NCBI RefSeq assembly: GCF_014931605.1
Contig: NZ_CP053382.1
Location: forward strand, 2,604,001 to 2,668,000
From: Halomonas sp. MCCC 1A13316
GTDB taxonomy: Bacteria; Pseudomonadota; Gammaproteobacteria; Pseudomonadales; Halomonadaceae
Direction: 5' to 3'
DNA length: 64,000 nucleotides
Position numbers and translations under genes: made by a program. This document shows positions 1 to 64,000 of the stretch, piece after piece. Below the pieces are notes generated by a model. It was not told the DNA's origin. It saw only the letters and a list, made by a program, of their open reading frames with translations, and did not search any database. The first letter of the stretch is position 1, and each line of letters starts with the position of its first letter.

Positions 1-63
1 GACGATGACGGACGTGTCCAGGCCGCCGGAGTAGGCAAGCACGACCTTCTTGACATCGGACAT
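1..63 (-). CDS. argG: argininosuccinate synthase, N-terminal fragment cut by window edge
   Basis: Only the first 21 codons are inside the window, read leftwards from an ATG at 63. They encode MSDVKKVVLAYSGGLDTSVI, the signature ATP-pyrophosphatase P-loop (SGGLDTS) at the very N-terminus of argininosuccinate synthase. The enzyme joins citrulline and aspartate using ATP in arginine biosynthesis. A strong ribosome site (GAGAGGAG) lies just upstream of the ATG. argF, the preceding pathway step, lies about 2.3 kb away on the opposite strand, which fits an arginine neighbourhood. The identification is firm despite the short length because this motif at this position is characteristic. Confidence 0.9.
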   Translation of the reverse strand, partial: MSDVKKVVLAYSGGLDTSVIV

Positions 64-257
64 TCGAGGGCTCCTCTCAGGTAAACGTCACAAGTCGTGC
101 AGTATAGCGTGGCTGCCGCCCGGCGAATACCGGCGGGGGACGTATCGCAGCCAAGCTGTTAGACTTTTCGCCCATGAGAGTCGGCCCGGCCGCGGCGGTT
201 GCGCGCTGGCAAGGAGCCGTCCCCGACAACGACGAGGCACGTGATGAGGAGAGGTGC

Positions 258-923
258 ATGAGCGAGGCGATCACTCGCGAGATGATGGCGCAGCGGTTTC
301 GCAGTTTCCTGCCGGTGGTGGTAGATCTGGAGACGGGAGGATTCAACGCGGAGCGCGACGCCATTCTCGAAATCGCCGCGGTGACGCTGACCATGGATGC
401 GGAAGGCAACCTGATGCCGGATGCCACCTACGCCTATCATGTGCAGCCCTTCTCGGGAGCCAACGTCGAGCAGTCGGCACTGGATTTCACCGGAATCAAG
501 CTCGATGATCCCCTACGTCAGCGTGTCGCACTTTCCGAGGCCGAGGCACTGGGGGAGATCTTTCGCCCGGTGCGCAAGGCGATCAAGTCCTACGGCTGCA
601 CCCGTGCCGTGCTGGTGGGCCACAACGCCGCCTTCGATCATGGCTTCCTCAATGCCGCGGTGACTCGCTGCGGCATCAAGCGCAACCCCTTCCATCCCTT
701 CTCGAGCTTCGACACCGCCAGTTTGGCGGGCCTCGTTTATGGCCAGACGGTACTCGCCCGCGCCTGCCGCGCAGCGGGCATACCGTTCGACAATCAGGAG
801 GCCCACTCGGCGCGCTACGACACCGAGCGGACCGCGGAGCTGTTCTGCGCCATTGTCAACCGCTACAAGGATCTGGGCGGCTGGGCACTGGCACAGCGCG
901 AGCAGGGCCTCGACGAACTGTAA
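258..923 (+). CDS. rnt: ribonuclease T (3'-5' exoribonuclease, DEDDh family)
   Basis: RNase T trims 3' ends of tRNAs and other stable RNAs in the cytoplasm. The 221-residue product has the DEDDh exonuclease core: [10 protein letters not shown] near residue 23 (first D and E), [10 protein letters not shown] in the middle (second D) and [13 protein letters not shown] near the end (H and last D). Length matches the family. The reading frame stays open upstream to 174, but I chose ATG 258 because GAGGAGAGG lies directly before it and the exonuclease fold begins soon after. It is a single gene, convergent with the hibernation-factor gene downstream, with 26 bases between their stops. Confidence 0.93.
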
Positions 924-949
924 CTCCCCAAGGCCCTGGCGGGACATGC

Positions 950-1594
950 TCAGTGGCGGGTGCCGGTGTCCTGCTCCCAGCCGGCGGGCATGTCGAGATC
1001 GTCCTCGCCATCGGCCGCACCGCCTACCCCCGGCTTGTCGATGACCTGAACCGTGCTGGCGTGCAGCCCTTTCTCGCCTTCGTCGGGTTCGAAGCGTACC
1101 CGGGTACCCACGGTCAACCGCTCGAAGTCGCCATGCAGCACCGAATTGCGGTGAAAATAGAACTCCTCGCCGCTCAGGCTCTTGATGAAGCCATAGCCAT
1201 CCTTCTCGAATAGGCGCACCACGGTCGCTACCGGGGGGATCGGCTCGTCGTTGTGATGCTTGACCTTGCCATCACGCTTGGCGGTCTGCTTCTTGAGCTG
1301 CTTCTCCATCGCCTCGAAGGCGTTACGGATGATCGGGCGCAACTGGACCTGGGGGTCGGTGACCTTGTCGCTCTTCTCGGCGACGAGCTCCCCCTTGGCC
1401 GGCAGGTTCACTTCGACGAGCGCACGATAGGGGTTGCCCGTCTTGTGGGGATTCTGGGTCTGCTCGATGACCACACGACAGGAGACGATATCGTGATTGA
1501 ATTGCTCGAGCTTGGCCACACGCGACCGAATGTACTCGTCGATCCATTCGGAGCGTGACACGTGCTGATAGGTGATTTCCAAGGGTGTTTGCAT
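950..1594 (-). CDS. ribosome hibernation factor (HPF/RaiA-like) fused to a cold-shock domain
   Basis: The 214-residue protein has two parts. Residues 1 to about 105 look like an S30AE/HPF ribosome-binding domain (MQTPLEITYQHV start, helix with WIDEYIRSRVAKLEQF, then VEVNLPAKGELV). Residues about 122-190 are a cold-shock/OB domain with RNP1 (GYGFIK) and RNP2 (EFYFH) motifs. HPF/RaiA proteins bind the small ribosomal subunit in slow growth or stress; CSDs bind single-stranded RNA. The fusion suggests a ribosome-associated factor that also touches mRNA, which is inference. Such HPF-CSD proteins are known from annotation in proteobacteria, but their specific role is not clear to me. The gene stands alone between rnt and grxD. 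Confidence 0.85.
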   Translation of the reverse strand: MQTPLEITYQHVSRSEWIDEYIRSRVAKLEQFNHDIVSCRVVIEQTQNPHKTGNPYRALVEVNLPAKGELVAEKSDKVTDPQVQLRPIIRNAFEAMEKQLKKQTAKRDGKVKHHNDEPIPPVATVVRLFEKDGYGFIKSLSGEEFYFHRNSVLHGDFERLTVGTRVRFEPDEGEKGLHASTVQVIDKPGVGGAADGEDDLDMPAGWEQDTGTRH

Positions 1595-1766
1595 ACTGCA
1601 ACTACCTCCCTGCCTCTGAAACTTGTGCCTGAATCCATTTCCGGCATTCCAAAGTCAGCGTGGTAGCGAGCGCGGGCTATTTCAATCGTCGCCGCAGGGG
1701 CTTTTGGTGTCCTACCGTAACCTGGGCGTCTTGTCTCCACTTCAGGAATCCGCCGCCCGAAACGCA

Positions 1767-1800
1767 CAAGGCCCGCGAGCCGAAGCTCACGGGCCTTGTT
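1767..1800. terminator. strong hairpin between grxD and the HPF-CSD gene
   Basis: A 14-bp stem (CAAGGCCCGCGAGC paired with GCTCACGGGCCTTG, one mismatch) closes a CGAA/TTCG tetraloop about 20 bases beyond the grxD stop. The T-tract is short on either strand, but stem strength and position make it the likely grxD terminator. Confidence 0.7.
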
Positions 1801-1821
1801 AGGACTCGGTGGGTAACGGGT

Positions 1822-2172
1822 TCAGGCGTCGCCGCCCTCCTCGTTGGCCTTGGCACGTGCCGCCGCCTCCTTCACCAGCTTTTCCAACTCGCCGCTCTGG
1901 TGCAGCTCGCCGACGATGTCGCAACCACCCACCAGCTCACCTTCCACCCACAGCTGAGGGAAGGTGGGCCAGTTGGCGTACTTGGGCAGCTCTGCGCGAA
2001 TGTCCGGATTATCCAGCACGTTGACGAAGGCGAAGCGTTCGCCACAGGACATCAGGGCCTGCACGGTCTGGGCGGAAAAGCCGCACTGCGGCAGTTGGGG
2101 AGTGCCCTTCATGTAGATAAGGATGGGGTTTTCACCGATCTGACGCTGGATGTTCTCGATGGTAGTGCTCAT
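1822..2172 (-). CDS. grxD: monothiol glutaredoxin, Grx4 type
   Basis: This 116-residue protein is a monothiol CGFS glutaredoxin, which binds a bridging [2Fe-2S] cluster with glutathione and passes it to apoproteins. Visible family features are [17 protein letters not shown] with the CGFS active site, a WPTFPQLWV cis-proline strand and the GGCDIV glutathione-binding loop. I chose ATG 2172 ([11 protein letters not shown]) because it gives the usual Grx4 N-terminus and length; the frame extends 21 codons further but that stretch is Arg/Pro-rich and unlike the family. The gene is divergent from argF across a 165-base gap. Confidence 0.93.
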
Positions 2173-2280
2173 GTGCGCTCCTGTTGGAAGAGGTGGATGC
2201 CGAGGATGTCGGGACGGACAATACCTGAGTGCCATACTCAGCCTTTAGCTCATGGCCCCATTCTACTGATCACGAGCGAA

Positions 2281-2309
2281 TTGCGCATCCCCCGCAGGCT
2301 GGCTAGGAT
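2281..2309 (+). promoter_or_regulatory. candidate sigma-70 promoter for argF
   Basis: TTGCGC at 2281-2286 is followed by exactly 17 bases and TAGGAT at 2304-2309. Transcription would begin near 2316, about 20 bases before the argF ATG. I could not make out a convincing ArgR box. Confidence 0.4.
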
Positions 2310-2337
2310 GGTGGTTTTTTCGCGCGGAGAGATCGCC

Positions 2338-3258
2338 ATGGCGACACGCCATTTTCTGACCCTGCTGGACCTGAGCCCAGAAGAATCGCACTACCTCATC
2401 CAGCGCGCCATCACGATCAAGAACCGCCTGCGCGCCCAGGGGCCGACCTATGCTCCGTTCACCAACCGCACGCTGGCGATGATCTTCGAGAAATCCTCCA
2501 CGCGCACCCGGGTCTCGTTCGAAACCGCCATGGCCCACTTCGGCGGCCATGCGCTGTTCCTCTCGCCGCGCGACACACAGCTCGGTCGCGGAGAGCCGAT
2601 CGAGGATACCGCAAGGGTGCTGGCGGAGATGGTCGACATCGTGATGATTCGTACCTTCTGCCATGCCGGCCTCGAGTCATACGCCGCCGCCAGCTCGGTG
2701 CCGGTGATCAATGCACTCTCCGATGACTATCACCCCTGCCAGTTGCTGGCCGATGTGATGACCTGGACCGAGCTACGCGGCAGCGTGCGCGGGCGCACGG
2801 CGGTATGGATCGGCGATGGCAACAACATGTGCCATTCATGGATCAACGCCGCGCGCCAGTTCGACTTCAAGCTGCGTGTGTGTTGCCCCAAGGGTTACGA
2901 ACCGCGCCAGGACATCCTCGAGGCCGCCGGCGATCGCATCACACTGCTGCACGATCCCGCCGAGGCGACGGTCGGAGCCGATCTGGTCACTACCGATGTC
3001 TGGGCCTCGATGGGCCAGGAAGAGGAACAAGCCAAGCGCGAGGCGGATTTCGCCGGCTTTCAGGTCGATGAGGCCATGCTGGACCGCGCCAGGCCCGACG
3101 TACTGTTCCTGCACTGCCTGCCCGCCCATCGCGGCGAGGAGATCAGCGAGACGCTGCTTGACGACCCGCGGGCGGTGGTTTGGCAGGAAGCCGGTAACCG
3201 CCTGCATGCCCAGAAAGCACTGATCGAATTCCTGCTGCTGGGGCGGGTCGACCACTGA
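2338..3258 (+). CDS. argF: ornithine carbamoyltransferase
   Basis: The enzyme makes citrulline from ornithine and carbamoyl phosphate in arginine biosynthesis. The 306-residue product has the carbamoyl-phosphate loop STRTR, the HPCQ motif, and [10 protein letters not shown] near the C-terminus carrying the ornithine-binding Cys. The length is the anabolic ArgF length. I chose ATG 2338 because [16 protein letters not shown] is the normal N-terminus, with GGAGAG upstream. The frame is open far upstream, but that stretch crosses the antisense of grxD and has no family content. argG begins at the left edge of the window. Confidence 0.95.
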
Positions 3259-3285
3259 CTCAGCTCCCATTCACCCCGTCGGGAA

Positions 3286-6018
3286 TCAACTTTCGGCGGG
3301 GCAGACCGCCTCCTTGAGCTTCTCACGTAGTATATCGATGGCCACGGGACGACCATACAAGTAGCCCTGAAAAGCATGGCAGCCCTGCCGTGCCAACCAG
3401 TCGTGATGCGCTTGGGTTTCCACGCCCTCAGCGATAACCTCCAGCCCCAGGTTGCGCCCCAGATCAATGATCGATGCGCAAATCACGGCATTGGCAGCGT
3501 CCTCGAACAACGGTCGCACGAAGGACTGGTCTATCTTGAGCTGGTCGAGCGGCAACCGGTTGAGGTAGCTCAGCGAAGAGAAGCCGGTACCGAAGTCATC
3601 GAGGGAGAAGCGTACGCCCAGCGCCTTGATGCGTTGCATGGTGTCACGTACCGCATCGGGCTCATCCATGAACAGGTTCTCGGTCAGCTCAAGCTTCAGT
3701 AGGTCAGAAGGCGCTCCGGTCTGCTCGAGTATCGCTCCCAGGCGGTCGACAAAGTCGGGTTGCTGGAATTGCAATGGACTGATGTTGACGGCCATGCTCA
3801 AACCCGCCAGGTTCGGCAAGTCAGTCCACTCGGCCAGTTGGCGACAGGCCGTCTCAAGCACCCAATCACCAAGCGACACAATGAGATAGCTCTCCTCGGC
3901 GATGGTGATGAAATCACCGGGCGGCACCATGCCGTACTCCGGATGCAGCCAACGCAGCAACGCCTCGACCCCGGTCACCCTGTCTTGGCTATCGACCTGG
4001 ACCTGGTAGTGGAGTCGCAACTCGTTGCGCCGTACCGCCTGGCGCAGGTCGCTTTCGAGCATCGCTCGTCGCACGGCTACCGCCTGCATGCTCGGATCGA
4101 AGAAGCGCCAGATGTTGCGACCGGCCTGTTTGGCCTGGTACATCGCCATCTCGGCCTGCTGCAGACACGCCTCCGCATCCTCGGCGCCATCCACCAAGAG
4201 TGTAATGCCGATACTTCCAGAGAGTAGATGACGGCGCTCGCCGAGCTGACAGGGCTCGGCGAGCTTCGCCAGCAGGCGAGTCGCGATGCGCTCCACTTGC
4301 TGGGAGGTAGCTTCGATCGTGCTACCCAGCTCCGGAGCCAAGATCACGAACTCGTCGCCTCCCAGGCGCGCGACCAACTGGGACTCGCGGCTGACCTCGA
4401 CGATACGTTCGGCCATGATTTGCAGCAGTTCGTCACCCACCTGGTGGCCAAGGGTATCATTGATATGCTTGAAGCCGTCCAGATCGATGAACATCAACGC
4501 CCCTTGCTGCTCATGATTCGCCCAGGCCTGCATGGCCTGGGTCAACCGGTCGAGCAACATGCGCCGGTTGGGCAAGCCAGTCAGCGGATCATAGAACGCC
4601 AGGCGGTGGACCTCCTGCTCGGCAGCCCGGCGCAGCGAGATGTCGCTGAGGGTGGCGACATAATGACTGGCCTTGCCGCCCTCATTCCTGACAGCGCTGA
4701 TGGTGACCCACTGGGGGTAGATGTCGCCGTTCTTGCGCCGATTCCACACCTCACCGTGCCAGCTTCCCTTCTCGTGAATGCTGGTCCACATCGTTCGGTA
4801 GAAGTCGGCATCGTGCCGCCCCGAATTGAGGATGCGCGGGTTCTCCCCCAGCACCTCTTCGGCACGGTATCCGGTGATCCGCTCGAAGGTGGAGTTGACC
4901 TTGCGAATGGCACCGCTGGAATCGGTGATAAACATGCCCATATGCGTATCGAACGCCAGCGCAGCGATATCCAGCTCCGCCTGCAGCGACTCGTTGATCC
5001 GGCGCAGGTCCTTCTCGCTGCGATATAGCTCTTTTTCGGTACGGGCCAAGCGTCGATAGTGGCGCAGGAGGAACCAACCCATGACAGCCACGACCAGCCA
5101 CCCCAGCACGAGTAGCACGACCTTGTCGCGCCAGCCGGAAAGGACATGGTTGAGGCTATCGCCGACGACCACCGCAAAAGGCAACCCCTCGACTCGCGCC
5201 ATGCTGAAGAGGCGACGCTCGTCATCCAGAGGAGAGGTGATGACCATTGAGCGACCGGCACCGTCCTGCATGAGCTCGGCCACTTCAGATGACTCGATAC
5301 GCATCCCCAGCACCTCGTTGGCAGTCAGGCCCTGCAGGCCCGGACGCCGAGCAATCAGGCGCATTTCGTCATCGATGAAGGTGATGTTATCTCCGGGGCC
5401 GAGCTGGAGCGCCTCCAAGGTCTGGTTGAAATAGAGCAGGTCCAGATGCGCGGCAGCCACGCCGGTGAAGTAGCCCTCGGCATCGAACATTCGGCGCAGA
5501 TAAAGCATGCGCCGGCCATTCAACTCTGGGTTCCAGTAGACGGCGGAGAGTACCTGTTCGCGACTCTGCAAAAAACGGCGCAGGAAAGCCCGTGCCTCAG
5601 GGTCGTCATACCCCAATTTGCCCATTTGCGTGGTATAGAGCGACGTGCCGGTATGGCTGATGATACCCAGGACTTCAAGGAATGGCAGGCTCTGCTGGCG
5701 CTGCGACAGCAGGGTTTCGAAGGCGTCGGCCATCCAGACGTTCTCCTCGTCCTTCAGGGAAAGCGCGAAATGATTGGCCAGACCACTCAGGGTGTCATCG
5801 GTTCGTGAAAATGCCGCGGTCGCCCATTCAGCCACGAGTTCTGCTTTTGCTTGGGTTCTCTCGCGCGCCGTCTGTAGCTCACGATCGTGACGATCCACGA
5901 GCGCCCAGCTCATTACGGCCAGCAGCAATACCATCACGGCAGCGTAGAGCAGTGAAGCCTGACAAGCCGACCAGCGCCGACGCGGCGGACGGGCGCCTCC
6001 CTTCTCTCTTGGCGTCAT
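3286..6018 (-). CDS. membrane PAS-GGDEF-EAL cyclic-di-GMP protein, last gene of the motCD operon
   Basis: A 910-residue protein for c-di-GMP synthesis and/or breakdown. In order: a transmembrane helix near residues 25-45; a periplasmic Cache-like region to about 300; a second helix (VVLLVLGWLVVAVMGWFLL); a PAS domain (about 350-465); a GGDEF domain with intact RLGGDEF; and an EAL domain with intact EALLRW, LELTEN and DDFGTGFSSL. Both catalytic signatures look complete, so it may be bifunctional or have one dominant activity. I chose ATG 6018, with AGGGA six bases upstream; a TTG at 6060 is the alternative. It follows motD by about 45 bases, so it is probably co-transcribed with the MotCD stator from the FliA promoter at 7602-7628. 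Confidence 0.88.
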   Translation of the reverse strand: MTPREKGGARPPRRRWSACQASLLYAAVMVLLLAVMSWALVDRHDRELQTARERTQAKAELVAEWATAAFSRTDDTLSGLANHFALSLKDEENVWMADAFETLLSQRQQSLPFLEVLGIISHTGTSLYTTQMGKLGYDDPEARAFLRRFLQSREQVLSAVYWNPELNGRRMLYLRRMFDAEGYFTGVAAAHLDLLYFNQTLEALQLGPGDNITFIDDEMRLIARRPGLQGLTANEVLGMRIESSEVAELMQDGAGRSMVITSPLDDERRLFSMARVEGLPFAVVVGDSLNHVLSGWRDKVVLLVLGWLVVAVMGWFLLRHYRRLARTEKELYRSEKDLRRINESLQAELDIAALAFDTHMGMFITDSSGAIRKVNSTFERITGYRAEEVLGENPRILNSGRHDADFYRTMWTSIHEKGSWHGEVWNRRKNGDIYPQWVTISAVRNEGGKASHYVATLSDISLRRAAEQEVHRLAFYDPLTGLPNRRMLLDRLTQAMQAWANHEQQGALMFIDLDGFKHINDTLGHQVGDELLQIMAERIVEVSRESQLVARLGGDEFVILAPELGSTIEATSQQVERIATRLLAKLAEPCQLGERRHLLSGSIGITLLVDGAEDAEACLQQAEMAMYQAKQAGRNIWRFFDPSMQAVAVRRAMLESDLRQAVRRNELRLHYQVQVDSQDRVTGVEALLRWLHPEYGMVPPGDFITIAEESYLIVSLGDWVLETACRQLAEWTDLPNLAGLSMAVNISPLQFQQPDFVDRLGAILEQTGAPSDLLKLELTENLFMDEPDAVRDTMQRIKALGVRFSLDDFGTGFSSLSYLNRLPLDQLKIDQSFVRPLFEDAANAVICASIIDLGRNLGLEVIAEGVETQAHHDWLARQGCHAFQGYLYGRPVAIDILREKLKEAVCPAES

Positions 6019-6063
6019 TCGGTGTCCCTGATTCCCATCGAGAGCGCTAACCGTATACAAGGG

Positions 6064-6750
6064 TTAGGCATTCGGGGCATCTTGGTGCAACAGGAGTTCC
6101 ACGCGGCGGTTGGCGGCACGCCCTTCGGGGGTTTCGTTGCTATCCAACGGACGCGTTTCGGCGTAGCCCACCGCACGCAAGCGCTCGGCCGGCAAACCCA
6201 GCTCGGACAGGTAGCGCAACACGGCGATGGCACGTCCAGAAGAGAGTTCCCAATTGGACGGGAAACGCGCGGTAGCAATGGGAATGCTGTCGGTGTGCCC
6301 CTCCACCGAGATGTCGCCCTCGAATGTCGCGAGCACTTCGCGCAGGCGGCTCAATACTTCCCGGCCCTGCCCGGTGAGTATGGCCTGGCCACTGTCGAAC
6401 AGCAGATTATCGTCGATGCGCAGGGTAATGCCCTGCTGTCCCTCGGTCACGCTGACACCTTCGATGTCGAGCCCGGGGAAATGCGGCTGCAATCCGTCAT
6501 GGCGCGGCTCGAGCCCTGTACCAGCTACCATGCGAGCCACGGCTTCCGCTTGCGGCGTGACCAGGGCACTCGCCTCACCGCCATGTCGGTTTCCCTTGAT
6601 GGCGGCACCGTTGCCGGCCAGCGAGAGCAGCAATACGAACAGCGTGATGAGCAGTGTCAGCACGTCCAGATAACTTACCAGCCAGCCTTCTCCGTCCCCG
6701 CCGTCGATAACGGGGGGATGCAACACGTCTCGCGTGCTGCGATCAAGCAT
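6064..6750 (-). CDS. motD: flagellar stator protein MotD (MotB-like, peptidoglycan anchor)
   Basis: The product has one transmembrane helix near the N-terminus with the ion-binding aspartate (SYLDVLTLLITLFVLLLS) and a C-terminal OmpA/MotB peptidoglycan-binding domain (EGHTDSIPI, NWELSSGRAIAVLRYL, NRRVELLL). It pairs with MotC upstream to form an ion-driven stator around the flagellar motor. At 228 residues it is shorter than the MotB at 31392-32339, as expected for MotD. I prefer ATG 6750, preceded by GGAGAAG six bases upstream, over ATG 6765, which lacks a ribosome site. The start overlaps the end of motC by 8 bases, implying translational coupling. Confidence 0.88.
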   Translation of the reverse strand: MLDRSTRDVLHPPVIDGGDGEGWLVSYLDVLTLLITLFVLLLSLAGNGAAIKGNRHGGEASALVTPQAEAVARMVAGTGLEPRHDGLQPHFPGLDIEGVSVTEGQQGITLRIDDNLLFDSGQAILTGQGREVLSRLREVLATFEGDISVEGHTDSIPIATARFPSNWELSSGRAIAVLRYLSELGLPAERLRAVGYAETRPLDSNETPEGRAANRRVELLLHQDAPNA

Positions 6751-7561
6751 TTTGCGCTTCTCCATTGGAGGCGTCGCGCTTGCTCACTTCCGGATCGCGA
6801 ATCTCGTCGTGATAGTTGGCGACGAAAGAGTTGAGGGTTTCTTCGATGAAGGACGGCAGACGGCGCTTGGTAATCAACGAGATCCCCTCGAGCACCATGT
6901 TCATTGCGATGAGCCGCTCTTCGGTGCGTCGTTCGAGCTTCACGGCAATGGGCTTGAACACCAGGTTGGCCAGCAGAATGCCGTAGAAGGTAGTCAGCAG
7001 CGCCACCGCCATGCGCGGGCCGATGACATGCAGGTCACCCGACTCCATGACTTCGAGCATGTTGACCAGCCCGACCAGGGTACCGATCATGCCGAAGGCC
7101 GGGGCATAGGTGGCCATGGTGCGGAATATCTGTGCCTCGGCGTGCTCGCGTGCCTTGAGCCTGGCGATGCGCCAGCGCAGCAGGTCGAAAATCTCCTCCG
7201 CCTTGGTATTGGCGATGACCAGCTGGATGCCGGTACGCAGAAATGGATTGCGTGCCTTTTCCAGCGCCGCCTCGACGGCGCGTACATCGCCCTTGAACCA
7301 TAGCCGCGAGATATCCACCAACTCCTTGATATCGTCACGCATATAGGTGTTTTCCCGACGAAACACCAAGCCCACCAGACGCACCACACGTAAGACTTCC
7401 TTGAGTGGATAACTGATGAAGGTGGCCGCCATGGTTCCAGCCAACACGATGGCAAGGCCCGGCAGGTTGATGAAGCTCTGCGGTGACTCGGCGGTGAAGA
7501 ACAGCACGCTGACCAGCAGAATGATGCTGGCAAACATGCCGATAATGGTAGATGGATTCAT
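6743..7561 (-). CDS. motC: flagellar stator protein MotC (MotA/PomA family)
   Basis: A 272-residue MotA/TolQ/ExbB-family membrane protein. Hydrophobic segments lie near residues 5-22 and 32-50 and in the pair around 150-205 (YAPAFGMIGTLVGLVNML, MAVALLTTFYGILLANLVF). The cytoplasmic loop between them would contact FliG. It forms a stator with MotD. A second stator (motAB) is present at 31392-33208, so this organism has two, as in Pseudomonas. The ATG is preceded by CAGGAG. A sigma-28 promoter lies at 7602-7628. Whether the coupling ion is H+ or Na+ cannot be read from the sequence by eye. Confidence 0.88.
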   Translation of the reverse strand: MNPSTIIGMFASIILLVSVLFFTAESPQSFINLPGLAIVLAGTMAATFISYPLKEVLRVVRLVGLVFRRENTYMRDDIKELVDISRLWFKGDVRAVEAALEKARNPFLRTGIQLVIANTKAEEIFDLLRWRIARLKAREHAEAQIFRTMATYAPAFGMIGTLVGLVNMLEVMESGDLHVIGPRMAVALLTTFYGILLANLVFKPIAVKLERRTEERLIAMNMVLEGISLITKRRLPSFIEETLNSFVANYHDEIRDPEVSKRDASNGEAQNA

Positions 7562-7601
7562 GCAAGCTCCTGAAAATAAAGCGCATCGAGTCTAAAGGTA
7601 A

Positions 7602-7628
7602 ATATCGGCTGTGAATGGTGACACTTTA
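7602..7628 (-). promoter_or_regulatory. FliA (sigma-28) promoter for motC-motD-GGDEF/EAL
   Basis: On the minus strand, TAAA is followed by 15 bases and GCCGATAT, one base from the GCCGATAA consensus. It lies about 40 bases upstream of the motC ATG. It is divergent from the plus-strand site at 7687-7713. The rest of the 317-base gap (7562-7878) shows no gene. Confidence 0.82.
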
Positions 7629-7686
7629 GCCATGGCTGGACAAAGCCTGCATCCAATTGACCCAGATCAACCTTTCCGCATCGCGC

Positions 7687-7713
7687 TAAAGTTTCCTCGG
7701 TCACGGCCGATAC
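7687..7713 (+). promoter_or_regulatory. FliA (sigma-28) promoter for the EAL gene
   Basis: TAAA at 7687-7690, 15 bases, then GCCGATAC at 7706-7713. It faces the EAL gene that starts at 7879, leaving a leader of about 160 bases. With the site at 7602-7628 it forms a divergent pair whose -35 elements are less than 60 bases apart. Confidence 0.78.
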
Positions 7714-7878
7714 GTTAGCCATGAGATCTTCGTCGGCAGCGGGCCCTTCTATCCGGCCTGTCTCGATGGATGATGGTAGGCGCTGCTTGCTTGCACCTTG
7801 CCGGCAAGCGAGTCCCGCAGCGGCCATAGCGTGCGGGAGAACAAATAGTTGGCCGATAGCGACCAAACAGGAGTAGCC

Positions 7879-8652
7879 ATGCATCGATGCGCCGAGAAGG
7901 AAGGACATTGCGAACGCTGCGAGGGGCCACTGCCGTTCCCGTTCACCATGGCCTTCCAACCGATCGTCGATCTTGCCTCGGCCCGCATCACCGCCTACGA
8001 GGCACTGGTGAGAGGTCCGGGAGGCGAATCCGCGGCCAGCATCCTGGCGCAGGTCACGCCTCGCCTGCTCTACCGATTCGACCAGGCCTGTCGAATCCGC
8101 GCCATCGAACTCGCCAGTCGGCTCGGCATGCGCGAGAGCCTGTCGATCAATTTCCTGCCCAACGCAGTTTATGAGCCCACGGCCTGTATTCAGGCAACGC
8201 TGGCAATTTCCGAACAGGTCGGCTGGCCGGTCGAGCGACTGATTTTCGAGGTTACGGAAACCGAAAGAGTTCAGGGACAGCATCTGCGCAACATCATCGA
8301 GGCCTACCGCGACATGGGCTTCGTGACCGCCCTGGATGACTTCGGCAATGGCTTTGCCAACCTCGACCTGCTGGTGGAACTGCACCCTGACCGCCTCAAG
8401 ATCGACCGTGCCCTGGTGATGAGCTGCGACAGCGACTCGCGACGCCAGGCCATCCTGCGTTCCCTCATCGCCCTGGGGCGCGAGCTTGACATCGACCTGG
8501 TGGCGGAAGGGGTGGAAACCCGTGAGGAAGCCCTGTGGCTTGCCCGCAGCGGCATTACCCGACAACAGGGCTTCTTCTTTGCCCGCCCCGGCCTCGAGAG
8601 ACTGACCCCTGGCCTGGAGCCGGCTCTGGGGGAATTGCAGCGGGCAATTTAG
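7879..8652 (+). CDS. EAL-domain cyclic-di-GMP phosphodiesterase with Cys-rich N-terminus
   Basis: A 257-residue, apparently soluble protein that is almost entirely an EAL domain and would hydrolyse c-di-GMP. Conserved elements are all present: YEALVRG, INFLPN, FEVTETE, DDFGNGFANL, LKIDRALV, EGVET and QGFFFARP. The sequence type (DDFGNGFANLDLL) resembles the EAL domains of BLUF/YcgF-like proteins, but no BLUF domain is present. Residues 1-14 hold three cysteines and a histidine (MHRCAEKEGHCERC), possibly a metal or redox site. ATG 7879 is chosen because CAGGAG lies five bases upstream; a TTG at 7849 is open in frame. FliA control (site 7687-7713) suggests it lowers c-di-GMP when flagella are assembled. 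Confidence 0.87.
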   Translation: MHRCAEKEGHCERCEGPLPFPFTMAFQPIVDLASARITAYEALVRGPGGESAASILAQVTPRLLYRFDQACRIRAIELASRLGMRESLSINFLPNAVYEPTACIQATLAISEQVGWPVERLIFEVTETERVQGQHLRNIIEAYRDMGFVTALDDFGNGFANLDLLVELHPDRLKIDRALVMSCDSDSRRQAILRSLIALGRELDIDLVAEGVETREEALWLARSGITRQQGFFFARPGLERLTPGLEPALGELQRAI

Positions 8653-8735
8653 TGAAAGCGGTTCGATCACGATCATGTCAGCCTGAAACTTGAGAATATT
8701 CCGAGTGCACCGCACTCAGCACGGAGCCAAGCAGC

Positions 8736-9938
8736 ATGCCTGAGCAAAGGGACCACGATCCTTTCACTGTCGCTCTTCATCCGATTCACGATGCCAGCCA
8801 TCACCATGTGGCGGATCGCCTGGTCTATACCCGGCAAACCGACACCGAAACCGAGGAGGTCATGGCCGCTACGGCCAGGGCACTGGCCAGCGCCGTCTAC
8901 GAACTCGGAGATGGCGGTCTGCTGGGTGACAGGACGCTGTTCGTCGACCTGCCACTGGAGTGGCTCGACCGCCCCGAACTGCTGCCTACGCCGGCACCGC
9001 GCCTGGCGCTGGGCGTTGCCGAAGCGCACACGGTCGATGCCGAGCTGCTGGTACGCCTGGACGATATCCGCGAGCGCGGCTACCGGGTCATCGTATCGAC
9101 CCGCCTGCTGAAGCAGGACCCGGAGGCAATGCTCGGTCGCTGCGACATCATCGTGCTCACCTCCCCCCAGGACCTCGACGAGGAGACACTGGAGCGGCTC
9201 CCCGCACGCAACGTCAAGCTGCTGGTCGAGAATCTCGACAGTCGGGAGGAACTGGAGCGCTATCAGGCGATGGGTTGCGACTATTATCACGGGCAGTATC
9301 TCGCCAAGCCCAGTTTCATCGCATCGGCCCCCCGAGGGCGTCATGGTAACCGTGCCGCCCAGATCCGCCTGATTCGCGCGCTGTACGAAGACAACAACGA
9401 TCTCAACCGGCTCCATGAGTTGGTGGTACAGGTACCCCACCTGCATGTGGCCATCCTGCGCCGGGCCAACTCGAGCTATTTCCATCGCGGCGGCAAGGAA
9501 GTCGATCTGCATCGTGCCGTACAACTGCTGGGGCTCATTGAGCTTCGCCGACTGATCCTGACGCTGACTCTGTCCAGCTTGCAGCCCTCGTCTCGCATCG
9601 TGCTGCGCATGGCGCTGATCCGTGCCTTCATGTGCCGCAACCTGGCGGCTCCCTTTCCTTCACTCGACCCCGAAGATGCCTTCACCACAGGCCTGTTCTC
9701 GATGATGGACGCCCTGCTCGAGGAGGATCGCCAATCCCTCCTCGAACACCTGCCACTGGGGCAGCCGATCATCGACGCCCTCAAGCACCAGGCAGGGCCT
9801 CTCGGTGCCGTGCTGACCCTGTGTGAGAACCATGAGCGTCAGGTCGAGGAAGCCATCGACGACGTGCCGGCCGACCGCCTCCACAATTGCTACATGAATG
9901 CCTTGGCCAGCACCAAGGCGCTGATGGATAACCTTTAA
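8736..9938 (+). CDS. degenerate EAL plus HDOD-domain signalling protein
   Basis: A 400-residue protein of the YuxH-like EAL/HDOD class. The N-terminal half (about 1-195) aligns in outline with an EAL barrel, for example VALHPIHDASHHHVADRLVY in place of the QPIVD...EALLR strand and YYHGQYLAKP in place of the Q-G-F-ARP strand. It lacks the EAL, DDFG and EGVE catalytic motifs, so it should not hydrolyse c-di-GMP. The C-terminal half (about 200-390) is an HDOD domain (LHELVVQVPHLHVAILRRANS, LGLIELRRLILTL), usually a protein-protein platform. ATG 8736 has CGGAG upstream. It sits 83 bases after the EAL gene on the same strand, likely co-transcribed, and converges with fliA (2-base gap). Confidence 0.82.
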   Translation: MPEQRDHDPFTVALHPIHDASHHHVADRLVYTRQTDTETEEVMAATARALASAVYELGDGGLLGDRTLFVDLPLEWLDRPELLPTPAPRLALGVAEAHTVDAELLVRLDDIRERGYRVIVSTRLLKQDPEAMLGRCDIIVLTSPQDLDEETLERLPARNVKLLVENLDSREELERYQAMGCDYYHGQYLAKPSFIASAPRGRHGNRAAQIRLIRALYEDNNDLNRLHELVVQVPHLHVAILRRANSSYFHRGGKEVDLHRAVQLLGLIELRRLILTLTLSSLQPSSRIVLRMALIRAFMCRNLAAPFPSLDPEDAFTTGLFSMMDALLEEDRQSLLEHLPLGQPIIDALKHQAGPLGAVLTLCENHERQVEEAIDDVPADRLHNCYMNALASTKALMDNL

Positions 9939-9940
9939 TC

Positions 9941-10639
9941 CTAGGCGGTGAGTCGCACCCGGAGCCGGCTCACCGCCTGACTGTGCAACTGACAGACCCG
10001 CGACTCGGTCACACCGAGCACGACACCGATCTCCTTGAGGTTGAGCTCTTCCTGATAGTAGAGCGCCATCAATAGTTTTTCGCGCTCGGGAAGCGCCTCG
10101 ATGCCCTCGGCCAGTTGCTGACGCTTCTCTTCGTCGATGAGCTGACGATAGGCAGTATCGATCGAGGCGTCCTCGATTCCAGGCTCGACCCCCTCGGCCA
10201 TCAGCGCCTCGAAGGGCAGCAGATGACCGCTGTTGGTGTCGTTGAGCAGCTGCCGATACTCCTCCAGCCCCATATCGAGCTCGGCGGCAATCTCGGTCTC
10301 CTCGGCCGCCCTTCCCAGCGTCTGCTCAAGGCGCCGCACTGCTTCATCGACCGCCCGCGCGTTGCGCCTGACGCTGCGCGGCAGCCAATCCCGACTGCGC
10401 AACTCGTCGAGCATGGCACCGCGGATACGTTGGCTGGCAAATGTGGCGAAACTGGCGCCCTGGGTCGAGTCGAAGCGCCCCATGGCTTCGAGCAGCCCTA
10501 CCGTGCCGGCCTGAATCAGGTCGTCGAGTTCGATGCTCGCCGGCAGCCGAACCTGCATGGACAGCGCCTGACGCCTCACCAGCGGCAGGTACTCGTCCAG
10601 CAGCTCTGCCTGTTCAATCTTGCCTCGTGCTGTGTACAT
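9941..10639 (-). CDS. fliA: flagellar sigma factor FliA (sigma-28)
   Basis: A 232-residue sigma factor for late flagellar genes. Region 2 is visible as LVRRQALSMQVRLPASIELDDLIQAGTVGLLEA with the helix FATFASQRIRGAMLDELR, followed by WLPRSVRRNAR typical of FliA. Region 4 is LPEREKLLMALYYQEELNLKEIGVVLGVTESRVCQLHSQAV, a clear helix-turn-helix. The length is right. It lies last in the minus-strand flhB-flhA-flhF-fleN-like-flhE-fliA series. It should recognise the nine TAAA-N15-GCCGATAA sites listed here. The anti-sigma FlgM is not in the window. Confidence 0.95.
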   Translation of the reverse strand: MYTARGKIEQAELLDEYLPLVRRQALSMQVRLPASIELDDLIQAGTVGLLEAMGRFDSTQGASFATFASQRIRGAMLDELRSRDWLPRSVRRNARAVDEAVRRLEQTLGRAAEETEIAAELDMGLEEYRQLLNDTNSGHLLPFEALMAEGVEPGIEDASIDTAYRQLIDEEKRQQLAEGIEALPEREKLLMALYYQEELNLKEIGVVLGVTESRVCQLHSQAVSRLRVRLTA

Positions 10640-10695
10640 GCGCTTGCTCTCACGGCTGACAATTCCCGCGAGCTTCGATTGAACGGCTCGACGGG

Positions 10696-11118
10696 TCAGG
10701 GACGTTGCAGGTGCTCATGATTGACGATCACCTGCAGCCCTTGCAGGGTCGCGGCACGTTGCCGGCGATCCTGCAGTGAAAACTGGAAATACAGTGGCGT
10801 ATCGGCCGGCAGCCCCACCATGAGGTCGGTGTGCCCACGCGGCCCCGGCAATCGCACGCAGTCTCCCGGATGGCATAGCCAGGCATTCACCTCACTGCCG
10901 ACCGGCGGCTGATACTGCCAACCGACCCGCCCCATCACTTGACCACGCGCCAGCTCGGGCGAGGGTGGCAGCAAGGCTGCGGATGACAGCGGCCGATCGG
11001 CCATGACCACCATCAGCGAGGGGGCGCTGGCGACCCAACTGCCGGCAGCGTGGGCGGTACCCACCCACCAGCCACAGAGGACAACACCCGCAAGCCAAGC
11101 ACTCGCTTGACGTATCAT
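10696..11118 (-). CDS. flhE: flagellar protein FlhE, periplasmic
   Basis: A 140-residue exported protein resembling FlhE, which in enterics acts in the periplasm to limit proton leak through the flagellar export gate. A signal peptide is evident (MIRQASAWLAGVVLCGWWV, then HAAG cleavage). Family-like elements follow: GSWVASAPSL, VGWQYQPPVGSEVNAWLCHPGDCVRLPG with two Cys spaced for a disulfide, and the terminal LQVIVNHEHL. The ATG at 11118 overlaps the stop of the upstream gene in an ATGA arrangement. Position next to flhA/flhB genes supports the call; overall similarity is modest. Confidence 0.75.
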   Translation of the reverse strand: MIRQASAWLAGVVLCGWWVGTAHAAGSWVASAPSLMVVMADRPLSSAALLPPSPELARGQVMGRVGWQYQPPVGSEVNAWLCHPGDCVRLPGPRGHTDLMVGLPADTPLYFQFSLQDRRQRAATLQGLQVIVNHEHLQRP

Positions 11119-11705
11119 CTCGCCAATACCAGTAGCTCGATACCGAAATAAGCGTCCGCCACATACTGCAGATTGGCCAATAGGCCTTGTTGCCCCACTC
11201 CCGGCGGGTGCACGGCGAGTAACCGTCTCGGGCCACCGTGCTCGGCGATCTGCTTGAGCATGCGATAGCCACGGCGAAACGCTTCCAGATCGTCGTCCAC
11301 CCAAAGCGCCCAGTGCGATTGCTGTGTGACCAGCAGCGGCAAATGCGGGCTGTTGACCGGCAGCGCCACAACACGCCAGGCCCGCGGGTCGCCTACCCAG
11401 CGCCGCCCCTCGCGAGCCCAGCTCTCGAGCAATTCGGTTACCTTGGCAGTATGCCGTTCTGCGGTACCCGGAAGGCCCAGTACCATCAGTGTCACTTGCT
11501 GAGCGTTACCTGCGGTACGCGATGGCGTCACGCCAGCACCCGTCTGTGCTGGCTTGGCCGGCGACCGAGTGGCGGTCCGTGAGCTTTCCATCATGCCCCC
11601 CGCGGAATCAGCCAGCTCGACCAGCATTTCGGCCACATGTGTCGGACAATCCGGCGATTCAGCGTTCGCCCACTGGCGCAGTCCTGCGGCCTGGTCCCAT
11701 CCCAT
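11115..11705 (-). CDS. FleN/MinD-like protein lacking the ATP-binding N-terminus (divergent)
   Basis: A 196-residue protein of uncertain function in the place, directly after flhF, where fleN (flhG, a MinD-type ATPase that controls flagellar number) usually lies. Residues 1 to about 70 look disordered and Ser/Thr/Ala-rich. Residues 70-196 look like the later half of a MinD/FleN fold: VTLMVLGLPG, LLVTQQSHWALWVDDDLEAF, GYRMLKQIAEHGG, then LLANLQYVADAYFGIEL, which parallels the end of FleN. There is no KGGxGKT Walker A motif. It starts immediately after the flhF stop and is coupled to flhE. It could be a decayed fleN, or a protein that binds FlhF without ATP. The relationship is inferred by eye and needs a profile search. 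Confidence 0.55.
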   Translation of the reverse strand: MGWDQAAGLRQWANAESPDCPTHVAEMLVELADSAGGMMESSRTATRSPAKPAQTGAGVTPSRTAGNAQQVTLMVLGLPGTAERHTAKVTELLESWAREGRRWVGDPRAWRVVALPVNSPHLPLLVTQQSHWALWVDDDLEAFRRGYRMLKQIAEHGGPRRLLAVHPPGVGQQGLLANLQYVADAYFGIELLVLAR

Positions 11706-13928
11706 CTAGCCTGTCTCCCTTTCACCGAGACCCAGGTGGCGAATGGCATCGCGCACCATAAAGAGTTGTACCAACGACTCGAGCAGCGCCACGTCGCGAC
11801 GACGACGACGCCCACCGCCGAGCCCCAGCAGTTCCGCCCGCAGATCCATCGCCGCCTCGTCCTCGGCTAGGTCGAGATGAGCTGCCACCGCCGCCAGACC
11901 ACTGGCCATCAACAGGCGCTGGTCGGCACGCAGCTCCCCCAGCTCGGCCGGGTCCAGGCGCTGCCAGGCACGGCGTGCAAGCTGCGGCAGCACGTCACTC
12001 TGCAGCAGCGTAAGCAGCAGTGACTGGGGCTCGCGACCCAACTGCGCCGGGGTAATCCAGTAGCGCTTGCCGAGGACCTTGCCACTCTCCTCGTCGCGAA
12101 CCTCACCGAGCCAGGCCCGCGCATCCAGGCGCGGCTGATCGCGCCGACTGCCCTTGAGGGTAACGCTGATGGGAAGCGTGAAGAGATCGAGTCGGCCTGG
12201 CGCGCCGCGGAAACGACAGCGTACTTCACCAACGGCTTCGCCAGCGTCAACGAGCGATGCCAGGGTACGGCGCTCGCCGGCGTACTCGACACGCTGGCTG
12301 CCACGTACCTGGCTGCACCAGCTCGATTGCTGGCGTTCCAGCCATTCTCCCGACTCACCATCGGGCAGGCCGTTCAACAGATGCACATCGATATCGTACC
12401 GCTCACGCGAGGCCTCCAGGCGCGCCTGCTGCCCCGCCACCTGGCGATGCTGCAACAGCGGAAGCGCCAGCCAGGTGCCCTCCGGGCTGAGCGCCACGTC
12501 GGGCATCGACCAGTTCTCGCCCGGCACACGGCGACGGTCGCTCCAGATCATGCCCAGCGCCTGGCCGGTACGAGGATAGTCTGCCAGCAGCCGCTCGAGG
12601 CGCTGCTGCTGAATGGATGACGGCAGCCCCAGCAAATTCCACACCTCTTCGAGGTGCTCGAAGCCAGGCAGGCGTTGGCGCAGCGCCTGCAATACAGCGG
12701 CGAGGCGGCGCCCCTGCCCCATGAGATTGCCGCTACTTCGTGCGGCCGGCTCCGCCGCCTGCCGTACAGCCGGGCTTGCCAACGGTGCACGATCGGCAAG
12801 GGCCTGCTCGATCAAGACATCGGGCTCAGCGAGTGCCATGTCCTCCGGCACACGCTGACCGTGCGAGACGAACAGCAGACGCAACCCGTGCCGCATGACG
12901 ATATCGAGCACCGGCGCCAACCGCCCCGCTTCATCCTGCTTGGTGATGATGCAATCGTGCAGTTCGCCGCCGGCCGCCTGGGCCGCCTGGCGATAGCGCA
13001 CCACGACCTCCTCGAGAGTCTCGGGCTGACTGGCGGCATTGAGCAGCAGCACCAGGCGCACCGGTGAATCGCCACCGTGAAGATGACTGACCTGCTCGAT
13101 CACGCGGTGATCGCGCTGGCTCATGCCGACCGTGTCGATGATGATCCAGGACTTGCCCTTCATGCGGCCCAGCAAATCCGATACCGGCTGGTCGGCGTTG
13201 AGCGCATACATCGGCACGTCGAGCAGGCGCGAGTAGATGCGCAGCTGTTCATGGGCACCGATACGGAAGCTGTCAGTCGTCACCAGCGCCACCGGTCGAG
13301 TGCCGTGGCGCATGACGTAGCGTGCCGCCAGCTTGGCCGTGGTAGTGGTCTTGCCCACCCCGGTGGGCCCGATCAGCGCCACGATACCGGTGCGATCCAT
13401 GAAGGCGGCCTCGTCGTCCAGGCCGCTCAACCGCCTGGCCAACTGGCGCGCCAGCCACGCCAAGGCACGCTCATCCATGGCCGTCGTCAGCGCCAACTCT
13501 TCGGGCAGGGCCGACACCACCTCTTCAGCCAGCACCTGGCCGAAGCCGGCCTCCCGCATCGTCAGCACGAGCTGCTCACCCAGCGTCCCGGTCGATTCCG
13601 GCTGGCTACGCTCACGCGAGAGCAGTGCGCGCATGTCGCGCATCTCCTCGAGCAGCCTTGCACTCATGGCTTCGAAAGCCTGGGCCGGGTCGGGGCTTGC
13701 CGGCCTAGCAGGCGCTGCGGTTGGCAGGGAACTCGGTTCATCTGGCCGCGGCGAGGAGTCGCCGCTGCCGACATTGCCATCGGTCGCCGCCGACTCGGCC
13801 ATCGCCAGGATCTCGACACCCTGCTCGGTGTGTCGGTTGGCCAGGATCAGGGCCTCGTCGCCCAGGGCCGCACGGACCTGGCGCATGGCTTCACGACTGT
13901 TGGCACCTACGAAACGCATGACACTCAT
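11706..13928 (-). CDS. flhF: flagellar SRP-type GTPase FlhF with a long C-terminal extension
   Basis: FlhF is an SRP-family GTPase that places the flagellum at the pole. The 740-residue protein has a short N-terminal B-like region (MRFVGANSREAMRQVRAALG), a linker, an N domain (about 110-175), and a G domain beginning near 181 with GPTGVGKTTTTAKLAA (P-loop, 187-194), VTTDSFRIGAHEQL, DTVGM and TKQDEAG. The family normally ends around 400-500 residues. Here about 300 residues follow the G domain (from LPGFEHLEEVWNLLGLP onward) with no motif I recognise, ending in helices rich in Leu/Arg. It lies between flhA and the FleN-like gene with gaps of 3 and 0 bases. Confidence 0.88.
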   Translation of the reverse strand: MSVMRFVGANSREAMRQVRAALGDEALILANRHTEQGVEILAMAESAATDGNVGSGDSSPRPDEPSSLPTAAPARPASPDPAQAFEAMSARLLEEMRDMRALLSRERSQPESTGTLGEQLVLTMREAGFGQVLAEEVVSALPEELALTTAMDERALAWLARQLARRLSGLDDEAAFMDRTGIVALIGPTGVGKTTTTAKLAARYVMRHGTRPVALVTTDSFRIGAHEQLRIYSRLLDVPMYALNADQPVSDLLGRMKGKSWIIIDTVGMSQRDHRVIEQVSHLHGGDSPVRLVLLLNAASQPETLEEVVVRYRQAAQAAGGELHDCIITKQDEAGRLAPVLDIVMRHGLRLLFVSHGQRVPEDMALAEPDVLIEQALADRAPLASPAVRQAAEPAARSSGNLMGQGRRLAAVLQALRQRLPGFEHLEEVWNLLGLPSSIQQQRLERLLADYPRTGQALGMIWSDRRRVPGENWSMPDVALSPEGTWLALPLLQHRQVAGQQARLEASRERYDIDVHLLNGLPDGESGEWLERQQSSWCSQVRGSQRVEYAGERRTLASLVDAGEAVGEVRCRFRGAPGRLDLFTLPISVTLKGSRRDQPRLDARAWLGEVRDEESGKVLGKRYWITPAQLGREPQSLLLTLLQSDVLPQLARRAWQRLDPAELGELRADQRLLMASGLAAVAAHLDLAEDEAAMDLRAELLGLGGGRRRRRDVALLESLVQLFMVRDAIRHLGLGERETG

Positions 13929-13931
13929 CGG

Positions 13932-16013
13932 TTATCGACCTCCCACCAGCGTCACGATGCGCAGTGTCCGATCATCGGGTATTTCCGCCTGCGACATGAC
14001 CACCAGATGGCGCATGCGCCGACGCAGGAAACGAGCCAGCAGCGGACGCAGGCTATGCTGCACGACCAATACCGCTGGCTCGCCGCTCGCCTCATGGCGT
14101 TCCACGGCTTGTTCGGTCTGACTCATCAAGGTCTCGGCCAGCCCGGGCTCGAGCGCCCCGTTGCCATTCATGGCCTGCAGCAGGACCTGTTCGAGCTGTG
14201 CATCCAGACCGATCACGTTCAGCGTATCGCGGCCGGGGAACCACTGCTGGGTAATTGCCCGCCCCAGCATGATCCGCACCAGCGCCGTCAGCTCGCTGCT
14301 ATCCTGCTGCTGCGGTGCGTATTCCGCCAAGGTATCCAGGATGGTGCGCATGTCGCGAATGGAGACGTCTTCGTCGAGAAGATTTTGCAGGATGCGCTGC
14401 AGCACGGTCAGGCTGATAGCCTTGGGCACCACGTCCTCGACCAGCGACTTCTGCTCCTCGCCCAGCTTGTCGAGCAGCTTCTGGACCTCCTGGCGCCCGA
14501 GCATTTCGGCCGCGTGGCGATGCAACAAGTGGTTGAGATGCGTTGCGATCACGGTACCGGCATCGACGACGGTGTAGCCGTAGACTTGGGCGTGTTCGCG
14601 CTGACCTCCATCGATCCAGACGGCCGGCAGGCCGAAGGCAGGGTCGGTAGTCGGTGTGCCCTGAAGCTGGCCGGTGACCTGGCCTGGGTCGATGGCGAGC
14701 CACTGGCCGGGGAAAGCCTCGGCGCGGCCGATCTCGGCGCCCTTCAGGGTGATCACGTAGGTGTTGGCACCGAGCTCCAGATTGTCGCGGATGTGTACCA
14801 CGGCGGGCAGGAAGCCGACCTCCTGGGCAAACTTCTTGCGCACGCTCTTGATACGACCCAGCAGCTCGCCGTCCTGGCGCTGATCGACCAGCGGTATCAG
14901 ACGATGCCCAACCTCTAGACCCAGGGTATCCACCAACTGGACGTCTTCCCAACTGGCCTCGGGCGCTTCCGGTTGAGGCGGCGGCTCGGTATTGAGCTCT
15001 TGCTCTATCTGCAACTGCTCCTTCTGGCGCGTCAGCATCCAGGCCAACCCGGCCAAGAGCCCGGTAAAAATCAGGAACACCAGGTTGGGCATCCCCGGCA
15101 CCAGGCCCAACAGACCCATGACCAGGGCCGACAGCACCAATACCTGGGGGTTGACGAACAGCTGGCCGATCATCTGTTGGCCGACGTCCTGCTCGGTATT
15201 GACGCGGGATACGGTCACGCCGGCGGCGGTCGAAATCACCAAGGCCGGAATCTGGGCCACCAGACCGTCGCCGATGGTCATCAGCGTATAGGTCTTGGCG
15301 GCATCACCGAAGCCCATGCCGTGCTGCAGCATGCCGATCATCAACCCGCCGATGACGTTGACCACCATGATCACCAGGCCGGCCATGGCATCGCCACGCA
15401 CGAACTTGCTGGCACCGTCCATGGAGCCGTAGAAGTCGGCCTCCTGGGCGACCTCACCACGGCGCTGTCGAGCGTCCTCTTCGCCGATCAAACCGGCATT
15501 GAGGTCGGCATCGATGGCCATCTGCTTGCCCGGCATGGCATCAAGCATGAAACGCGCGCCCACTTCGGCGATGCGTCCCGCACCCTTGGTGATGACCATG
15601 AAGTTGATGATGACCAGGATCAGAAACACCACCAGACCCACGGCGAAGTTGCCGCCGATGAGGAACTCGCCGAACGCCTCGATTACCTTGCCGGCCGCAT
15701 CGCCGCCCTGATGCCCTTCCATCAGGATGACCCGGGTAGAGGCCACGTTGAGCGACAGGCGCAGCAGCGTAGTGAACAGCAGCACTGCCGGGAACGCAGC
15801 GAAATCGAGCGGTTTCTGGGTGAACATGCTGACCAGCAGCACCATGACGGCCAGCGCGATGTTGAAGGTAAACAGCAGGTCGAGTGCGAACGGCGGCAGC
15901 GGCACGATCATCATGCCAAGGATCATGATGATCAGGATCGGGCCGGCCAGCAGCTTCATGCGTACGTCGCCCATCCAGTCGCGGCGCCCGATGATATGAC
16001 TGAGTGACTTCAT
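13932..16013 (-). CDS. flhA: flagellar export gate protein FlhA
   Basis: FlhA is a core membrane component of the flagellar type III export gate. The 693-residue product has the usual eight or so N-terminal transmembrane helices (first near residue 20, last near 325) with the FHIPEP-family signature in the cytoplasmic loop (GAGRIAEVGARFMLDAMPGKQMAIDADLNAG and the following RR region). A large cytoplasmic domain follows and binds chaperones and substrates. Length is standard. Its ATG overlaps the flhB stop by 4 bases (ATGA). Confidence 0.97.
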   Translation of the reverse strand: MKSLSHIIGRRDWMGDVRMKLLAGPILIIMILGMMIVPLPPFALDLLFTFNIALAVMVLLVSMFTQKPLDFAAFPAVLLFTTLLRLSLNVASTRVILMEGHQGGDAAGKVIEAFGEFLIGGNFAVGLVVFLILVIINFMVITKGAGRIAEVGARFMLDAMPGKQMAIDADLNAGLIGEEDARQRRGEVAQEADFYGSMDGASKFVRGDAMAGLVIMVVNVIGGLMIGMLQHGMGFGDAAKTYTLMTIGDGLVAQIPALVISTAAGVTVSRVNTEQDVGQQMIGQLFVNPQVLVLSALVMGLLGLVPGMPNLVFLIFTGLLAGLAWMLTRQKEQLQIEQELNTEPPPQPEAPEASWEDVQLVDTLGLEVGHRLIPLVDQRQDGELLGRIKSVRKKFAQEVGFLPAVVHIRDNLELGANTYVITLKGAEIGRAEAFPGQWLAIDPGQVTGQLQGTPTTDPAFGLPAVWIDGGQREHAQVYGYTVVDAGTVIATHLNHLLHRHAAEMLGRQEVQKLLDKLGEEQKSLVEDVVPKAISLTVLQRILQNLLDEDVSIRDMRTILDTLAEYAPQQQDSSELTALVRIMLGRAITQQWFPGRDTLNVIGLDAQLEQVLLQAMNGNGALEPGLAETLMSQTEQAVERHEASGEPAVLVVQHSLRPLLARFLRRRMRHLVVMSQAEIPDDRTLRIVTLVGGR

Positions 16014-17197
16014 CGACGCACTCCGCCGGGTCCAGCGGCGCCCTGGTCAGCGACCGCGTCGGCGGCAGGCACTTCCAGATTTTCCGGTATGGGCAAATTC
16101 TCAGGTGTAGGCGGCACCTCTCCCCCCTCTCGTGACACGTGCTTGAGGCGGAAGGCCCAGGCCAGGACTTCCGCGACGGCGGTATACAGGTCCATCGGAA
16201 TCTCGTGCTCGAGATCGACGTGATGATACAGGGCGCGGGCCAGCGGTGGGGCTTGCAGAAGCGGCACACCCGCCTCTTCACCGAGCTCGCGGATACGCGC
16301 CGCCACCATGTCGGCGCCCTTGGCGACCACTCTCGGGGCGCTCATGCCCTTTTCGTCATACTGTAGCGCTACTGCATAGTGCGTTGGGTTGGTAATGATC
16401 ACGTCCGCCTCGGGCACCTTGGTCATCATGCGGCCGCGTGCCATGGCCTGCTGCTGTGAGCGAATCCGCGCCTTGACGTGCGGGTCGCCCTCAGACTCCT
16501 TGTGCTCACGCTTGATCTCATCCTTCGACATGCGCAACTTCTTGGCATGACTCCAGAGCTGATAAGGCACGTCGATCAGGATCACCACCAACAGCGTCAG
16601 TACCATCCACCCGCAAGCCTCGGCCGCCATCATCAGCGCCCGGGCCAGCGCCTGGGTAGACGGCTGATCCAACAGCGACAGGAATTCGCCGCGCTTGAAG
16701 TACAGATACGCCATGCCGACCCCACCGATGAGTATCGACTTGGCCACCGCCTTGAACAGCTCGACCAGCGCCTGAGTGCCGAACATGCGCTTCAGGCCCT
16801 TGAATGGGTTGAGCTTGGACAACTGGGGCTGTAGCGACTTGGCCGAGATCAGCCACCCTCCCAGCATCGCCGGTGCCACCAGTGCCACCACCGCGAGCAA
16901 CAGGAACAACGGAAGCATGGTCAGCAGCGTACGACTCCCCAGGTCGAGTACGTTGCTCAGCATGGGGCCGGTCTCGAACGCTTGTTGCCGCTCGAACAGG
17001 AAGGCCTGCTCCATGACCAACCCCAGTTGGTCGTAGAGCATCCCCCCCATCGACCACATGCCGACGACGCCTCCCAACAGCAGCATAAACGTCGTCAACT
17101 CTCGGGAACGGGCAACCTGGCCCTCTTCACGGGCCTTCTCCAGGCGACGTGGCGTGGCCTCTTCGGTCTTTTCCTGATCGCTGCTTTCGTCGGCCAT
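16010..17197 (-). CDS. flhB: flagellar export gate protein FlhB (substrate-specificity switch)
   Basis: FlhB is the export-gate protein whose self-cleavage switches export from rod/hook to filament substrates. The 395-residue protein begins with the family motif EKTEEATPRRLEKAREEGQVARS, has four membrane segments in the next 200 residues, and contains the autocleavage site NPTH (IITNPTHYAVAL) before the FlhBc domain. The C-terminal tail is longer and Pro/Ala-rich. I chose ATG 17197; a GTG two codons upstream is possible, and neither has a strong ribosome site. It is the first gene of the flhBA-flhF-flhE-fliA series, a pattern consistent with FlhDC control. A shorter second FlhB-like gene lies at 34648-34929. 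Confidence 0.96.
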   Translation of the reverse strand: MADESSDQEKTEEATPRRLEKAREEGQVARSRELTTFMLLLGGVVGMWSMGGMLYDQLGLVMEQAFLFERQQAFETGPMLSNVLDLGSRTLLTMLPLFLLLAVVALVAPAMLGGWLISAKSLQPQLSKLNPFKGLKRMFGTQALVELFKAVAKSILIGGVGMAYLYFKRGEFLSLLDQPSTQALARALMMAAEACGWMVLTLLVVILIDVPYQLWSHAKKLRMSKDEIKREHKESEGDPHVKARIRSQQQAMARGRMMTKVPEADVIITNPTHYAVALQYDEKGMSAPRVVAKGADMVAARIRELGEEAGVPLLQAPPLARALYHHVDLEHEIPMDLYTAVAEVLAWAFRLKHVSREGGEVPPTPENLPIPENLEVPAADAVADQGAAGPGGVRR

Positions 17198-17259
17198 GGT
17201 CACCAGACACTCTTTTGCACGGTGGCCATTGTGGCGTTATCGATAGGCGGTCGATACGA

Positions 17260-17306
17260 CAAAAAGCGCCGATGATCGTGGCCTTATCGGCCTCGACCTT
17301 CGGCGC
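17260..17306 (-). terminator. rho-independent terminator downstream of cheZ
   Basis: On the minus strand GCGCCGA pairs with TCGGCGC across a loop that itself holds GGCC-GATAA-GGCC, followed by TTTTT. It lies about 100 bases after the cheZ stop and before flhB. It would end the chemotaxis transcript. Confidence 0.6.
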
Positions 17307-17401
17307 GAGGAAGCATGGCGGTGGGGAAGCCGCTTGTTGGAAGAGCGAATGGCTACATGGCGAGTCCAGGCAGAACGGGTACTAGAGAGCTTTCGCCGGA
17401 C

Positions 17402-18094
17402 TCAGAAGCCGAGTTGATCGAGCAGATCGTCAACCTGGTCCTGGTTGGTTACGATATCGGCACCCGGCTTGATCTGGGGACCGTTGAGCAACCCCTCCTC
17501 CCGGCGACGGGCTTCAGTTTCCCACTGATCGTTGGCCTTGCGCTGCATGCTCTCGCGGGCCACTTCCTCGGGGACGTTGTCGATCAGCACCTGTACCAGT
17601 TGGTGCTCGATCTCACGGATCACATCCATCATCTTCTTGATCACCTGGCCGGTCAGGTCCTGGAAATCCTGGGCCATCATGATCTCGAGCAACTCTTTCT
17701 GCGTCGCCTGGGTCTTGTCGGGTACATCGGCCAGATAGGAGCGCGTCTCTTTGACCAGGTCGCGCGCCTCATCGAGCTCCTTGGGTTCGGCGAACCACTC
17801 GGCCCAGCGCTTGTCCAGCGACTCGGCGCCGTTGCTGATCGAATCCTGCAGCGGCTGAGCCCGGTCGATGGCGTTGAGGGCGCGCTCTGCGGCCTGCTCG
17901 GTCATGGTCGCCACGTAGCTCAATCGATCCCGCGCATCGGGAATCGCCTCGGCCGCCTTCTCGATCTCCTTGTCCAGACCCAGCTCGCGCATGCTCTCCC
18001 GCAGCATGCGGGTCAACTGTCCGATACGCTGGACAAGTTCCTCGCCGGCGGCGCCGGCCGCTTGAGCCTGGCCTGGCTGCTCGTTTGCGCTCAT
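17402..18094 (-). CDS. cheZ: chemotaxis protein phosphatase CheZ
   Basis: CheZ dephosphorylates CheY-P. The 230-residue, largely helical protein has the active-site stretch [17 protein letters not shown], with the catalytic Asp/Gln pair, and the C-terminal CheY-binding tail [12 protein letters not shown] that matches the enteric tail. I chose ATG 18094, preceded by AAGGAGA; the frame extends a further 13 codons without a better start. It follows cheY by 35 bases, the usual cheY-cheZ pairing. Confidence 0.96.
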
Positions 18095-18129
18095 GTTGTA
18101 ATCTCCTTCCGCAAGCGGGGCTGCCAGCG

Positions 18130-18519
18130 TCATTTGCCCAGCTTCTCGAAAATCTTGTTGAGCTTCTCTTCCAGCGTAGCGGCGGTGAACGGCTTCACTA
18201 CGTAGCCGCTGGCCCCGGCCTGGGCTGCTGCGATGATATTTTCCTTCTTTGCCTCGGCGGTCACCATCAATACCGGCAACTGCTTGAGCGCATCGTCGGC
18301 GCGGATCTGCTTGAGCATCTCCAGGCCGTCGAGGTTCGGCATGTTCCAGTCGGAAACCACGAACTCGAAGGAGCCGGAGCGCAGCTTGCTCAACGCTTCC
18401 TGGCCATCTTCGGCCTCCTCGACGTTGGTGTACCCCAGCTCCTTCAGCAGGCTCCGAACGATCCGGCGCATGGTCGGAAAGTCGTCGACCACCAGAAAGC
18501 TCATGTTCTTGTCAGCCAT
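18130..18519 (-). CDS. cheY: chemotaxis response regulator CheY
   Basis: CheY-P binds FliM at the motor switch and changes rotation. The 129-residue single receiver domain has all key residues: acidic pair in [12 protein letters not shown], phosphoacceptor Asp in [16 protein letters not shown], Thr in MVTAEA and Lys in [14 protein letters not shown]. It is close to the enteric protein in length and motif spacing. GAGGAATCACG precedes the ATG. It sits between an MCP gene and cheZ and would be phosphorylated by the CheA at 28961-31336. Confidence 0.97.
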
Positions 18520-18595
18520 CGTGATTCCTCTTTATCTAACAAACATTGATCGTCGTCGGACGGCGACGAATGCCGTCGTGGGTATTGTTAAGCCG

Positions 18596-20374
18596 TCAAA
18601 ATTCTTCCCATTCAGCCTCAGCCATGGACTCGCGCCGGGCTTTGCGATGCGGCTTGGGATCGACCTCGGCCACTTCACGCGATGGAGAGCTAGCGGACGT
18701 GCTCGGTTTCACAGGGATAGGGTTATCGTTGTGCTTGACCCAGGCAACAGCGCCATCGGATGACTTGGTGATCGTCCTGTACTGATCGCCGGCCGCTGTG
18801 CCTGTACTGCCGGCATCACCTGACAGGCGAAATATCGCCACGGCTTGCTCGAGACGGCTGGCCTGCTCTTCGAGCGAGGCGGCGACCGCTGTTGCCTGCT
18901 GTACCAGCGAGGCATTCTGCTGGGTCACCTGGTCCATCTGCCCGACCGCTTGGCTGACCTGCTCGATACCGTCGCTCTGCTCCTGCGAGGCTGCGGCGAT
19001 CTCGTCCATGATGTCGGTGACGCGCCGTACCGCCTTGACCACATCATCCATGGTCTCGCCGGCTTGCTCGGCCAGCGTCGACCCCTCCTTCACTTGCGAC
19101 ACGGAACCATCGATCAATGCCTTGATCTCCTTGGCCGCCGTTGCACTGCGGCTGGCCAGGTTACGCACTTCACCGGCCACTACCGCGAAGCCACGCCCCT
19201 GCTCACCGGCTCGCGCCGCCTCCACCGAGGCGTTCAGCGCCAGGATATTAGTCTGGAAGGCGATCGAATCGATCACGCTGGTGATGTCGCTGATCTTTCG
19301 TGAGCTGGTCGAAATATCGCCCATGGTCTTGACCACGCGATCGACCACTTCGCCCCCGCGCACGGCCGTGGTGGAGGCGTCCAGCGCCAACCCGCTGGCC
19401 TGGCGCGCATTGTCGGCGTTCTGGCGGACCGTGGCGGTAATCTCCTCCATGCTCGAGGCCGTCTCCTCCAGCGAGGCCGCCTGCTGCTCGGTACGTGACG
19501 ACAGGTCGGCATTGCCACTGGCCATCTCGCGGGTGCCGGTATGAATCGAGCCACTACTGCCGCGGACCTGGCCGACGATGCGGGTCAGGCTCTGCTGCAT
19601 GTTACGCATGGCGTTGAACAGCTTGCCGATCTCGTTACGGCTACCTTCGGGAATCTTGCCGGTCAGGTCGGCCTTGGCGATGGTCTGTAGATGCTTGACC
19701 GCGGAGTTGAGCGGACGGATTACCGTGGCGCGCAGGCCGACATACACCAGCACCAGTACCAGCGCGGCCAGGACCAGGGCACCCAATTTGATGGCAGCGA
19801 ATCGGTCGGCTTGGGCACGGAAGTCGGCGGCCATCGCCTGTCCCGTGCTGAAACCATAGTGAACGAACTCGGTCATGTTGTCGGCGAGCACGACACTGGG
19901 CTCGATGAGCTCATCGCGCAGCTTGCTGAAGCCCGGCGTATTCAGTTGGTCCAGCGCCTCGTGCTGATCGCGAACGAGGCCGAGCACAGTGGTGAAATTC
20001 TGTTCGAGCTCCAGGGCCATTTCCAAGGAGTCATCGGATTTGGGCGCTGCGGAAAAATGGCTCAAACGCTCCTCGGCCCGGTCCATACGGTCCACGGCGA
20101 TATCGAGCTGCTGATTGGCATCGGCCATGCGCCCCAGCATGATTTGATTGGAAGCAATCTCGAGGCTGACGCGCGCTACGTTGAGCAGAGCGTCGGCGCG
20201 GTTGATCTCGTTGAGCTGTTGAGTATTGATACGCTCGAGGTCCGTCATGACACGCTCCGCCTGGCGCTCGGACAGGAACGAGAGCAGCGCCACCACGCCG
20301 ATCAGCACGGCGAAACTGACCAAGGCGGCAATCACCGAAACATTGATACTGATATTACGAATCAGTCGACTCAT
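18596..20374 (-). CDS. methyl-accepting chemotaxis protein, Tar/Tsr-like, with four-helix sensor
   Basis: A 592-residue MCP. A transmembrane helix lies near residues 10-32, a helical periplasmic domain of the 4HB/TarH type spans about 33-190, and a second helix ([18 protein letters not shown]) precedes HAMP and the signalling domain. The hairpin tip is [18 protein letters not shown] preceded by the invariant stretch from [37 protein letters not shown]. The C-terminus ends EWEEF, a CheR/CheB-docking pentapeptide like NWETF. ATG 20374 is chosen for the AAGGAG site and for fitting the first helix. It lies between cheB and cheY. The ligand is unknown. Confidence 0.93.
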
Positions 20375-20431
20375 TACCAGGGTGCTCCTTGCGTAAGGTG
20401 ACACTATTCTTTTGTCTTGTTTTTTAATTCT

Positions 20432-21493
20432 TCAGACTCGCTGCGCACGTCCTGAAGCCGCCACCAGGGCCATCAGGCGCTCGGGTATATCGTCCAGGCT
20501 TGCCACTTCGGCGGCGCCTCCCAGTGCAATCGCCTCACGCGGCATGCCGAAGACCACGCAGCTTGCCTCGTCCTGAGCCAGCGTGGGCGAACCCGCCTGG
20601 CGCATTTCGAGCAACCCGGCGGCCCCATCCTTGCCCATTCCGGTGAGAATCACGCCGATGGCGTTGCGTCCGGCCTGGGTGGCAGCGGAATGAAACAGCA
20701 CATCCACCGAAGGACGGTGACGATTGACAGGCGGCCCGTCATCGAGCCTGGCCACGTAGTTCGCCCCGCTGCGTGCGAGCTTCAGATGCGCATCGCCGGG
20801 CGCGATGTAGGCATGGCCCGGCAAAACCCGCTCGCCATCGCTGGCTTCCTTCACCGTAATGTTGCACAGGCGGTTGAGCCGCTCGGCAAAGGAGCGGGTG
20901 AACCCGCCAGGCATGTGCTGGGTGATCAGGATGGCCGGGCTGTTGGCCGGCAGCGGCTCCAGCACGGCACGGATCGCTTCCGTCCCCCCCGTGGAGGCCC
21001 CGATGATGATCAGCTTCTCGCTCGATACCAGCGGTGCCTTGAGGGTTGCCCTGGGCGTCGCCTGAGCCTGACGCGCCTGGCGTGGGCGTGACTTGGCCGC
21101 GGCACGAATCTTCTCGGCAATGTCATTGGCATACTCGAGCATGCCATTACGGATACCCAATGAAGGCTTGGCGACGAAATCCAGCGCGCCCAACTCCAGC
21201 GCACGCAAAGTGATTTCCGAGCCGGCCTGGGTCAACGACGACACCATCAGCACCGGCATCGGCCGCAGGCGCATCAGCCGCTCGAGGAAATCGAGACCAT
21301 CCATACGCGGCATCTCGACGTCGAGTGTCAGGACGTCAGGGTTGTGTTGCTTGATCAGGTCGCGCGCCACCAATGGGTCTGGCGCCACGGCCACGACCTC
21401 CATGTCCGGCTGGGAGTTGATGATCTCGCTGAGCAGGTCACGAATCAGTGCCGAATCATCAACGCACAACACCTTGATCCTGTTAGATCCCAA
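20432..21493 (-). CDS. cheB: chemotaxis methylesterase CheB
   Basis: CheB removes methyl groups from (and deamidates) MCPs when phosphorylated. The 353-residue protein has an N-terminal receiver domain ([33 protein letters not shown]) and a C-terminal esterase domain with the Ser ([13 protein letters not shown]), His ([10 protein letters not shown]) and Asp ([13 protein letters not shown]). Translation begins at a TTG at 21493, with GGAG seven bases upstream; I see no better start because the receiver begins at once. It follows cheR, but a separate FliA promoter lies between them, so cheB-MCP-cheY-cheZ may form their own unit. Confidence 0.96.
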
Positions 21494-21552
21494 GGCAGGT
21501 CTCCTGTCTCGTTAGGGAGTCTTTGCGCCCCAAGGCAACTACATATGTTTAA

Positions 21553-21579
21553 ACATCGGCTGGGTCGGCAAAAACTTTA
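21553..21579 (-). promoter_or_regulatory. FliA (sigma-28) promoter for cheB-MCP-cheYZ
   Basis: On the minus strand, TAAA, 15 bases, GCCGATGT. It lies in the 134-base gap between cheR and cheB, about 60 bases upstream of the TTG start. It has the GT after TAAA seen in the other FliA sites of this window. Confidence 0.78.
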
Positions 21580-21627
21580 GGGCTTCGTCCGGCAACTGGC
21601 TTCGTTCGTCGGCGCTTCGGAAGACGC

Positions 21628-22470
21628 CTAGGCCAAGGTGTATACCGTCTGCCCTCGCAGACGGAACACCTTGCTGATGTACGAGAAATTCTCCGAGTGG
21701 CCGGCGAATAACAGACCGTCGGGCTTGAGCAAGGGAGCAAAACGCTCGAGTATTCGCGCCTGGGTCTGCTTGTCGAAGTAGATCATCACGTTGCGACAGA
21801 AAATCGCATCGAAGGGACCCTTTAGCGGCCACTGTGGCGCCAGCAGGTTCATCGACAGGTATTCCACCATCGATGACACCTCGGGTCGCACCCTGGCAAG
21901 CCCTTCGTGCTGACCTCTTCCTTTATGGAAGAAGCGCTTGACCTGACTCTCTTCAATCTTGCGGACTTGTTCGACGGGATAGACCCCGGCACGGGCTCGT
22001 GTCAACGCCTCGGTGTCGATATCGGTGGCCACGACTCGAGCTTCCGAAGCCCGTGACCCCAGGGTTTCGAGCAGGGTCATGGCAATCGAGTATGGCTCTT
22101 CTCCGGTCGAAGCGGCGGCACTCCAAATTCGTACGGGTCCACTGGACTTGCGCACGTGCTCGGCCAGCAGCGGGAAGTGATGCATCTCACGGAAGAAGGC
22201 CGTGAGATTAGTCGTCAACGCATTGGTGAACGCCTCCCACTCCTTCGCATCGGGCTGGCGCGCCAGCTTCTCCAGGTAGTCACTGAAGCGAGTCAGGCCA
22301 TGATGCCGCAAGCGCTTGGCCAGACGGCTGTAGACCATTTCGCGCTTATGTTCAGCCAACACGATACCCGCGCGCTGATAGATCAGCTGGCGAATCCGGG
22401 AAAAATCATCGTCGGTTAGGATCAGGTCACGCTCGAGGTGACCCAGCCCGGACCATTGCCCCGGTTCCAT
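21628..22470 (-). CDS. cheR: chemotaxis protein methyltransferase CheR
   Basis: CheR transfers methyl groups from S-adenosylmethionine to glutamates of MCPs. The N-terminal helical domain (DFSRIRQLIYQRAGIVL, YSRLAKRLRHHGL) and the SAM-binding core (RIWSAAASTGEEPYSIAM, VVATDID, CRNVMIYFD, GLLFAGHSENF) are clear. I prefer ATG 22470 (280 residues), which gives an N-terminus like enteric CheR, though its ribosome site is weak. A GTG at 22506 would overlap the end of the upstream MCP by 16 bases and add 12 residues. The C-terminal pentapeptides of the MCPs here (EWETF, EWEEF) are its expected docking site. Confidence 0.95.
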   Translation of the reverse strand: MEPGQWSGLGHLERDLILTDDDFSRIRQLIYQRAGIVLAEHKREMVYSRLAKRLRHHGLTRFSDYLEKLARQPDAKEWEAFTNALTTNLTAFFREMHHFPLLAEHVRKSSGPVRIWSAAASTGEEPYSIAMTLLETLGSRASEARVVATDIDTEALTRARAGVYPVEQVRKIEESQVKRFFHKGRGQHEGLARVRPEVSSMVEYLSMNLLAPQWPLKGPFDAIFCRNVMIYFDKQTQARILERFAPLLKPDGLLFAGHSENFSYISKVFRLRGQTVYTLA

Positions 22471-22490
22471 CCCGGGGCTCTGTGCCTTGG

Positions 22491-24683
22491 TCAAAATGTT
22501 TCCCACTCTTCATCGGCTGTCGCCTTGCTTGTTTTAACATGAGCACGCTTCACGGGAAGCGGGTCATGCGACAAGGCGGGGGTTGCTGAGCGTGACCGCC
22601 CTGTGTTTTCCGAGGTCTGCTCCTGCTCTCTCACAGCGGCGACAGGGACCTGCTCGAGTCCGGTGCCACGCAGCCGGAAGACACGAATTGCCCTGTCGAG
22701 AAGCTCCGCCTGACGCTGCAGATCGCCTGCCGCCCGTGCGCTCTGTTGCACGCGCTCGGCATTCTGCTGGGTCACCTGGTCCATCTCGGTGATGGCCTGG
22801 TTGATCTGGCCGATGCCGCTGCTCTGCTCCTCGGACGCTGCCGTGATCTCGCCCATGATGTCATTGACCCGCTGCGAGGCCGTCACCACCTCGGCCATCG
22901 CGCTCTCGGCGCGCTGTACCTGGCTGGCGCCCTCATGGATCTCGCTGGCCGAGCCGTCGATCAACTGGCGGATCTCCTTGGCGGCATCCGCGCTGCGTCC
23001 GGCCAGGTTGCGCACCTCACCGGCTACCACGGCGAAGCCACGCCCCTGCTCACCCGCCCGCGCCGCCTCCACCGAGGCGTTCAACGCCAGGATGTTGGTC
23101 TGGAAGGCGATCGAGTCGATCACGTTGATGATGTCCTTCATCTTCTCGGCGCCGGCCGTGATGCGCTGCATGGTCTGCACCACGCCATGCATCAGCTCGC
23201 CGGTGTCGCGTACGCGCCCGGCATTGTCCAGGGCCAGACCGCTGGCTTGCCGCGCATTGTCGGTGTTCTGCTGCACCGTGGTAGTCATCTCCTCCATGCT
23301 GGAGGCGGTCTCCTGCAGCGAGGCGGCCTGCTGCTCGGTGCGCGCCGAGAGGTCCTCGTTGCTACTGGCGATGGAACGCGATGCCGGGGTCACGACGTCG
23401 ATGCCTTGTTGAACGCTGCGAGTGGTGCTGTAGAGGCTCTTGCGCATGGTATTCAGCGCACCGAGCAGCACACCGATTTCGTCGCGCGCACGATCGGGGG
23501 AGCGTACCGCCAAGTTGCCCGCAGCGATCTGCAGGGTGAAATCAACGGCGCGGCGCACCGGGCGAGTAATCGCCCGCAGGGTCCAGAACCCCAGCAGGAT
23601 CAGGAACAGGATGCCGATCGTCAGTGCCGCAATTTGGCCCGTGAGCATTACGGCTTGGCCGCGCTCGGCCTCTTCGGCCAGTTGGTTGGCATAGTCGAGC
23701 TTGCCCTCGACCAGTACGTTGATGCTCTGGCTGATGGCATCGACTTCCGGGCGCAGCACATCGTTATAGGCTTCATAGGCGGCAAAGCCGCTGCCGTCTA
23801 TCAGCGCTTGCAGCGTGGGTCGGATGCCGTTGTCGACGGCGACGCCAAGCTGGGCATCGAGAGCAGTGACTTCTTCGCGGGCGGTATCCTCGCCGTCGAG
23901 GAAGCTTACCCAGGAGGCATCGATTCGCTCGACGACACCTTCGGATTGATCGGCCAGCTCTTGAATCTGCTCCAGACGCAACGCCCTGGGGTTGCGTACC
24001 GGACGCTCCAGGTCGGTCGTCAACTGGCTCAGCAACTGGTCGATACGCTGAAGATCGGCGATATCCTGCACGCCGTTGCCGTTGATTTGGGCTACGCGGT
24101 CACCCGATACCTTGAGGCCGTGGAGTCCCACGCCCCCGCTGAGCAGCAACAGCAATACCGGCACCAGGGTCAGGGCGATCAGCTTGGCGCGGATGGTATG
24201 AAGGTTGATCCGCGAGAGCGCACCCAGCAGTCCGCGCCGCACCAATTGGCCCTGCCTTACGGCCAGTTTCTGTCGCCCTTCACGAAGCTGGGCATAGGCG
24301 CGAGCTGCCGCTTCGGCGACAGCCGCATCGGGACGCGTGCGTACTGAGGTGTAGCCCTGGCACTTGTCCTCCTCGAGAATCGGCGTGACCGTCGCCTGTA
24401 CCCAGTAGTGGTCACCATCCTTGCGCCGGTTCTTGATCACCCCTTGCCAGGAAGCGCCCTTCTTTATCGTCTTCCACAGATCGTCGAAGGCCTCCTGCGG
24501 CATGTCGGGATGACGAATCAGGTTATGCGGAGCACCGATGAGCTCCTCATGGGAATAACCACTGACTTCGACGAACGCCGAATTGGCGTAGGTGATCCGC
24601 CCCTCCAGATCCGTGCGAGTGATAAGCAGGTGCTCATCGCTCAACTTGAATTCCCGCTGTGTCACCGGCTGATTGTCGCGCAT
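22491..24683 (-). CDS. Aer-like PAS methyl-accepting chemotaxis protein (copy A)
   Basis: A 730-residue receptor. Residues about 10-125 form a PAS domain of the Aer type ([21 protein letters not shown], then NLIRHPDMP), which in Aer binds FAD and senses redox or energy state. A transmembrane helix ([20 protein letters not shown]), a helical periplasmic region, a second helix ([19 protein letters not shown]), HAMP and the signalling domain follow. The C-terminus ends EEWETF, a CheR-docking pentapeptide. Unlike enteric Aer it has a sizeable periplasmic domain, so it may sense both cytoplasmic and external cues. ATG 24683 has AGGA upstream. Its signalling domain is nearly identical to copy B just upstream. 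Confidence 0.92.
22715..23452. repeat. MCP signalling-domain block, copy A of a 738-bp near-identical pair
   Basis: This stretch aligns without gaps to 24952-25689 at a constant offset of 2237 bases. The encoded proteins differ at about six positions over some 246 residues by eye, and the DNA mostly at third codon positions. Sequence on either side diverges quickly. Confidence 0.9.
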
Positions 24684-24733
24684 AATTATTATTCCTGTGC
24701 CGCTCTGGGTGAGTCCATCGGTACGACTTGCCT

Positions 24734-26920
24734 TCAGAAAGTCTCCCACTCTTCTTCCACGACGTGCTTGCTCGCTTTGGCAGGAGCCCGCTTGGCGGGG
24801 CGCGGATCGTGCTGCAACCCAAGCGCCATGGTCACTGGCTCCCTGCCGGCAGGCTGGTGCCCTTGCCCCTTTGGCTGGCTGGACACGATTTCGGGGCCAG
24901 CCCCGCGCAGGCGGTAGACACGAATGGCCTGGGCCAGTTGCTCTGCCTGGTGCTGCAGATCGCCTGCCGCCCGCGCGCTCTGTTGTACGCGCTCGGCATT
25001 TTGCTGGGTCACCTGATCCATCTCGGTGATGGCCTGGTTGATCTGGCCGATGCCGCTGCTCTGTTCCTCGGACGCCGCCGTGATCTCGCTCATGATGTCA
25101 TTGACCCGCTGCGAGGCCGTCACCACCTCGGCCATCGCACTCTCGGCGCGCTGCACCTGGCTGGCCCCCTCGTGAATCTCGCTGGCCGAGCCGTCGATCA
25201 ACTGGCGAATCTCCTTGGCGGCATCCGCGCTGCGTCCGGCCAGGTTGCGCACCTCACCGGCCACCACGGCGAAGCCACGCCCCTGCTCACCCGCCCGCGC
25301 CGCTTCCACCGAGGCGTTCAGCGCCAGGATGTTGGTCTGGAAGGCGATCGAGTCGATCACGTTGATGATGTCCTTCATCTTCTCGGCGCCGGCCGTGATG
25401 CGCTGCATGGTCTGCACCACGCCATGCATCAACTCGCCGGTATCGCGCACGCGGCCAGCGTTGTCCAGCGCCAGGCCGCTGGCTTGCCGCGCATTGTCGG
25501 TATTCTGCTGCACCGTGGTGGTCATCTCCTCCATGCTGGAGGCGGTCTCTTGCAGCGAGGCGGCCTGCTGCTCGGTGCGCGCCGAGAGGTCCTCATTGCC
25601 ACGAGCGATGGAACGCGATGCCGGGGTCACGACGTCGATGCCCTGCTGCACACGCTCGGTAGTGCTGTAGAGACTCTTGCGCATGGTATCGAGCGAGCCG
25701 AGCAGCGCGCCGATCTCGTCGCGCGTCTGCTTCGGCGTCGCCACCGCCAGGTTGCCCGAGGCGATCTGCAAGGTGAAATCGGACGCGCGGCGTACCGGCC
25801 GGGTAATCGCCCGCATGATCCACAAACTTATGACCAGCAGCAGCACGAAGCCGAGCGCCATGAAACCCAGTTGTCCCATCAGCATCTGCTGTTGCCCCTG
25901 CTCGGCCTCTTCCGCCATGCCCAGCGCCGCCAGGCGCTGCTGCTCGATCAGTTGGTTCACCTGGGTGATCAGGGCATCCGCGCTTTCACGCAGCGACGCC
26001 GTCTGGTTGTTCAGCGCCATCATGGCATCGAAGGCTTCTTCTCCTCCCAACGCCTCGGCCATGGGGGCCAAGCCATCGGTCAGGAAGCTCGTCAAAGAAG
26101 CATCGAACTCGAGCGCCATCGGCGTACGGTTGACTTCGCGATCCAGGTAGTCGCCCCACAGCCCGGTAAGCTGCCCGGCGATACGGGAAAGTCCCTCGGC
26201 TCGCTGGTGCCGCTCGCCCAGGATATCCATGCGCTGCTCGGCGCTGAGCCCCTGCGGTCCCTCATTGACCAATTGGCCGAGCTGTTGCAGGCGTATGACG
26301 TCCTGCAAGCCGTCACGGTTCAGCTCCGCCAGACGCTGCCCCGATGCCTCCAGACCATAGAGCCCCACGCCGCCACTGATCGCGAGCAGCAACAGTGCCG
26401 AAAAGGTGAGCATGGAGAGGCGAGCGCGGATGGAGTGCAGGTTGATACGCGCCAGCCAGCCCAGTGGACCCCGGCGCACCAGTCTGCCTTTACGAATGGC
26501 GAGGCCGGAACGTCCGGCGCGAATCCTCGCATAGGCACGTTCAGCGGCTTCTGAAGTGCCAGCTTCGACGACTGTACGGACCGAGGTATAGCCGAGACAC
26601 TTGCCTTCCTCGACAATCGGCGTGACCGTAGCCCGCACCCAGTAGTGGTCGCCATTCTTGCGCCGATTCTTGACCAACCCCTGCCAGGATCCGCCTTTCT
26701 TGACCACATCCCACAGATCGGCAAAGGCCTCCACCGGCATGTCGGGGTGACGAATGATGTTATGGTTCGCCCCGATGAGTTCGTCATGCTCGAAGCCGCT
26801 GACCTCGACGAAGGCAGCGTTGGCATAGGTAATCCGGCCATCAAGGTCGGTACGGGTGATCAGAAGCTGCTGATCGCCCAGCTGGTATTCCCGTTGCGTG
26901 ACTGGCTGATTGTTGCGCAT
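24734..26920 (-). CDS. Aer-like PAS methyl-accepting chemotaxis protein (copy B)
   Basis: A 728-residue paralogue of copy A with the same architecture: Aer-type PAS ([27 protein letters not shown]), transmembrane helix, periplasmic helical region, second helix ([19 protein letters not shown]), HAMP, signalling domain and C-terminal EEWETF. The PAS domains are clearly similar, but the periplasmic regions (about 200-380) share little, so the two probably respond to different external signals. The signalling domain is almost identical to copy A, probably through gene conversion. ATG 26920 gives the same [11 protein letters not shown] start as copy A. No FliA site is visible directly upstream; it probably reads through from the cheAW or MCP promoters. 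Confidence 0.92.
24952..25689. repeat. MCP signalling-domain block, copy B of a 738-bp near-identical pair
   Basis: Partner of 22715-23452 in direct orientation, with no insertion or deletion between them. Its ends fall inside the coding sequences, near the start of the signalling helices and just before the variable C-terminal linker. Confidence 0.9.
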
Positions 26921-27009
26921 TTACAAGTTCCCCGTACCGGCTTTATTCGTCAGGGGTGGAGTACGGGCGTATGCTTCCCTGCCTCCACCTAACCAGGAGC
27001 TCTACCGCC

Positions 27010-28377
27010 TCAGAACGAGGCCCACTCTTCTTCTATTTTTTCGTTTCTCGACCCACTCGATGCGTCGTTGGCACCATTAGAGCGACCGGAAGGCAGCGGA
27101 TCGCGATGTACTGCTGACGGCAGGGCCTTCGCCGGCTCTGCTTGATGGCTCATGCGCTCCGTGCGCTGGCGTGCGCTAGAGGACTCCTCCGCCTGCCCAG
27201 CCAGCCGGAAGCGCAATACGGCCTCGCGCAGGCGAGCGGCCTCGGCCTCGAGCTGGGTCGCCGCCGTGGCGGCCTGTTGCACCAACGCCGCATTCTGCTG
27301 AGTCACTTGATCCATCTGGGTCACGGCCTGGTTGACCTGACCGATACCGTTGCTCTGCTCCAGCGAGGCCGAGGCGATCTCGTTCATTATGTCGCTTACC
27401 CGCTGAACAGCGGCCACGATCTCACCCATGGTCTGGCCGGCCTGGTCCACTCGGGCAGTACCGACATCCACCTTCTCGAGAGAAGCCTTGATCAGCACCC
27501 GGATCTCACCTGCCGCCGAGGCGCTGCGCCCCGCAAGGTTGCGTACTTCCTGAGCCACCACGGCGAAGCCACGGCCGTGCTCGCCGGCACGTGCCGCTTC
27601 GACCGAGGCGTTCAAGGCGAGGATATTGGTCTGGAACGCAATCGTGTCGATGACACCGATGATGTCGGACATCTTGTGCGAGCTTTCGCTGATGTCGTGC
27701 ATGGTCGAGACGACCTCACCGACCACCTCGCCCCCCTGGGCGGCGGTGCGCGATGCCTCGGCGGCCAGTTGGCTGGCCTGGCGCGCATTGTCGGCGTTCT
27801 GTTCCACCGTGGAAGCCAGTTCCTCCATGCTGGAAGCGGTCTCGGCCAACGAGGCGGCCTGCTGTTCGGTGCGGGACGACAGCTCGCCGTTGCCTTCGGC
27901 GATCTCCTGGGCCCCCAGGTAGATGCTCTCGCTGCTGCTGCGCACGGTGCCCACCGTGCCCGACAGTCCGTCCTGCATGTGCCTGAGCGAAGTGAAGAGA
28001 CGCCCAATTTCGTTGTTGCCGCGGTTTTCCACCGGCTGGGAGAGATTGCCCTGCGCCAAGCCCTCGAAGTACCCGACCAGACGGGCGAGTGGTCGCAGCA
28101 CGTTGACGCTGATGCCCCAGACCACGATGCCCATGACCACTGCCGAACCCGCCAGCATGGCAACGATCGCCAGGCGTATCAGATCGGCCGTAGCGGTAAA
28201 CGATGCCTGGTAGGCAGCGCCAGACTCCGCCGCATGCGGTGCCATGGCAGCGACGGCGGTACTACCTTGCTGCAGCGCATAGAGGCCCAAGGCACTCAGC
28301 GCGACAAGCATCGCGCAGAAGAACAGCAGTACCAGAAACCAGCTGGCCCGGACTGTCAGGTTGTCGAGATACTTCAC
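27010..28377 (-). CDS. methyl-accepting chemotaxis protein with minimal periplasmic loop
   Basis: A 455-residue MCP. Two transmembrane helices (about 12-34 and 66-88) are separated by only some 30 residues, so there is almost no external sensor domain; ordinary Tar/Tsr receptors have about 150. HAMP ([21 protein letters not shown]) and a complete signalling domain follow, ending in EEEWASF, a variant CheR-docking pentapeptide. It may sense membrane state, work through other receptors in mixed arrays, or be a receptor that lost its sensor domain. It lies directly downstream of cheW with its own FliA site at 28424-28450. Confidence 0.9.
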
Positions 28378-28423
28378 GTCATCCCCTCGTGAGCGGCGTG
28401 CGAAAACATCGTCTTAAATACGG

Positions 28424-28450
28424 ACATCGGCAAGCAGGCGGCGAACTTTA
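28424..28450 (-). promoter_or_regulatory. FliA (sigma-28) promoter for the minimal MCP
   Basis: On the minus strand TAAA, 15 bases, GCCGATGT, centred in the 86-base gap between cheW and the MCP. The start codon is about 45 bases downstream. Confidence 0.78.
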
Positions 28451-28463
28451 GTTCAGCCTTACT

Positions 28464-28958
28464 TCACTCAGCCACGCGTTCGACCAGTTCCATCTCGTCG
28501 CTGGTCAGCAGCTTGTCGATATCGACGATCACCAGCATGCGATCCTCGAGGCTACCCAGCCCGCTGAGGAAGTCCGACGAGAGGGTCACGCCGAATTCAG
28601 GTGCCGGCTTGATCTGGTCGGGCGAGAGCGTCATCACGTCGGACACGCCATCGACGACGATACCGACGACCCTGTCCTCGACGTTGACCACGATGACCAC
28701 GGTCTGGCCGCCGTACTCCACCTTGTCGAGGTGGAACTTGATGCGCAGGTCGACGATGGGCACGATGACCCCGCGCAGGTTGGTCACGCCCTTGATGAAG
28801 TCCGGCGCGTTGGCGATGCGCGTGACGTTCTCGTAGCCCCGAATTTCCTGCACCTTGAGGATGTCGACGGCATACTCTTCGTCACCCAGCGAGAACACCA
28901 GGAATTCACGGTTGTGGGCTTCGGCTGCGGCCAATGTTGCATCTTTCAATTGGTTCAT
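28464..28958 (-). CDS. cheW: chemotaxis coupling protein CheW
   Basis: CheW links MCPs to CheA in the receptor array. The 164-residue product is one CheW-like SH3 fold with [53 protein letters not shown], close to the enteric protein in sequence and length. GGAG precedes the ATG by eight bases, and the start lies 2 bases after the cheA stop, so the two are surely co-transcribed. Confidence 0.97.
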
Positions 28959-28960
28959 GA

Positions 28961-31336
28961 TCAGGTCTCCAGCGCTTTGTCGGTAAGAGCTTCGAGTGAT
29001 TGCAGTTCGCGTTCGGGCCGGCGCTTTTCTTTCTTGGCACGGCTGAGGCGATGCAGGCCGGTAATATCGAGGATCAGCGCCACGCTGCCATCCCCGAGGA
29101 TGGTCGCGGCCGATACTCCCGGCACCTTGCGGTAGTTCGTTTCCAGGTTCTTGACCACTACCTGCTGCTGACCGACCAGGTCGTCCACCAGCAGGGCATA
29201 GCGACGCCCCTCACCCTGCACGATCACGGCGATGGTTTCGGTGAGCTTGGTCTTGGCGTTGGGTACGTCCAGCGCCTCGTGCACCGCCACGACCGGCAGG
29301 TACTCGTCACGGACCTTGAGCACCACGTCGTCACCGGCCATGGCGTACAGGTCCTCCTTGGCCGGCTGCAGCGACTCGAGTACGGCGGATAGCGGCAGGA
29401 TGAACATCTCGTTGCCGACCTTGATCGACATGCCGTCCAGTATCGCCAGCGTCAGCGGCAGCACGATGCGAATAGTGGTGCCTTCGCCTGGCTGGGACAT
29501 GATCAACACATGCCCGCCCATGCCCTGTATGTTGCGTTTGACCACATCCATACCGACACCGCGACCGGAGACGTCGGTCACTTCCTTGGCGGTAGAGAAG
29601 CCCGGGGCGAAGATGAGCTGCCACACCTCGTCGTCGCTCATGGTGTCGGAAACGGGCAAGCCGTTCTCGCGCGCCTTGGCCAGTAGCCTGTCGCGGTTGA
29701 GACCGGCACCATCGTCAATCACTTCGATGACGATGTTGCCGCCCTGATGTTTGGCCGAAAGTACCAGCTTGCCGGTACGCGGCTTGCCTGCCGCCTCGCG
29801 CACGTCGGGCGGTTCGATGCCATGGTCGAGGCTGTTGCGCACCAGGTGCGTCAGCGGGTCGATGATGCGCTCGGTCAGGCTCTTGTCGAGCTCGGTGGAT
29901 TCGCCTTCGGTGACCAGCTCGATCTCCTTGCCCAGCTTGCCGGCGGTCTCACGCACGACCCGGGGAAAGCGGCTGAAGACGAAATCCATCGGGATCATGC
30001 GGATCGACATTACCGATTCCTGCAGGTCCCGGGCATTACGCTGCAGCAGGCTCATTCCATTGAGCAGCGCGCTGTCGGCGACTCCCTCCATTTCGCTGAC
30101 GGTCTGGTCGAGCATCGACTGGGTGATAATCAGTTCGCCAACGAGGTTGATGATCTGGTCGACCTTGTCGACGGAAACACGAATGGAAGAACTCTCGGGC
30201 CCTTTTGCCTTGGCCTTGCCGCGGGCAGGCTTCGAAGCGTCATCGTTTGTCGCTTTCGGGGTCGGCCGACTTACTGGTTTATCGGCAGGCTTGGGAGTGT
30301 CAGTCGCCTTGACGGCATCCACCGATGCCGGCGTTGCGGCTGTTTTCTCCGCACTTGCCGCTTCACTGGCGGCACCGGCGGGGCTGATGTGCAGCTGTTC
30401 GGCATCGATGATGAAGCCCATCACCGCCTCGATATCGTCATTGCTGACAGAGGAAGCCAGGACGACCTCGTAGCAGGCTTCGTCACCCTGCTGTGAAACC
30501 ACCTCGCCCAGTTGGCCCAGTTCCTCGACGAGAAGCTGGCGATCCTTCTCTCCCACATTCAAGAGTGTGACGACTCGCTCCCCTTCACCGGCGACGAGAG
30601 GCGTGTCGGCTGTCTCCTCGGACTGGCCGGAGGCGGCAGGTCTGATCTGAAACTGATCGCCATCGATGATGAAGCACATCACGGCTTCGATATCGTCATC
30701 GCTATCGCTGGAGACGAGCACGACTTCGTAGCGCTGCTCGTCGCCCTGGTGTGAGACCACTTCTCCCAACTGCCCCAGTTCCTCCACCAGCAACTGGCGA
30801 TCTTTCTCGCCCACGTTCAGCAGCGTCACGATACGCTGCTCGCCATCGGCAGGCTTAGCCTCTTCAGGCTGTTTGTCCGGGGCGGCCTCGGCGACTGGCT
30901 CGGCCTTCGGTGGCGGTGTCGCTGAGGCACCGCCATCCAGATCCTGACCGATTTCCTCCAGCGCCAGCCGCTGCAACGTCTCGCAGATACGCTCGAAGGC
31001 CTCTTGATCGGGCTCGTCGCTATTGCGGTAGGCATTTAGCTGATCACTGAGCATGTCCTTGGTTTCCAGAAAGATATCGACGATATCCCGGCGCAGCTTG
31101 AGCTCGCCCTTGCGGGTATGGTCGAGCAGGTTTTCGAACAGGTGAGTGGTTCTCTGAAGCACGTCGAAACCGAACGTGCCGGCACCGCCCTTGATCGAAT
31201 GGGCCGCACGAAAGATGGCATTGAGCTGTTCGGTATCCGGCTCGTCCACGTCGAGCTCAAGCAGGTAGCGCTCCATGTCGGCCAGCAGCTCTTCGGCTTC
31301 CTCGAAGAAAGTGTCATAGAAATCCGTGATATCCAT
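28961..31336 (-). CDS. cheA: chemotaxis histidine kinase CheA with duplicated P2 domain
   Basis: CheA phosphorylates CheY and CheB in response to receptors. The 791-residue protein has P1 with the phospho-His ([14 protein letters not shown], His 46), a linker, two consecutive P2 domains (about 167-234 and 253-320), a Pro/Ala/Lys linker, P3 dimerisation (about 385-450), P4 ATPase ([28 protein letters not shown]) and P5 CheW-like. Enteric CheA is about 654 residues with one P2; the extra copy and longer linkers explain the size. P2 docks CheY and CheB. I chose ATG 31336, which matches the enteric MDISDFY start; a GTG lies three codons upstream. Confidence 0.96.
30377..30580. repeat. CheA P2 domain, second copy
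   Basis: Encodes 68 residues from [20 protein letters not shown] to HISPA. By eye it is identical to the first copy at 54 of 68 residues. It has the P2 signature [15 protein letters not shown], like DDITAVLCFVIEADQ in enteric CheA. Confidence 0.88.
30635..30838. repeat. CheA P2 domain, first copy
   Basis: Encodes 68 residues from [20 protein letters not shown] to QIRPA, 86 residues before the second copy. The spacer between copies is about 18 residues of acidic linker. Confidence 0.88.
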
Positions 31337-31391
31337 GCGCTTCACCCACCTGATGTAAAATTGGTTTTGTCCAACGCCTTACTCTCGCTTC

Positions 31392-32339
31392 CTACTCGGG
31401 ATTGAGAGCACGACGCAGGCCTTCAGTGAACTGTTGTACGGGAACCTGATCGGCTTCGCTGTCAGAGCGGGTGCTCATCGGGCTCGGCACGCCGGGGCCG
31501 TTCAGAATGTTCGGACGGCGAATATACTCCGCAACCTCCGGCAACAGCACCAGCAGCTCGATTCGACGGTTATCCGCATCGAACGGATCGGTATCGGGTA
31601 GCAGCACACGGTCGGCGAAGCCTGATACCCGCAGCAGCTTGTCCGAGTCGAGCCCACCGGCCACCAGCTCTCGGCGAGAGGCATTGGCTCGACCGTTTGA
31701 CAGCTCCCAGTTGCTGTAGCCTCGATACCCACCCGCGTAGGGGCGACTATCGGTGTGACCGCCGATGCTCAGGTCATTGGGCAGATCGTTGAGCAGCGGT
31801 GCGATAGTCCGTAACAGGTTGCGCATGTAGGGTTCGACGCGGTCGCTGCCGATGGCAAACATCGGCCGCTGCTCGGTATCGAGCAACTGGATACGCAACC
31901 CTTCGGGCGTCAGGTCGAAGCGCATCTGCTGGCGCAGTTCACGCAGCTCGGGGTCGGCTTCGATCACCGTCTCTATGCGCCGCTGCAGGTCCATGAAGAA
32001 GCGCCGCTGTTGCTCGCTTGGGCGCGAAAACTCCCGAGTATCGATTCTGGCCCGCTCTCCTTCACTGTGGGCCGGATCGGGGCCGCCACCGGGAATGACC
32101 TTGGTGCTGCCGGCACGATCCCCGCCGGTGACCGCACTGACGAGCGGCGTACTGAAGTAATCGGAGACGCCCTCACGCTGCTCCGGGCTTGCCACAGAGA
32201 GAATCCACATGACCAGAAACAGCGCCATCAACGCCGTCATGAAGTCGGCCAGGGCGATCTTCCAGCTGCCACCATGGTGAGCGTGGACTACTTTCTTGCG
32301 CCGAATGATGATCGGGCGCTTGTCGCCACCCGCACTCAT
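31392..32339 (-). CDS. motB: flagellar stator protein MotB
   Basis: A 315-residue stator anchor. The N-terminus (RRKKVVHAHHGGSWKIALADFMTALMALFLVMWIL) carries the single membrane helix with the ion-binding Asp, and the C-terminal OmpA-like domain (IGGHTDSRPY, NWELSNGRANASRREL, NRRIELLVLL) binds peptidoglycan. It closely follows the enteric MotB pattern and length. The ATG overlaps the motA stop by 4 bases. cheA follows 55 bases later, giving the enteric order motA-motB-cheA-cheW. Confidence 0.96.
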   Translation of the reverse strand: MSAGGDKRPIIIRRKKVVHAHHGGSWKIALADFMTALMALFLVMWILSVASPEQREGVSDYFSTPLVSAVTGGDRAGSTKVIPGGGPDPAHSEGERARIDTREFSRPSEQQRRFFMDLQRRIETVIEADPELRELRQQMRFDLTPEGLRIQLLDTEQRPMFAIGSDRVEPYMRNLLRTIAPLLNDLPNDLSIGGHTDSRPYAGGYRGYSNWELSNGRANASRRELVAGGLDSDKLLRVSGFADRVLLPDTDPFDADNRRIELLVLLPEVAEYIRRPNILNGPGVPSPMSTRSDSEADQVPVQQFTEGLRRALNPE

Positions 32340-33208
32340 TCTGCTGCCGCACCCGACTTGGCGTTACGTACGTACTCCTCGAGTTCGGTGAACCCAGGAC
32401 GCTCAGCGGTATGCAGCGCCTTGCGGCCGAACTCGACCGCCAACTGCGGCGCGTAGCCGTGCAGACTGGCCAATAGAGTGATGCGGATGCACTGGAGCAT
32501 TTTCTCCGCCTCCTTGACCTGGCGTTCAATGCTGCTCGCCACCGGATTGATGAAGCCATAGCCCATCAAGATGCCGAGGAAAGTACCGACCAGGGCGTGG
32601 GCGATCATCTGCCCCATCTCCTCGGGGCCCGCATCGGCGTATGTCAGCGCCTTCACCACCCCCATGACTGCCGCGACGATGCCGAATGCCGGCATGGCAT
32701 CGCCCACTTTGGCAATGGCATCCACTGGAATATGTGCTTCCTGCTCGAAGGTCTCGATCTCGTGGAGCATCAATTCATCGATCTCCATCGGATCCATGCC
32801 GCCGGCCACCATCAGGCGCAGGTAGTCGGTCATGAAATTCATGATCATCGGGTCGGCCAGCACCGTGGGGTGCTCCTGAAACAGAGCGCTTTCCTGGGGG
32901 GTGTCGATATCGCGCTCGATGCCGAGCATGCCTTCGCGACGCACCTTGGTCAGCAGCTTGAACTGTACCGCCAGCAGCTCCATGTACATCTGCTTGTTGT
33001 ACTTCTTGGTACGTCGCAGCTTGGGAATGATCTTGAACGTCGCCTTGATCGCCTTGCCGTTATTGGCGGCAATGAAGGCCCCTACCCCAGCCCCACCGAT
33101 GATCAGCAGCTCGGTCGGCTGATAGAGTGGTCCGAGATAGCCCCCGGCCAGCACATAGCCGCCGAAGACGCACATTAAGACTACGAAGTACCCTAGTAGA
33201 ATCAGCAC
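32336..33208 (-). CDS. motA: flagellar stator protein MotA
   Basis: A 290-residue membrane stator subunit. The start MLILLGYFVVLMCVFGGYVLAG matches enteric MotA and begins at a GTG (33208). The later membrane pair is FGIVAAVMGVVKAL and MIAHALVGTFLGILMGYGFI. Charged cytoplasmic loop residues that contact FliG lie around 85-100. A FliA promoter with TCAA as its -35 element lies at 33251-33277. It is the first gene of the motAB-cheAW operon. Confidence 0.96.
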   Translation of the reverse strand: MLILLGYFVVLMCVFGGYVLAGGYLGPLYQPTELLIIGGAGVGAFIAANNGKAIKATFKIIPKLRRTKKYNKQMYMELLAVQFKLLTKVRREGMLGIERDIDTPQESALFQEHPTVLADPMIMNFMTDYLRLMVAGGMDPMEIDELMLHEIETFEQEAHIPVDAIAKVGDAMPAFGIVAAVMGVVKALTYADAGPEEMGQMIAHALVGTFLGILMGYGFINPVASSIERQVKEAEKMLQCIRITLLASLHGYAPQLAVEFGRKALHTAERPGFTELEEYVRNAKSGAAAE

Positions 33209-33250
33209 AACCGATACCCTTTAATGGATGTAAGCCATCGTTATCACTAC

Positions 33251-33277
33251 TTATCGGCCAAGCGTTGCCACACTTGA
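33251..33277 (-). promoter_or_regulatory. FliA (sigma-28) promoter for motAB-cheAW
   Basis: On the minus strand TCAA, 15 bases, then a perfect GCCGATAA. It lies about 45 bases upstream of the motA GTG. Confidence 0.82.
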
Positions 33278-33339
33278 GGCCTGGCAGCCAAAAAGAGAAC
33301 GCCAGCTCGCTCACCTGCCCACTCGGCGCCTCCTTACAG

Positions 33340-33370
33340 CAAGACGCCGCCCGAAGGCGGCGTCTTGTTA
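33340..33370. terminator. flhDC terminator
   Basis: A perfect 12-bp stem (CAAGACGCCGCC with GGCGGCGTCTTG) around a CGAA/TTCG tetraloop, about 35 bases after the flhC stop. The following T-run is poor, but the hairpin is strong and separates flhDC from the motA promoter. Confidence 0.7.
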
Positions 33371-33399
33371 CGCAGGCATGTGATGAGGCGTCAGCAGCG

Positions 33400-33975
33400 T
33401 CAACCGACTCGCTTGAGCGAAACCTCACGGCTAACGGCTTCCTCCGCCTCACGATCGCGGCGCTTGCGGGTCTTGCCGGCACGCGAGGGCGGCATGCAGA
33501 TACCGCAGACGTAGTCCTGATCCGGCGTGTGCGCATGGGCGACGAAATGGCCACTGCAACTGTTGCAGGTAGACAGCTGCAGCAGATCGCTCTCGAAGAA
33601 CCTGACCAGGGTCCAGGCGCGTGTCAGCCCCAGCACCGGCTCGGCCTGATCGATGCTGACCTGCTCGCTGTAGAGCCGGTAGGCCGTGACGAAGGCCTGC
33701 ATACGCTCGCACTTCTGCTCTTCGATCAGGCTGCGATAGACGTTATAGAACAGCGAGGCATGTACGTTCGGTAGCCAGGTAATGAACCAGTCGGTGGAAA
33801 AGGGCAGCATGCCCTTGGGCGGTGACATTCCCCGCACTTCCTTGAACAGACGGATCAGACGGGCACGGCTCAGGTCGGTCTCGGTTTCCAGCACCTGAAG
33901 GCGAGCGCCCAGCTCGATCAGCTCAATGGCAAGCTGGACCTGCTGCATTTCCTCGACAAGGCTTTTCTGGGACAT
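33400..33975 (-). CDS. flhC: flagellar master regulator subunit FlhC
   Basis: FlhC binds DNA with FlhD in the FlhD4C2 complex and activates class 2 flagellar genes. The 191-residue protein has the four zinc ligands Cys137, Cys140, Cys157 and Cys160 (TCNSC and VCGIC), the same numbering as the enteric protein, and the [15 protein letters not shown] stretch typical of the family. It starts 3 bases after the flhD stop. Confidence 0.96.
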
Positions 33976-33978
33976 CGC

Positions 33979-34305
33979 TCACGCCCCCCGTGACATGGAT
34001 ACGGTTCCACGGCCCGCCATCAGCAACGAGGCGTGGAACTGCGACAATCCATTGTCACGGGGGTTATCGACCACTTGACGCAACTGCTCGGCGCCCTCGA
34101 AGCCGAAGTGACAGAGCAGCTGATTGGTGCGCGCCAGACGGGTCAGCTGGACAGCACCAAGAGACACGAGCAGATCGGCGGTTTCGTCATCGATCTTGAG
34201 ACGGAACATCGCCGCCGCGCGGTCGTCATTGAGCAGACGCTGGGCCAGCAGCAGATAGGCAAGGTTCAGCTCCTGGATCTCATCCAGGTGATTCGCGTTT
34301 GTCAT
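33979..34305 (-). CDS. flhD: flagellar master regulator subunit FlhD
   Basis: A 108-residue, mostly helical partner of FlhC. The N-terminus (HLDEIQELNLAYLLLAQRLLNDDRAAAMFRLKIDDETADLL) closely follows enteric FlhD. It is the first gene of flhDC and would sit at the top of the flagellar cascade. A 342-base AT-richer region precedes it. Confidence 0.95.
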   Translation of the reverse strand: MTNANHLDEIQELNLAYLLLAQRLLNDDRAAAMFRLKIDDETADLLVSLGAVQLTRLARTNQLLCHFGFEGAEQLRQVVDNPRDNGLSQFHASLLMAGRGTVSMSRGA

Positions 34306-34562
34306 TTCAGTTTCCCTGCACGCTATTGATTTGCGTGTCCTTTGTTTTTTGTAATGCGCTTATTCAGGACTACGGCCTAGAGATACGTCGTGTTACGCAA
34401 CGAGGTCACCAGGCAGCACCTGATTAAGGACATATCTCACACACATGCATTGTGACCACTGTTTTGATACCTGCCAACCTTTCTAAACGCAAGGAGCTTT
34501 CAGACCAAAGGCTGAGGAAGCTAAGCCTTTCGGACTAAATTGTTAACGTCTTGTACGCGAAC
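34306..34562 (-). promoter_or_regulatory. flhDC upstream control region
   Basis: About 260 bases with no gene, AT-richer than its neighbours. It contains an interrupted palindrome TCACA-N9-TGTGA at 34437-34455 and a hairpin AAAGGCT/AGCCTTT at 34507-34530. Enteric flhDC promoters are long and bind many regulators. I could not fix a promoter or name a regulator here. Confidence 0.5.
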
Positions 34563-34588
34563 ATAAAAAAAGACACAGATGTGTCTTG
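34563..34588 (-). terminator. rho-independent terminator of the fliS-fliT-fliK-flhB-like operon
   Basis: On the minus strand AAGACAC and GTGTCTT form a stem with a 4-base loop, followed directly by a run of seven T. It lies about 60 bases after the short flhB-like gene. This is the clearest terminator in the window. Confidence 0.85.
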
Positions 34589-34647
34589 ACATAAACAAGA
34601 AAGTGCGCAATGCGTTACAATTTTTTACAAAGTAAACTTCTGCTCAT

Positions 34648-34929
34648 TCAACGGAGCTCTTGCGCTTCGGCAATTTCATACACCCATACGAGCAATTCAG
34701 CGATCACTTGATACAGCATCGGCGGGATCCGCTCATCCAGATCCAACCCCATCAGCAACGATACCAGCTCGGGCGCATCGTGAACGTAGATTCCCTGTCG
34801 CGTGGCCTCGGCCAGAATCCGCTCGGCCATGTCTCCATACCCTTTGGCCAGCACCCGCGGGGCATCGTCGCCGTCGCGATAGGCCAGCGCCACCGCCTGT
34901 CGGCGTCGCTCAGGCTTCGACTCCATCAT
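34648..34929 (-). CDS. short FlhB C-terminal-domain homologue
   Basis: A 93-residue protein matching only the cytoplasmic domain of FlhB/YscU proteins: AVALAYRDGDDAPRVLAKGYGDMAERILAEATRQGIYVHDAPELVSLLMGLDLDERIPPMLYQVIAELLVWVY. It starts where cleaved FlhB would continue after NPTH but has RRRQ there, so it does not need cleavage. Such short proteins (FlhX/FlhB2 type) can partly stand in for the FlhB C-terminal domain in export switching. It overlaps the end of fliK by 20 bases and has AAAGGGGG upstream. Coupling to fliK, the other partner in the switch, fits. Confidence 0.82.
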   Translation of the reverse strand: MMESKPERRRQAVALAYRDGDDAPRVLAKGYGDMAERILAEATRQGIYVHDAPELVSLLMGLDLDERIPPMLYQVIAELLVWVYEIAEAQELR

Positions 34930-36256
34930 CAGTTCCCCCTTTCTCCCTGTCCCAAGGGCGTGCATCGACCAGCACCGACGCCAACCCAGCATCCCGGAGT
35001 CGTTGTTCCAGCTGTGGCACTCCCCTTTCCAAGATCTGCAGAGTGGCATCATCCCTGGCCAGCAATTGCAGGCGAATACGCTTTTCCTGCAGCCACATCG
35101 CCACACGAATCTCACCCAGGCTTGGCACCGTTAGCTGGAGTTCGGAATGCCAGGCCTCTTGCTGCGATTCATCTTCCCCCTCTGCCGTGCCTTCATGCTC
35201 GTGTCGAGCCCCGGCCGGCAGTTGGATCATCAGCGCCATGAAGATGCCGGACCAGACATCCCCCTCCCAGCGCAAGACAGGCGTTACCAGCATCTCGAGC
35301 TGATGACGCACCAGCCCCTGAAGGCTCTCATGCACGGGTTCTCCACCAACCGAGCGTGAACGAATCAGCTGCTCGGCTGCCTCGCGACCGGCCAATTCCG
35401 GCCCTTCGGCTCGCGGCGCCCCCGGCTGTACCGCGTCACGCGCCTGGCCAGAAGCGGTCGCCTGGCTCTCGCCTCCAGCCCTCTCACCGCGTGCCGCCGC
35501 GGGATATAGCGACTCGGTGGCAATGTAGGAGTTGGCTGCGGAAGCAGCTTGTCCCTGCAGCGCTTGGCCAGGCAATGCCTGACCCGGCAATGCTTGGCCC
35601 GGCGCAGCTGGCGCGGGCTGAACCTGTCCTGCCGGCAGCATAACCTGCGCACCACTTGTCATCACAGAGCCAGCATTCGGTGCTGCCATGGATGCGCTAG
35701 AAGCTGCAGCAGGAGCGTTGCCCGGCGCTGCCGGCGTAAAGCGCAGCGTACGGAGCATTTGAGGCTCGCCTTCCAGTTGCTGTCGGCTCATCTCGCCGCG
35801 ATACCAGCGCGAGAGATGCGACTCGTAGAACAGTCCGCTGTCGCGTACCCCGGTTTGCAACCGGGCGGCAAGAGTGGTGGCATTTGGGGGTTCGTCAGCC
35901 CTCATCAGTGGCGAGCCGGTGCTCAACACCGATGGTGGGGCAGGAAAACGTACCAGCAGGTCGGCGATGGTACGCGCCGAGGGGCTGAAATGGGTCTGAG
36001 AGGAAGCGGGAGGCAGTGCTGGGTCGCCGCGCGGCACCAGGCCATCGCCACGCGGGGCTGGAGTGCCCGTGCCAGGCAGCGGCGCCATACCCGGGCGACG
36101 CCCTTCCAGCCGCGAGTCGCTATGTAGTGCCCGCGGCCCCTCGCCCGGGTCGACCGGCCGAACCGGCTCGGTCAGATCACGGGGAGGGGCCGTATCGATA
36201 CGTTTGCCCAGCACCTGGTGGAGCAGTGTATCGAGCAGTGGCGTGATGCCACTCAC
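34910..36256 (-). CDS. fliK: flagellar hook-length control protein FliK-like
   Basis: A 448-residue protein rich in Pro, Ala, Gly and Gln through its first 300 residues. The C-terminal region (about 310-440) resembles the FliK hook domain: LVRHQLEMLVTPVLRWEGDVWSG, then LQLTVPSLGEIRVAMWLQEKRIRLQLLARDD. FliK measures hook length and triggers the FlhB switch. A short repeat of PGQAL units occurs near residues 217-235. The gene order fliT-fliK-flhB-like supports the call; sequence conservation is weak as is usual for FliK. Confidence 0.72.
   Translation of the reverse strand: MSGITPLLDTLLHQVLGKRIDTAPPRDLTEPVRPVDPGEGPRALHSDSRLEGRRPGMAPLPGTGTPAPRGDGLVPRGDPALPPASSQTHFSPSARTIADLLVRFPAPPSVLSTGSPLMRADEPPNATTLAARLQTGVRDSGLFYESHLSRWYRGEMSRQQLEGEPQMLRTLRFTPAAPGNAPAAASSASMAAPNAGSVMTSGAQVMLPAGQVQPAPAAPGQALPGQALPGQALQGQAASAANSYIATESLYPAAARGERAGGESQATASGQARDAVQPGAPRAEGPELAGREAAEQLIRSRSVGGEPVHESLQGLVRHQLEMLVTPVLRWEGDVWSGIFMALMIQLPAGARHEHEGTAEGEDESQQEAWHSELQLTVPSLGEIRVAMWLQEKRIRLQLLARDDATLQILERGVPQLEQRLRDAGLASVLVDARPWDREKGGTDDGVEA
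35546..35605. repeat. tandem PGQAL-coding repeat in fliK
   Basis: About four imperfect 15-base units coding PGQALPGQALPGQALQGQA in the disordered part of FliK. Unit number may vary between strains. Confidence 0.7.
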
Positions 36257-36636
36257 GGCGTCCCCGGGCCAAACTTGTCGGAGGCATCAACCACGGACGC
36301 CGCCTGTTTGCCGTAGCTGCGATGCAAATCGCGCTGCCGCCGGCTGGTATCCATGAGCTGGCCTAGCTCGCTGCGCCGCGCCATCAATTGTTCACGAATC
36401 TCCAGGTCATCGGCAAGAATGGCTTCCAGAAGCGCAGCCTTGCACTGCTTGCCGTCATCGTCGAGCACGGCCTCCTTGTCGAGCTGCCTGAGATGGTCGG
36501 CAAGCTGCAGGTAGCCGGACTGTCGTTCGATGAGCGCATCCCACTCACCGGCCCGAGCCAGTTCTAGCATGACAGAAACCTGCTGCCTGAGCCGGGTGTA
36601 GCCGTCAAGAACGGCTCGAGTGGGGGACATAGCCAT
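36253..36636 (-). CDS. fliT: FliT-like flagellar chaperone
   Basis: A 127-residue, fully helical protein. Position directly after fliS, size and helical pattern fit FliT, the FliD chaperone that in enterics also binds FlhC. Sequence motifs are weak, so the name rests mainly on context. I chose ATG 36636, which overlaps the end of fliS by a base or two (TGATATG) and has AAGGC upstream. Its stop overlaps the fliK start by 4 bases. Confidence 0.72.
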   Translation of the reverse strand: MAMSPTRAVLDGYTRLRQQVSVMLELARAGEWDALIERQSGYLQLADHLRQLDKEAVLDDDGKQCKAALLEAILADDLEIREQLMARRSELGQLMDTSRRQRDLHRSYGKQAASVVDASDKFGPGTP

Positions 36637-36637
36637 A

Positions 36638-37057
36638 TCAGCCTTGCACTCCCGCACCGCCTATTTCTCGCCACGCCGAGGCGATGTCGTCCAGCAGTTT
36701 CTCGGCCTGATCGAGGCTCTCCTGGTCGTTGTGCAGGTTGGCAACCAGCAGCAACCGACTGACATAGTCATACAACGAACCCAGCCGCTCGGCGATTTCG
36801 CCGCCCTTCTCGGTATCCAGGGCCGCCAGCAGCCCATTGTTGACGATATCGAGCGCCTTGGAGATAGACTTTCCCTTCTCCGCGATATTCCCCGCCTGCA
36901 TATGGATGCGTGCCGCGCGAATGGCCCCCTGTGCCCCGTCGAACAGCATCACGATCAGCTGGTGCGGCGTGGCCGACATTACACCGCTCTCCACGCCAAC
37001 ACGCGCATAGGCTCCGGCACCACGGCCGTAAGCGCCTGCTCCTCGCATGGTACTCAT
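36638..37057 (-). CDS. fliS: flagellin export chaperone FliS
   Basis: FliS binds the flagellin C-terminus and prevents early polymerisation. The 139-residue protein has the family core AYARVGVESGVMSATPHQLIVMLFDGAQGAIRAARIHM and LYDYVSRLLLVANLHND. The N-terminus has a short Gly/Ala/Tyr-rich stretch before the core. I chose ATG 37057 for the GGAG six bases upstream. A FliA promoter lies at 37185-37211. Its client FliC is at 60041-61135, far from it. Confidence 0.94.
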   Translation of the reverse strand: MSTMRGAGAYGRGAGAYARVGVESGVMSATPHQLIVMLFDGAQGAIRAARIHMQAGNIAEKGKSISKALDIVNNGLLAALDTEKGGEIAERLGSLYDYVSRLLLVANLHNDQESLDQAEKLLDDIASAWREIGGAGVQG

Positions 37058-37184
37058 GAATCGTTCTCCGAAATATCGTGGCTGCAAAAAGGTCACGATT
37101 TCTACATGGCAGTTTACGGATAGTTTGGCAGACTTCGCGCCAATGCTTCCCGTGAAAAGCCCGTGACCATGGGGTTATTTCGTA

Positions 37185-37211
37185 CTATCGGCCCAGAGTG
37201 CACCAACTTTA
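37185..37211 (-). promoter_or_regulatory. FliA (sigma-28) promoter for fliS-fliT-fliK
   Basis: On the minus strand TAAA, 15 bases, GCCGATAG. It lies about 130 bases upstream of the fliS start, in the gap after the PilZ/HD-GYP gene. FliK is usually expressed earlier than FliA genes, so another promoter may also exist. Confidence 0.78.
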
Positions 37212-37254
37212 GATGCGCGAAATCCATATCGCCGGCCCATGCTCCAACCCTCTC

Positions 37255-38940
37255 TCATGTCGAGATGGGAACCTCCTCGACCATCTCGCCCAGGCGCGAC
37301 GTGATATTCCCTCGCAATACCTCCCCCATTGCCTCGCCGGGCGGAGTGACCTCTTCGGTAAGCTGTACCTGGAAGGGTTTGCCCTGTTGGTCGAGCCGCT
37401 GTATCCAGGCCAGCGTGCCATTGGAAAACCGCACCAACGACCCCACCGGGCGCAATCCGAAGCGCTGTACATATCGCTTCACCCAGCGCGGGTCGAACTG
37501 CTCGGGCGACTTGAGCAGGTGCCGGTACACGGCATCGATGCGCCAGGCGGGGCGATCGGGGCGACTGCGCCGCATGGCATCCACCACATCCACCACCGCG
37601 CTCATGCGCGCCAGCTCGGTTAGGCTATCGCTTGCGGCCCCACCGGGATAACCGCTCCCATCGAGCCGCTCATTGATACCGGCCACGACTGAGTGCATGA
37701 CGCTTACCGCCAGCCACTGGCAACTCCCCAGGCGCTGCTGCAACAGACCCACGTGTTCATGAAGACGCGCATAACCTTCGGGACCCAGCGACTCGGCAGC
37801 CAGCAGGCCCGGGGGCAAGAGCCCCTTGCCCAGGTCATGCACCATTGCGCTGGCAGCCATTGCCTTGCGCACGTCGCGCGGCACCGAATTGCTGCTGGCC
37901 AGTGCCAACAGGTGCACGGCGACACCCAGCCCGTGACGGACCAACATCGGCTCCTGCCCCAGGCAGCGGGTGGCGAAGAGCAGCGCCTCGATGTCCTCCT
38001 CGGCCAGTTGAATCAGCATGTCGGCATGGCGAGACAGTTGAACGGAATCAATGTCGTCACCTTGCTGCAACTCGAGCAGTTGAGCATCGAGATAGCCCGC
38101 CACCCGCGCCAGCCGACGCGCCATCGGGGTGGGATAAGCCTGCAGGTTGCGCCGGCCGACTGGAGCAACTGCGCCGGCCGCTTGGCTCTGGAACAGCATC
38201 GACGGCAAGCGCCCAACATCGGCATCATCGCCATATCGCGATGATTCACGCTCGATCTCACGGACGAAAAACCACAGCTTGCGCTCCTGCTCGGCCGTAT
38301 AGTTCTCGAACTGAAACCCCACTTTCAAGGCTTGGCGGTCGCTATCCGCCACCGTGTGACGGGGTAATGCCTGAATCGTGAAGCGCGTGCCGTTGGGGAA
38401 ACAGAATTCGATCTCGACCAATACGGCCGCGGCAAGCAGCGTAGCGGCCGAAGAAGGCAGTTCCAGCTGACAGCCCTGCTGGGACAGATCCTTTAGGTCC
38501 CCCTGAACCGTAGCCTCACCTTCGGCGCTGCGCACGATGGCTCCCACTTCCATGCCCAGGCGCAAGCGGGCACGGAAGGCCTCGCGCCGCTGCAGTTCCT
38601 CGAGGTAATGCGGGTATTCACATCGGCACTGCACCCTTGAGTCCACCGTATCGATCTGCCGCGACTTGATCGCCGGCGTGCGGATCATCTTGCCCTGTAC
38701 CTGGCCCAACAGGCGAAAGCCGATGCCGCGCTTCAGCTCGCCGGCAATCTCCCGCACGGCGGTAATGTCGAGCAGCAGCGATTGCGGTGCTGTCTGCTCC
38801 ATCACCACCACCGGCATGGGCGTGCTATCGGGCCGGTCCAGCAGCAGCGAAGCTCCGCCAGGCTGGACCAACCGTTCCAGCAGTGCCTCGATCTCGCTTG
38901 GGCTCCCCACTCGAAGAAACTCATCCTGAACCTGCGCCAT
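37255..38940 (-). CDS. YcgR-like PilZ protein fused to an HD-GYP domain
   Basis: A 561-residue soluble protein. Residues 1-110 resemble the YcgR N-terminal domain (flagellar brake). Residues about 115-235 are a PilZ c-di-GMP-binding domain with the two binding motifs R119-x3-R123 (REAFR) and DLSQQG at 151-156. Residues about 290-480 are an HD-GYP domain with HDLGK (368-372) and DGSGYP (427-432). The usual HHE before DGxGYP is INE here, so two metal ligands are absent and phosphodiesterase activity is doubtful. The fusion could join c-di-GMP sensing to turnover at the motor. It is followed by the fliS operon and preceded by the LOV-GGDEF-EAL gene. Confidence 0.82.
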   Translation of the reverse strand: MAQVQDEFLRVGSPSEIEALLERLVQPGGASLLLDRPDSTPMPVVVMEQTAPQSLLLDITAVREIAGELKRGIGFRLLGQVQGKMIRTPAIKSRQIDTVDSRVQCRCEYPHYLEELQRREAFRARLRLGMEVGAIVRSAEGEATVQGDLKDLSQQGCQLELPSSAATLLAAAVLVEIEFCFPNGTRFTIQALPRHTVADSDRQALKVGFQFENYTAEQERKLWFFVREIERESSRYGDDADVGRLPSMLFQSQAAGAVAPVGRRNLQAYPTPMARRLARVAGYLDAQLLELQQGDDIDSVQLSRHADMLIQLAEEDIEALLFATRCLGQEPMLVRHGLGVAVHLLALASSNSVPRDVRKAMAASAMVHDLGKGLLPPGLLAAESLGPEGYARLHEHVGLLQQRLGSCQWLAVSVMHSVVAGINERLDGSGYPGGAASDSLTELARMSAVVDVVDAMRRSRPDRPAWRIDAVYRHLLKSPEQFDPRWVKRYVQRFGLRPVGSLVRFSNGTLAWIQRLDQQGKPFQVQLTEEVTPPGEAMGEVLRGNITSRLGEMVEEVPIST

Positions 38941-39005
38941 CCTCGCTACCCTGCCCCCTCAGCTAGTTATTGGTGCTTATTGTCTGAACGTGTCGGGTCG
39001 CTCGC

Positions 39006-42000
39006 CTACGCCTCGTCATCTACCGACGTGGTTGCGCCTGTCAACTGGCCGGACACAGCAGCCCGTTGCTTCAAATAGTCCTGTAACTTTTCGAGCGGCA
39101 TCGGACGCGCAAAGAAAAAACCCTGAAATACGTCGCAGCCATGAGCCGCCAGGAAGTCGCGCTGCTGCGCTTGTTCGATACCCTCGGCCACCACCGCCAG
39201 CCCCAGGTGGTGGGCCATGGAGATGATGCCCTGAACGATGGCACTGTCATGACGATTGGTGGTGACGTCACATACGAAGCTGCGATCGATCTTGATCTTG
39301 CCGATCGGCAACTGCTTCAGATAGCTCAAGCTCGAGAACCCGGTACCGAAGTCATCGATGGAAACCTCGACGCCCATCTCGCGCAGGCAATGCAGTGTCT
39401 CGATGGCCGCCGCGGTATCGGCCATCAGGATGCCCTCGGTGAGTTCCAGTTCGAGATAATCTGCCGACAGGCCGGTTTCCTGCAGCACCTGCTGCAGATC
39501 GCCCAGAAAGTTGACGCGACGGAACTGTAATGGCGAAAGGTTGACTGAAACGCGATAACGCCCGTATCCCTCCGCAGCCAGGCGACACATGTCACGACAT
39601 GCCTGGCGTAACACCCAAGCGCTGATGGGTCCGATCTGGCCGGTATCCTCGGCCAACGGAATGAACAGTGCCGGTGAGAGATACCCCTTGACCGGATGCT
39701 TCCAGCGAACCAGCGCCTCGAAACCGACCACCTGGCCGCTCCTGGCACCCAGCAAGGGTTGGTAATGCAATTCGAAGTTTTCTGCCTCGATCGCCTCCTG
39801 AAGATCATTGCGCAATGCCATGCGCTCGTTCACTTCATCATTGATATCGCTGGTGAAGCACTCCCAGGCATTGCGTCCCTTCTGCTTGGCACGGTACATC
39901 GCCATGTCGGCCTGCTGAATCAGCTCGACGGGACTTTCCAGCTCTTTCTGCAGGAAGGCGATGCCCACGCTGGCACCAATGTAGAGTTCGTGCTCGCCAA
40001 CACGATAAGGGCGGCGAACCCGGGCCAGCAAGCGTTCGGCCAGGCGGATGGCCTCTTCTTCGCGCTCCAGTTCAGGTAGCAGAATGACGAATTCGTCGCT
40101 GCCGAAGCGAGCCAGCGTGTCGCCAGGATTGAGCTCCTCGCCCAGGCGTTGGCCGGCCTGGATCAGGATCTGGTCGCCCACTTCGTGTCCCAGGCTGTCG
40201 TTGATCGGCTTGAAATCATCCAGGTCGAGGAACAGCACCGCCAGGTGGCATCCGTGCCGCTGGGCGAGCAGCACATCATGCATCAGGTGATCCTCGAACA
40301 GCGAACGGTTGGCCAGCCCCGTCAACGCATCGTGGCTTGCATGATAGGAAAGCTTCGCCTCATAGGACTTGCGTTCGGAAATATCGTGCTGGATACCGAT
40401 GAAGTGAGTAACGCTGCCCTTGCCATTCTTCACCGGAGACAGGTAGAGGTTGTTCCAGAACGGCGAGCCATCCTTGCGGTAGTTGCACAGCGTGACGTTG
40501 AGCTCGTGCTGTCCGGCAATCGCCTGCCTCAACTGCGTCATGGCCTCCGCATCGGTCTCGCTGCCTTGCAGGAAACGACAGTTGTGCCCCAGCACCTCGT
40601 CACGCCCGTAGCCGGTGATACGCTCGAACGCTTCGTTGACATAAATGATCGGATTATCGGGCTGCCGGGCATCGGTAATGACGATGCCGTTGATGCTGGC
40701 TTCAACGCTGCGTTGCAGTATGCGTAGCTCCGTCTCCTGCCGATGGCGCTCGGTCATGTCCTTGGCGATGCCATAGAAACCGATGACTCGGTCGTTGACC
40801 ACGATGGGCAGGTTGGTCACGTCGAGATAGACGCTACGCCCCTCGCGGTGACAAATGGTGACCGTATAACGGAACGCCTCGCCCTTGTCGACCTCGACGT
40901 AGAGCGATTCGATGCGTTCCCGATCGTTCGCCTGTGCCAGTTTCGAGAAATGCAGGCCGATCAGCTGCTCGAGGGGATAGCCGGTCACGCTGCTGCAGGC
41001 GGCATTGGCGGTGGTGAAATTTCCTTTCAGGTCGAGGGAGAAGACAGCATCGGGATGATAGGTGAACATCGAGCGATAGCGCTGTTCGTTCTCCTTCAGT
41101 GCCCGTCGGTTACGCTCGCGCTCCACGGCCAGCGATACCAGCTCGACCGCCTCGATCACGCGCCGTCTGTCGCTCCGTGAGGGTTCGCCCGGCTGTGGAT
41201 AGTAGATGGCGAAGGTGCCTAACACTTGCGCATTGCTGCTGATCACCGGATAAGACCAGCAAGCTTTTAGCCCATGCCGTGCTGTCAGTTCATGAAACCC
41301 ATTCCAGCGCGGATCGCTGGCGATGTCGGCGCTTACCACGAAATCGCGAATATACGCCGCCCGGCCACAGGCGCCGTTCTCGGGGCCTATCGCCACGCCT
41401 TCTATCGCATCGCAATAGGCTTGCGGCAGGTTGACGCTGTAGAGCTGCTCCAGGCGGAGGCGAGCCTCGTCGCAAAGCATGATGGAAGCGATTCCGCCCG
41501 GCACCTGGGCCTCGATGATCCGGCAGATTGCCTTGAGGGTATCCTCCAGCGGCTGGTCACGCGCGATCAGCGTCTGCACGCGCTGCTGTGCACGCAAGTG
41601 TCGCTGGGTGCGCGCCAGAGCCAGCGAGCGGCGTTGGCTCAGGCCGGCCATCCCGAGGCTGAAAGCCAGCAGATAGGTCATGACCAACCCGCCCACGGCT
41701 ACGCCCAGCGGTAGCAGGCCCGCCATGTTGGCCGAAAGCGGCCCACCGCCGTGGATACGCATGCCCACGGTAGCTCCACCGGGCAGCACTACCCAGCCAC
41801 GCCGAAGCTCAACCCCACTCGCAGCGTCCTGTCGACGGTTGGCCACCATCAGGCTCGCGTTACGCTGGACGGAGAGTCGTAGCGGCGTGATCAGCGCGCT
41901 CACCTCCTCGCGAAACAGGCGCGTGAGATCGAGTACGGCGACCAGTTGGCCGTGAGCGGGAGGCGACAATGGCACGGCCATCAAGGCAAGTTCGGGACGT

Positions 42001-43001
42001 CGTTCGCCCGGCAGTACCCACCGCGGATAAGTCCCTCCCACCGCCAGCCAATCCAGCAGCCAGTCGTGTTCCTCTATCCAGCCCGACAGGTGAAAATCGT
42101 CTCTTTCCCGCCCCCAGCGAAACTCTTCGTCCAGCCCTGACTGCCAATGAAGGGAGTCCAGGCTCGGCATATCACGGAAGACATCGTCGACTTCCGATTC
42201 GCGGTAACTTTGCGGGGGGAGTCCTCCGAACTGCTCCCAGCGCGCGGCCATACGCTGTATTTCACGCTGCTTGTCATCGACCACGCGTTCAGCGTTCGCC
42301 TTGAAGGTGTAAAGCAACTCGGAGGCATGCCGAAGCTTGGCATCATGCTGTTGCCAAGTAAGGGCATACCAGGCAAGACCGCTGGCAAGAACCCCACCGA
42401 TCACGGCCAGGATAATCGACCGACTCCATATGGGGGTAACGCTCGCGTGGCGTGCCATCATCATCATGGCCGCACCACTCAGCAGCGCAGGAAAGGCAGT
42501 GAAAGGCGTAGCGAAGGCGTTACCCCATGGGCCGGTAGCAAGCAGATCCGGCCACAACCCCGCGGCAACACTCACACCACCGACCAGGAAGAGAACGACG
42601 CCACCGAACCACCAGCATAGACGCGAGCGCGCCGAACCATTGCCCGCCATCAGGCATGCCGACGCGATCAATACCGCGACACTGGTAGCAGGTGTCAGGG
42701 GCGCCTGATCCAGGCTTAGCGCTTCGGGAACCACGCGTGGCCACCACGAAAGCAATGGCGCAAACAAACCAATAGGCAACAGCAGGGCTCCGCAGAGCTG
42801 CGCCGTTGGCCTATTTTTCAGCAGTGTTGCCAGCAGACCACTACCCACCAACAGCATGACGGGCAGGCTCACCCAGGTAGGCTGCCAGTCGCCAGGTAGC
42901 TGCCAGGCGGCCAGCCCGTTGATTATTCCCATGGCTAAAAGCAGCATCGGTACCAGTATCAACCAGGTATGCAGTGCTACTTGCTGTAGATTATTGGGCA
43001 T
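39006..43001 (-). CDS. membrane GAF-PAS-LOV-GGDEF-EAL protein, probable blue-light c-di-GMP enzyme
   Basis: A 1331-residue protein. Order: about six membrane helices within residues 10-215; an extracytoplasmic region to about 410 and another helix; GAF (about 445-610); PAS (about 625-745); LOV (about 755-870); GGDEF (about 880-1050); EAL (about 1060-1320). The LOV domain has GHNCRFLQG with the flavin-adduct Cys808, NYRKDG, FWNN and the IGIQHDIS glutamine, a complete photosensor set. The cyclase motif is GSDEF (967-971), not GGDEF, so synthesis may be weak or lost. EAL (1095-1097), ELTEG, DDFGTGF and EGIE are intact, suggesting phosphodiesterase. A FliA promoter lies 33-60 bases upstream. Confidence 0.88.
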   Translation of the reverse strand: MPNNLQQVALHTWLILVPMLLLAMGIINGLAAWQLPGDWQPTWVSLPVMLLVGSGLLATLLKNRPTAQLCGALLLPIGLFAPLLSWWPRVVPEALSLDQAPLTPATSVAVLIASACLMAGNGSARSRLCWWFGGVVLFLVGGVSVAAGLWPDLLATGPWGNAFATPFTAFPALLSGAAMMMMARHASVTPIWSRSIILAVIGGVLASGLAWYALTWQQHDAKLRHASELLYTFKANAERVVDDKQREIQRMAARWEQFGGLPPQSYRESEVDDVFRDMPSLDSLHWQSGLDEEFRWGRERDDFHLSGWIEEHDWLLDWLAVGGTYPRWVLPGERRPELALMAVPLSPPAHGQLVAVLDLTRLFREEVSALITPLRLSVQRNASLMVANRRQDAASGVELRRGWVVLPGGATVGMRIHGGGPLSANMAGLLPLGVAVGGLVMTYLLAFSLGMAGLSQRRSLALARTQRHLRAQQRVQTLIARDQPLEDTLKAICRIIEAQVPGGIASIMLCDEARLRLEQLYSVNLPQAYCDAIEGVAIGPENGACGRAAYIRDFVVSADIASDPRWNGFHELTARHGLKACWSYPVISSNAQVLGTFAIYYPQPGEPSRSDRRRVIEAVELVSLAVERERNRRALKENEQRYRSMFTYHPDAVFSLDLKGNFTTANAACSSVTGYPLEQLIGLHFSKLAQANDRERIESLYVEVDKGEAFRYTVTICHREGRSVYLDVTNLPIVVNDRVIGFYGIAKDMTERHRQETELRILQRSVEASINGIVITDARQPDNPIIYVNEAFERITGYGRDEVLGHNCRFLQGSETDAEAMTQLRQAIAGQHELNVTLCNYRKDGSPFWNNLYLSPVKNGKGSVTHFIGIQHDISERKSYEAKLSYHASHDALTGLANRSLFEDHLMHDVLLAQRHGCHLAVLFLDLDDFKPINDSLGHEVGDQILIQAGQRLGEELNPGDTLARFGSDEFVILLPELEREEEAIRLAERLLARVRRPYRVGEHELYIGASVGIAFLQKELESPVELIQQADMAMYRAKQKGRNAWECFTSDINDEVNERMALRNDLQEAIEAENFELHYQPLLGARSGQVVGFEALVRWKHPVKGYLSPALFIPLAEDTGQIGPISAWVLRQACRDMCRLAAEGYGRYRVSVNLSPLQFRRVNFLGDLQQVLQETGLSADYLELELTEGILMADTAAAIETLHCLREMGVEVSIDDFGTGFSSLSYLKQLPIGKIKIDRSFVCDVTTNRHDSAIVQGIISMAHHLGLAVVAEGIEQAQQRDFLAAHGCDVFQGFFFARPMPLEKLQDYLKQRAAVSGQLTGATTSVDDEA

Positions 43002-43033
43002 TCCGCCCCCGCTCGCTAAATTGCCTGAATAAT

Positions 43034-43060
43034 GTATCGGCAGCGAGCCGCAAGACTTGA
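43034..43060 (-). promoter_or_regulatory. FliA (sigma-28) promoter for the LOV-GGDEF-EAL gene
   Basis: On the minus strand TCAA, 15 bases, GCCGATAC. The predicted transcript starts about 26 bases before the ATG at 43001. The TCAA variant is also seen in the motA promoter. Confidence 0.75.
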
Positions 43061-43078
43061 GGATCTAGACAGAAGGAA

Positions 43079-44305
43079 CTAGACGGGAGGATCGCCGGGA
43101 TTCTGGGCCGCTACTACCTGGTTGCGTCCCTCGCGCTTGGCGCGATAGAGCGCATCATCGGCACGTTTGAGCGCCCCCTGGGCCGGCTCGTCCTGCTCCA
43201 GCCGGGTCACGCCAATGCTGGTCGTGATGGGTATGGGCTGCCCGTCATGGCTGGAAAACTCGGCTTTTTCCACGGCATCCCGGATGCGATCGGCAATCTC
43301 CATCGCTCTGGCCTGGCCACTGCCGACCAATATGATGACGAACTCCTCGCCGCCATAGCGTGCGACACAGTCGTGCCGGCGCGTCTGCCGCATCAATAGC
43401 TCGGCGAACTGGCACAGCACGCTATCGCCGACCGAGTGGCCGTAGCTGTCATTGATACGCTTGAAATGATCGAGATCGGCCATCAGCAGCGAACAGGGCA
43501 CACTGCCAAGGCTATCCTGGCCTTCGGTGTCACGCTGCCAGGCCTGGACTTTTTCCAGGTGCTCCTCCAGCGCGCCGCGGTTGAAGAGACCGGTCAAGGG
43601 ATCATGGGTAGCTTGTCGATAGAGCCGCAGCAACAGGCTGAGCTGGAAGTGGTTGGCCGCCAAGGAAACGACCAATAGGCTGGAGAGCAGCCAGACACTC
43701 TCCAAGCCGCGACCGGTCAGCCAGCTGCCATCTAACAGCTGGGAAAACGCCAGCAGCCCAAGCATGGCAAGGCCGGCAGCAAGCGACTCCAGCAGCGTGA
43801 AGGGAAAAACGCTCAGTGCCGCCACCAGCAAGAAGGGGATGAAGCCATACCCGACCAGACTGCCAACCTGCTCTGCTGGCAGCATGATCAGCACGAACAG
43901 ATAGAACCCCGCCGGCAGCGCCAGCAGCATACCGGCACTGAAGCGGATGCGCCGTATCCGCTCGAGGCTGAAGTAGGCCAGCGTCAGTACACCCACCAGC
44001 CCCAGCAACAACCCTACCCTTCCCGCCAGGGTGTACCACAGCAATTCGCTCGGCAGTACCAGCGAGTCCACCACGATCCAGAGCGGCGAAAGCAGCGTAA
44101 AGATGAGACCAAGCGCCAGGACGCGGCTGCGCAGATAGCGCGCATGGGCGAAGGTGAAGTCGCGCGAATGGTGGCGGTTGCTCAAAGTATCGCGCAGGGC
44201 GCTCAAGCCGACGAACAGCTCATGCCCCACCTCGGGTGGCTCGGCCAGCGAATCCAGGCGACGGTTCTGGAACTCGCGGGTTTCATGAGGATTGCTGGAG
44301 AGCAT
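43079..44305 (-). CDS. membrane diguanylate cyclase (GGEEF)
   Basis: A 408-residue protein that should make c-di-GMP from GTP. The N-terminal 50 residues are soluble, then about six membrane helices lie between residues 65 and 225 (for example LALGLIFTLLSPLWIVVDSL and SSLLVVSLAANHFQL) as an integral sensor. The GGDEF domain (about 230-395) has DPLTGLFNRGALEEHL, DLDHFKRINDSYGH and an intact YGGEEF. No allosteric RxxD inhibitory site is obvious. I chose ATG 44305 (AAGG upstream); a GTG at 44362 would add 19 Arg-rich residues. It runs in the same direction as the LOV protein. Confidence 0.87.
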   Translation of the reverse strand: MLSSNPHETREFQNRRLDSLAEPPEVGHELFVGLSALRDTLSNRHHSRDFTFAHARYLRSRVLALGLIFTLLSPLWIVVDSLVLPSELLWYTLAGRVGLLLGLVGVLTLAYFSLERIRRIRFSAGMLLALPAGFYLFVLIMLPAEQVGSLVGYGFIPFLLVAALSVFPFTLLESLAAGLAMLGLLAFSQLLDGSWLTGRGLESVWLLSSLLVVSLAANHFQLSLLLRLYRQATHDPLTGLFNRGALEEHLEKVQAWQRDTEGQDSLGSVPCSLLMADLDHFKRINDSYGHSVGDSVLCQFAELLMRQTRRHDCVARYGGEEFVIILVGSGQARAMEIADRIRDAVEKAEFSSHDGQPIPITTSIGVTRLEQDEPAQGALKRADDALYRAKREGRNQVVAAQNPGDPPV

Positions 44306-44476
44306 GACATGGCCTTGTAGAGCGGCCGCACTTCGAGATGGCCGTAAACGGAAGCGCTGCACCTGTGCCTGAGCGAAGGATCACGATGCTGGTTCGTCGT
44401 TATATCAGAGCCTGCTCAACGTAACGAGACCCAAGGGTTTGACATGCGACAAACAACACGTCATTTAAGCGCCATT

Positions 44477-44737
44477 TCATCTTTCTCGTGGCAAAGCGGC
44501 TCGTGGCAAAGCGGCTCGTGGCAAAGCGGCTATCGACTGGAAGCGCCCCTCCGGGGTAAAGAAGAGTCGAAAGGTGCCATGAACCCCATCTCTGGCCACC
44601 ACTCGACGCAGCGCTTCGGCCGGGAACATCACGCGCCGACCGTCCAGACTGCGGGCCACAACTTGCCCAACCCGCCCCTCGTAATGAGCAAGGCAGGCTT
44701 CGGCAGAAAGCTCCAGCACAACATCGATACACGGCAT
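44477..44737 (-). CDS. DUF2835-family small protein with repeated tail
   Basis: An 86-residue protein matching the DUF2835 pattern: LELSAEACLAHYEGRVGQVVARSLDGRRVMFPAEALRRVV, then GVHGTFRLFF. The family has about 70 residues and no known function. The tail here is extended by a three-fold repeat coding AALPR AALPR AALPR. No partner gene is obvious; it stands between the diguanylate cyclase and a secreted-protein gene facing the other way. Confidence 0.75.
   Translation of the reverse strand: MPCIDVVLELSAEACLAHYEGRVGQVVARSLDGRRVMFPAEALRRVVARDGVHGTFRLFFTPEGRFQSIAALPRAALPRAALPRER
44486..44530. repeat. three perfect tandem copies of a 15-bp unit
   Basis: The unit TCGTGGCAAAGCGGC is repeated three times without a change inside the 3' end of the DUF2835 gene. 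It adds five residues per unit and keeps the frame, so copy number can change by slippage. Confidence 0.95.
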
Positions 44738-44891
44738 GCGTTTCTACCGATCCAGTGATTTACGTGCCTAGATAGTGGCAGACAAGCAGTGTTGAATCAG
44801 CGACTTCTCATCGATTGCCTTCGGCATTATTCTACCTTTCCCTCATACCAACGATAAGAGCCCAGTGCTCGTTGACGCAGGAACATCAAGC

Positions 44892-45386
44892 ATGAACACA
44901 CACTCTATCTGTCGCTTCACCAAGGTGGTTGTCGCCTCGATGTTGGGCTTGGCTCTCGGCAGCGCCCAGGCCCAGGAACCGGACTGGAGCGCCGAACCCA
45001 GCTATGGCAGCGTGCATCTTCAGGCCGGTTTCACTCCCGACCCCTGGGCCCAGAGCCTGCAGGCCGGAGGCTCCAACCAAGTCAGTGCGAAGCTGGGTCC
45101 CAACTGTACCGGGTACATCATGGCCAGCGCCCCGGACGTCGATCTGCACTATACCGCCGGCAGCATGCCGCTTTACGTCACCGCCACCTCAGGCAGCGAC
45201 ACTACCCTGATCATAAACGCACCCGATGGTCGCTGGTACTGCAACGACGACTTCAACGGTCTCGATCCCGTGGTCATGTTCCAGAATCCGCCAAGCGGAA
45301 TGTACAACGTCTGGGTGGGCGTTCACGGCAGCGACCAGATGCAGCCGGCGACACTGACGTTTACCGAGCTGAACCCGACCCGCTGA
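44892..45386 (+). CDS. secreted beta-rich protein of unknown function
   Basis: A 164-residue exported protein. A signal peptide is clear (VVVASMLGLALGSAQAQ). The mature part has YGSVHLQAGFTPDPWAQSLQAGG, then LHYTAGSMPLYVTATSGSDTTLIINAPDGRWYCNDDFNG and NVWVGVHG. It resembles the pre-peptidase C-terminal (PPC)-like beta sandwiches found in secreted proteins, sometimes annotated as peptidase S1-related, but I see no catalytic triad. Two Cys may form a disulfide. ATG 44892 has CAGGA upstream. A hairpin follows the stop. Confidence 0.7.
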   Translation: MNTHSICRFTKVVVASMLGLALGSAQAQEPDWSAEPSYGSVHLQAGFTPDPWAQSLQAGGSNQVSAKLGPNCTGYIMASAPDVDLHYTAGSMPLYVTATSGSDTTLIINAPDGRWYCNDDFNGLDPVVMFQNPPSGMYNVWVGVHGSDQMQPATLTFTELNPTR

Positions 45387-45402
45387 ACCTGCCGATCATC
45401 GC

Positions 45403-45431
45403 GCGGTGGGCACCAAAGGCGTGCCCACCGC
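45403..45431 (+). terminator. hairpin after the secreted-protein gene
   Basis: An 11-bp perfect stem (GCGGTGGGCAC / GTGCCCACCGC without the first G-C counted separately) closes a 7-base loop about 16 bases after the stop. There is no T-run, so it may be a weak or Rho-assisted end. The rest of the 280-base gap to 45667 is AT-richer and shows nothing definite. Confidence 0.5.
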
Positions 45432-45666
45432 CCTCGGCCCCATCTCGATCCTCTTACCGCGGCTAAACGCAATCCCAGTGGCAACTTCCCTCAACTGAAC
45501 GGGGCAACGCTGGCCATTATAATGAGCCTGCGAAGTATTCAAACCTGAAACTTCAATCTTGAAACAAATTGAATAACCCCCTAGGCTGACTTCAGCACCT
45601 CGCACAATCGTGTCCTAGTGCGAATCAAAATTTGCATGAAAATCAGCAAGCAAGGGAACAAAGACA

Positions 45667-46755
45667 ATGACACCCCGCTTGATACTGCTACCCATTGCCG
45701 CGTGCATGGCAGCCTTGAGCTGTACTACAACCCAGGCGGCCCCATCTGACGAACATCAGGCCCACCTGGAGAATGTCCAGCCGACGCCCTTGCCACCCTG
45801 GCCAAGCGGTGATGAAGTCGGCATGGGGAACACCCAGGGTCCTGGCACCTGGCAGCGATGTGCCTTTCACCTCATGGATCCCCAAGCACAGGCATATGAG
45901 CTGGCCCATCCGCGCAGTGCGTCAATGCCGCAATCGCCGTTTGCCGAACCCGAGTCCTACCGCTTCGATCCATCCAGCGGCATCCCGGGCACTCGCCACG
46001 GATTCAATACCGAATCCACCAGCGGCAACGTAGGCGGTCAGGGTACCCAACTCGACGGGCTAGGCCATTTCGCCTTCCTGCCAGAGCGCTGGAACGGTGA
46101 AGGGGAGTTTCCCTCCGAGGCGCTGCGTTATTTCGGCGGCTTCACCCAGAATGAGGTGAAACCGACTCCGGATGCTCCGCTCGAGAAGCTCGGCCTCGAA
46201 AATCTTCCCCCTATCGTCACTTCGGCCGTGTTGCTGGATGCCGCGACCTACCTCAACGAGGGCGAACCACTCGCCGCCGGCGACTTGATCACTCGCGACG
46301 ACATCCAAGGCATGCTTGAAGCCCAAGGACTCGCCTGGCGCGGCCTGCTGCCCGGCGATGTGCTCTATATACATACCGGCTGGGGCAAGTATTGGGATAG
46401 CGGCGATGAGCGCTACTACACCCAGGGGCCGGGGCTGGCCTTCGATACCGTGGAATGGCTGAAAGAGCAGGCCATCGTGCTGGTCGCCCTGGATAATCCT
46501 TTCACCGACCCAGCTCCCGAAGGCATGTTAGCGGGAGAGGCGATGCCGGAGGGTGTCCCGGATGGGCTCCCCTTCGCTATCCACCACTCCAACCTGACGC
46601 AGTCAGGCATCTATCAGATTCAGAATGCGCGGCTGGATGAATTGGCCGCAGACCGGGTCTGGACCTCCTGCACCATGATTCTTCCCGCCCAGACGAAAGG
46701 AGCCGCACAGGCACCGGTCAGGCCCGTTGCGATCGGCACTTCCTTCAACGACTGA
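45667..46755 (+). CDS. exported cyclase-family (kynurenine formamidase-like) metal hydrolase
   Basis: A 362-residue protein of the PF04199 cyclase family, whose members include kynurenine formamidase and other amide or lactone hydrolases. The family metal motif HxGTHxDxxxH appears as GGQGTQLDGLGHF, with the Asp and last His kept and Gln for the second His, as in a longer subfamily. Other elements are GDVLYIHTGWGKYW and LVALDNPFTDPAP. The N-terminus is a signal peptide, possibly a lipoprotein (LSC at 18). It lies 41 bases before a TRAP transporter, suggesting it processes a substrate that the transporter then imports. The substrate is unknown. Confidence 0.75.
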   Translation: MTPRLILLPIAACMAALSCTTTQAAPSDEHQAHLENVQPTPLPPWPSGDEVGMGNTQGPGTWQRCAFHLMDPQAQAYELAHPRSASMPQSPFAEPESYRFDPSSGIPGTRHGFNTESTSGNVGGQGTQLDGLGHFAFLPERWNGEGEFPSEALRYFGGFTQNEVKPTPDAPLEKLGLENLPPIVTSAVLLDAATYLNEGEPLAAGDLITRDDIQGMLEAQGLAWRGLLPGDVLYIHTGWGKYWDSGDERYYTQGPGLAFDTVEWLKEQAIVLVALDNPFTDPAPEGMLAGEAMPEGVPDGLPFAIHHSNLTQSGIYQIQNARLDELAADRVWTSCTMILPAQTKGAAQAPVRPVAIGTSFND

Positions 46756-46796
46756 AACCGCATCCCCTGTCAGGACAATAACAACGGAGATAAAAG

Positions 46797-47774
46797 ATGA
46801 ATCGTCATATCCGCTGGACCACGACCCTCGGCACCGCCCTCGTCACGCTGGGGCTGGTGAGCCAAGCCGCCGCCGACACGGCAACGCTGCGTACCGTCAG
46901 CGCCTTCACTCCCGGCACGGCCATCCCGCACACCTTCGAGATGTTTCTCGAAGAGATCGAGAACGATCCCGATGCACCGGTCGAGGTCGATTTCATCGGC
47001 GGCCCCGAAACCATGCCCCCGTTTCAGATCGGCAATGCGGTAAGCAACGGTGTCGTCGATATGGCCTTCGTCACCTCGGCGTTCTATACCAGTTCACTGC
47101 CGGCTGCCCATGCCCTCAACCTGACGCGCTATTCCCCAGAGGAGCTACGCGAAACGGGCCGCTTCGAGCAGTTGCAGGAAATGTGGCGCGAGCAGATGAA
47201 CGTGCACTACCTGGCTTACACCAACTACGGCAACCGCTATCACCTGTATCTCAACGAGCCCATCGACAGCCCCGAACTCAACGGCCTGCGCATGCGTATC
47301 ACGCCGGTTTACCGTGCCTTCGCTGAAGCCATGGGCGGCGAGGCGGCCCAGACCCCACCCGGTGAGGTGTATACCGCGCTGGAGCGAGGCACGGTGGATG
47401 GCTACGGCTGGCCGGTTCAGGGCATCTTCGACCTCGGCTGGCAGGAGCATACCCGCTACCGCGTCGACCCCGGTTTCTATCACGTCGAAGTCGGCGTGCT
47501 GGTGAACCAGGACGCGTGGGACAACCTGACCGACGAGCAGCGTGACTATCTCACCGAGAAGGCCATCTGGCTGGAAGAGCAGAACGGCCTCAACGAGGAG
47601 ATCAACGCCGAGGAGGAGCGTCGTCAGGCCGAAGCGGGCATCGAGGTGATTGAGTTCGAGGGCGAAGAGCGCGAGCGTTACCTGGAGATGGCCTACCAGG
47701 TGCAGTGGGAGCGGCTGGCGGAGGAGCATGCCGAGAATGCCGAGCGACTGAGAGAGATTCTGGACAGTGAATGA
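46797..47774 (+). CDS. TRAP transporter substrate-binding protein (DctP family)
   Basis: A 325-residue periplasmic protein with a signal peptide (TTLGTALVTLGLVSQAAA). It has the DctP fold order: TLRTVSAFTPG, NGVVDMAFVTSAFY, YLAYTNYGNRYHLYLNEPI, GLRMRITPVYRAFAEAMGG, and PPGEVYTALERGTVDGYGWP, where the binding Arg and the last strand are typical. These proteins bind organic acids and deliver them to the membrane pair. ACGGAG precedes the ATG. It is followed by dctQ and dctM genes with tight overlaps. Confidence 0.92.
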   Translation: MNRHIRWTTTLGTALVTLGLVSQAAADTATLRTVSAFTPGTAIPHTFEMFLEEIENDPDAPVEVDFIGGPETMPPFQIGNAVSNGVVDMAFVTSAFYTSSLPAAHALNLTRYSPEELRETGRFEQLQEMWREQMNVHYLAYTNYGNRYHLYLNEPIDSPELNGLRMRITPVYRAFAEAMGGEAAQTPPGEVYTALERGTVDGYGWPVQGIFDLGWQEHTRYRVDPGFYHVEVGVLVNQDAWDNLTDEQRDYLTEKAIWLEEQNGLNEEINAEEERRQAEAGIEVIEFEGEERERYLEMAYQVQWERLAEEHAENAERLREILDSE

Positions 47775-48291
47775 CACCACTCTTGTCGACAAGACGGTGG
47801 CACGTTCACCGTTGCTGAAGGCGTACCACTACGTCATGCAAACCTGCGGCCTTGCCGCAGGTATCATCATCGGTGTCGTGTCGATTGTCATCGTCCTCAA
47901 TGTCTTGAGCCGCAACCTGGGTGTCGGTTCGATCTACGGCACAGTGGAAGGCAGCGAATACGCCATCGCCGCCGCCACCTTCCTGGCCGCCCCCTGGGTG
48001 CTCTATCACGGCGCCCATGTGCGGGTGGATCTTCTCCAACAGGCGCTGCCAAAGGCATACCGGAGTTATCTGGAAATGGGCATCAACCTGCTCGGTGCCC
48101 TGGTCTGCCTGTGCTTCGGCTACTACTTGCTGGCCACCGGCGCCGAGTACCTGAGCCGCGGATCGATGGTCTACAAATCCTTCGTCTTTCCGGAGTGGTG
48201 GACGTTCATTCTCCCGACCACCTGCTTCGCTCTGCTGACCCTCGAGTTCCTGCGCCGCCTGTGGCGCCTCATGCTGCCACGGGAGCGTTGA
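47767..48291 (+). CDS. TRAP transporter small permease (DctQ family)
   Basis: A 174-residue inner-membrane protein with four helices (first from LAAGIIIGVVSIVIVLNVLS; last from FILPTTCFALLTLEFL) and the family-like GTVEGSEYAIAAATFLAAPWVLYHGAHVRVDL. It starts at a GTG that overlaps the end of the binding-protein gene by 8 bases and ends one base before the large permease. It helps the DctM-type subunit carry out Na+-driven uptake. Confidence 0.9.
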   Translation: MNDTTLVDKTVARSPLLKAYHYVMQTCGLAAGIIIGVVSIVIVLNVLSRNLGVGSIYGTVEGSEYAIAAATFLAAPWVLYHGAHVRVDLLQQALPKAYRSYLEMGINLLGALVCLCFGYYLLATGAEYLSRGSMVYKSFVFPEWWTFILPTTCFALLTLEFLRRLWRLMLPRER

Positions 48292-48292
48292 C

Positions 48293-49609
48293 ATGGAGTG
48301 GCATTCAGCTCTACTTCTGCTGGTGGGCGGGCTTGTCTGTCTGATGGCGCTGGGCCTGCCGGTGGTCTTCGCCTTTATCGCGATCAATCTCGTCGGTGCC
48401 TTTATCTTCATGGGCGGCGAGATGGGCATCATGCAGATGGCGCGCAACAGCGCCGAGGCCATCACCAGCTTTTCGCTGATTCCCATCCCCCTCTTCGTGC
48501 TCATGGGTGAAGTCCTGTTTCACACGGGCCTCGCCTACAAGGCCATTACCGCCATCGAGCGGTTGATCAAGCGCGTTCCCGGCCGCCTGAGCATCGTCTC
48601 GGTACTGGGCGGCACCGCGTTCGCCACCCTCTCCGGGTCGAGCATTGCCAACACCGCCATGATGGGGAGCTCGCTGCTACCGGACATGCTCAAGCGCGGC
48701 TACCACCCTTCCATCGCCATGGGTCCGATCATGGCAGTGGGCGGCATTGCCATGCTGATCCCGCCTTCGGCGCTGGCGGTCACCTTGGGCAGCCTGGCCG
48801 GCATTTCCATCGGCGAGCTACTGATCGGCGGCATCATTCCGGGCATTCTCATGGGTGTTGCCGTGCTGATGTACGTGATGATCCGCTGCTCGTGGAATCC
48901 CGAGCTGGCCCCGGCGGATGACGGCGACGAAAGCCTCACTGCTTGGCAGCGCTGGCAACCCTTCTGTGTCTATGTGCTTCCCCTGAGCGGCATCTTCGTG
49001 GCCGTGGTAGGAAGCCTGCTGGCCGGCTGGGCCGAACCCACGGAATCCGCCGCCTTCGGCGCCGTCGCGGCCACCCTCGCTGCCCTGTGCTACCGCTGCC
49101 TGACCTTGGAGTCACTGAGCAAGTCGCTGATGGAAACGGCCAAGGTCTCGGTCATGATCCTGTTCGTGCTGGTGGCCTCTACCACGTTCTCCCAGCTGCT
49201 CTCCTTCTCCGGCGCCACCAACGGGCTGCTGAAAGTGGTGACTGGCTGGGAACTGACACCGCTGATGGTCGTGCTGGGCATGCTGCTGGTGCTGCTGGTG
49301 CTGGGCTGTTTTGCCGACCAGATCAGCATGATCATGATTACCCTGCCCTTCTTCATGCCGCTCGTGGCGAGCCTGGGTATCGACCCGATCTGGATCGGCG
49401 TGCTGTTCCTGGTCGCCATGGAGATCAGCTTCCTGACCCCGCCCTTCGGGCTGTTGCTGATCGTGATGCAGGGCGTCGCCCCACCGGGCATCCGCCTGAC
49501 CCAGGTCTATCAGGCCGCGTTTCCCTTCCTGCTGCTGCAGATGCTGGTTCTGGCGCTGGTGGTTGCACTGCCCTGGCTGGCCACCGGCTTGCCAAACCTG
49601 ATGCGCTGA
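48293..49609 (+). CDS. TRAP transporter large permease (DctM family)
   Basis: A 438-residue transport channel with about twelve helices. Typical elements are FSLIPIPLFVLMGEVLFHTGLAYKA, SVLGGTAFATLSGSSIANTAMMGSSLLPDM, GPIMAVGGIAMLIPPSALAVTLGSLAGI and the late SFLTPPFGLLLIVMQGVAPPGI. It completes a three-gene TRAP system. The following IorAB genes suggest that the imported compound is an aromatic acid or is converted to one. Confidence 0.93.
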   Translation: MEWHSALLLLVGGLVCLMALGLPVVFAFIAINLVGAFIFMGGEMGIMQMARNSAEAITSFSLIPIPLFVLMGEVLFHTGLAYKAITAIERLIKRVPGRLSIVSVLGGTAFATLSGSSIANTAMMGSSLLPDMLKRGYHPSIAMGPIMAVGGIAMLIPPSALAVTLGSLAGISIGELLIGGIIPGILMGVAVLMYVMIRCSWNPELAPADDGDESLTAWQRWQPFCVYVLPLSGIFVAVVGSLLAGWAEPTESAAFGAVAATLAALCYRCLTLESLSKSLMETAKVSVMILFVLVASTTFSQLLSFSGATNGLLKVVTGWELTPLMVVLGMLLVLLVLGCFADQISMIMITLPFFMPLVASLGIDPIWIGVLFLVAMEISFLTPPFGLLLIVMQGVAPPGIRLTQVYQAAFPFLLLQMLVLALVVALPWLATGLPNLMR

Positions 49610-49666
49610 TACCCCACAACACCACTCACGGCGAGGGCGAAATGCCCAAGCGGCGAGGAGAACAAC

Positions 49667-51823
49667 ATGGCGGAAAGAACGTTTGTCGAAGAGGTCAAGA
49701 AGCTGCGTCTCGGGCAGGGTGAAACCTTCCAGGGCGAGGGCATTCTTGCCGTCACCAAGGCGCTACTGCAGTCCGGTGTCGCCTATGTCGGCGGCTACCA
49801 GGGTGCGCCGATCTCGCATCTCATGGACGTGCTGGCTGATGCCCAGCCGATCCTCGAGGAGCTCGGCGTGCACTTCGAGAACAACGCCAGCGAGGCCGCC
49901 GCCGCGGCCATGCTGGCCGCCTCGGTCAACTATCCCCTGCGCGGTGCCGTGGCCTGGAAATCCACGGTGGGCACCAACGTCGCCTCCGATGCTCTGGCCA
50001 ACCTGGCCTCGGGCGGCGTGACCGGCGGCGCGCTGATCATCGTCGGGGAGGATTACGGCGACGGCTCGAGCATCATGCAGGAGCGCACCCACGCCTTTGC
50101 CATGAAAAGCCAGATCTGGCTGCTCGACCCGCGCCCCAACCTGCCCTCCATCGTCAAGGCAGTGGAGATGGGCTTCGAGCTGTCGGAAGCCAGCAATACC
50201 CCGGTCATGCTGGAGCTGCGTATCCGCGCCTGCCACGTGCACGGGCGCTTCCAGACCCAGGCAAACCGCTCCCCTGACTTCACCATCGACGAGGCCTTGG
50301 CCAACCCGGTGCGCGACACTAGCCGCATCGTACTGCCCCCAGCCAGCTTTCAGCACGAGCACGAAAAGATCAACGCGCGCTGGCCGGCCGCCGTCCAGTT
50401 CATCCAGGAGCACGGCCTCAACGAGACCTTTCCCGGCGAGCATGGCGAGGTCGGGCTGATCCTGCAGGGCGGGCTCTACAACAGCGTCATTCGCGGGCTC
50501 GAGCGCCTGGGCCTGGCCGACACCTTCGGCAACAGCCGCATCCCCCTGCATGTGCTCAACGTCACCTACCCGCTGGTGGACAGCGAGCTGGAAGCCTTCT
50601 GCGCCGACAAGCGTGCCGTGCTGATGATCGAAGAGGGGCAACCCGACTACCTGGAGCAGGCGCTTTCCAGCATTCTGCGTCGTGCCGATATCGACACCCG
50701 CCTGCACGGCAAGGACGTACTGCCAAAGGCCGGCGAATACACCGGCAAGGTGATGCTCGAAGGCCTGCGCGGCTTTCTGGCCGCCGCCGCCCCCGAACTG
50801 CTGCCACAGGACGAGCCGGCCCGCGCTCCAGCCCCAGCGGCGCCCACCCTGCCGCCTCGCCCGCCCGGGTTCTGCACCGGCTGCCCCGAGCGGCCCATCT
50901 TCACCGCCATGAAGCTCGTCGAACGCGAGCTGGGGCCACGCCATGTCAGCTGCGATATCGGCTGCCACCTGTTCTCGATCCTGCCGCCCTTCAATATCGG
51001 CAACACCACCATGGGCTATGGCCTGGGTGCCTCCGCGGCGTCGGCCTTCCACGGCTCCAAGGGCGGGCGCGCCATCAGCGTGATGGGCGACGGCGGCTTC
51101 TGGCACAACGGCCTGACCAACGGCGTCGCCAATGCCGTCTACAACGGCGACGACGATGTGCTGCTGATCGTAGACAACTTCTACTCGGCGGCCACCGGCG
51201 GGCAGGACCTCCCCTCCTCGCGTGCCGAGAACCCCAACCGCCATACCAATATCCCGATCGAGCAGGCGGTCAAAGGGGTGGGCGTCAAGTGGGTACGAGT
51301 CGTTGATCGCACCTACGACGTGCAGCGCATGAAGGAGACACTCACGGAAGCGCTGACCACCCAGGCCAAGGGGCCCAAGGTGATCATCGCCCAGTCGGAG
51401 TGCATGCTGAACCTGCAGCGGCGCGAGAAGCCCAAGGTGCGCCAGGCCCTCAAGGAGGGCAAGCGCACCGTTCGCCAGCGCTTCGGCGTCGACAGCGACA
51501 CCTGCACCGGGGATCACGCCTGCATCCGTATTTCCGGCTGCCCCTCGCTGTCGATACAGCCCAATCCCGACCCGCTGCGCGAACACCCCATCGCCCAGGT
51601 CGACAACACCTGCGTGGGCTGTGGCCTGTGCGGCGAGGCGGCCCATGCCGCGGTGCTCTGCCCCTCCTTCTACCGCGCCGATGTCATCAGCCACCCCAGC
51701 CGCTGGGATCGCCTGAAGCATCGCTGGCGTCAAGGCATCATCCGCCGCCTGCAGGCATGGCACGAGAAACGCCTGGCCCAGTTGCCTTCTACTGCTCATC
51801 TTTCGGGAGAGGCCCATGCCTGA
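49667..51823 (+). CDS. iorA: indolepyruvate:ferredoxin oxidoreductase, alpha subunit
   Basis: A 718-residue TPP enzyme subunit that oxidatively decarboxylates aryl pyruvates to aryl-acetyl-CoA. The pyrimidine-binding half (GGYQGAPISHLMDVL, FENNASEAAAAAMLAASVNYPLRGAVAWKSTVGTNV) comes first, the TPP motif MGDGGFWHNGLTNGVANAVYN lies near 485, and the end has two Cys clusters (CTGDHACIRISGC and CVGCGLCGEAAHAAVLC) for [4Fe-4S] centres. GGCGAGGAG precedes the ATG. Archaeal/bacterial IorA is usually about 600-720 residues. It is coupled to iorB by an 8-base overlap. The real substrate may be indole-, phenyl- or hydroxyphenyl-pyruvate. Confidence 0.92.
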   Translation: MAERTFVEEVKKLRLGQGETFQGEGILAVTKALLQSGVAYVGGYQGAPISHLMDVLADAQPILEELGVHFENNASEAAAAAMLAASVNYPLRGAVAWKSTVGTNVASDALANLASGGVTGGALIIVGEDYGDGSSIMQERTHAFAMKSQIWLLDPRPNLPSIVKAVEMGFELSEASNTPVMLELRIRACHVHGRFQTQANRSPDFTIDEALANPVRDTSRIVLPPASFQHEHEKINARWPAAVQFIQEHGLNETFPGEHGEVGLILQGGLYNSVIRGLERLGLADTFGNSRIPLHVLNVTYPLVDSELEAFCADKRAVLMIEEGQPDYLEQALSSILRRADIDTRLHGKDVLPKAGEYTGKVMLEGLRGFLAAAAPELLPQDEPARAPAPAAPTLPPRPPGFCTGCPERPIFTAMKLVERELGPRHVSCDIGCHLFSILPPFNIGNTTMGYGLGASAASAFHGSKGGRAISVMGDGGFWHNGLTNGVANAVYNGDDDVLLIVDNFYSAATGGQDLPSSRAENPNRHTNIPIEQAVKGVGVKWVRVVDRTYDVQRMKETLTEALTTQAKGPKVIIAQSECMLNLQRREKPKVRQALKEGKRTVRQRFGVDSDTCTGDHACIRISGCPSLSIQPNPDPLREHPIAQVDNTCVGCGLCGEAAHAAVLCPSFYRADVISHPSRWDRLKHRWRQGIIRRLQAWHEKRLAQLPSTAHLSGEAHA

Positions 51824-53393
51824 CATGACCACAGCCACGCGTCCGATCACACTGGCCATCATGGCCATGGGCGGCCAGGGCGGTGGCGTGCTCTCCGACT
51901 GGATCGTCCACCTGGCCGAGAGCAACGGCTATCTGGCCCAGGCCACCTCGGTGCCCGGCGTCGCCCAGCGCACCGGGGCCACCATCTACTATCTCGAGCT
52001 CTTTCCCGAAGCCGAGGCCGAACGCGCCGGCCAGGCGCCGGTACTGGCGTTGATGCCCTCGCCGGGCGATGTCGATATCGTGCTGGCCGCCGAGTTCATG
52101 GAGGCCGGCCGTGCCCTGGAGCGCGGGCTGGTGACCCCGGACCGCTCCACGGTGATCGCCTCGAGCCACCGGGTCTATGGCATCACCGAGAAGAGCGCCT
52201 TGGGCAACGGCATTCTCGACCCGGAACCGATACGCGAGCAGCTTCGCCGGCATGCCCGGCGCTTCATCGAGTTCGACATGGAAGACACGGCGCGCCGCCA
52301 GGGCAGCGTGATCAGCGCCGTACTGTTCGGCGCCCTGGCCGGCAGCCAGACGCTGCCCTTCCCACGCGAGGCGTTCGAGCAGGCGATACGCGACGGCGGC
52401 ATCGGTGTCGCGGCGAGCCTGCGTGCCTTCGATGAAGGCTTCCAGCAGGCACAGGGGGCCGAACCCCATGCAGCGCCGAGCGACGCCTCGCCAAGGGAAG
52501 CCGAGACGTCGCCCAAAACAGGCGATGCGGAACTCGACGCCATACTGGGCGAGATCGACAGTCGCTTTTCCGAGCCGGTGCGGCAAGTGGTGCGCGAGGG
52601 CGTGCTGCGCCTGATCGACTATCAGGATCTTGAATACGCCGGAGAGTACCTGGGTCTGCTCCAGGAGCGCAGGAAGCATATGCCAGCAGAAGAGGAGCAG
52701 CATATGCCCCTTCTGCGCGAACTGGCCCGCCACCTGGCGCTGTGGATGAGCTACGAGGACACCATTCGCGTGGCCGATATGAAGATCCGCCGGCAACGCC
52801 AGGATCGGGTGCGCAGTGAGGTCAAGGCCGAGCCGGAGCAGATCGTCTACACTGCCGAATTCATGCATCCGCGCGTCGAGGAGATCTGCGACACCCTGCC
52901 GGCCGGCCTGGGTAGCTGGGTGATGCGTACCGACTCGATTCGCCGGCCACTGGCCAAAATCACCCAGCGCGGTCGGCGCATCAGCCCCCAGCGGCTGAGA
53001 GGGTTCCTACTGCTGCTGAGCGTGGCGAGCCTGCGGCGATGGCGCAAGCGAACCCTACGCTATCGTGATGAATGGCAGCGCATCGCGGCCTGGCTGGCTG
53101 CGGTCGATCGCGCGCTCGCCATCTCCCCGGATGTGGCCTTGGAAGTCATCAAGGCGCAGGGGTTGGTGAAAGGCTATGGCGACACCCATCAGCGCGGCTT
53201 GGCCAGTTTCAATACCGTGATGCTGGCCTTCGAACGCTTCGGCGATGAACCGGATGCCGCCGCTCGCCTGCACCAGCTCCGCGACGCCGCTCTCGCCGAC
53301 GAGAAGGGCGAAACCCTGCAGCGCAGCGTGGGGGAATGGAAGCCGAAAGTGCAGGAAGCGGGCACCTCTCGCATCGCCGTGAAGCAGCTCTAG
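51816..53393 (+). CDS. iorB: indolepyruvate:ferredoxin oxidoreductase, beta subunit, with long C-terminal domain
   Basis: A 525-residue partner of IorA. The first 200 residues are the gamma-type oxidoreductase fold (IMAMGGQGGGVLSDWIVHLAESNG, SVPGVAQRTGATIYYLELFP). A linker at about 205-240 leads to a helical C-terminal domain of about 280 residues (from FSEPVRQVVREGVLRLIDYQD), like the DUF6537-type extension in many proteobacterial IorB proteins. Short archaeal IorB lacks it. It overlaps iorA by 8 bases and is followed by a thioesterase gene. Confidence 0.9.
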   Translation: MPDMTTATRPITLAIMAMGGQGGGVLSDWIVHLAESNGYLAQATSVPGVAQRTGATIYYLELFPEAEAERAGQAPVLALMPSPGDVDIVLAAEFMEAGRALERGLVTPDRSTVIASSHRVYGITEKSALGNGILDPEPIREQLRRHARRFIEFDMEDTARRQGSVISAVLFGALAGSQTLPFPREAFEQAIRDGGIGVAASLRAFDEGFQQAQGAEPHAAPSDASPREAETSPKTGDAELDAILGEIDSRFSEPVRQVVREGVLRLIDYQDLEYAGEYLGLLQERRKHMPAEEEQHMPLLRELARHLALWMSYEDTIRVADMKIRRQRQDRVRSEVKAEPEQIVYTAEFMHPRVEEICDTLPAGLGSWVMRTDSIRRPLAKITQRGRRISPQRLRGFLLLLSVASLRRWRKRTLRYRDEWQRIAAWLAAVDRALAISPDVALEVIKAQGLVKGYGDTHQRGLASFNTVMLAFERFGDEPDAAARLHQLRDAALADEKGETLQRSVGEWKPKVQEAGTSRIAVKQL

Positions 53394-53437
53394 GAATTCA
53401 ATACCCGGCTGCTGGGATCACATACCCAGGGCCGGAC

Positions 53438-53860
53438 ATGAACGAGAACAAGAACATGACTTACACCACACGACGCAAGGTACGCTTCGAGCACTGCGAC
53501 CCGGCCGGCATCGTCTTCTACCCGCGCTACTTCGAGATGATCAATGCCACCGTCGAAGACTGGTTCAGCGACGTGGTGGGCTGCGGCTTTCCCGAGCTCG
53601 TGGCATCGGGGCGAGGCGTTCCTGTCGTCGCCCTCGAAACCCAGTTTCTCTCGCCAAGCCGGCTGGGGGAGACCCTGACCTTCCGCCTGCTCCCGCAAGC
53701 CGTGGGGCGAACCAGCCTCAAGCTCGACATCACCGCCACAGGCGATGACCAGCCCCGCCTGAAAGTCCTGTTAACGCTGGTGCTGATCAATCTGGCAACC
53801 GGCCGCCCCCTGCCCTGGCCCGATGCCATGCGCCAGGAGTTCTTGCTCAACGACACCTGA
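53438..53860 (+). CDS. acyl-CoA thioesterase, 4-hydroxybenzoyl-CoA thioesterase type
   Basis: A 140-residue hot-dog thioesterase. The active-site stretch VRFEHCDPAGIVFYPRYFEMIN has the Asp of the 4HBT/YbgC class. It would hydrolyse the aryl-acetyl-CoA made by IorAB to free acid and CoA, which is inference from its place 45 bases after iorB. ATG 53438 is preceded by CAGGG; ATG 53456 is an alternative. It is the last gene of the island. Confidence 0.85.
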   Translation: MNENKNMTYTTRRKVRFEHCDPAGIVFYPRYFEMINATVEDWFSDVVGCGFPELVASGRGVPVVALETQFLSPSRLGETLTFRLLPQAVGRTSLKLDITATGDDQPRLKVLLTLVLINLATGRPLPWPDAMRQEFLLNDT

Positions 53861-53982
53861 AGGAAACTGCAGCGACCACTGAGCCTGTCAGGCGGCTATG
53901 GATCTCATCGAAGGAGATCAAGCTGCCGCATCAAGCGCGGCGGTGCCAAGCGACGAGCAAGATGGACTGAAGAAAGCGCTGA

Positions 53983-54180
53983 CTAGGCGCATTCACTCTG
54001 CTGACGGTACAGCTGGCGCTTGATATCGGCACGCTCGAGAATCAGCAGATCGAGCAGCTGATCCTGCTGCTGGCGAGTCAGTCCCTCGTCGCTCATCAGG
54101 TTGTCGAGCAGAGACTCGATTTCACTCTCGTGCGTGGTGGTAGGAAGAGAGGCGTAGCTGGGAATCAGCGAGACGAACAT
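53983..54180 (-). CDS. small acidic helical protein, unknown
   Basis: A 65-residue protein I do not recognise. ATG 54180 has TTGGAG eight bases upstream, so translation is credible. The product is helical and charged: ESEIESLLDNLMSDEGLTRQQQDQLLDLLILERADIKRQLYRQQ. It could be a small regulator or chaperone. The frame is open upstream but that part includes a structured intergenic stretch and lacks coding character. It faces away from the LOV-GGDEF-EAL gene at 54534. Confidence 0.5.
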   Translation of the reverse strand: MFVSLIPSYASLPTTTHESEIESLLDNLMSDEGLTRQQQDQLLDLLILERADIKRQLYRQQSECA

Positions 54181-54289
54181 GTTGTGCACTCCAAGGACCC
54201 TGCGTGGGAACCTGTTTTCATTGGTATGTAACTGCAATGTAAATGAAGAATGAGGTAATTTTTCAAGAGGGTCAACCATGGGAGGCATC

Positions 54290-54400
54290 GACGCGTAACC
54301 TCTCACTCGCTGACAGAGGACGCCCGCTGGGGCATAGCAAGCCGCGGCGTCCTGCAACGGCGTTAGGTGCCCCGGCCTTAGCGTGGAACGGGGCACGGAA
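54290..54400. other. structured intergenic region of unknown function
   Basis: Two strong inverted repeats lie in the 353-base gap 54181-54533: AGGACGCC/GGCGTCCT at about 54317-54352 and GTGCCCC/GGGGCAC at 54367-54396. They are GC-rich islands in otherwise AT-rich sequence. They could be part of a leader of either divergent gene or a small RNA. I could not match them to a known riboswitch, including the c-di-GMP classes. Confidence 0.45.
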
Positions 54401-54533
54401 ATCGCTGTTAAAGCCATGTTTCCGCCCGTTTGCCAACTTGCCTCGCCAGTTCGCCTCATTCATTATGCTTAAGAAAAAGTAATCAGCCTCCTAATCAATT
54501 CGGCCGCAGCAAGAGGCTGCAGGAGCCCCCCAC

Positions 54534-57116
54534 GTGCCCGACGATTTCGCCCTGCTGGAAGCCCAGCAGGACATTCATGAACTGGTTGCTCAGCAGGCTC
54601 CGCTTGGGCATACCCTTGAGGCGATTGCCGACTGGATCGGCATGATGCTGCCTGGCGCCGAAGTGGCTTTCATGCGCTTCGATTCGACGAACTGCACGCT
54701 CAGCCTGTTTCCCAGCCCTCGCTTCTCGCAGCACTATTTCGAGCAGCTCCAGAATGTCCCCCTTGGCCCGGAGGCCGCCTCCTTCGGTGCGGCGGCTTAC
54801 CATCGCCGGCAAGTATTTACGGAAGATATCCAGACGGATCCACGCTGGGCATCGTTTCGCAGTGCTGCCCTGGCCGAGGGGTTTCGAGCATGCTGGTCGA
54901 GCCCAGTGGTCACCGCGCAAGGAGAGCTGCTGGGCACGTTTGGTACCTATTACCGTGAGCCCAACGCCCCCAGCGACTTGAGCAAGAGACGCCTTCGACA
55001 AGCCGCGGCCCTGGTCGCCCTGGCGACTGTCCGGGATCGTGACAATCGCCATCATCGTACCCTGGCCGAGTGGCATCACTCGCTGTTCGCTTATCATCCG
55101 CACGGCGTATATGAGTTCGATCTAGAGGGCAGGTTCAAGCGTGGGAACATTGCCCAGGAGTCGATTACTGGCTGCTCCGAAGAAGAGCTTTTGGGTCGCC
55201 ACTTCAATGAGTTCGTCGCACCAGCGTATCGCGAACTGACCCAGGCCGCCTTCGATGCTGCCAAGGCCGGCGCATCTCGCCGGTACGAGACCTTGGCCAC
55301 CCATATTGACGGCCACACCTGCCATTTGGAAGTCACCAATTTTCCCGTCATCGTCGAGGGCGAAATCGTTGGCGTCTACGGCATCTGCCAGGACATCACC
55401 CAGCGTAAACGCCAGGAAGCCGAGCTGCGTCTGTTGAAGCGCGGCATTGAGGCCAGCCCCAATGGGGTCGTCATGAGCGATGCCACCCAACCAGACATGC
55501 CGCTCGTCTATGCCAATGAAGCTTTCTGCGAGCTGACGGGATATGCGCAGGAAGAAGTGCTTGGTAAGAGCTGCCGTTTTTTGCAGGGCGACGAAACCCA
55601 TCCCAAGGACATCGAGGCGATACGACAGGCCCTTGCCGCCCAAGCCGACGTACAGGTCACGCTGCTCAACTACCGCAAGGACGGCACCCCCTTCTGGAAC
55701 CGGCTGGCCATCAGCCCGGTTTTCGATGACGGCGGACACTGTACTCACTTTATCGGCATTCAGGAGGACATAACGCGAGACCGGAGCCAGGAGGCCCGGA
55801 TCGCCTACCAGGCCACTCACGACATGCTCACTGACCTGCCCAACCGGTCCGTGCTCGATGACCGCCTCGAGCAGGACTTCCGATTGAGCCAGCGGGAACA
55901 GAGCCTGCTGGCGGTCATGTATCTTGACCTTGACGGTTTCAAGGCGATCAACGATGGCTTGGGCCATGCCATGGGCAACCGAGTACTGATGTCGGTCGCC
56001 GGCCGCCTTCGTCAGTTGCTTGGCCCCAGCGATACCTTGGCCCGCCTCACCGGGGATGAGTTCGTCTTCCTGATGCCCGGCTTCAAGGATCGCGCGGAGG
56101 TGGCCGCCGCCGCCGAGCGTATACTCGCAGCGCTGGAGTGCCCCTTCGAGATAGAGGGGCGTACCTTGTATATCAGCACCAGCATCGGTATCGCCTGCAG
56201 CGATGAGGACGTTCAACAGGCACACGAGTTGGTTCAACACGCCGACCTGGCCGTGGAAGCGGCGAAGCGACAGGGACGCAATACCTGGCAGTGGTATCAG
56301 GGAGATGGTAAGCAGGCCATCAGCGAACACGCGCTGCTGCGTCATGATCTCGACACGGCGCTGCGTGAGAACCAGTTCGAGCTCTATTATCAGCCGATCG
56401 TCGATGCCGTCAGTGGCCAGATCTGCAGCGTCGAAGCCCTGGTTCGCTGGCACCACCCCAGGCATGGGATGGTGTCGCCCGGCATTTTTATTCCTATCGC
56501 CGAGCAGACCGGCCAGATCATACCCTTGGGCCGCTGGGTGCTGGAACAAGCGTGTCGAAGCCTGGCCGACCTGCACGCCAAGGGCGAACGGGTGTACCCC
56601 GTGGCGGTCAATATTTCGTCGCTGCAGTTCCGCCGCGACGGCTTTCTCGATGAAGTGCGGCGTATCCTGAAAGAGACGGGGCTGCCGCCTGAACTCCTCG
56701 AACTGGAGATGACCGAGAGCATCCTGCTGGGGGGCGCCGAGGAAGCCATCGAGATGATTCGCATCCTGGACGGGATGAACATCACGGTTGCCATTGACGA
56801 TTTCGGCACCGGCTTCTCCAGCCTCAGCTACTTGCGCGACCTGCCCATTCACAAGATCAAGCTGGACCGCGCGTTCATTCGGAACATCCTTACCGACCAC
56901 AGCAGTGCCGCTATAGTACAGGGCATCATCGCCATGGCCCATCACATGGGCTTGGCGGTGGTGGCCGAAGGTATCGAGGAGCGTGAGCAGCAGTTGGATC
57001 TGATTCGTCGCGATTGTGACATGCTGCAGGGTTTTTACTTCGCCAGGCCGATGCCCTGGGAGGATCTGTTGACCCTGCCCAACCCTTTACCTGAAGGCGT
57101 ACGCGGAGGGAATTAA
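54534..57116 (+). CDS. soluble GAF-PAS-LOV-GGDEF-EAL protein (second LOV photoreceptor candidate)
   Basis: An 860-residue protein with the same domain order as the C-terminal 900 residues of the protein at 39006-43001 but without its membrane part: GAF (about 20-165), PAS (about 175-290), LOV (about 300-410), GGDEF (about 420-585), EAL (about 595-850). The LOV motif is GKSCRFLQG; the adduct Cys347 is kept but the usual Asn before it is Ser, while NYRKDG, FWN and IGIQEDI remain. The cyclase motif is TGDEF (506-510). EAL (634-636), EMTES, DDFGTGFSSL and EGIE are intact. It starts at a GTG with AGGAG upstream. It is probably a phosphodiesterase. Confidence 0.87.
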   Translation: MPDDFALLEAQQDIHELVAQQAPLGHTLEAIADWIGMMLPGAEVAFMRFDSTNCTLSLFPSPRFSQHYFEQLQNVPLGPEAASFGAAAYHRRQVFTEDIQTDPRWASFRSAALAEGFRACWSSPVVTAQGELLGTFGTYYREPNAPSDLSKRRLRQAAALVALATVRDRDNRHHRTLAEWHHSLFAYHPHGVYEFDLEGRFKRGNIAQESITGCSEEELLGRHFNEFVAPAYRELTQAAFDAAKAGASRRYETLATHIDGHTCHLEVTNFPVIVEGEIVGVYGICQDITQRKRQEAELRLLKRGIEASPNGVVMSDATQPDMPLVYANEAFCELTGYAQEEVLGKSCRFLQGDETHPKDIEAIRQALAAQADVQVTLLNYRKDGTPFWNRLAISPVFDDGGHCTHFIGIQEDITRDRSQEARIAYQATHDMLTDLPNRSVLDDRLEQDFRLSQREQSLLAVMYLDLDGFKAINDGLGHAMGNRVLMSVAGRLRQLLGPSDTLARLTGDEFVFLMPGFKDRAEVAAAAERILAALECPFEIEGRTLYISTSIGIACSDEDVQQAHELVQHADLAVEAAKRQGRNTWQWYQGDGKQAISEHALLRHDLDTALRENQFELYYQPIVDAVSGQICSVEALVRWHHPRHGMVSPGIFIPIAEQTGQIIPLGRWVLEQACRSLADLHAKGERVYPVAVNISSLQFRRDGFLDEVRRILKETGLPPELLELEMTESILLGGAEEAIEMIRILDGMNITVAIDDFGTGFSSLSYLRDLPIHKIKLDRAFIRNILTDHSSAAIVQGIIAMAHHMGLAVVAEGIEEREQQLDLIRRDCDMLQGFYFARPMPWEDLLTLPNPLPEGVRGGN

Positions 57117-57220
57117 CGTATAAATGGCGTCGTTAAAAAAACAGTGTTTCCCATCTCTTGGGCCTTCCCCTAGAATGCGCCGGCTTACGCCAAGCGCGTG
57201 ACCCCTCAGGAGGCCTCTCG

Positions 57221-59194
57221 GTGGCGATCAACGTTTTCTGCAAGCGACTGGCCATGGCCGTCATCGTGCCTGTCATCCTGGTAACGGCTACCCTGTACCC
57301 GGTCTTTCGCGCCCACCTTGACGCTCGGCTCGATGGGGCCATATCCACAGCGGATGCCCTGCTGCAGGGGGGCCACAGGACGCTGCAGAAAGACATCAAC
57401 GCCAGCATCAATCATCTGCTGGCAACGGCCGAGATGCCGTTGCTCAAGCGTTATCTGGATGGCGTGGGGGTGGCCCAATCCCCGCCTCTCGAGGCCGCCA
57501 CACAGCTCACCAAAGCGCAAGTTCGCGCCTTGTTCGATACACTGTTGCCTCACTATGCTCGCTATGCCCAGCTGAGCTTGACCGACCTGGATGGCCGAGC
57601 GCTGCTGAGCGTCGGCCACGCCGGCTTACCGCCCGCCGGGCAAGATGCCAATGCCGTTCTTCTCCACGAGGCCAGGTTGCTTGCGCCTCGCGATGTCTAT
57701 CTCTCTTCGCCAAGACGCCGCTTGCCGTATGAAAGCGGGCCGTCGGTTGGCCGTCCCGTGATGGATATCGCAACCCCCGTGTACGATACGCAGGGGCATC
57801 GTAAAGGCATTCTGCGCTTCACTCTGGATTGGCAAACACTCGCGACTCACCTTCAACAAACCATGGCACTCGATGCCGCGTCCTACCCGCTGCTGGTGGA
57901 TGCACGCGGAACCTGGCTACTGGACGAGACACAAGGTCCGCTACCCTTCGGCGGCCACTTCGCGTCCCACTCGCCGGAAACCTGGAAGGCCTTGTTGCCG
58001 CGCCATCATGGCAAGACAGACCTCGACGAGCGGCTCGTGATGTTCCAGACGTACGACGCTCGCATCCACCATTACCAAAGCCAGGCCGGAATGGTGACCA
58101 GCGAGCCAGGCCTTCAACCCTGGCGGCTAGGTATCGTCTTGACCAAGCCCAGTCTCGCAACGCTTCTCCATGAAGAGAAAACCCTGCTTTTCATCCTTCT
58201 CCTGCTGTATCTCTTATCCATCGCCTTCGGTGTGTATTGGGCGATCAGCCATCATCGCCAGCACGCGCTGCGGCGACAGGCTCAGCAGCTCTCCCACGAG
58301 GCACATCAGTACGCCCTCGATGTGAGGGATCTCTACGAGAACGCGCCCTGCGGCTACCACTCACTCGACGCGGATGGCCGAGTGGTGAAGATGAACCGCA
58401 CCGAGCTCGCCTGGCTGGGATACAGTGCCGAGGAGGTTATCGAAAAGCGCAATTACCGCAACTTCGTCACGCCCGAAACTCGCCAGGCCTTCGAAACGGC
58501 TTTCCAGGCTGTCCTGGGCCCTGAGCGCGAGGGCGCCGCGGAGTGCGAACTGCTCACTCGCAGCGGCGAGACGCTCCCCGTGGTCATTCAGGCTACCGCC
58601 TATATCACGCGCCATGGATATGTGAACACGCGTGCCATGGTCTTCGATCTAAGCGAACGCAAGCAGATGGAAGAGGCATTGGCTCGCCAGGCCATGACGG
58701 ACCCGCTAACAGGGCTGGGCAATCGTCGCTATCTGCATGACCAAGCCGCCAGAGAGATGGCCCGAGCACGACGGAGCGGTGCCCCCCTCAGCCTGATCGC
58801 CATCGACCTGGACCATTTCAAGCGCATCAATGACGAGTATGGCCACGATGCAGGCGACCTTGTGCTGCAGGCCTTTGCCAGAACGGCCCAAGGCCTGCTG
58901 AGAGAGGGCGATGTGCTCTGCCGGATGGGTGGTGAAGAGTTCGTTGCCATGCTTCCCGATACCCCTCTGGATCAGGCCATACAAGTCGCCGAGCGACTCC
59001 GCCAGGCGCTGGAAAATGCCCCGGTAGAAGTGGGCCAGGAAGGGATCGATAAGCACCTGCTTCGCTACACCGCTTCACTCGGTGTCACATCGGTAGACAT
59101 GGACGAGCCCAGCCTCAAGCCCGCCATCAAGCGAGCCGACAGTGGGCTCTATGAAGCCAAGGCGCAGGGACGCAACCGGGTGGTCTGGATGTAG
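57221..59194 (+). CDS. membrane PAS-GGDEF diguanylate cyclase
   Basis: A 657-residue protein. A helix at about 8-28 and a second at about 322-342 (LLFILLLLYLLSIAFGVYWAI) enclose a 290-residue periplasmic sensor region of Cache-like character. A PAS domain (about 375-490) and a GGDEF domain (about 500-655) follow, with TDPLTGLGNRRYL, DLDHFKRINDEYGHDAGD and an intact MGGEEF (570-574). It should make c-di-GMP in response to an external signal. Translation starts at GTG 57221, with AGGAGG seven bases upstream. It follows the LOV protein by 104 bases on the same strand; the two may form an operon of opposing activities. Confidence 0.88.
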   Translation: MAINVFCKRLAMAVIVPVILVTATLYPVFRAHLDARLDGAISTADALLQGGHRTLQKDINASINHLLATAEMPLLKRYLDGVGVAQSPPLEAATQLTKAQVRALFDTLLPHYARYAQLSLTDLDGRALLSVGHAGLPPAGQDANAVLLHEARLLAPRDVYLSSPRRRLPYESGPSVGRPVMDIATPVYDTQGHRKGILRFTLDWQTLATHLQQTMALDAASYPLLVDARGTWLLDETQGPLPFGGHFASHSPETWKALLPRHHGKTDLDERLVMFQTYDARIHHYQSQAGMVTSEPGLQPWRLGIVLTKPSLATLLHEEKTLLFILLLLYLLSIAFGVYWAISHHRQHALRRQAQQLSHEAHQYALDVRDLYENAPCGYHSLDADGRVVKMNRTELAWLGYSAEEVIEKRNYRNFVTPETRQAFETAFQAVLGPEREGAAECELLTRSGETLPVVIQATAYITRHGYVNTRAMVFDLSERKQMEEALARQAMTDPLTGLGNRRYLHDQAAREMARARRSGAPLSLIAIDLDHFKRINDEYGHDAGDLVLQAFARTAQGLLREGDVLCRMGGEEFVAMLPDTPLDQAIQVAERLRQALENAPVEVGQEGIDKHLLRYTASLGVTSVDMDEPSLKPAIKRADSGLYEAKAQGRNRVVWM

Positions 59195-59342
59195 GCAACA
59201 GCAGCGCTGGCAGTTGGGCGGTGAATTGGCCGACAAGCTGCGGATCGATGTCGACCGGTCCTTCAGCGACGCCAGCTTATTGAAGACATCAAGCAAAAAA
59301 CAGCGTTTATCGTCTATGAAGTATTCGTCAAAGCGCGACGAG

Positions 59343-59540
59343 TTACGAAAGACCCAGCATCGCCCACGTATGCTCGCGCTGCTGCTTGACGGACTGGTCG
59401 AGAATCGTTAACAGCTTGTCATAATCTTCCGGCATCTGCTCATCCATGCCGGTTACCTCGAAGGCCGCTAACGTCTCGCGGGTCTCGCAAATCACTGATT
59501 CCAGTTGGCTGATGACTTGCTGATGCTCATCCTCCGTCAT
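59343..59540 (-). CDS. small helical protein next to fliC, unknown
   Basis: A 65-residue acidic helical protein I do not recognise (HQQVISQLESVICETRETLAAF, YDKLLTILDQSVKQQREHTWAML). ATG 59540 has GAGGGG seven bases upstream and overlaps the end of the gene before it by 14 bases. Its place two genes after fliC suggests a flagellar accessory role such as a chaperone, which is inference only. Confidence 0.6.
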   Translation of the reverse strand: MTEDEHQQVISQLESVICETRETLAAFEVTGMDEQMPEDYDKLLTILDQSVKQQREHTWAMLGLS

Positions 59541-59901
59541 AGCGAAGCCCCTCTCGATCGGTCTGCCACTCGTGGGTACGCAGGTAGAGACGACGAAGGC
59601 TTTCTATGGCCACAGCCTCTTCCGCCTGCAGCTCAAGGAGCGCATCGTCTTTCTTCCCCTCCTGAAACTCGAAGAGCTCGACGGAGTAGCGGCGCATCAG
59701 ATGCTTCAGGTTCATGCGGATCATGACGGTTTCGAGCTCGAATTCGATCTTCAAATTCTTGAGGCTAAGCTTCTCGGCCGGATCGTAACAACGCTCGATT
59801 CTGGAGACGAGCGTATCGCGTATGAAACGTTCGGTGGCCTTGAGCTTCGGCACCAGATCTTCCAGTAACTCTCGAACAGATAACGTAACACTAGATTCCA
59901 A
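59527..59901 (-). CDS. helical protein downstream of fliC, unknown
   Basis: A 124-residue, charged, helical protein (LVPKLKATERFIRDTLVSRIERCYD, IEFELETVMIRMNLKHLMRRYSVELFEFQEG) with no family I recognise. I prefer TTG 59901, with AGGGAG six bases upstream; GTG 59952 would add 17 residues that include a TATTAT stretch better read as a promoter -10. It lies between fliC and another small gene, after the fliC terminator. A flagellin-related accessory role is possible. Confidence 0.6.
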   Translation of the reverse strand: MESSVTLSVRELLEDLVPKLKATERFIRDTLVSRIERCYDPAEKLSLKNLKIEFELETVMIRMNLKHLMRRYSVELFEFQEGKKDDALLELQAEEAVAIESLRRLYLRTHEWQTDREGLRYDGG

Positions 59902-59987
59902 ATCGAACTCCCTACATCTGGCTATAATATTGTGCGGACTTTCGCTCGGCACAAGTAGAAAAAAATATTAATTCAGCTTATTAGAAA

Positions 59988-60018
59988 TAAAAAAGCAGGG
60001 CTTTCGCCCTGCTTTTAG
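59988..60018 (-). terminator. fliC terminator
   Basis: On the minus strand a perfect 11-bp stem AAAAGCAGGGC / GCCCTGCTTTT with a GAAA loop, followed by further T. It lies about 25 bases after the fliC stop. Confidence 0.9.
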
Positions 60019-60040
60019 TACAACCTTACCAGCTAAACCA

Positions 60041-61135
60041 TTAACCCAGCAGAGACAGCACGTTCTGCGGAATCTGGTTTGCCTGTGCCAGTACGGAAGT
60101 ACCGGCCTGCTGCAGGATCTGAGCCTTGGTCATGTTAGCCACTTCGGTCGCGTAGTCGGCGTCTTCGATGCGCGAACGGGCAGCAGACAGGTTGGTCTCG
60201 TTGGTCTGAAGGTTGGTGATGGCAGACTCGAAACGGTTCTGGATAGCACCGAGGTCAGAGCGAAGTGTGTCAACTTGGCTCAGAGCACCATCCAAAGTTG
60301 CCAAAGGATCAGTGGTACGAGCTTCAGTCTGACCTTGGGCTGAGGAATCAAATGCTACTTCGAGCTCACCATCCCCTGCTGCGCCAGTAGAATCATCTGT
60401 GATTTTAAAGTCACTCTCGCTTACTGAAAAATATGTTTTAACAGTGCCGTTTGTATTTTCAACAAAATAGTTTCCCGCATCATCTTGAACAAGCGCATTT
60501 GTTCCAGCACCAGCAGTATTACTATCAGTAAGGGTAAGGGTGCTTATTGCGACATCATTACTATCCGTGAAGTCACCAGCAACCTTTGCAGTAACATTAT
60601 CTACATACCCATTCACATTGAATGTATCCATGCTCAGGGTATCTGAATTAATCTCTTCAAGCTCAATATCGATGGATTCACCATCATTGGCACCGACCTG
60701 AATTGAAATATCTTGATCCTTTGAGAGGACCTTCACGCCGTTGAAGCTGGTCTCATCAGAAATGCGATTGATCTCATTAACCCGTTGCTCAATTTCTGCT
60801 TGAATCGAATTAAGGTCATCGCCGGAGTTGGTGCCGTTCTGAGCCTGAACAGTCAGTTCACGAATACGCTGCAGGTTATCGTTTACCTGATTAAGGGCGC
60901 CTTCAGCAGTTTGAGCCGCTGAGATACCGTCGTTGGCGTTGCGCTGCGCCTGAGACAGACCAGTGATCTGGCTGCTCATGCGGTTGGCGATGGCCTGACC
61001 CGCCGCATCATCCTTGGCGCTGTTGATACGCAGGCCGGAGGAGAGGCGCTCCATGGAGGTCTGCAGGGCATTCTGTGACTTGGACAGGTTGGCCTGGCCA
61101 ATCATGGAAGTGATGTTGGTATTGATCACTGACAT
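60041..61135 (-). CDS. fliC: flagellin
   Basis: The filament subunit. The 364-residue protein has the conserved D0/D1 ends: MSVINTNITSMIGQANLSKSQ...RLSSGLRINSAKDDAAGQAIANRM at the N-terminus and ARSRIEDADYATEVANMTKAQILQQAGTSVLAQANQ at the C-terminus. The middle (about 165-290) is a short variable D2-like region rich in Asp, Ser and Thr, with no Cys, and its DNA is clearly AT-richer than its surroundings. ATG 61135 has AAGGA upstream. A FliA promoter lies at 61247-61273. Confidence 0.97.
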   Translation of the reverse strand: MSVINTNITSMIGQANLSKSQNALQTSMERLSSGLRINSAKDDAAGQAIANRMSSQITGLSQAQRNANDGISAAQTAEGALNQVNDNLQRIRELTVQAQNGTNSGDDLNSIQAEIEQRVNEINRISDETSFNGVKVLSKDQDISIQVGANDGESIDIELEEINSDTLSMDTFNVNGYVDNVTAKVAGDFTDSNDVAISTLTLTDSNTAGAGTNALVQDDAGNYFVENTNGTVKTYFSVSESDFKITDDSTGAAGDGELEVAFDSSAQGQTEARTTDPLATLDGALSQVDTLRSDLGAIQNRFESAITNLQTNETNLSAARSRIEDADYATEVANMTKAQILQQAGTSVLAQANQIPQNVLSLLG

Positions 61136-61246
61136 GGAATCATTCCTTCTTTTCGTTGAGGGCTCCATTGGCGGGCCCACTGAACCTTGTTTAACTGGCC
61201 CAGCATCTCGGGCCTACCTCAACGGCGCCGTTGGCCGTTACCCTAA

Positions 61247-61273
61247 TTAACGGCACCTGCCGGCAAGACTTTA
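61247..61273 (-). promoter_or_regulatory. FliA (sigma-28) promoter for fliC
   Basis: On the minus strand TAAA, 15 bases, GCCGTTAA (one mismatch). It is about 110 bases upstream of the fliC ATG. With the fliD terminator it fills the 334-base gap 61136-61469. Confidence 0.85.
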
Positions 61274-61415
61274 GGGCGTGGTGAAATTTTTTTCGTTTGG
61301 CGTTGATAGTTTTTGCTGTTACCCGACCCTAGCGCTCCAAGCCCAGCTTGCAGCCCTGCGATTACCGCATACACAAAGTCAGCACGAGACAACGCAGCGT
61401 GCAACCAACAACGCG

Positions 61416-61449
61416 AAAGCGCCGCCAGGCGGGGCCTGGCGGCGCTTTT
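61416..61449. terminator. fliD terminator
   Basis: A perfect 15-bp stem AAAGCGCCGCCAGGC / GCCTGGCGGCGCTTT with a 3-base loop, about 20 bases after the fliD stop. It has a short T-run on both strands. Confidence 0.85.
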
Positions 61450-61469
61450 CCTCTGATACAAACGAGCGA

Positions 61470-62834
61470 TCACTCCCGTCCGAGCTGGGCGTTCATCATG
61501 TCGAACTGCTGGAACAGGTAGTCACTGGTCTGGTTCATCTGGGCGATCATGGTATCCAGCTGAGAGAACTGCTGGCGATAGCGCTCGATGGTTCGCTCAA
61601 CGCTCGCTTCCATGCGTGTAAAGCGCTCGTTCAGGCTCTCGACACGGCTCTCGGCACCCTCGATGGCATTGCCGAGCATGCCGTTGTCGTCGAGGATCTG
61701 CTTCAGGGTGCCACTGAACTGACCGGCCATGCCGGCCTCTTCGCTATCACCGGCAAAGAAGGCTGACACTGCCGCAGGAGAATCCGTAATGGCGGCATCC
61801 AGGGCCGCTTCGTCGACTTCCAGCTTTCCCTCCTTGTTGAGAGAAACACCCAGATCCGAGAGCAAGGAAAAGTCACCGCCTGGTACGCTGCTGGTGAGGT
61901 CCTGCACCATACGCGACTCCAGGGTGCGTACGGTCCGATCGCCAATAAGCTCGCCAGACGAGGTGCCGTCGACTCCAGGCTTGATCATCCGGCCAATGGT
62001 GGACTGCAGCTCGTTGTAGGCGGACACCCACTTGTTGACCGCGTCCTTGACCGAACCGTCATCACGCGACACGGTGAGGCTCAAGGTGTTGCCCTCGGCC
62101 TCCGGCGTAAGCGACAAGGTTACACCCTGGATGGCCTCCTCCACGGTATTGGTGGCACTGGTGATGGCGATGCCATTGATCGTAAGGCTGGCATCTTTGC
62201 CTGTACGGGCCGTCGCGGCATCTTCCCCTAGCGTGACACCGGCCGACAGCCCCGTGAAAGTCATTCCGGTAATACCCGCATCAGCCCCCGTCTCTCTCGA
62301 AGAGAGCACGAGACGATAGCCAGTCCCATCGTTGATGATGGAAGCATCGACGCCGGCAGCCTCATCGGCATTAATGGCGTCGCGCATGCCTTCCAGCGTG
62401 CTGCCGGCCTCCAGAGCCACCGTATGGGTAGTGCCATCTCCGAAAGCAAGGTCCAGGGTGGAACCGGCATCGGTGAGACTGGTCTCCAAGCTATCCACAC
62501 GAGTCGTTGCCAGCGTGCCGGCAGTAGCAATGCTGGTTACCGCAACGTCGTAACGGCCTGGGCTCGCCGCATCACTGGCTGAAGCCGACATGCCATCGCC
62601 CTGCACGCTGGCCGAGAGCTTCTGATAAAGCGTTGAATCATTGAGCGCTTGCGCCGCGCCCTGAAGCTTGTCGACACCGGCCTTGAGCCGACCGAAGGCG
62701 GATATCTTCGCCTCTTGTTGTGCCTTTTGCTGTGCGATGGGCTGCAGTTTCTGCCGCTCGGCACTGCGCAGCTGATCGAGCAGGCCGTTCAGGTCGAGGC
62801 CGGAGCCAATGCCGAGTGAAGAGATCGATGCCAT
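61470..62834 (-). CDS. fliD: flagellar filament cap protein FliD
   Basis: FliD forms the cap under which flagellin assembles. The 454-residue protein has the family ends: MASISSLGIGSGLDLNGLLDQLR at the N-terminus and, at the C-terminus, RFTRMEASVERTIERYRQQFSQLDTMIAQMNQTSDYLFQQF. The centre is a Ser/Thr/Ala-rich D2/D3 region. The length is usual. Its likely chaperone FliT is at 36253-36636. It has its own FliA promoter at 62879-62905. Confidence 0.96.
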   Translation of the reverse strand: MASISSLGIGSGLDLNGLLDQLRSAERQKLQPIAQQKAQQEAKISAFGRLKAGVDKLQGAAQALNDSTLYQKLSASVQGDGMSASASDAASPGRYDVAVTSIATAGTLATTRVDSLETSLTDAGSTLDLAFGDGTTHTVALEAGSTLEGMRDAINADEAAGVDASIINDGTGYRLVLSSRETGADAGITGMTFTGLSAGVTLGEDAATARTGKDASLTINGIAITSATNTVEEAIQGVTLSLTPEAEGNTLSLTVSRDDGSVKDAVNKWVSAYNELQSTIGRMIKPGVDGTSSGELIGDRTVRTLESRMVQDLTSSVPGGDFSLLSDLGVSLNKEGKLEVDEAALDAAITDSPAAVSAFFAGDSEEAGMAGQFSGTLKQILDDNGMLGNAIEGAESRVESLNERFTRMEASVERTIERYRQQFSQLDTMIAQMNQTSDYLFQQFDMMNAQLGRE

Positions 62835-62878
62835 GTTATTCGCTTCCCTGGGTTGGCAGAGATTAGTGATTAGAACCG

Positions 62879-62905
62879 CTATCGGCCGCAGCGCAAGGAA
62901 CTTTA
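62879..62905 (-). promoter_or_regulatory. FliA (sigma-28) promoter for fliD
   Basis: On the minus strand TAAA, 15 bases, GCCGATAG. It lies about 45 bases upstream of the fliD ATG. Confidence 0.83.
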
Positions 62906-62973
62906 GCGCTTCAAAAATTTTTTTCCATACGCAGCAGGCCGCTTCCCTGCGGCCAGTTCAGCTTGCGTCACAC

Positions 62974-64000
62974 TCAGGCTTGGGCCAACCGGCGCTCGCT
63001 GAGCTTGAACCCACCTACGGCTTCGGCTAGACGGTCGGCCTGATCCTTGAGCTGTTCGGCCGCCACCGTCGATTCTTCCACCAGAGCGGCGTTCTGCTGG
63101 GTCATGCGGTCGAGTTCGGCAACCGCCACATTGACCTGACCAATACCGTCGCTCTGCTCACTTGCCGCCACGCTGATCTCGCCCAGAACCTTGGCCACTC
63201 GATTCACGCCCGCCACCAGTTCTTCCATTGTCGCGCCTGCGCGACGAACCAATTCGGTACCCGCGGCCACCTTCTGGCCGGATGCATCGATCAAGCTACG
63301 AATCTCACGCGACGCTTCGGCACTGCGCGTCGCCAGCTGGCGTACCTCGCCTGCCACAACGGCGAAGCCCCGGCCTTGTTCCCCGGCACGCGCTGCTTCG
63401 ACCGAGGCGTTGAGCGCCAGCAGGTTGGTCTGGAAGGCAATGCCATCCATTACCTTGACGATGTTACCGATGCGCTCCGAAGAGGCCGTGATCTCCTCCA
63501 TGGTGTTCACGACCTGCCCCACCACTTGGCCGCCGCGGGTCGCCACATCGGAAGCCGACTGAGAAAGCTCGCTGGCATGACGCGACGAATCCGCGGTGTG
63601 CTCGACGGTGCTGGTGATCTCTTCGATCGAGGCCGAACTCTGCTGCAGGCTCGAGGCGGCATTCTCGGTACGCCGGGAGAGATCCTGGCCGCCGGTCGCG
63701 ATTTCGCTCGCCGCTACGGTCACCGACTCACTGGCATCACGAATGGTGAGCATGACATTCTCGATACGCGATACGAACTGGTTAAAGGCGCCTGCGATTT
63801 GCGCCACCTCATCGCGACCGTTCTCGGGCAGGCGTCGGGTAAGGTCGCCTTCACCACTGGCGATGTCGGTCATGGCATCGCGTACTGCCTGCAACCGGCG
63901 GAACATCAGTTTGAGCAGTGTTCCCAGCACCAGGGCCGCCCCCAGCACCACCAGTACCAGGGTCACCAGCGATGTTCCCAGTACGGTGCGCAGTCCGGCC
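62974..64000 (-). CDS. methyl-accepting chemotaxis protein, C-terminal part cut by window edge
   Basis: The frame is open to the right edge, so the start and sensor domain are outside. What is seen is the last membrane helix ([19 protein letters not shown]), HAMP ([38 protein letters not shown]) and a complete signalling domain with the invariant tip from [38 protein letters not shown]. It ends LSERRLAQA with no CheR-docking pentapeptide, unlike four other MCPs in the window, so its methylation probably depends on other receptors. The HAMP form ([10 protein letters not shown]) is that of many MCPs with Cache sensors. Confidence 0.93.

Follow-up and report, generated by a model that had tools for sequence, protein, structure and literature searches.

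The window, a stretch of 64,000 nucleotides from Halomonas sp. MCCC 1A13316, carries a chemotaxis cluster in which cheA is accompanied by cheW, cheR, cheB, cheY, cheZ and several receptor genes. The cheA reading frame is unbroken over 791 amino acids in translation, and a profile search of its product finds PF01627, PF02895, PF02518 and PF01584, all above cut-off and in the order of a CheA histidine kinase. The protein is an ordinary enteric-type chemotaxis CheA plus a tandem P2 between the phosphotransfer and dimerisation domains. The features relevant here are:

28961..31336, minus strand: CheA, 791 aa (Hpt, P2, P2, dimerisation, ATPase and CheW-like domains)
31046..31321, minus strand: Hpt (P1) domain, residues 6-97 (PF01627)
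30632..30835, minus strand: P2 copy 1 (proximal), residues 168-235, which keeps Cys221 (PF09078, 77.9 bits)
30674..30676, minus strand: TGC codon of Cys221 in copy 1, aligned with E. coli C213
30578..30631, minus strand: linker between the P2 copies, predicted disordered (pLDDT < 50 at model residues 72-86)
30374..30577, minus strand: P2 copy 2 (distal), residues 254-321, in which Gly307 replaces the Cys (PF09078, 73.4 bits)
30416..30418, minus strand: GGC codon of Gly307 in copy 2, at the position equivalent to Cys221
28961..30193, minus strand: P3-P5, with dimerisation (382-445, PF02895), ATPase (493-629, PF02518) and CheW-like (635-761, PF01584) domains
30146..30945, minus strand: putative mosaic block that begins in the P1-P2 linker and ends where P3 starts, edges approximate (site counts and trees)
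28464..28958, minus strand: CheW (PF01584)
20432..21493, minus strand: CheB, putative P2 client, sole match in the genome at E 1e-40
18130..18519, minus strand: CheY, putative P2 client, sole match in the genome at E 1e-25
17402..18133, minus strand: CheZ (PF04344)

Two adjacent PAS-HAMP receptor genes (22491-24749 and 24734-26920, minus strand) overlap slightly. DNA identity is 91% across 924 aligned bases in the signalling half and 78% across 338 at the start, and the part between hardly aligns; this pattern suggests a tandem duplication followed by conversion.

P2 copies 1 and 2 share 54 of 68 residues, and copy 2 starts 86 residues past the start of copy 1. The earlier note, which had proposed the duplication, arrived at the same 54/68 with blocks lying one codon upstream; compared with residues 168-235 and 254-321, its limits drop an A/G mismatch and gain a Q/E one. 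The short acidic linker that it described between the copies is confirmed. Forty codons differ between the copies, 26 of them synonymously. PF09078, the profile suggested for checking the region, matches each copy searched alone far above chance (the scores listed above, against a cut-off of 24 bits) and the whole CheA at 133.6 bits in two stretches.

An assembly duplication of P2 is out: the copies are 24% different in DNA, the window genome, a single contig, has a single CheA match, and other assemblies carry both copies. The duplication is judged old, not an assembly error, because the copies match at only 155 of 204 bases. The dS between them is 1.28 in the window, and it ranges from 0.54 to 1.48 in six of seven Billgrantia-type proteins, being not computable for G017.

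AlphaFold, supplied with an alignment of 11 two-P2 proteins, modelled the tandem region as two P2-like domains with the same strand-helix order (P2 topology) and a disordered linker, at a mean pLDDT of 79.8 and a pTM of 0.43; because of the latter value the relative placement of the two domains is not predicted. With the tandem model as a single query against the PDB, the three best E-values belong to engineered ferredoxin-fold proteins, which align across both domains at once with rmsd > 10 Å. The E. coli P2 with CheY (1a0o_B) ranks fourth and fits one copy, which is all that its alignment covers (TMt 0.84, rmsd 1.8); other P2 matches are 1ffg, 1ffs and 1fwp.

Relatives were surveyed in genus, family, order and phylum samples, which overlap. 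Of the 90 genomes in the genus sample, 55 match PF09078 and 10 of those 55 have two P2s; comparison of the lists by eye shows that these 55 are also the ones whose CheA match reaches E 1e-100. The remaining 35, some of them incomplete, lack both the CheA match (E 1e-100) and the P2 match, as do 29 of the 81 good genomes of that sample. PF09078 is matched in 163 of 201 genomes of the family sample (32 from the window's genus, 131 from other genera), and two matches occur in one of those 131 (G179). The order sample gives 30 of 390 genomes, with two P2s in the window genome only, and the phylum sample 34 of 398, with two P2s in the window genome and G941. Among 119 distinct CheAs, a non-random set chosen by similarity to the window CheA and by P2 matches, two P2s occur in 12 and a single P2 in 107. 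Among the two-P2 relatives are L032-L035, L037, L040, L006, L026 and L113 (Billgrantia/Halomonas) and L063 (Kushneria aurantia). Two copies are therefore shared by some relatives; the closest ones have both and many others one. Profile, fold and relatives together bear out the tandem duplication that the earlier note had read from the letters.

E. coli residue numbers were mapped onto the window copies through 6s1k. Besides F214, we take the contact residues of the E. coli P2 to be E171, E178, H181, D202, D207 and C213. In 11 of the 12 two-P2 proteins (L160 was left out) neither copy varies at the equivalents of E177, E178, D207 and F214, while the C213 position is invariant in copy 1 only. 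The anchor Phe, at F214, is present in both window copies and in copy 2 of 11/11 aligned proteins; its naming as anchor follows a title cited in PMC5364535 and a list of mutants there. The copies had been said to differ most around the docking face. This stands for C/G, at E. coli C213 adjoining F214, and for G/A, at A218, whose NMR signal shifts upon CheY binding in the accessible text of PMC5705603; D/E, F/L and Q/H (E. coli 219, 221 and 222) are not placed at the face, and nine more differences had gone unnamed.

The Cys before the anchor Phe, present in window copy 1 and replaced by Gly in copy 2, is a conserved feature and not a formal requirement of the family. All 107 single P2s have it (105 recognised by pattern, 2 by eye); among the 12 proximal copies 11 have it, and that of G941 has Ser (by eye). 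Of the 12 distal copies six have Gly, five Cys and one Ser; the Billgrantia type accounts for seven distal copies, of which four retain the Cys. All six Gly residues are encoded by GGC, and the proximal copies of the same proteins have TGC. Counted by sequence, the contrast between distal Gly in 6/12 and in 0/119 (107 single plus 12 proximal) has p 1.5e-7, a value that overstates it because two or three events are involved, not six. The sequences imply at least two Cys-to-Gly changes in distal copies.

The copies also appear to differ in constraint. Among the seven Billgrantia-type proteins dN/dS is 0.058 for copy 1 and 0.159 for copy 2 (21 pairs each), and in the H. organivorans set it is 0.36 for the proximal and 0.64 for the distal copy (three pairs each), rates that are rough because the inter-copy dS is 1.28 in the window and not computable for G017. 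In six Billgrantia-type proteins, B. montanilacus being set aside, 15 of the 70 columns of copy 1 vary and 23 of the 70 of copy 2; change at third positions is similar (38 and 40). These figures support a distal copy that is less constrained than the proximal one. Both copies are intact P2 domains that evolve under purifying selection, and several species keep them.

The putative clients were sought in 21 genomes, ten with two P2s and 11 with one, at thresholds of E 1e-25 for CheY and E 1e-40 for CheB. Each of the 21 has one CheY and one CheB, so that at these thresholds no extra CheY or CheB accompanies the extra P2. CheY is 91-100% identical to that of the window across the set; it is 100% identical in the window, G073 and G009, and 99% in the single-P2 G008.

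The history of the duplication was followed on two trees. The CheA core tree (119 rows) was made by a quick method and carries a long-branch warning for L063 and L160; on it the two-P2 label requires six changes, losses included, of which four are forced by well-supported branches. Nested inside the Halomonas CheAs of this tree are Chromatiaceae cores (Halochromatium, Lamprobacter) and one gammaproteobacterial bin (L079, L081, L088, L089 and L094), a placement that suggests gene transfer or mislabelled or contaminated contigs. Two Caballeronia (Burkholderiaceae) CheAs, L072 and L073, are also among the relatives and have a single P2 of PF09078 type.

The P2 tree was built from 41 DNA rows, with a bootstrap that had yet to settle. 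It unites the copy 1 rows of all seven Billgrantia-type proteins (94/96, not starred) and, in another group, the copy 2 rows from six of the seven (97/94, starred); the copy 2 of B. montanilacus lies beside copy 1 rows, with DQ26W. A distinct starred set (97/99) unites the copies of H. organivorans, H. getboli and G036 with the single-P2 G010, and within it the two H. organivorans copies pair as sisters (97/90). Because their P2 copies fall in separate sets, the Billgrantia type and the organivorans type were duplicated independently, so the two-P2 CheAs trace to at least two independent duplications. The Kushneria aurantia copies are 56% identical to each other and 26-37% to other two-P2 copies; this protein and G941, from another family, look like further duplications. 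The P2 starts lie 86-88 residues apart in the Billgrantia set, 80-81 apart in the H. organivorans set and 76 apart in K. aurantia.

Several simpler histories were put to constraint tests, whose p values are generous, the groups having been chosen after viewing the core tree and the later ones also the P2 tree. For the organivorans-type set, a clade of all copy 1 rows and a clade of all copy 2 rows were each rejected (p 0.017 and 0.021), so this set stems either from two duplications or from one with later conversion. An own duplication in the window group was likewise rejected, its six copies fitting worse when constrained together (AU p 0.015), as were a single clade of the window-group copies with the P2s of six single-P2 backbone kin (p 8e-7) and an ancestral two-P2 state with simple loss, in which the P2s of the neighbours are orthologues of copy 1 or copy 2 (p 0.0001 and 0.0003).

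On the core tree the window is nearest to the two-P2 B. bachuensis and G073, then to the single-P2 B. lactosivorans. Identity to B. lactosivorans is 92% in P1 and core and 74-75% in the P2s, while identity to the two-P2 H. alkalisoli is 85% in the core, 90% in copy 1 and 82% in copy 2. Sites of P1 and core side with B. lactosivorans over H. alkalisoli by 136 to 40, and those of the two P2s by 20 to 65 (Fisher p 1.1e-16); all 12 pairings of four single-P2 with three two-P2 relatives shift alike, the weakest at p 2.8e-3. The left switch point falls somewhere between residues 122 and 142, and the right one near residue 397. Some counts go against a mosaic: copy 2 with B. montanilacus leans neither way for two of the four single-P2 relatives (24:23, 22:22), P1 leans neither way with B. 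kenyensis (19:24, 23:24, 22:23), and there are stray bins of 2:5 within P1 and 12:11 in the P2-P3 linker. With flanks that resemble single-P2 neighbours and a block that resembles the other two-P2 lineage, the pattern is best explained by homologous recombination that passed the two-P2 block between lineages. A hint of the direction of transfer is that the P2 tree places the window group, with weak support, among the copies of the other group.

The block also looks as if it can contract. Halomonas sp. DQ26W has one P2 and is nested among two-P2 proteins on the core tree. At the ten sites that tell the two copies apart in that group, the DQ26W P2 shows the pattern 1111122122 and B. montanilacus copy 2 the pattern 2211112222; these few sites fit a hybrid left by repeat contraction in the former and a partial gene conversion in the latter.

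The reading that we favour, with restrained confidence, is that copy 1 is the main dock for CheY and CheB and copy 2 an extra site. Two P2s per CheA would give four docking sites per CheA dimer. Copy 1, which adjoins the phosphotransfer domain and is the more constrained, would be the main site; copy 2, with its anchor Phe and acidic residues kept and its docking face altered, would probably bind more weakly or exchange faster, and may add to the CheY and CheB held at the array. Two docking sites could plausibly raise the local CheY/CheB concentration, as the earlier note suggested; a higher local phospho-CheY has been proposed for Borrelia CheA2 (accessible text of PMC10703414). The patchy distribution, the DQ26W hybrid and the unchanged number of CheY and CheB also fit, however, with a second P2 that arose by slippage or unequal recombination in the flexible linker and drifts without benefit of its own. 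This possibility is the less probable of the two but deserves attention: only 10 of the 55 P2-bearing genus genomes have the repeat, a hybrid-looking single P2 occurs among two-P2 proteins, copy 2 is less constrained and loses the docking Cys, and the distal dN/dS of 0.64 favours drift in the H. organivorans set. Against it, copy 2 of the Billgrantia type is still under purifying selection (dN/dS about 0.16), is in frame and predicted folded despite the long divergence of the copies, and has never lost the anchor Phe in the aligned proteins.

An improbable alternative, also raised in the earlier note, is a division of labour in which CheY docks on one copy and CheB on the other. CheB competes with CheY for the single P2 site of E. 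coli (accessible text of PMC3203854), where P2 binds CheY with a Kd of about 0.5 µM (PMC5705603, in part), and the copies differ at the C213 and A218 positions; yet one-P2 and two-P2 genomes alike have one CheY and one CheB, and CheY changes little between them. Less probable still is an effect of length, by which the extra block lengthens the tether from P1 to the kinase core and alters the geometry of phosphotransfer. The 86-residue offset and the importance of the P1-P2 linker for CheY handling in E. coli (PMC5705603, same part) speak for it, but a folded P2 with conserved docking residues is superfluous for mere length, and the linkers of single-P2 relatives vary in length and sequence. 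An extension of the favoured extra-site reading, more ambitious and doubtful, is that the distal P2 is repeatedly retuned by the one-base Cys-to-Gly change, which would set a tight and a loose or partner-selective site in series as a two-affinity CheY/CheB buffer carried on a recombining cassette.

The worth of P2 is itself debatable, because about half of CheAs do without it and in E. coli it is not essential to phosphotransfer, which is slower without it (accessible text of PMC10782961). One-P2, two-P2 and hybrid-P2 relatives with nearly unchanged CheY nevertheless form a natural series on the effect of an extra docking site, and the distal loss of an otherwise conserved Cys is a single testable residue. 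Literature searches found no paper on the C213 position of P2 and none joining Halomonas, CheA and CheY-binding; neither block exchange between lineages nor recurrent distal Cys loss was found in the accessible parts of the literature on P2 duplication.

The E. coli P2 (PF09078; 1A0O, 1EAY, 1FFG) shares with the window copies the profile, the fold and the equivalents of E178, D207 and F214, but E. coli CheA has one P2, with Cys213, whereas the window CheA has two, the distal one with Gly there. By far most CheAs carry a single copy, and the Borreliales share a P2 duplication, the spread of other cases suggesting several independent events (Berry et al. 2023, PMC10782961, accessible text). Since these events are published, the window CheA is a further, well-resolved case of a known type of duplication. 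Its Billgrantia/Halomonas relatives and Kushneria aurantia have the same architecture, with different spacing and at least two origins. Borrelia burgdorferi CheA2 and other Borreliales CheAs likewise have two tandem P2s between P1 and P3 (PMC10703414 and PMC10782961, both in part); the Borrelia copies are 26% identical, against 79% for the window copies, and were aligned by their authors with the T. maritima P2 (PMC10703414), whereas the window P2s match the E. coli-type PF09078.
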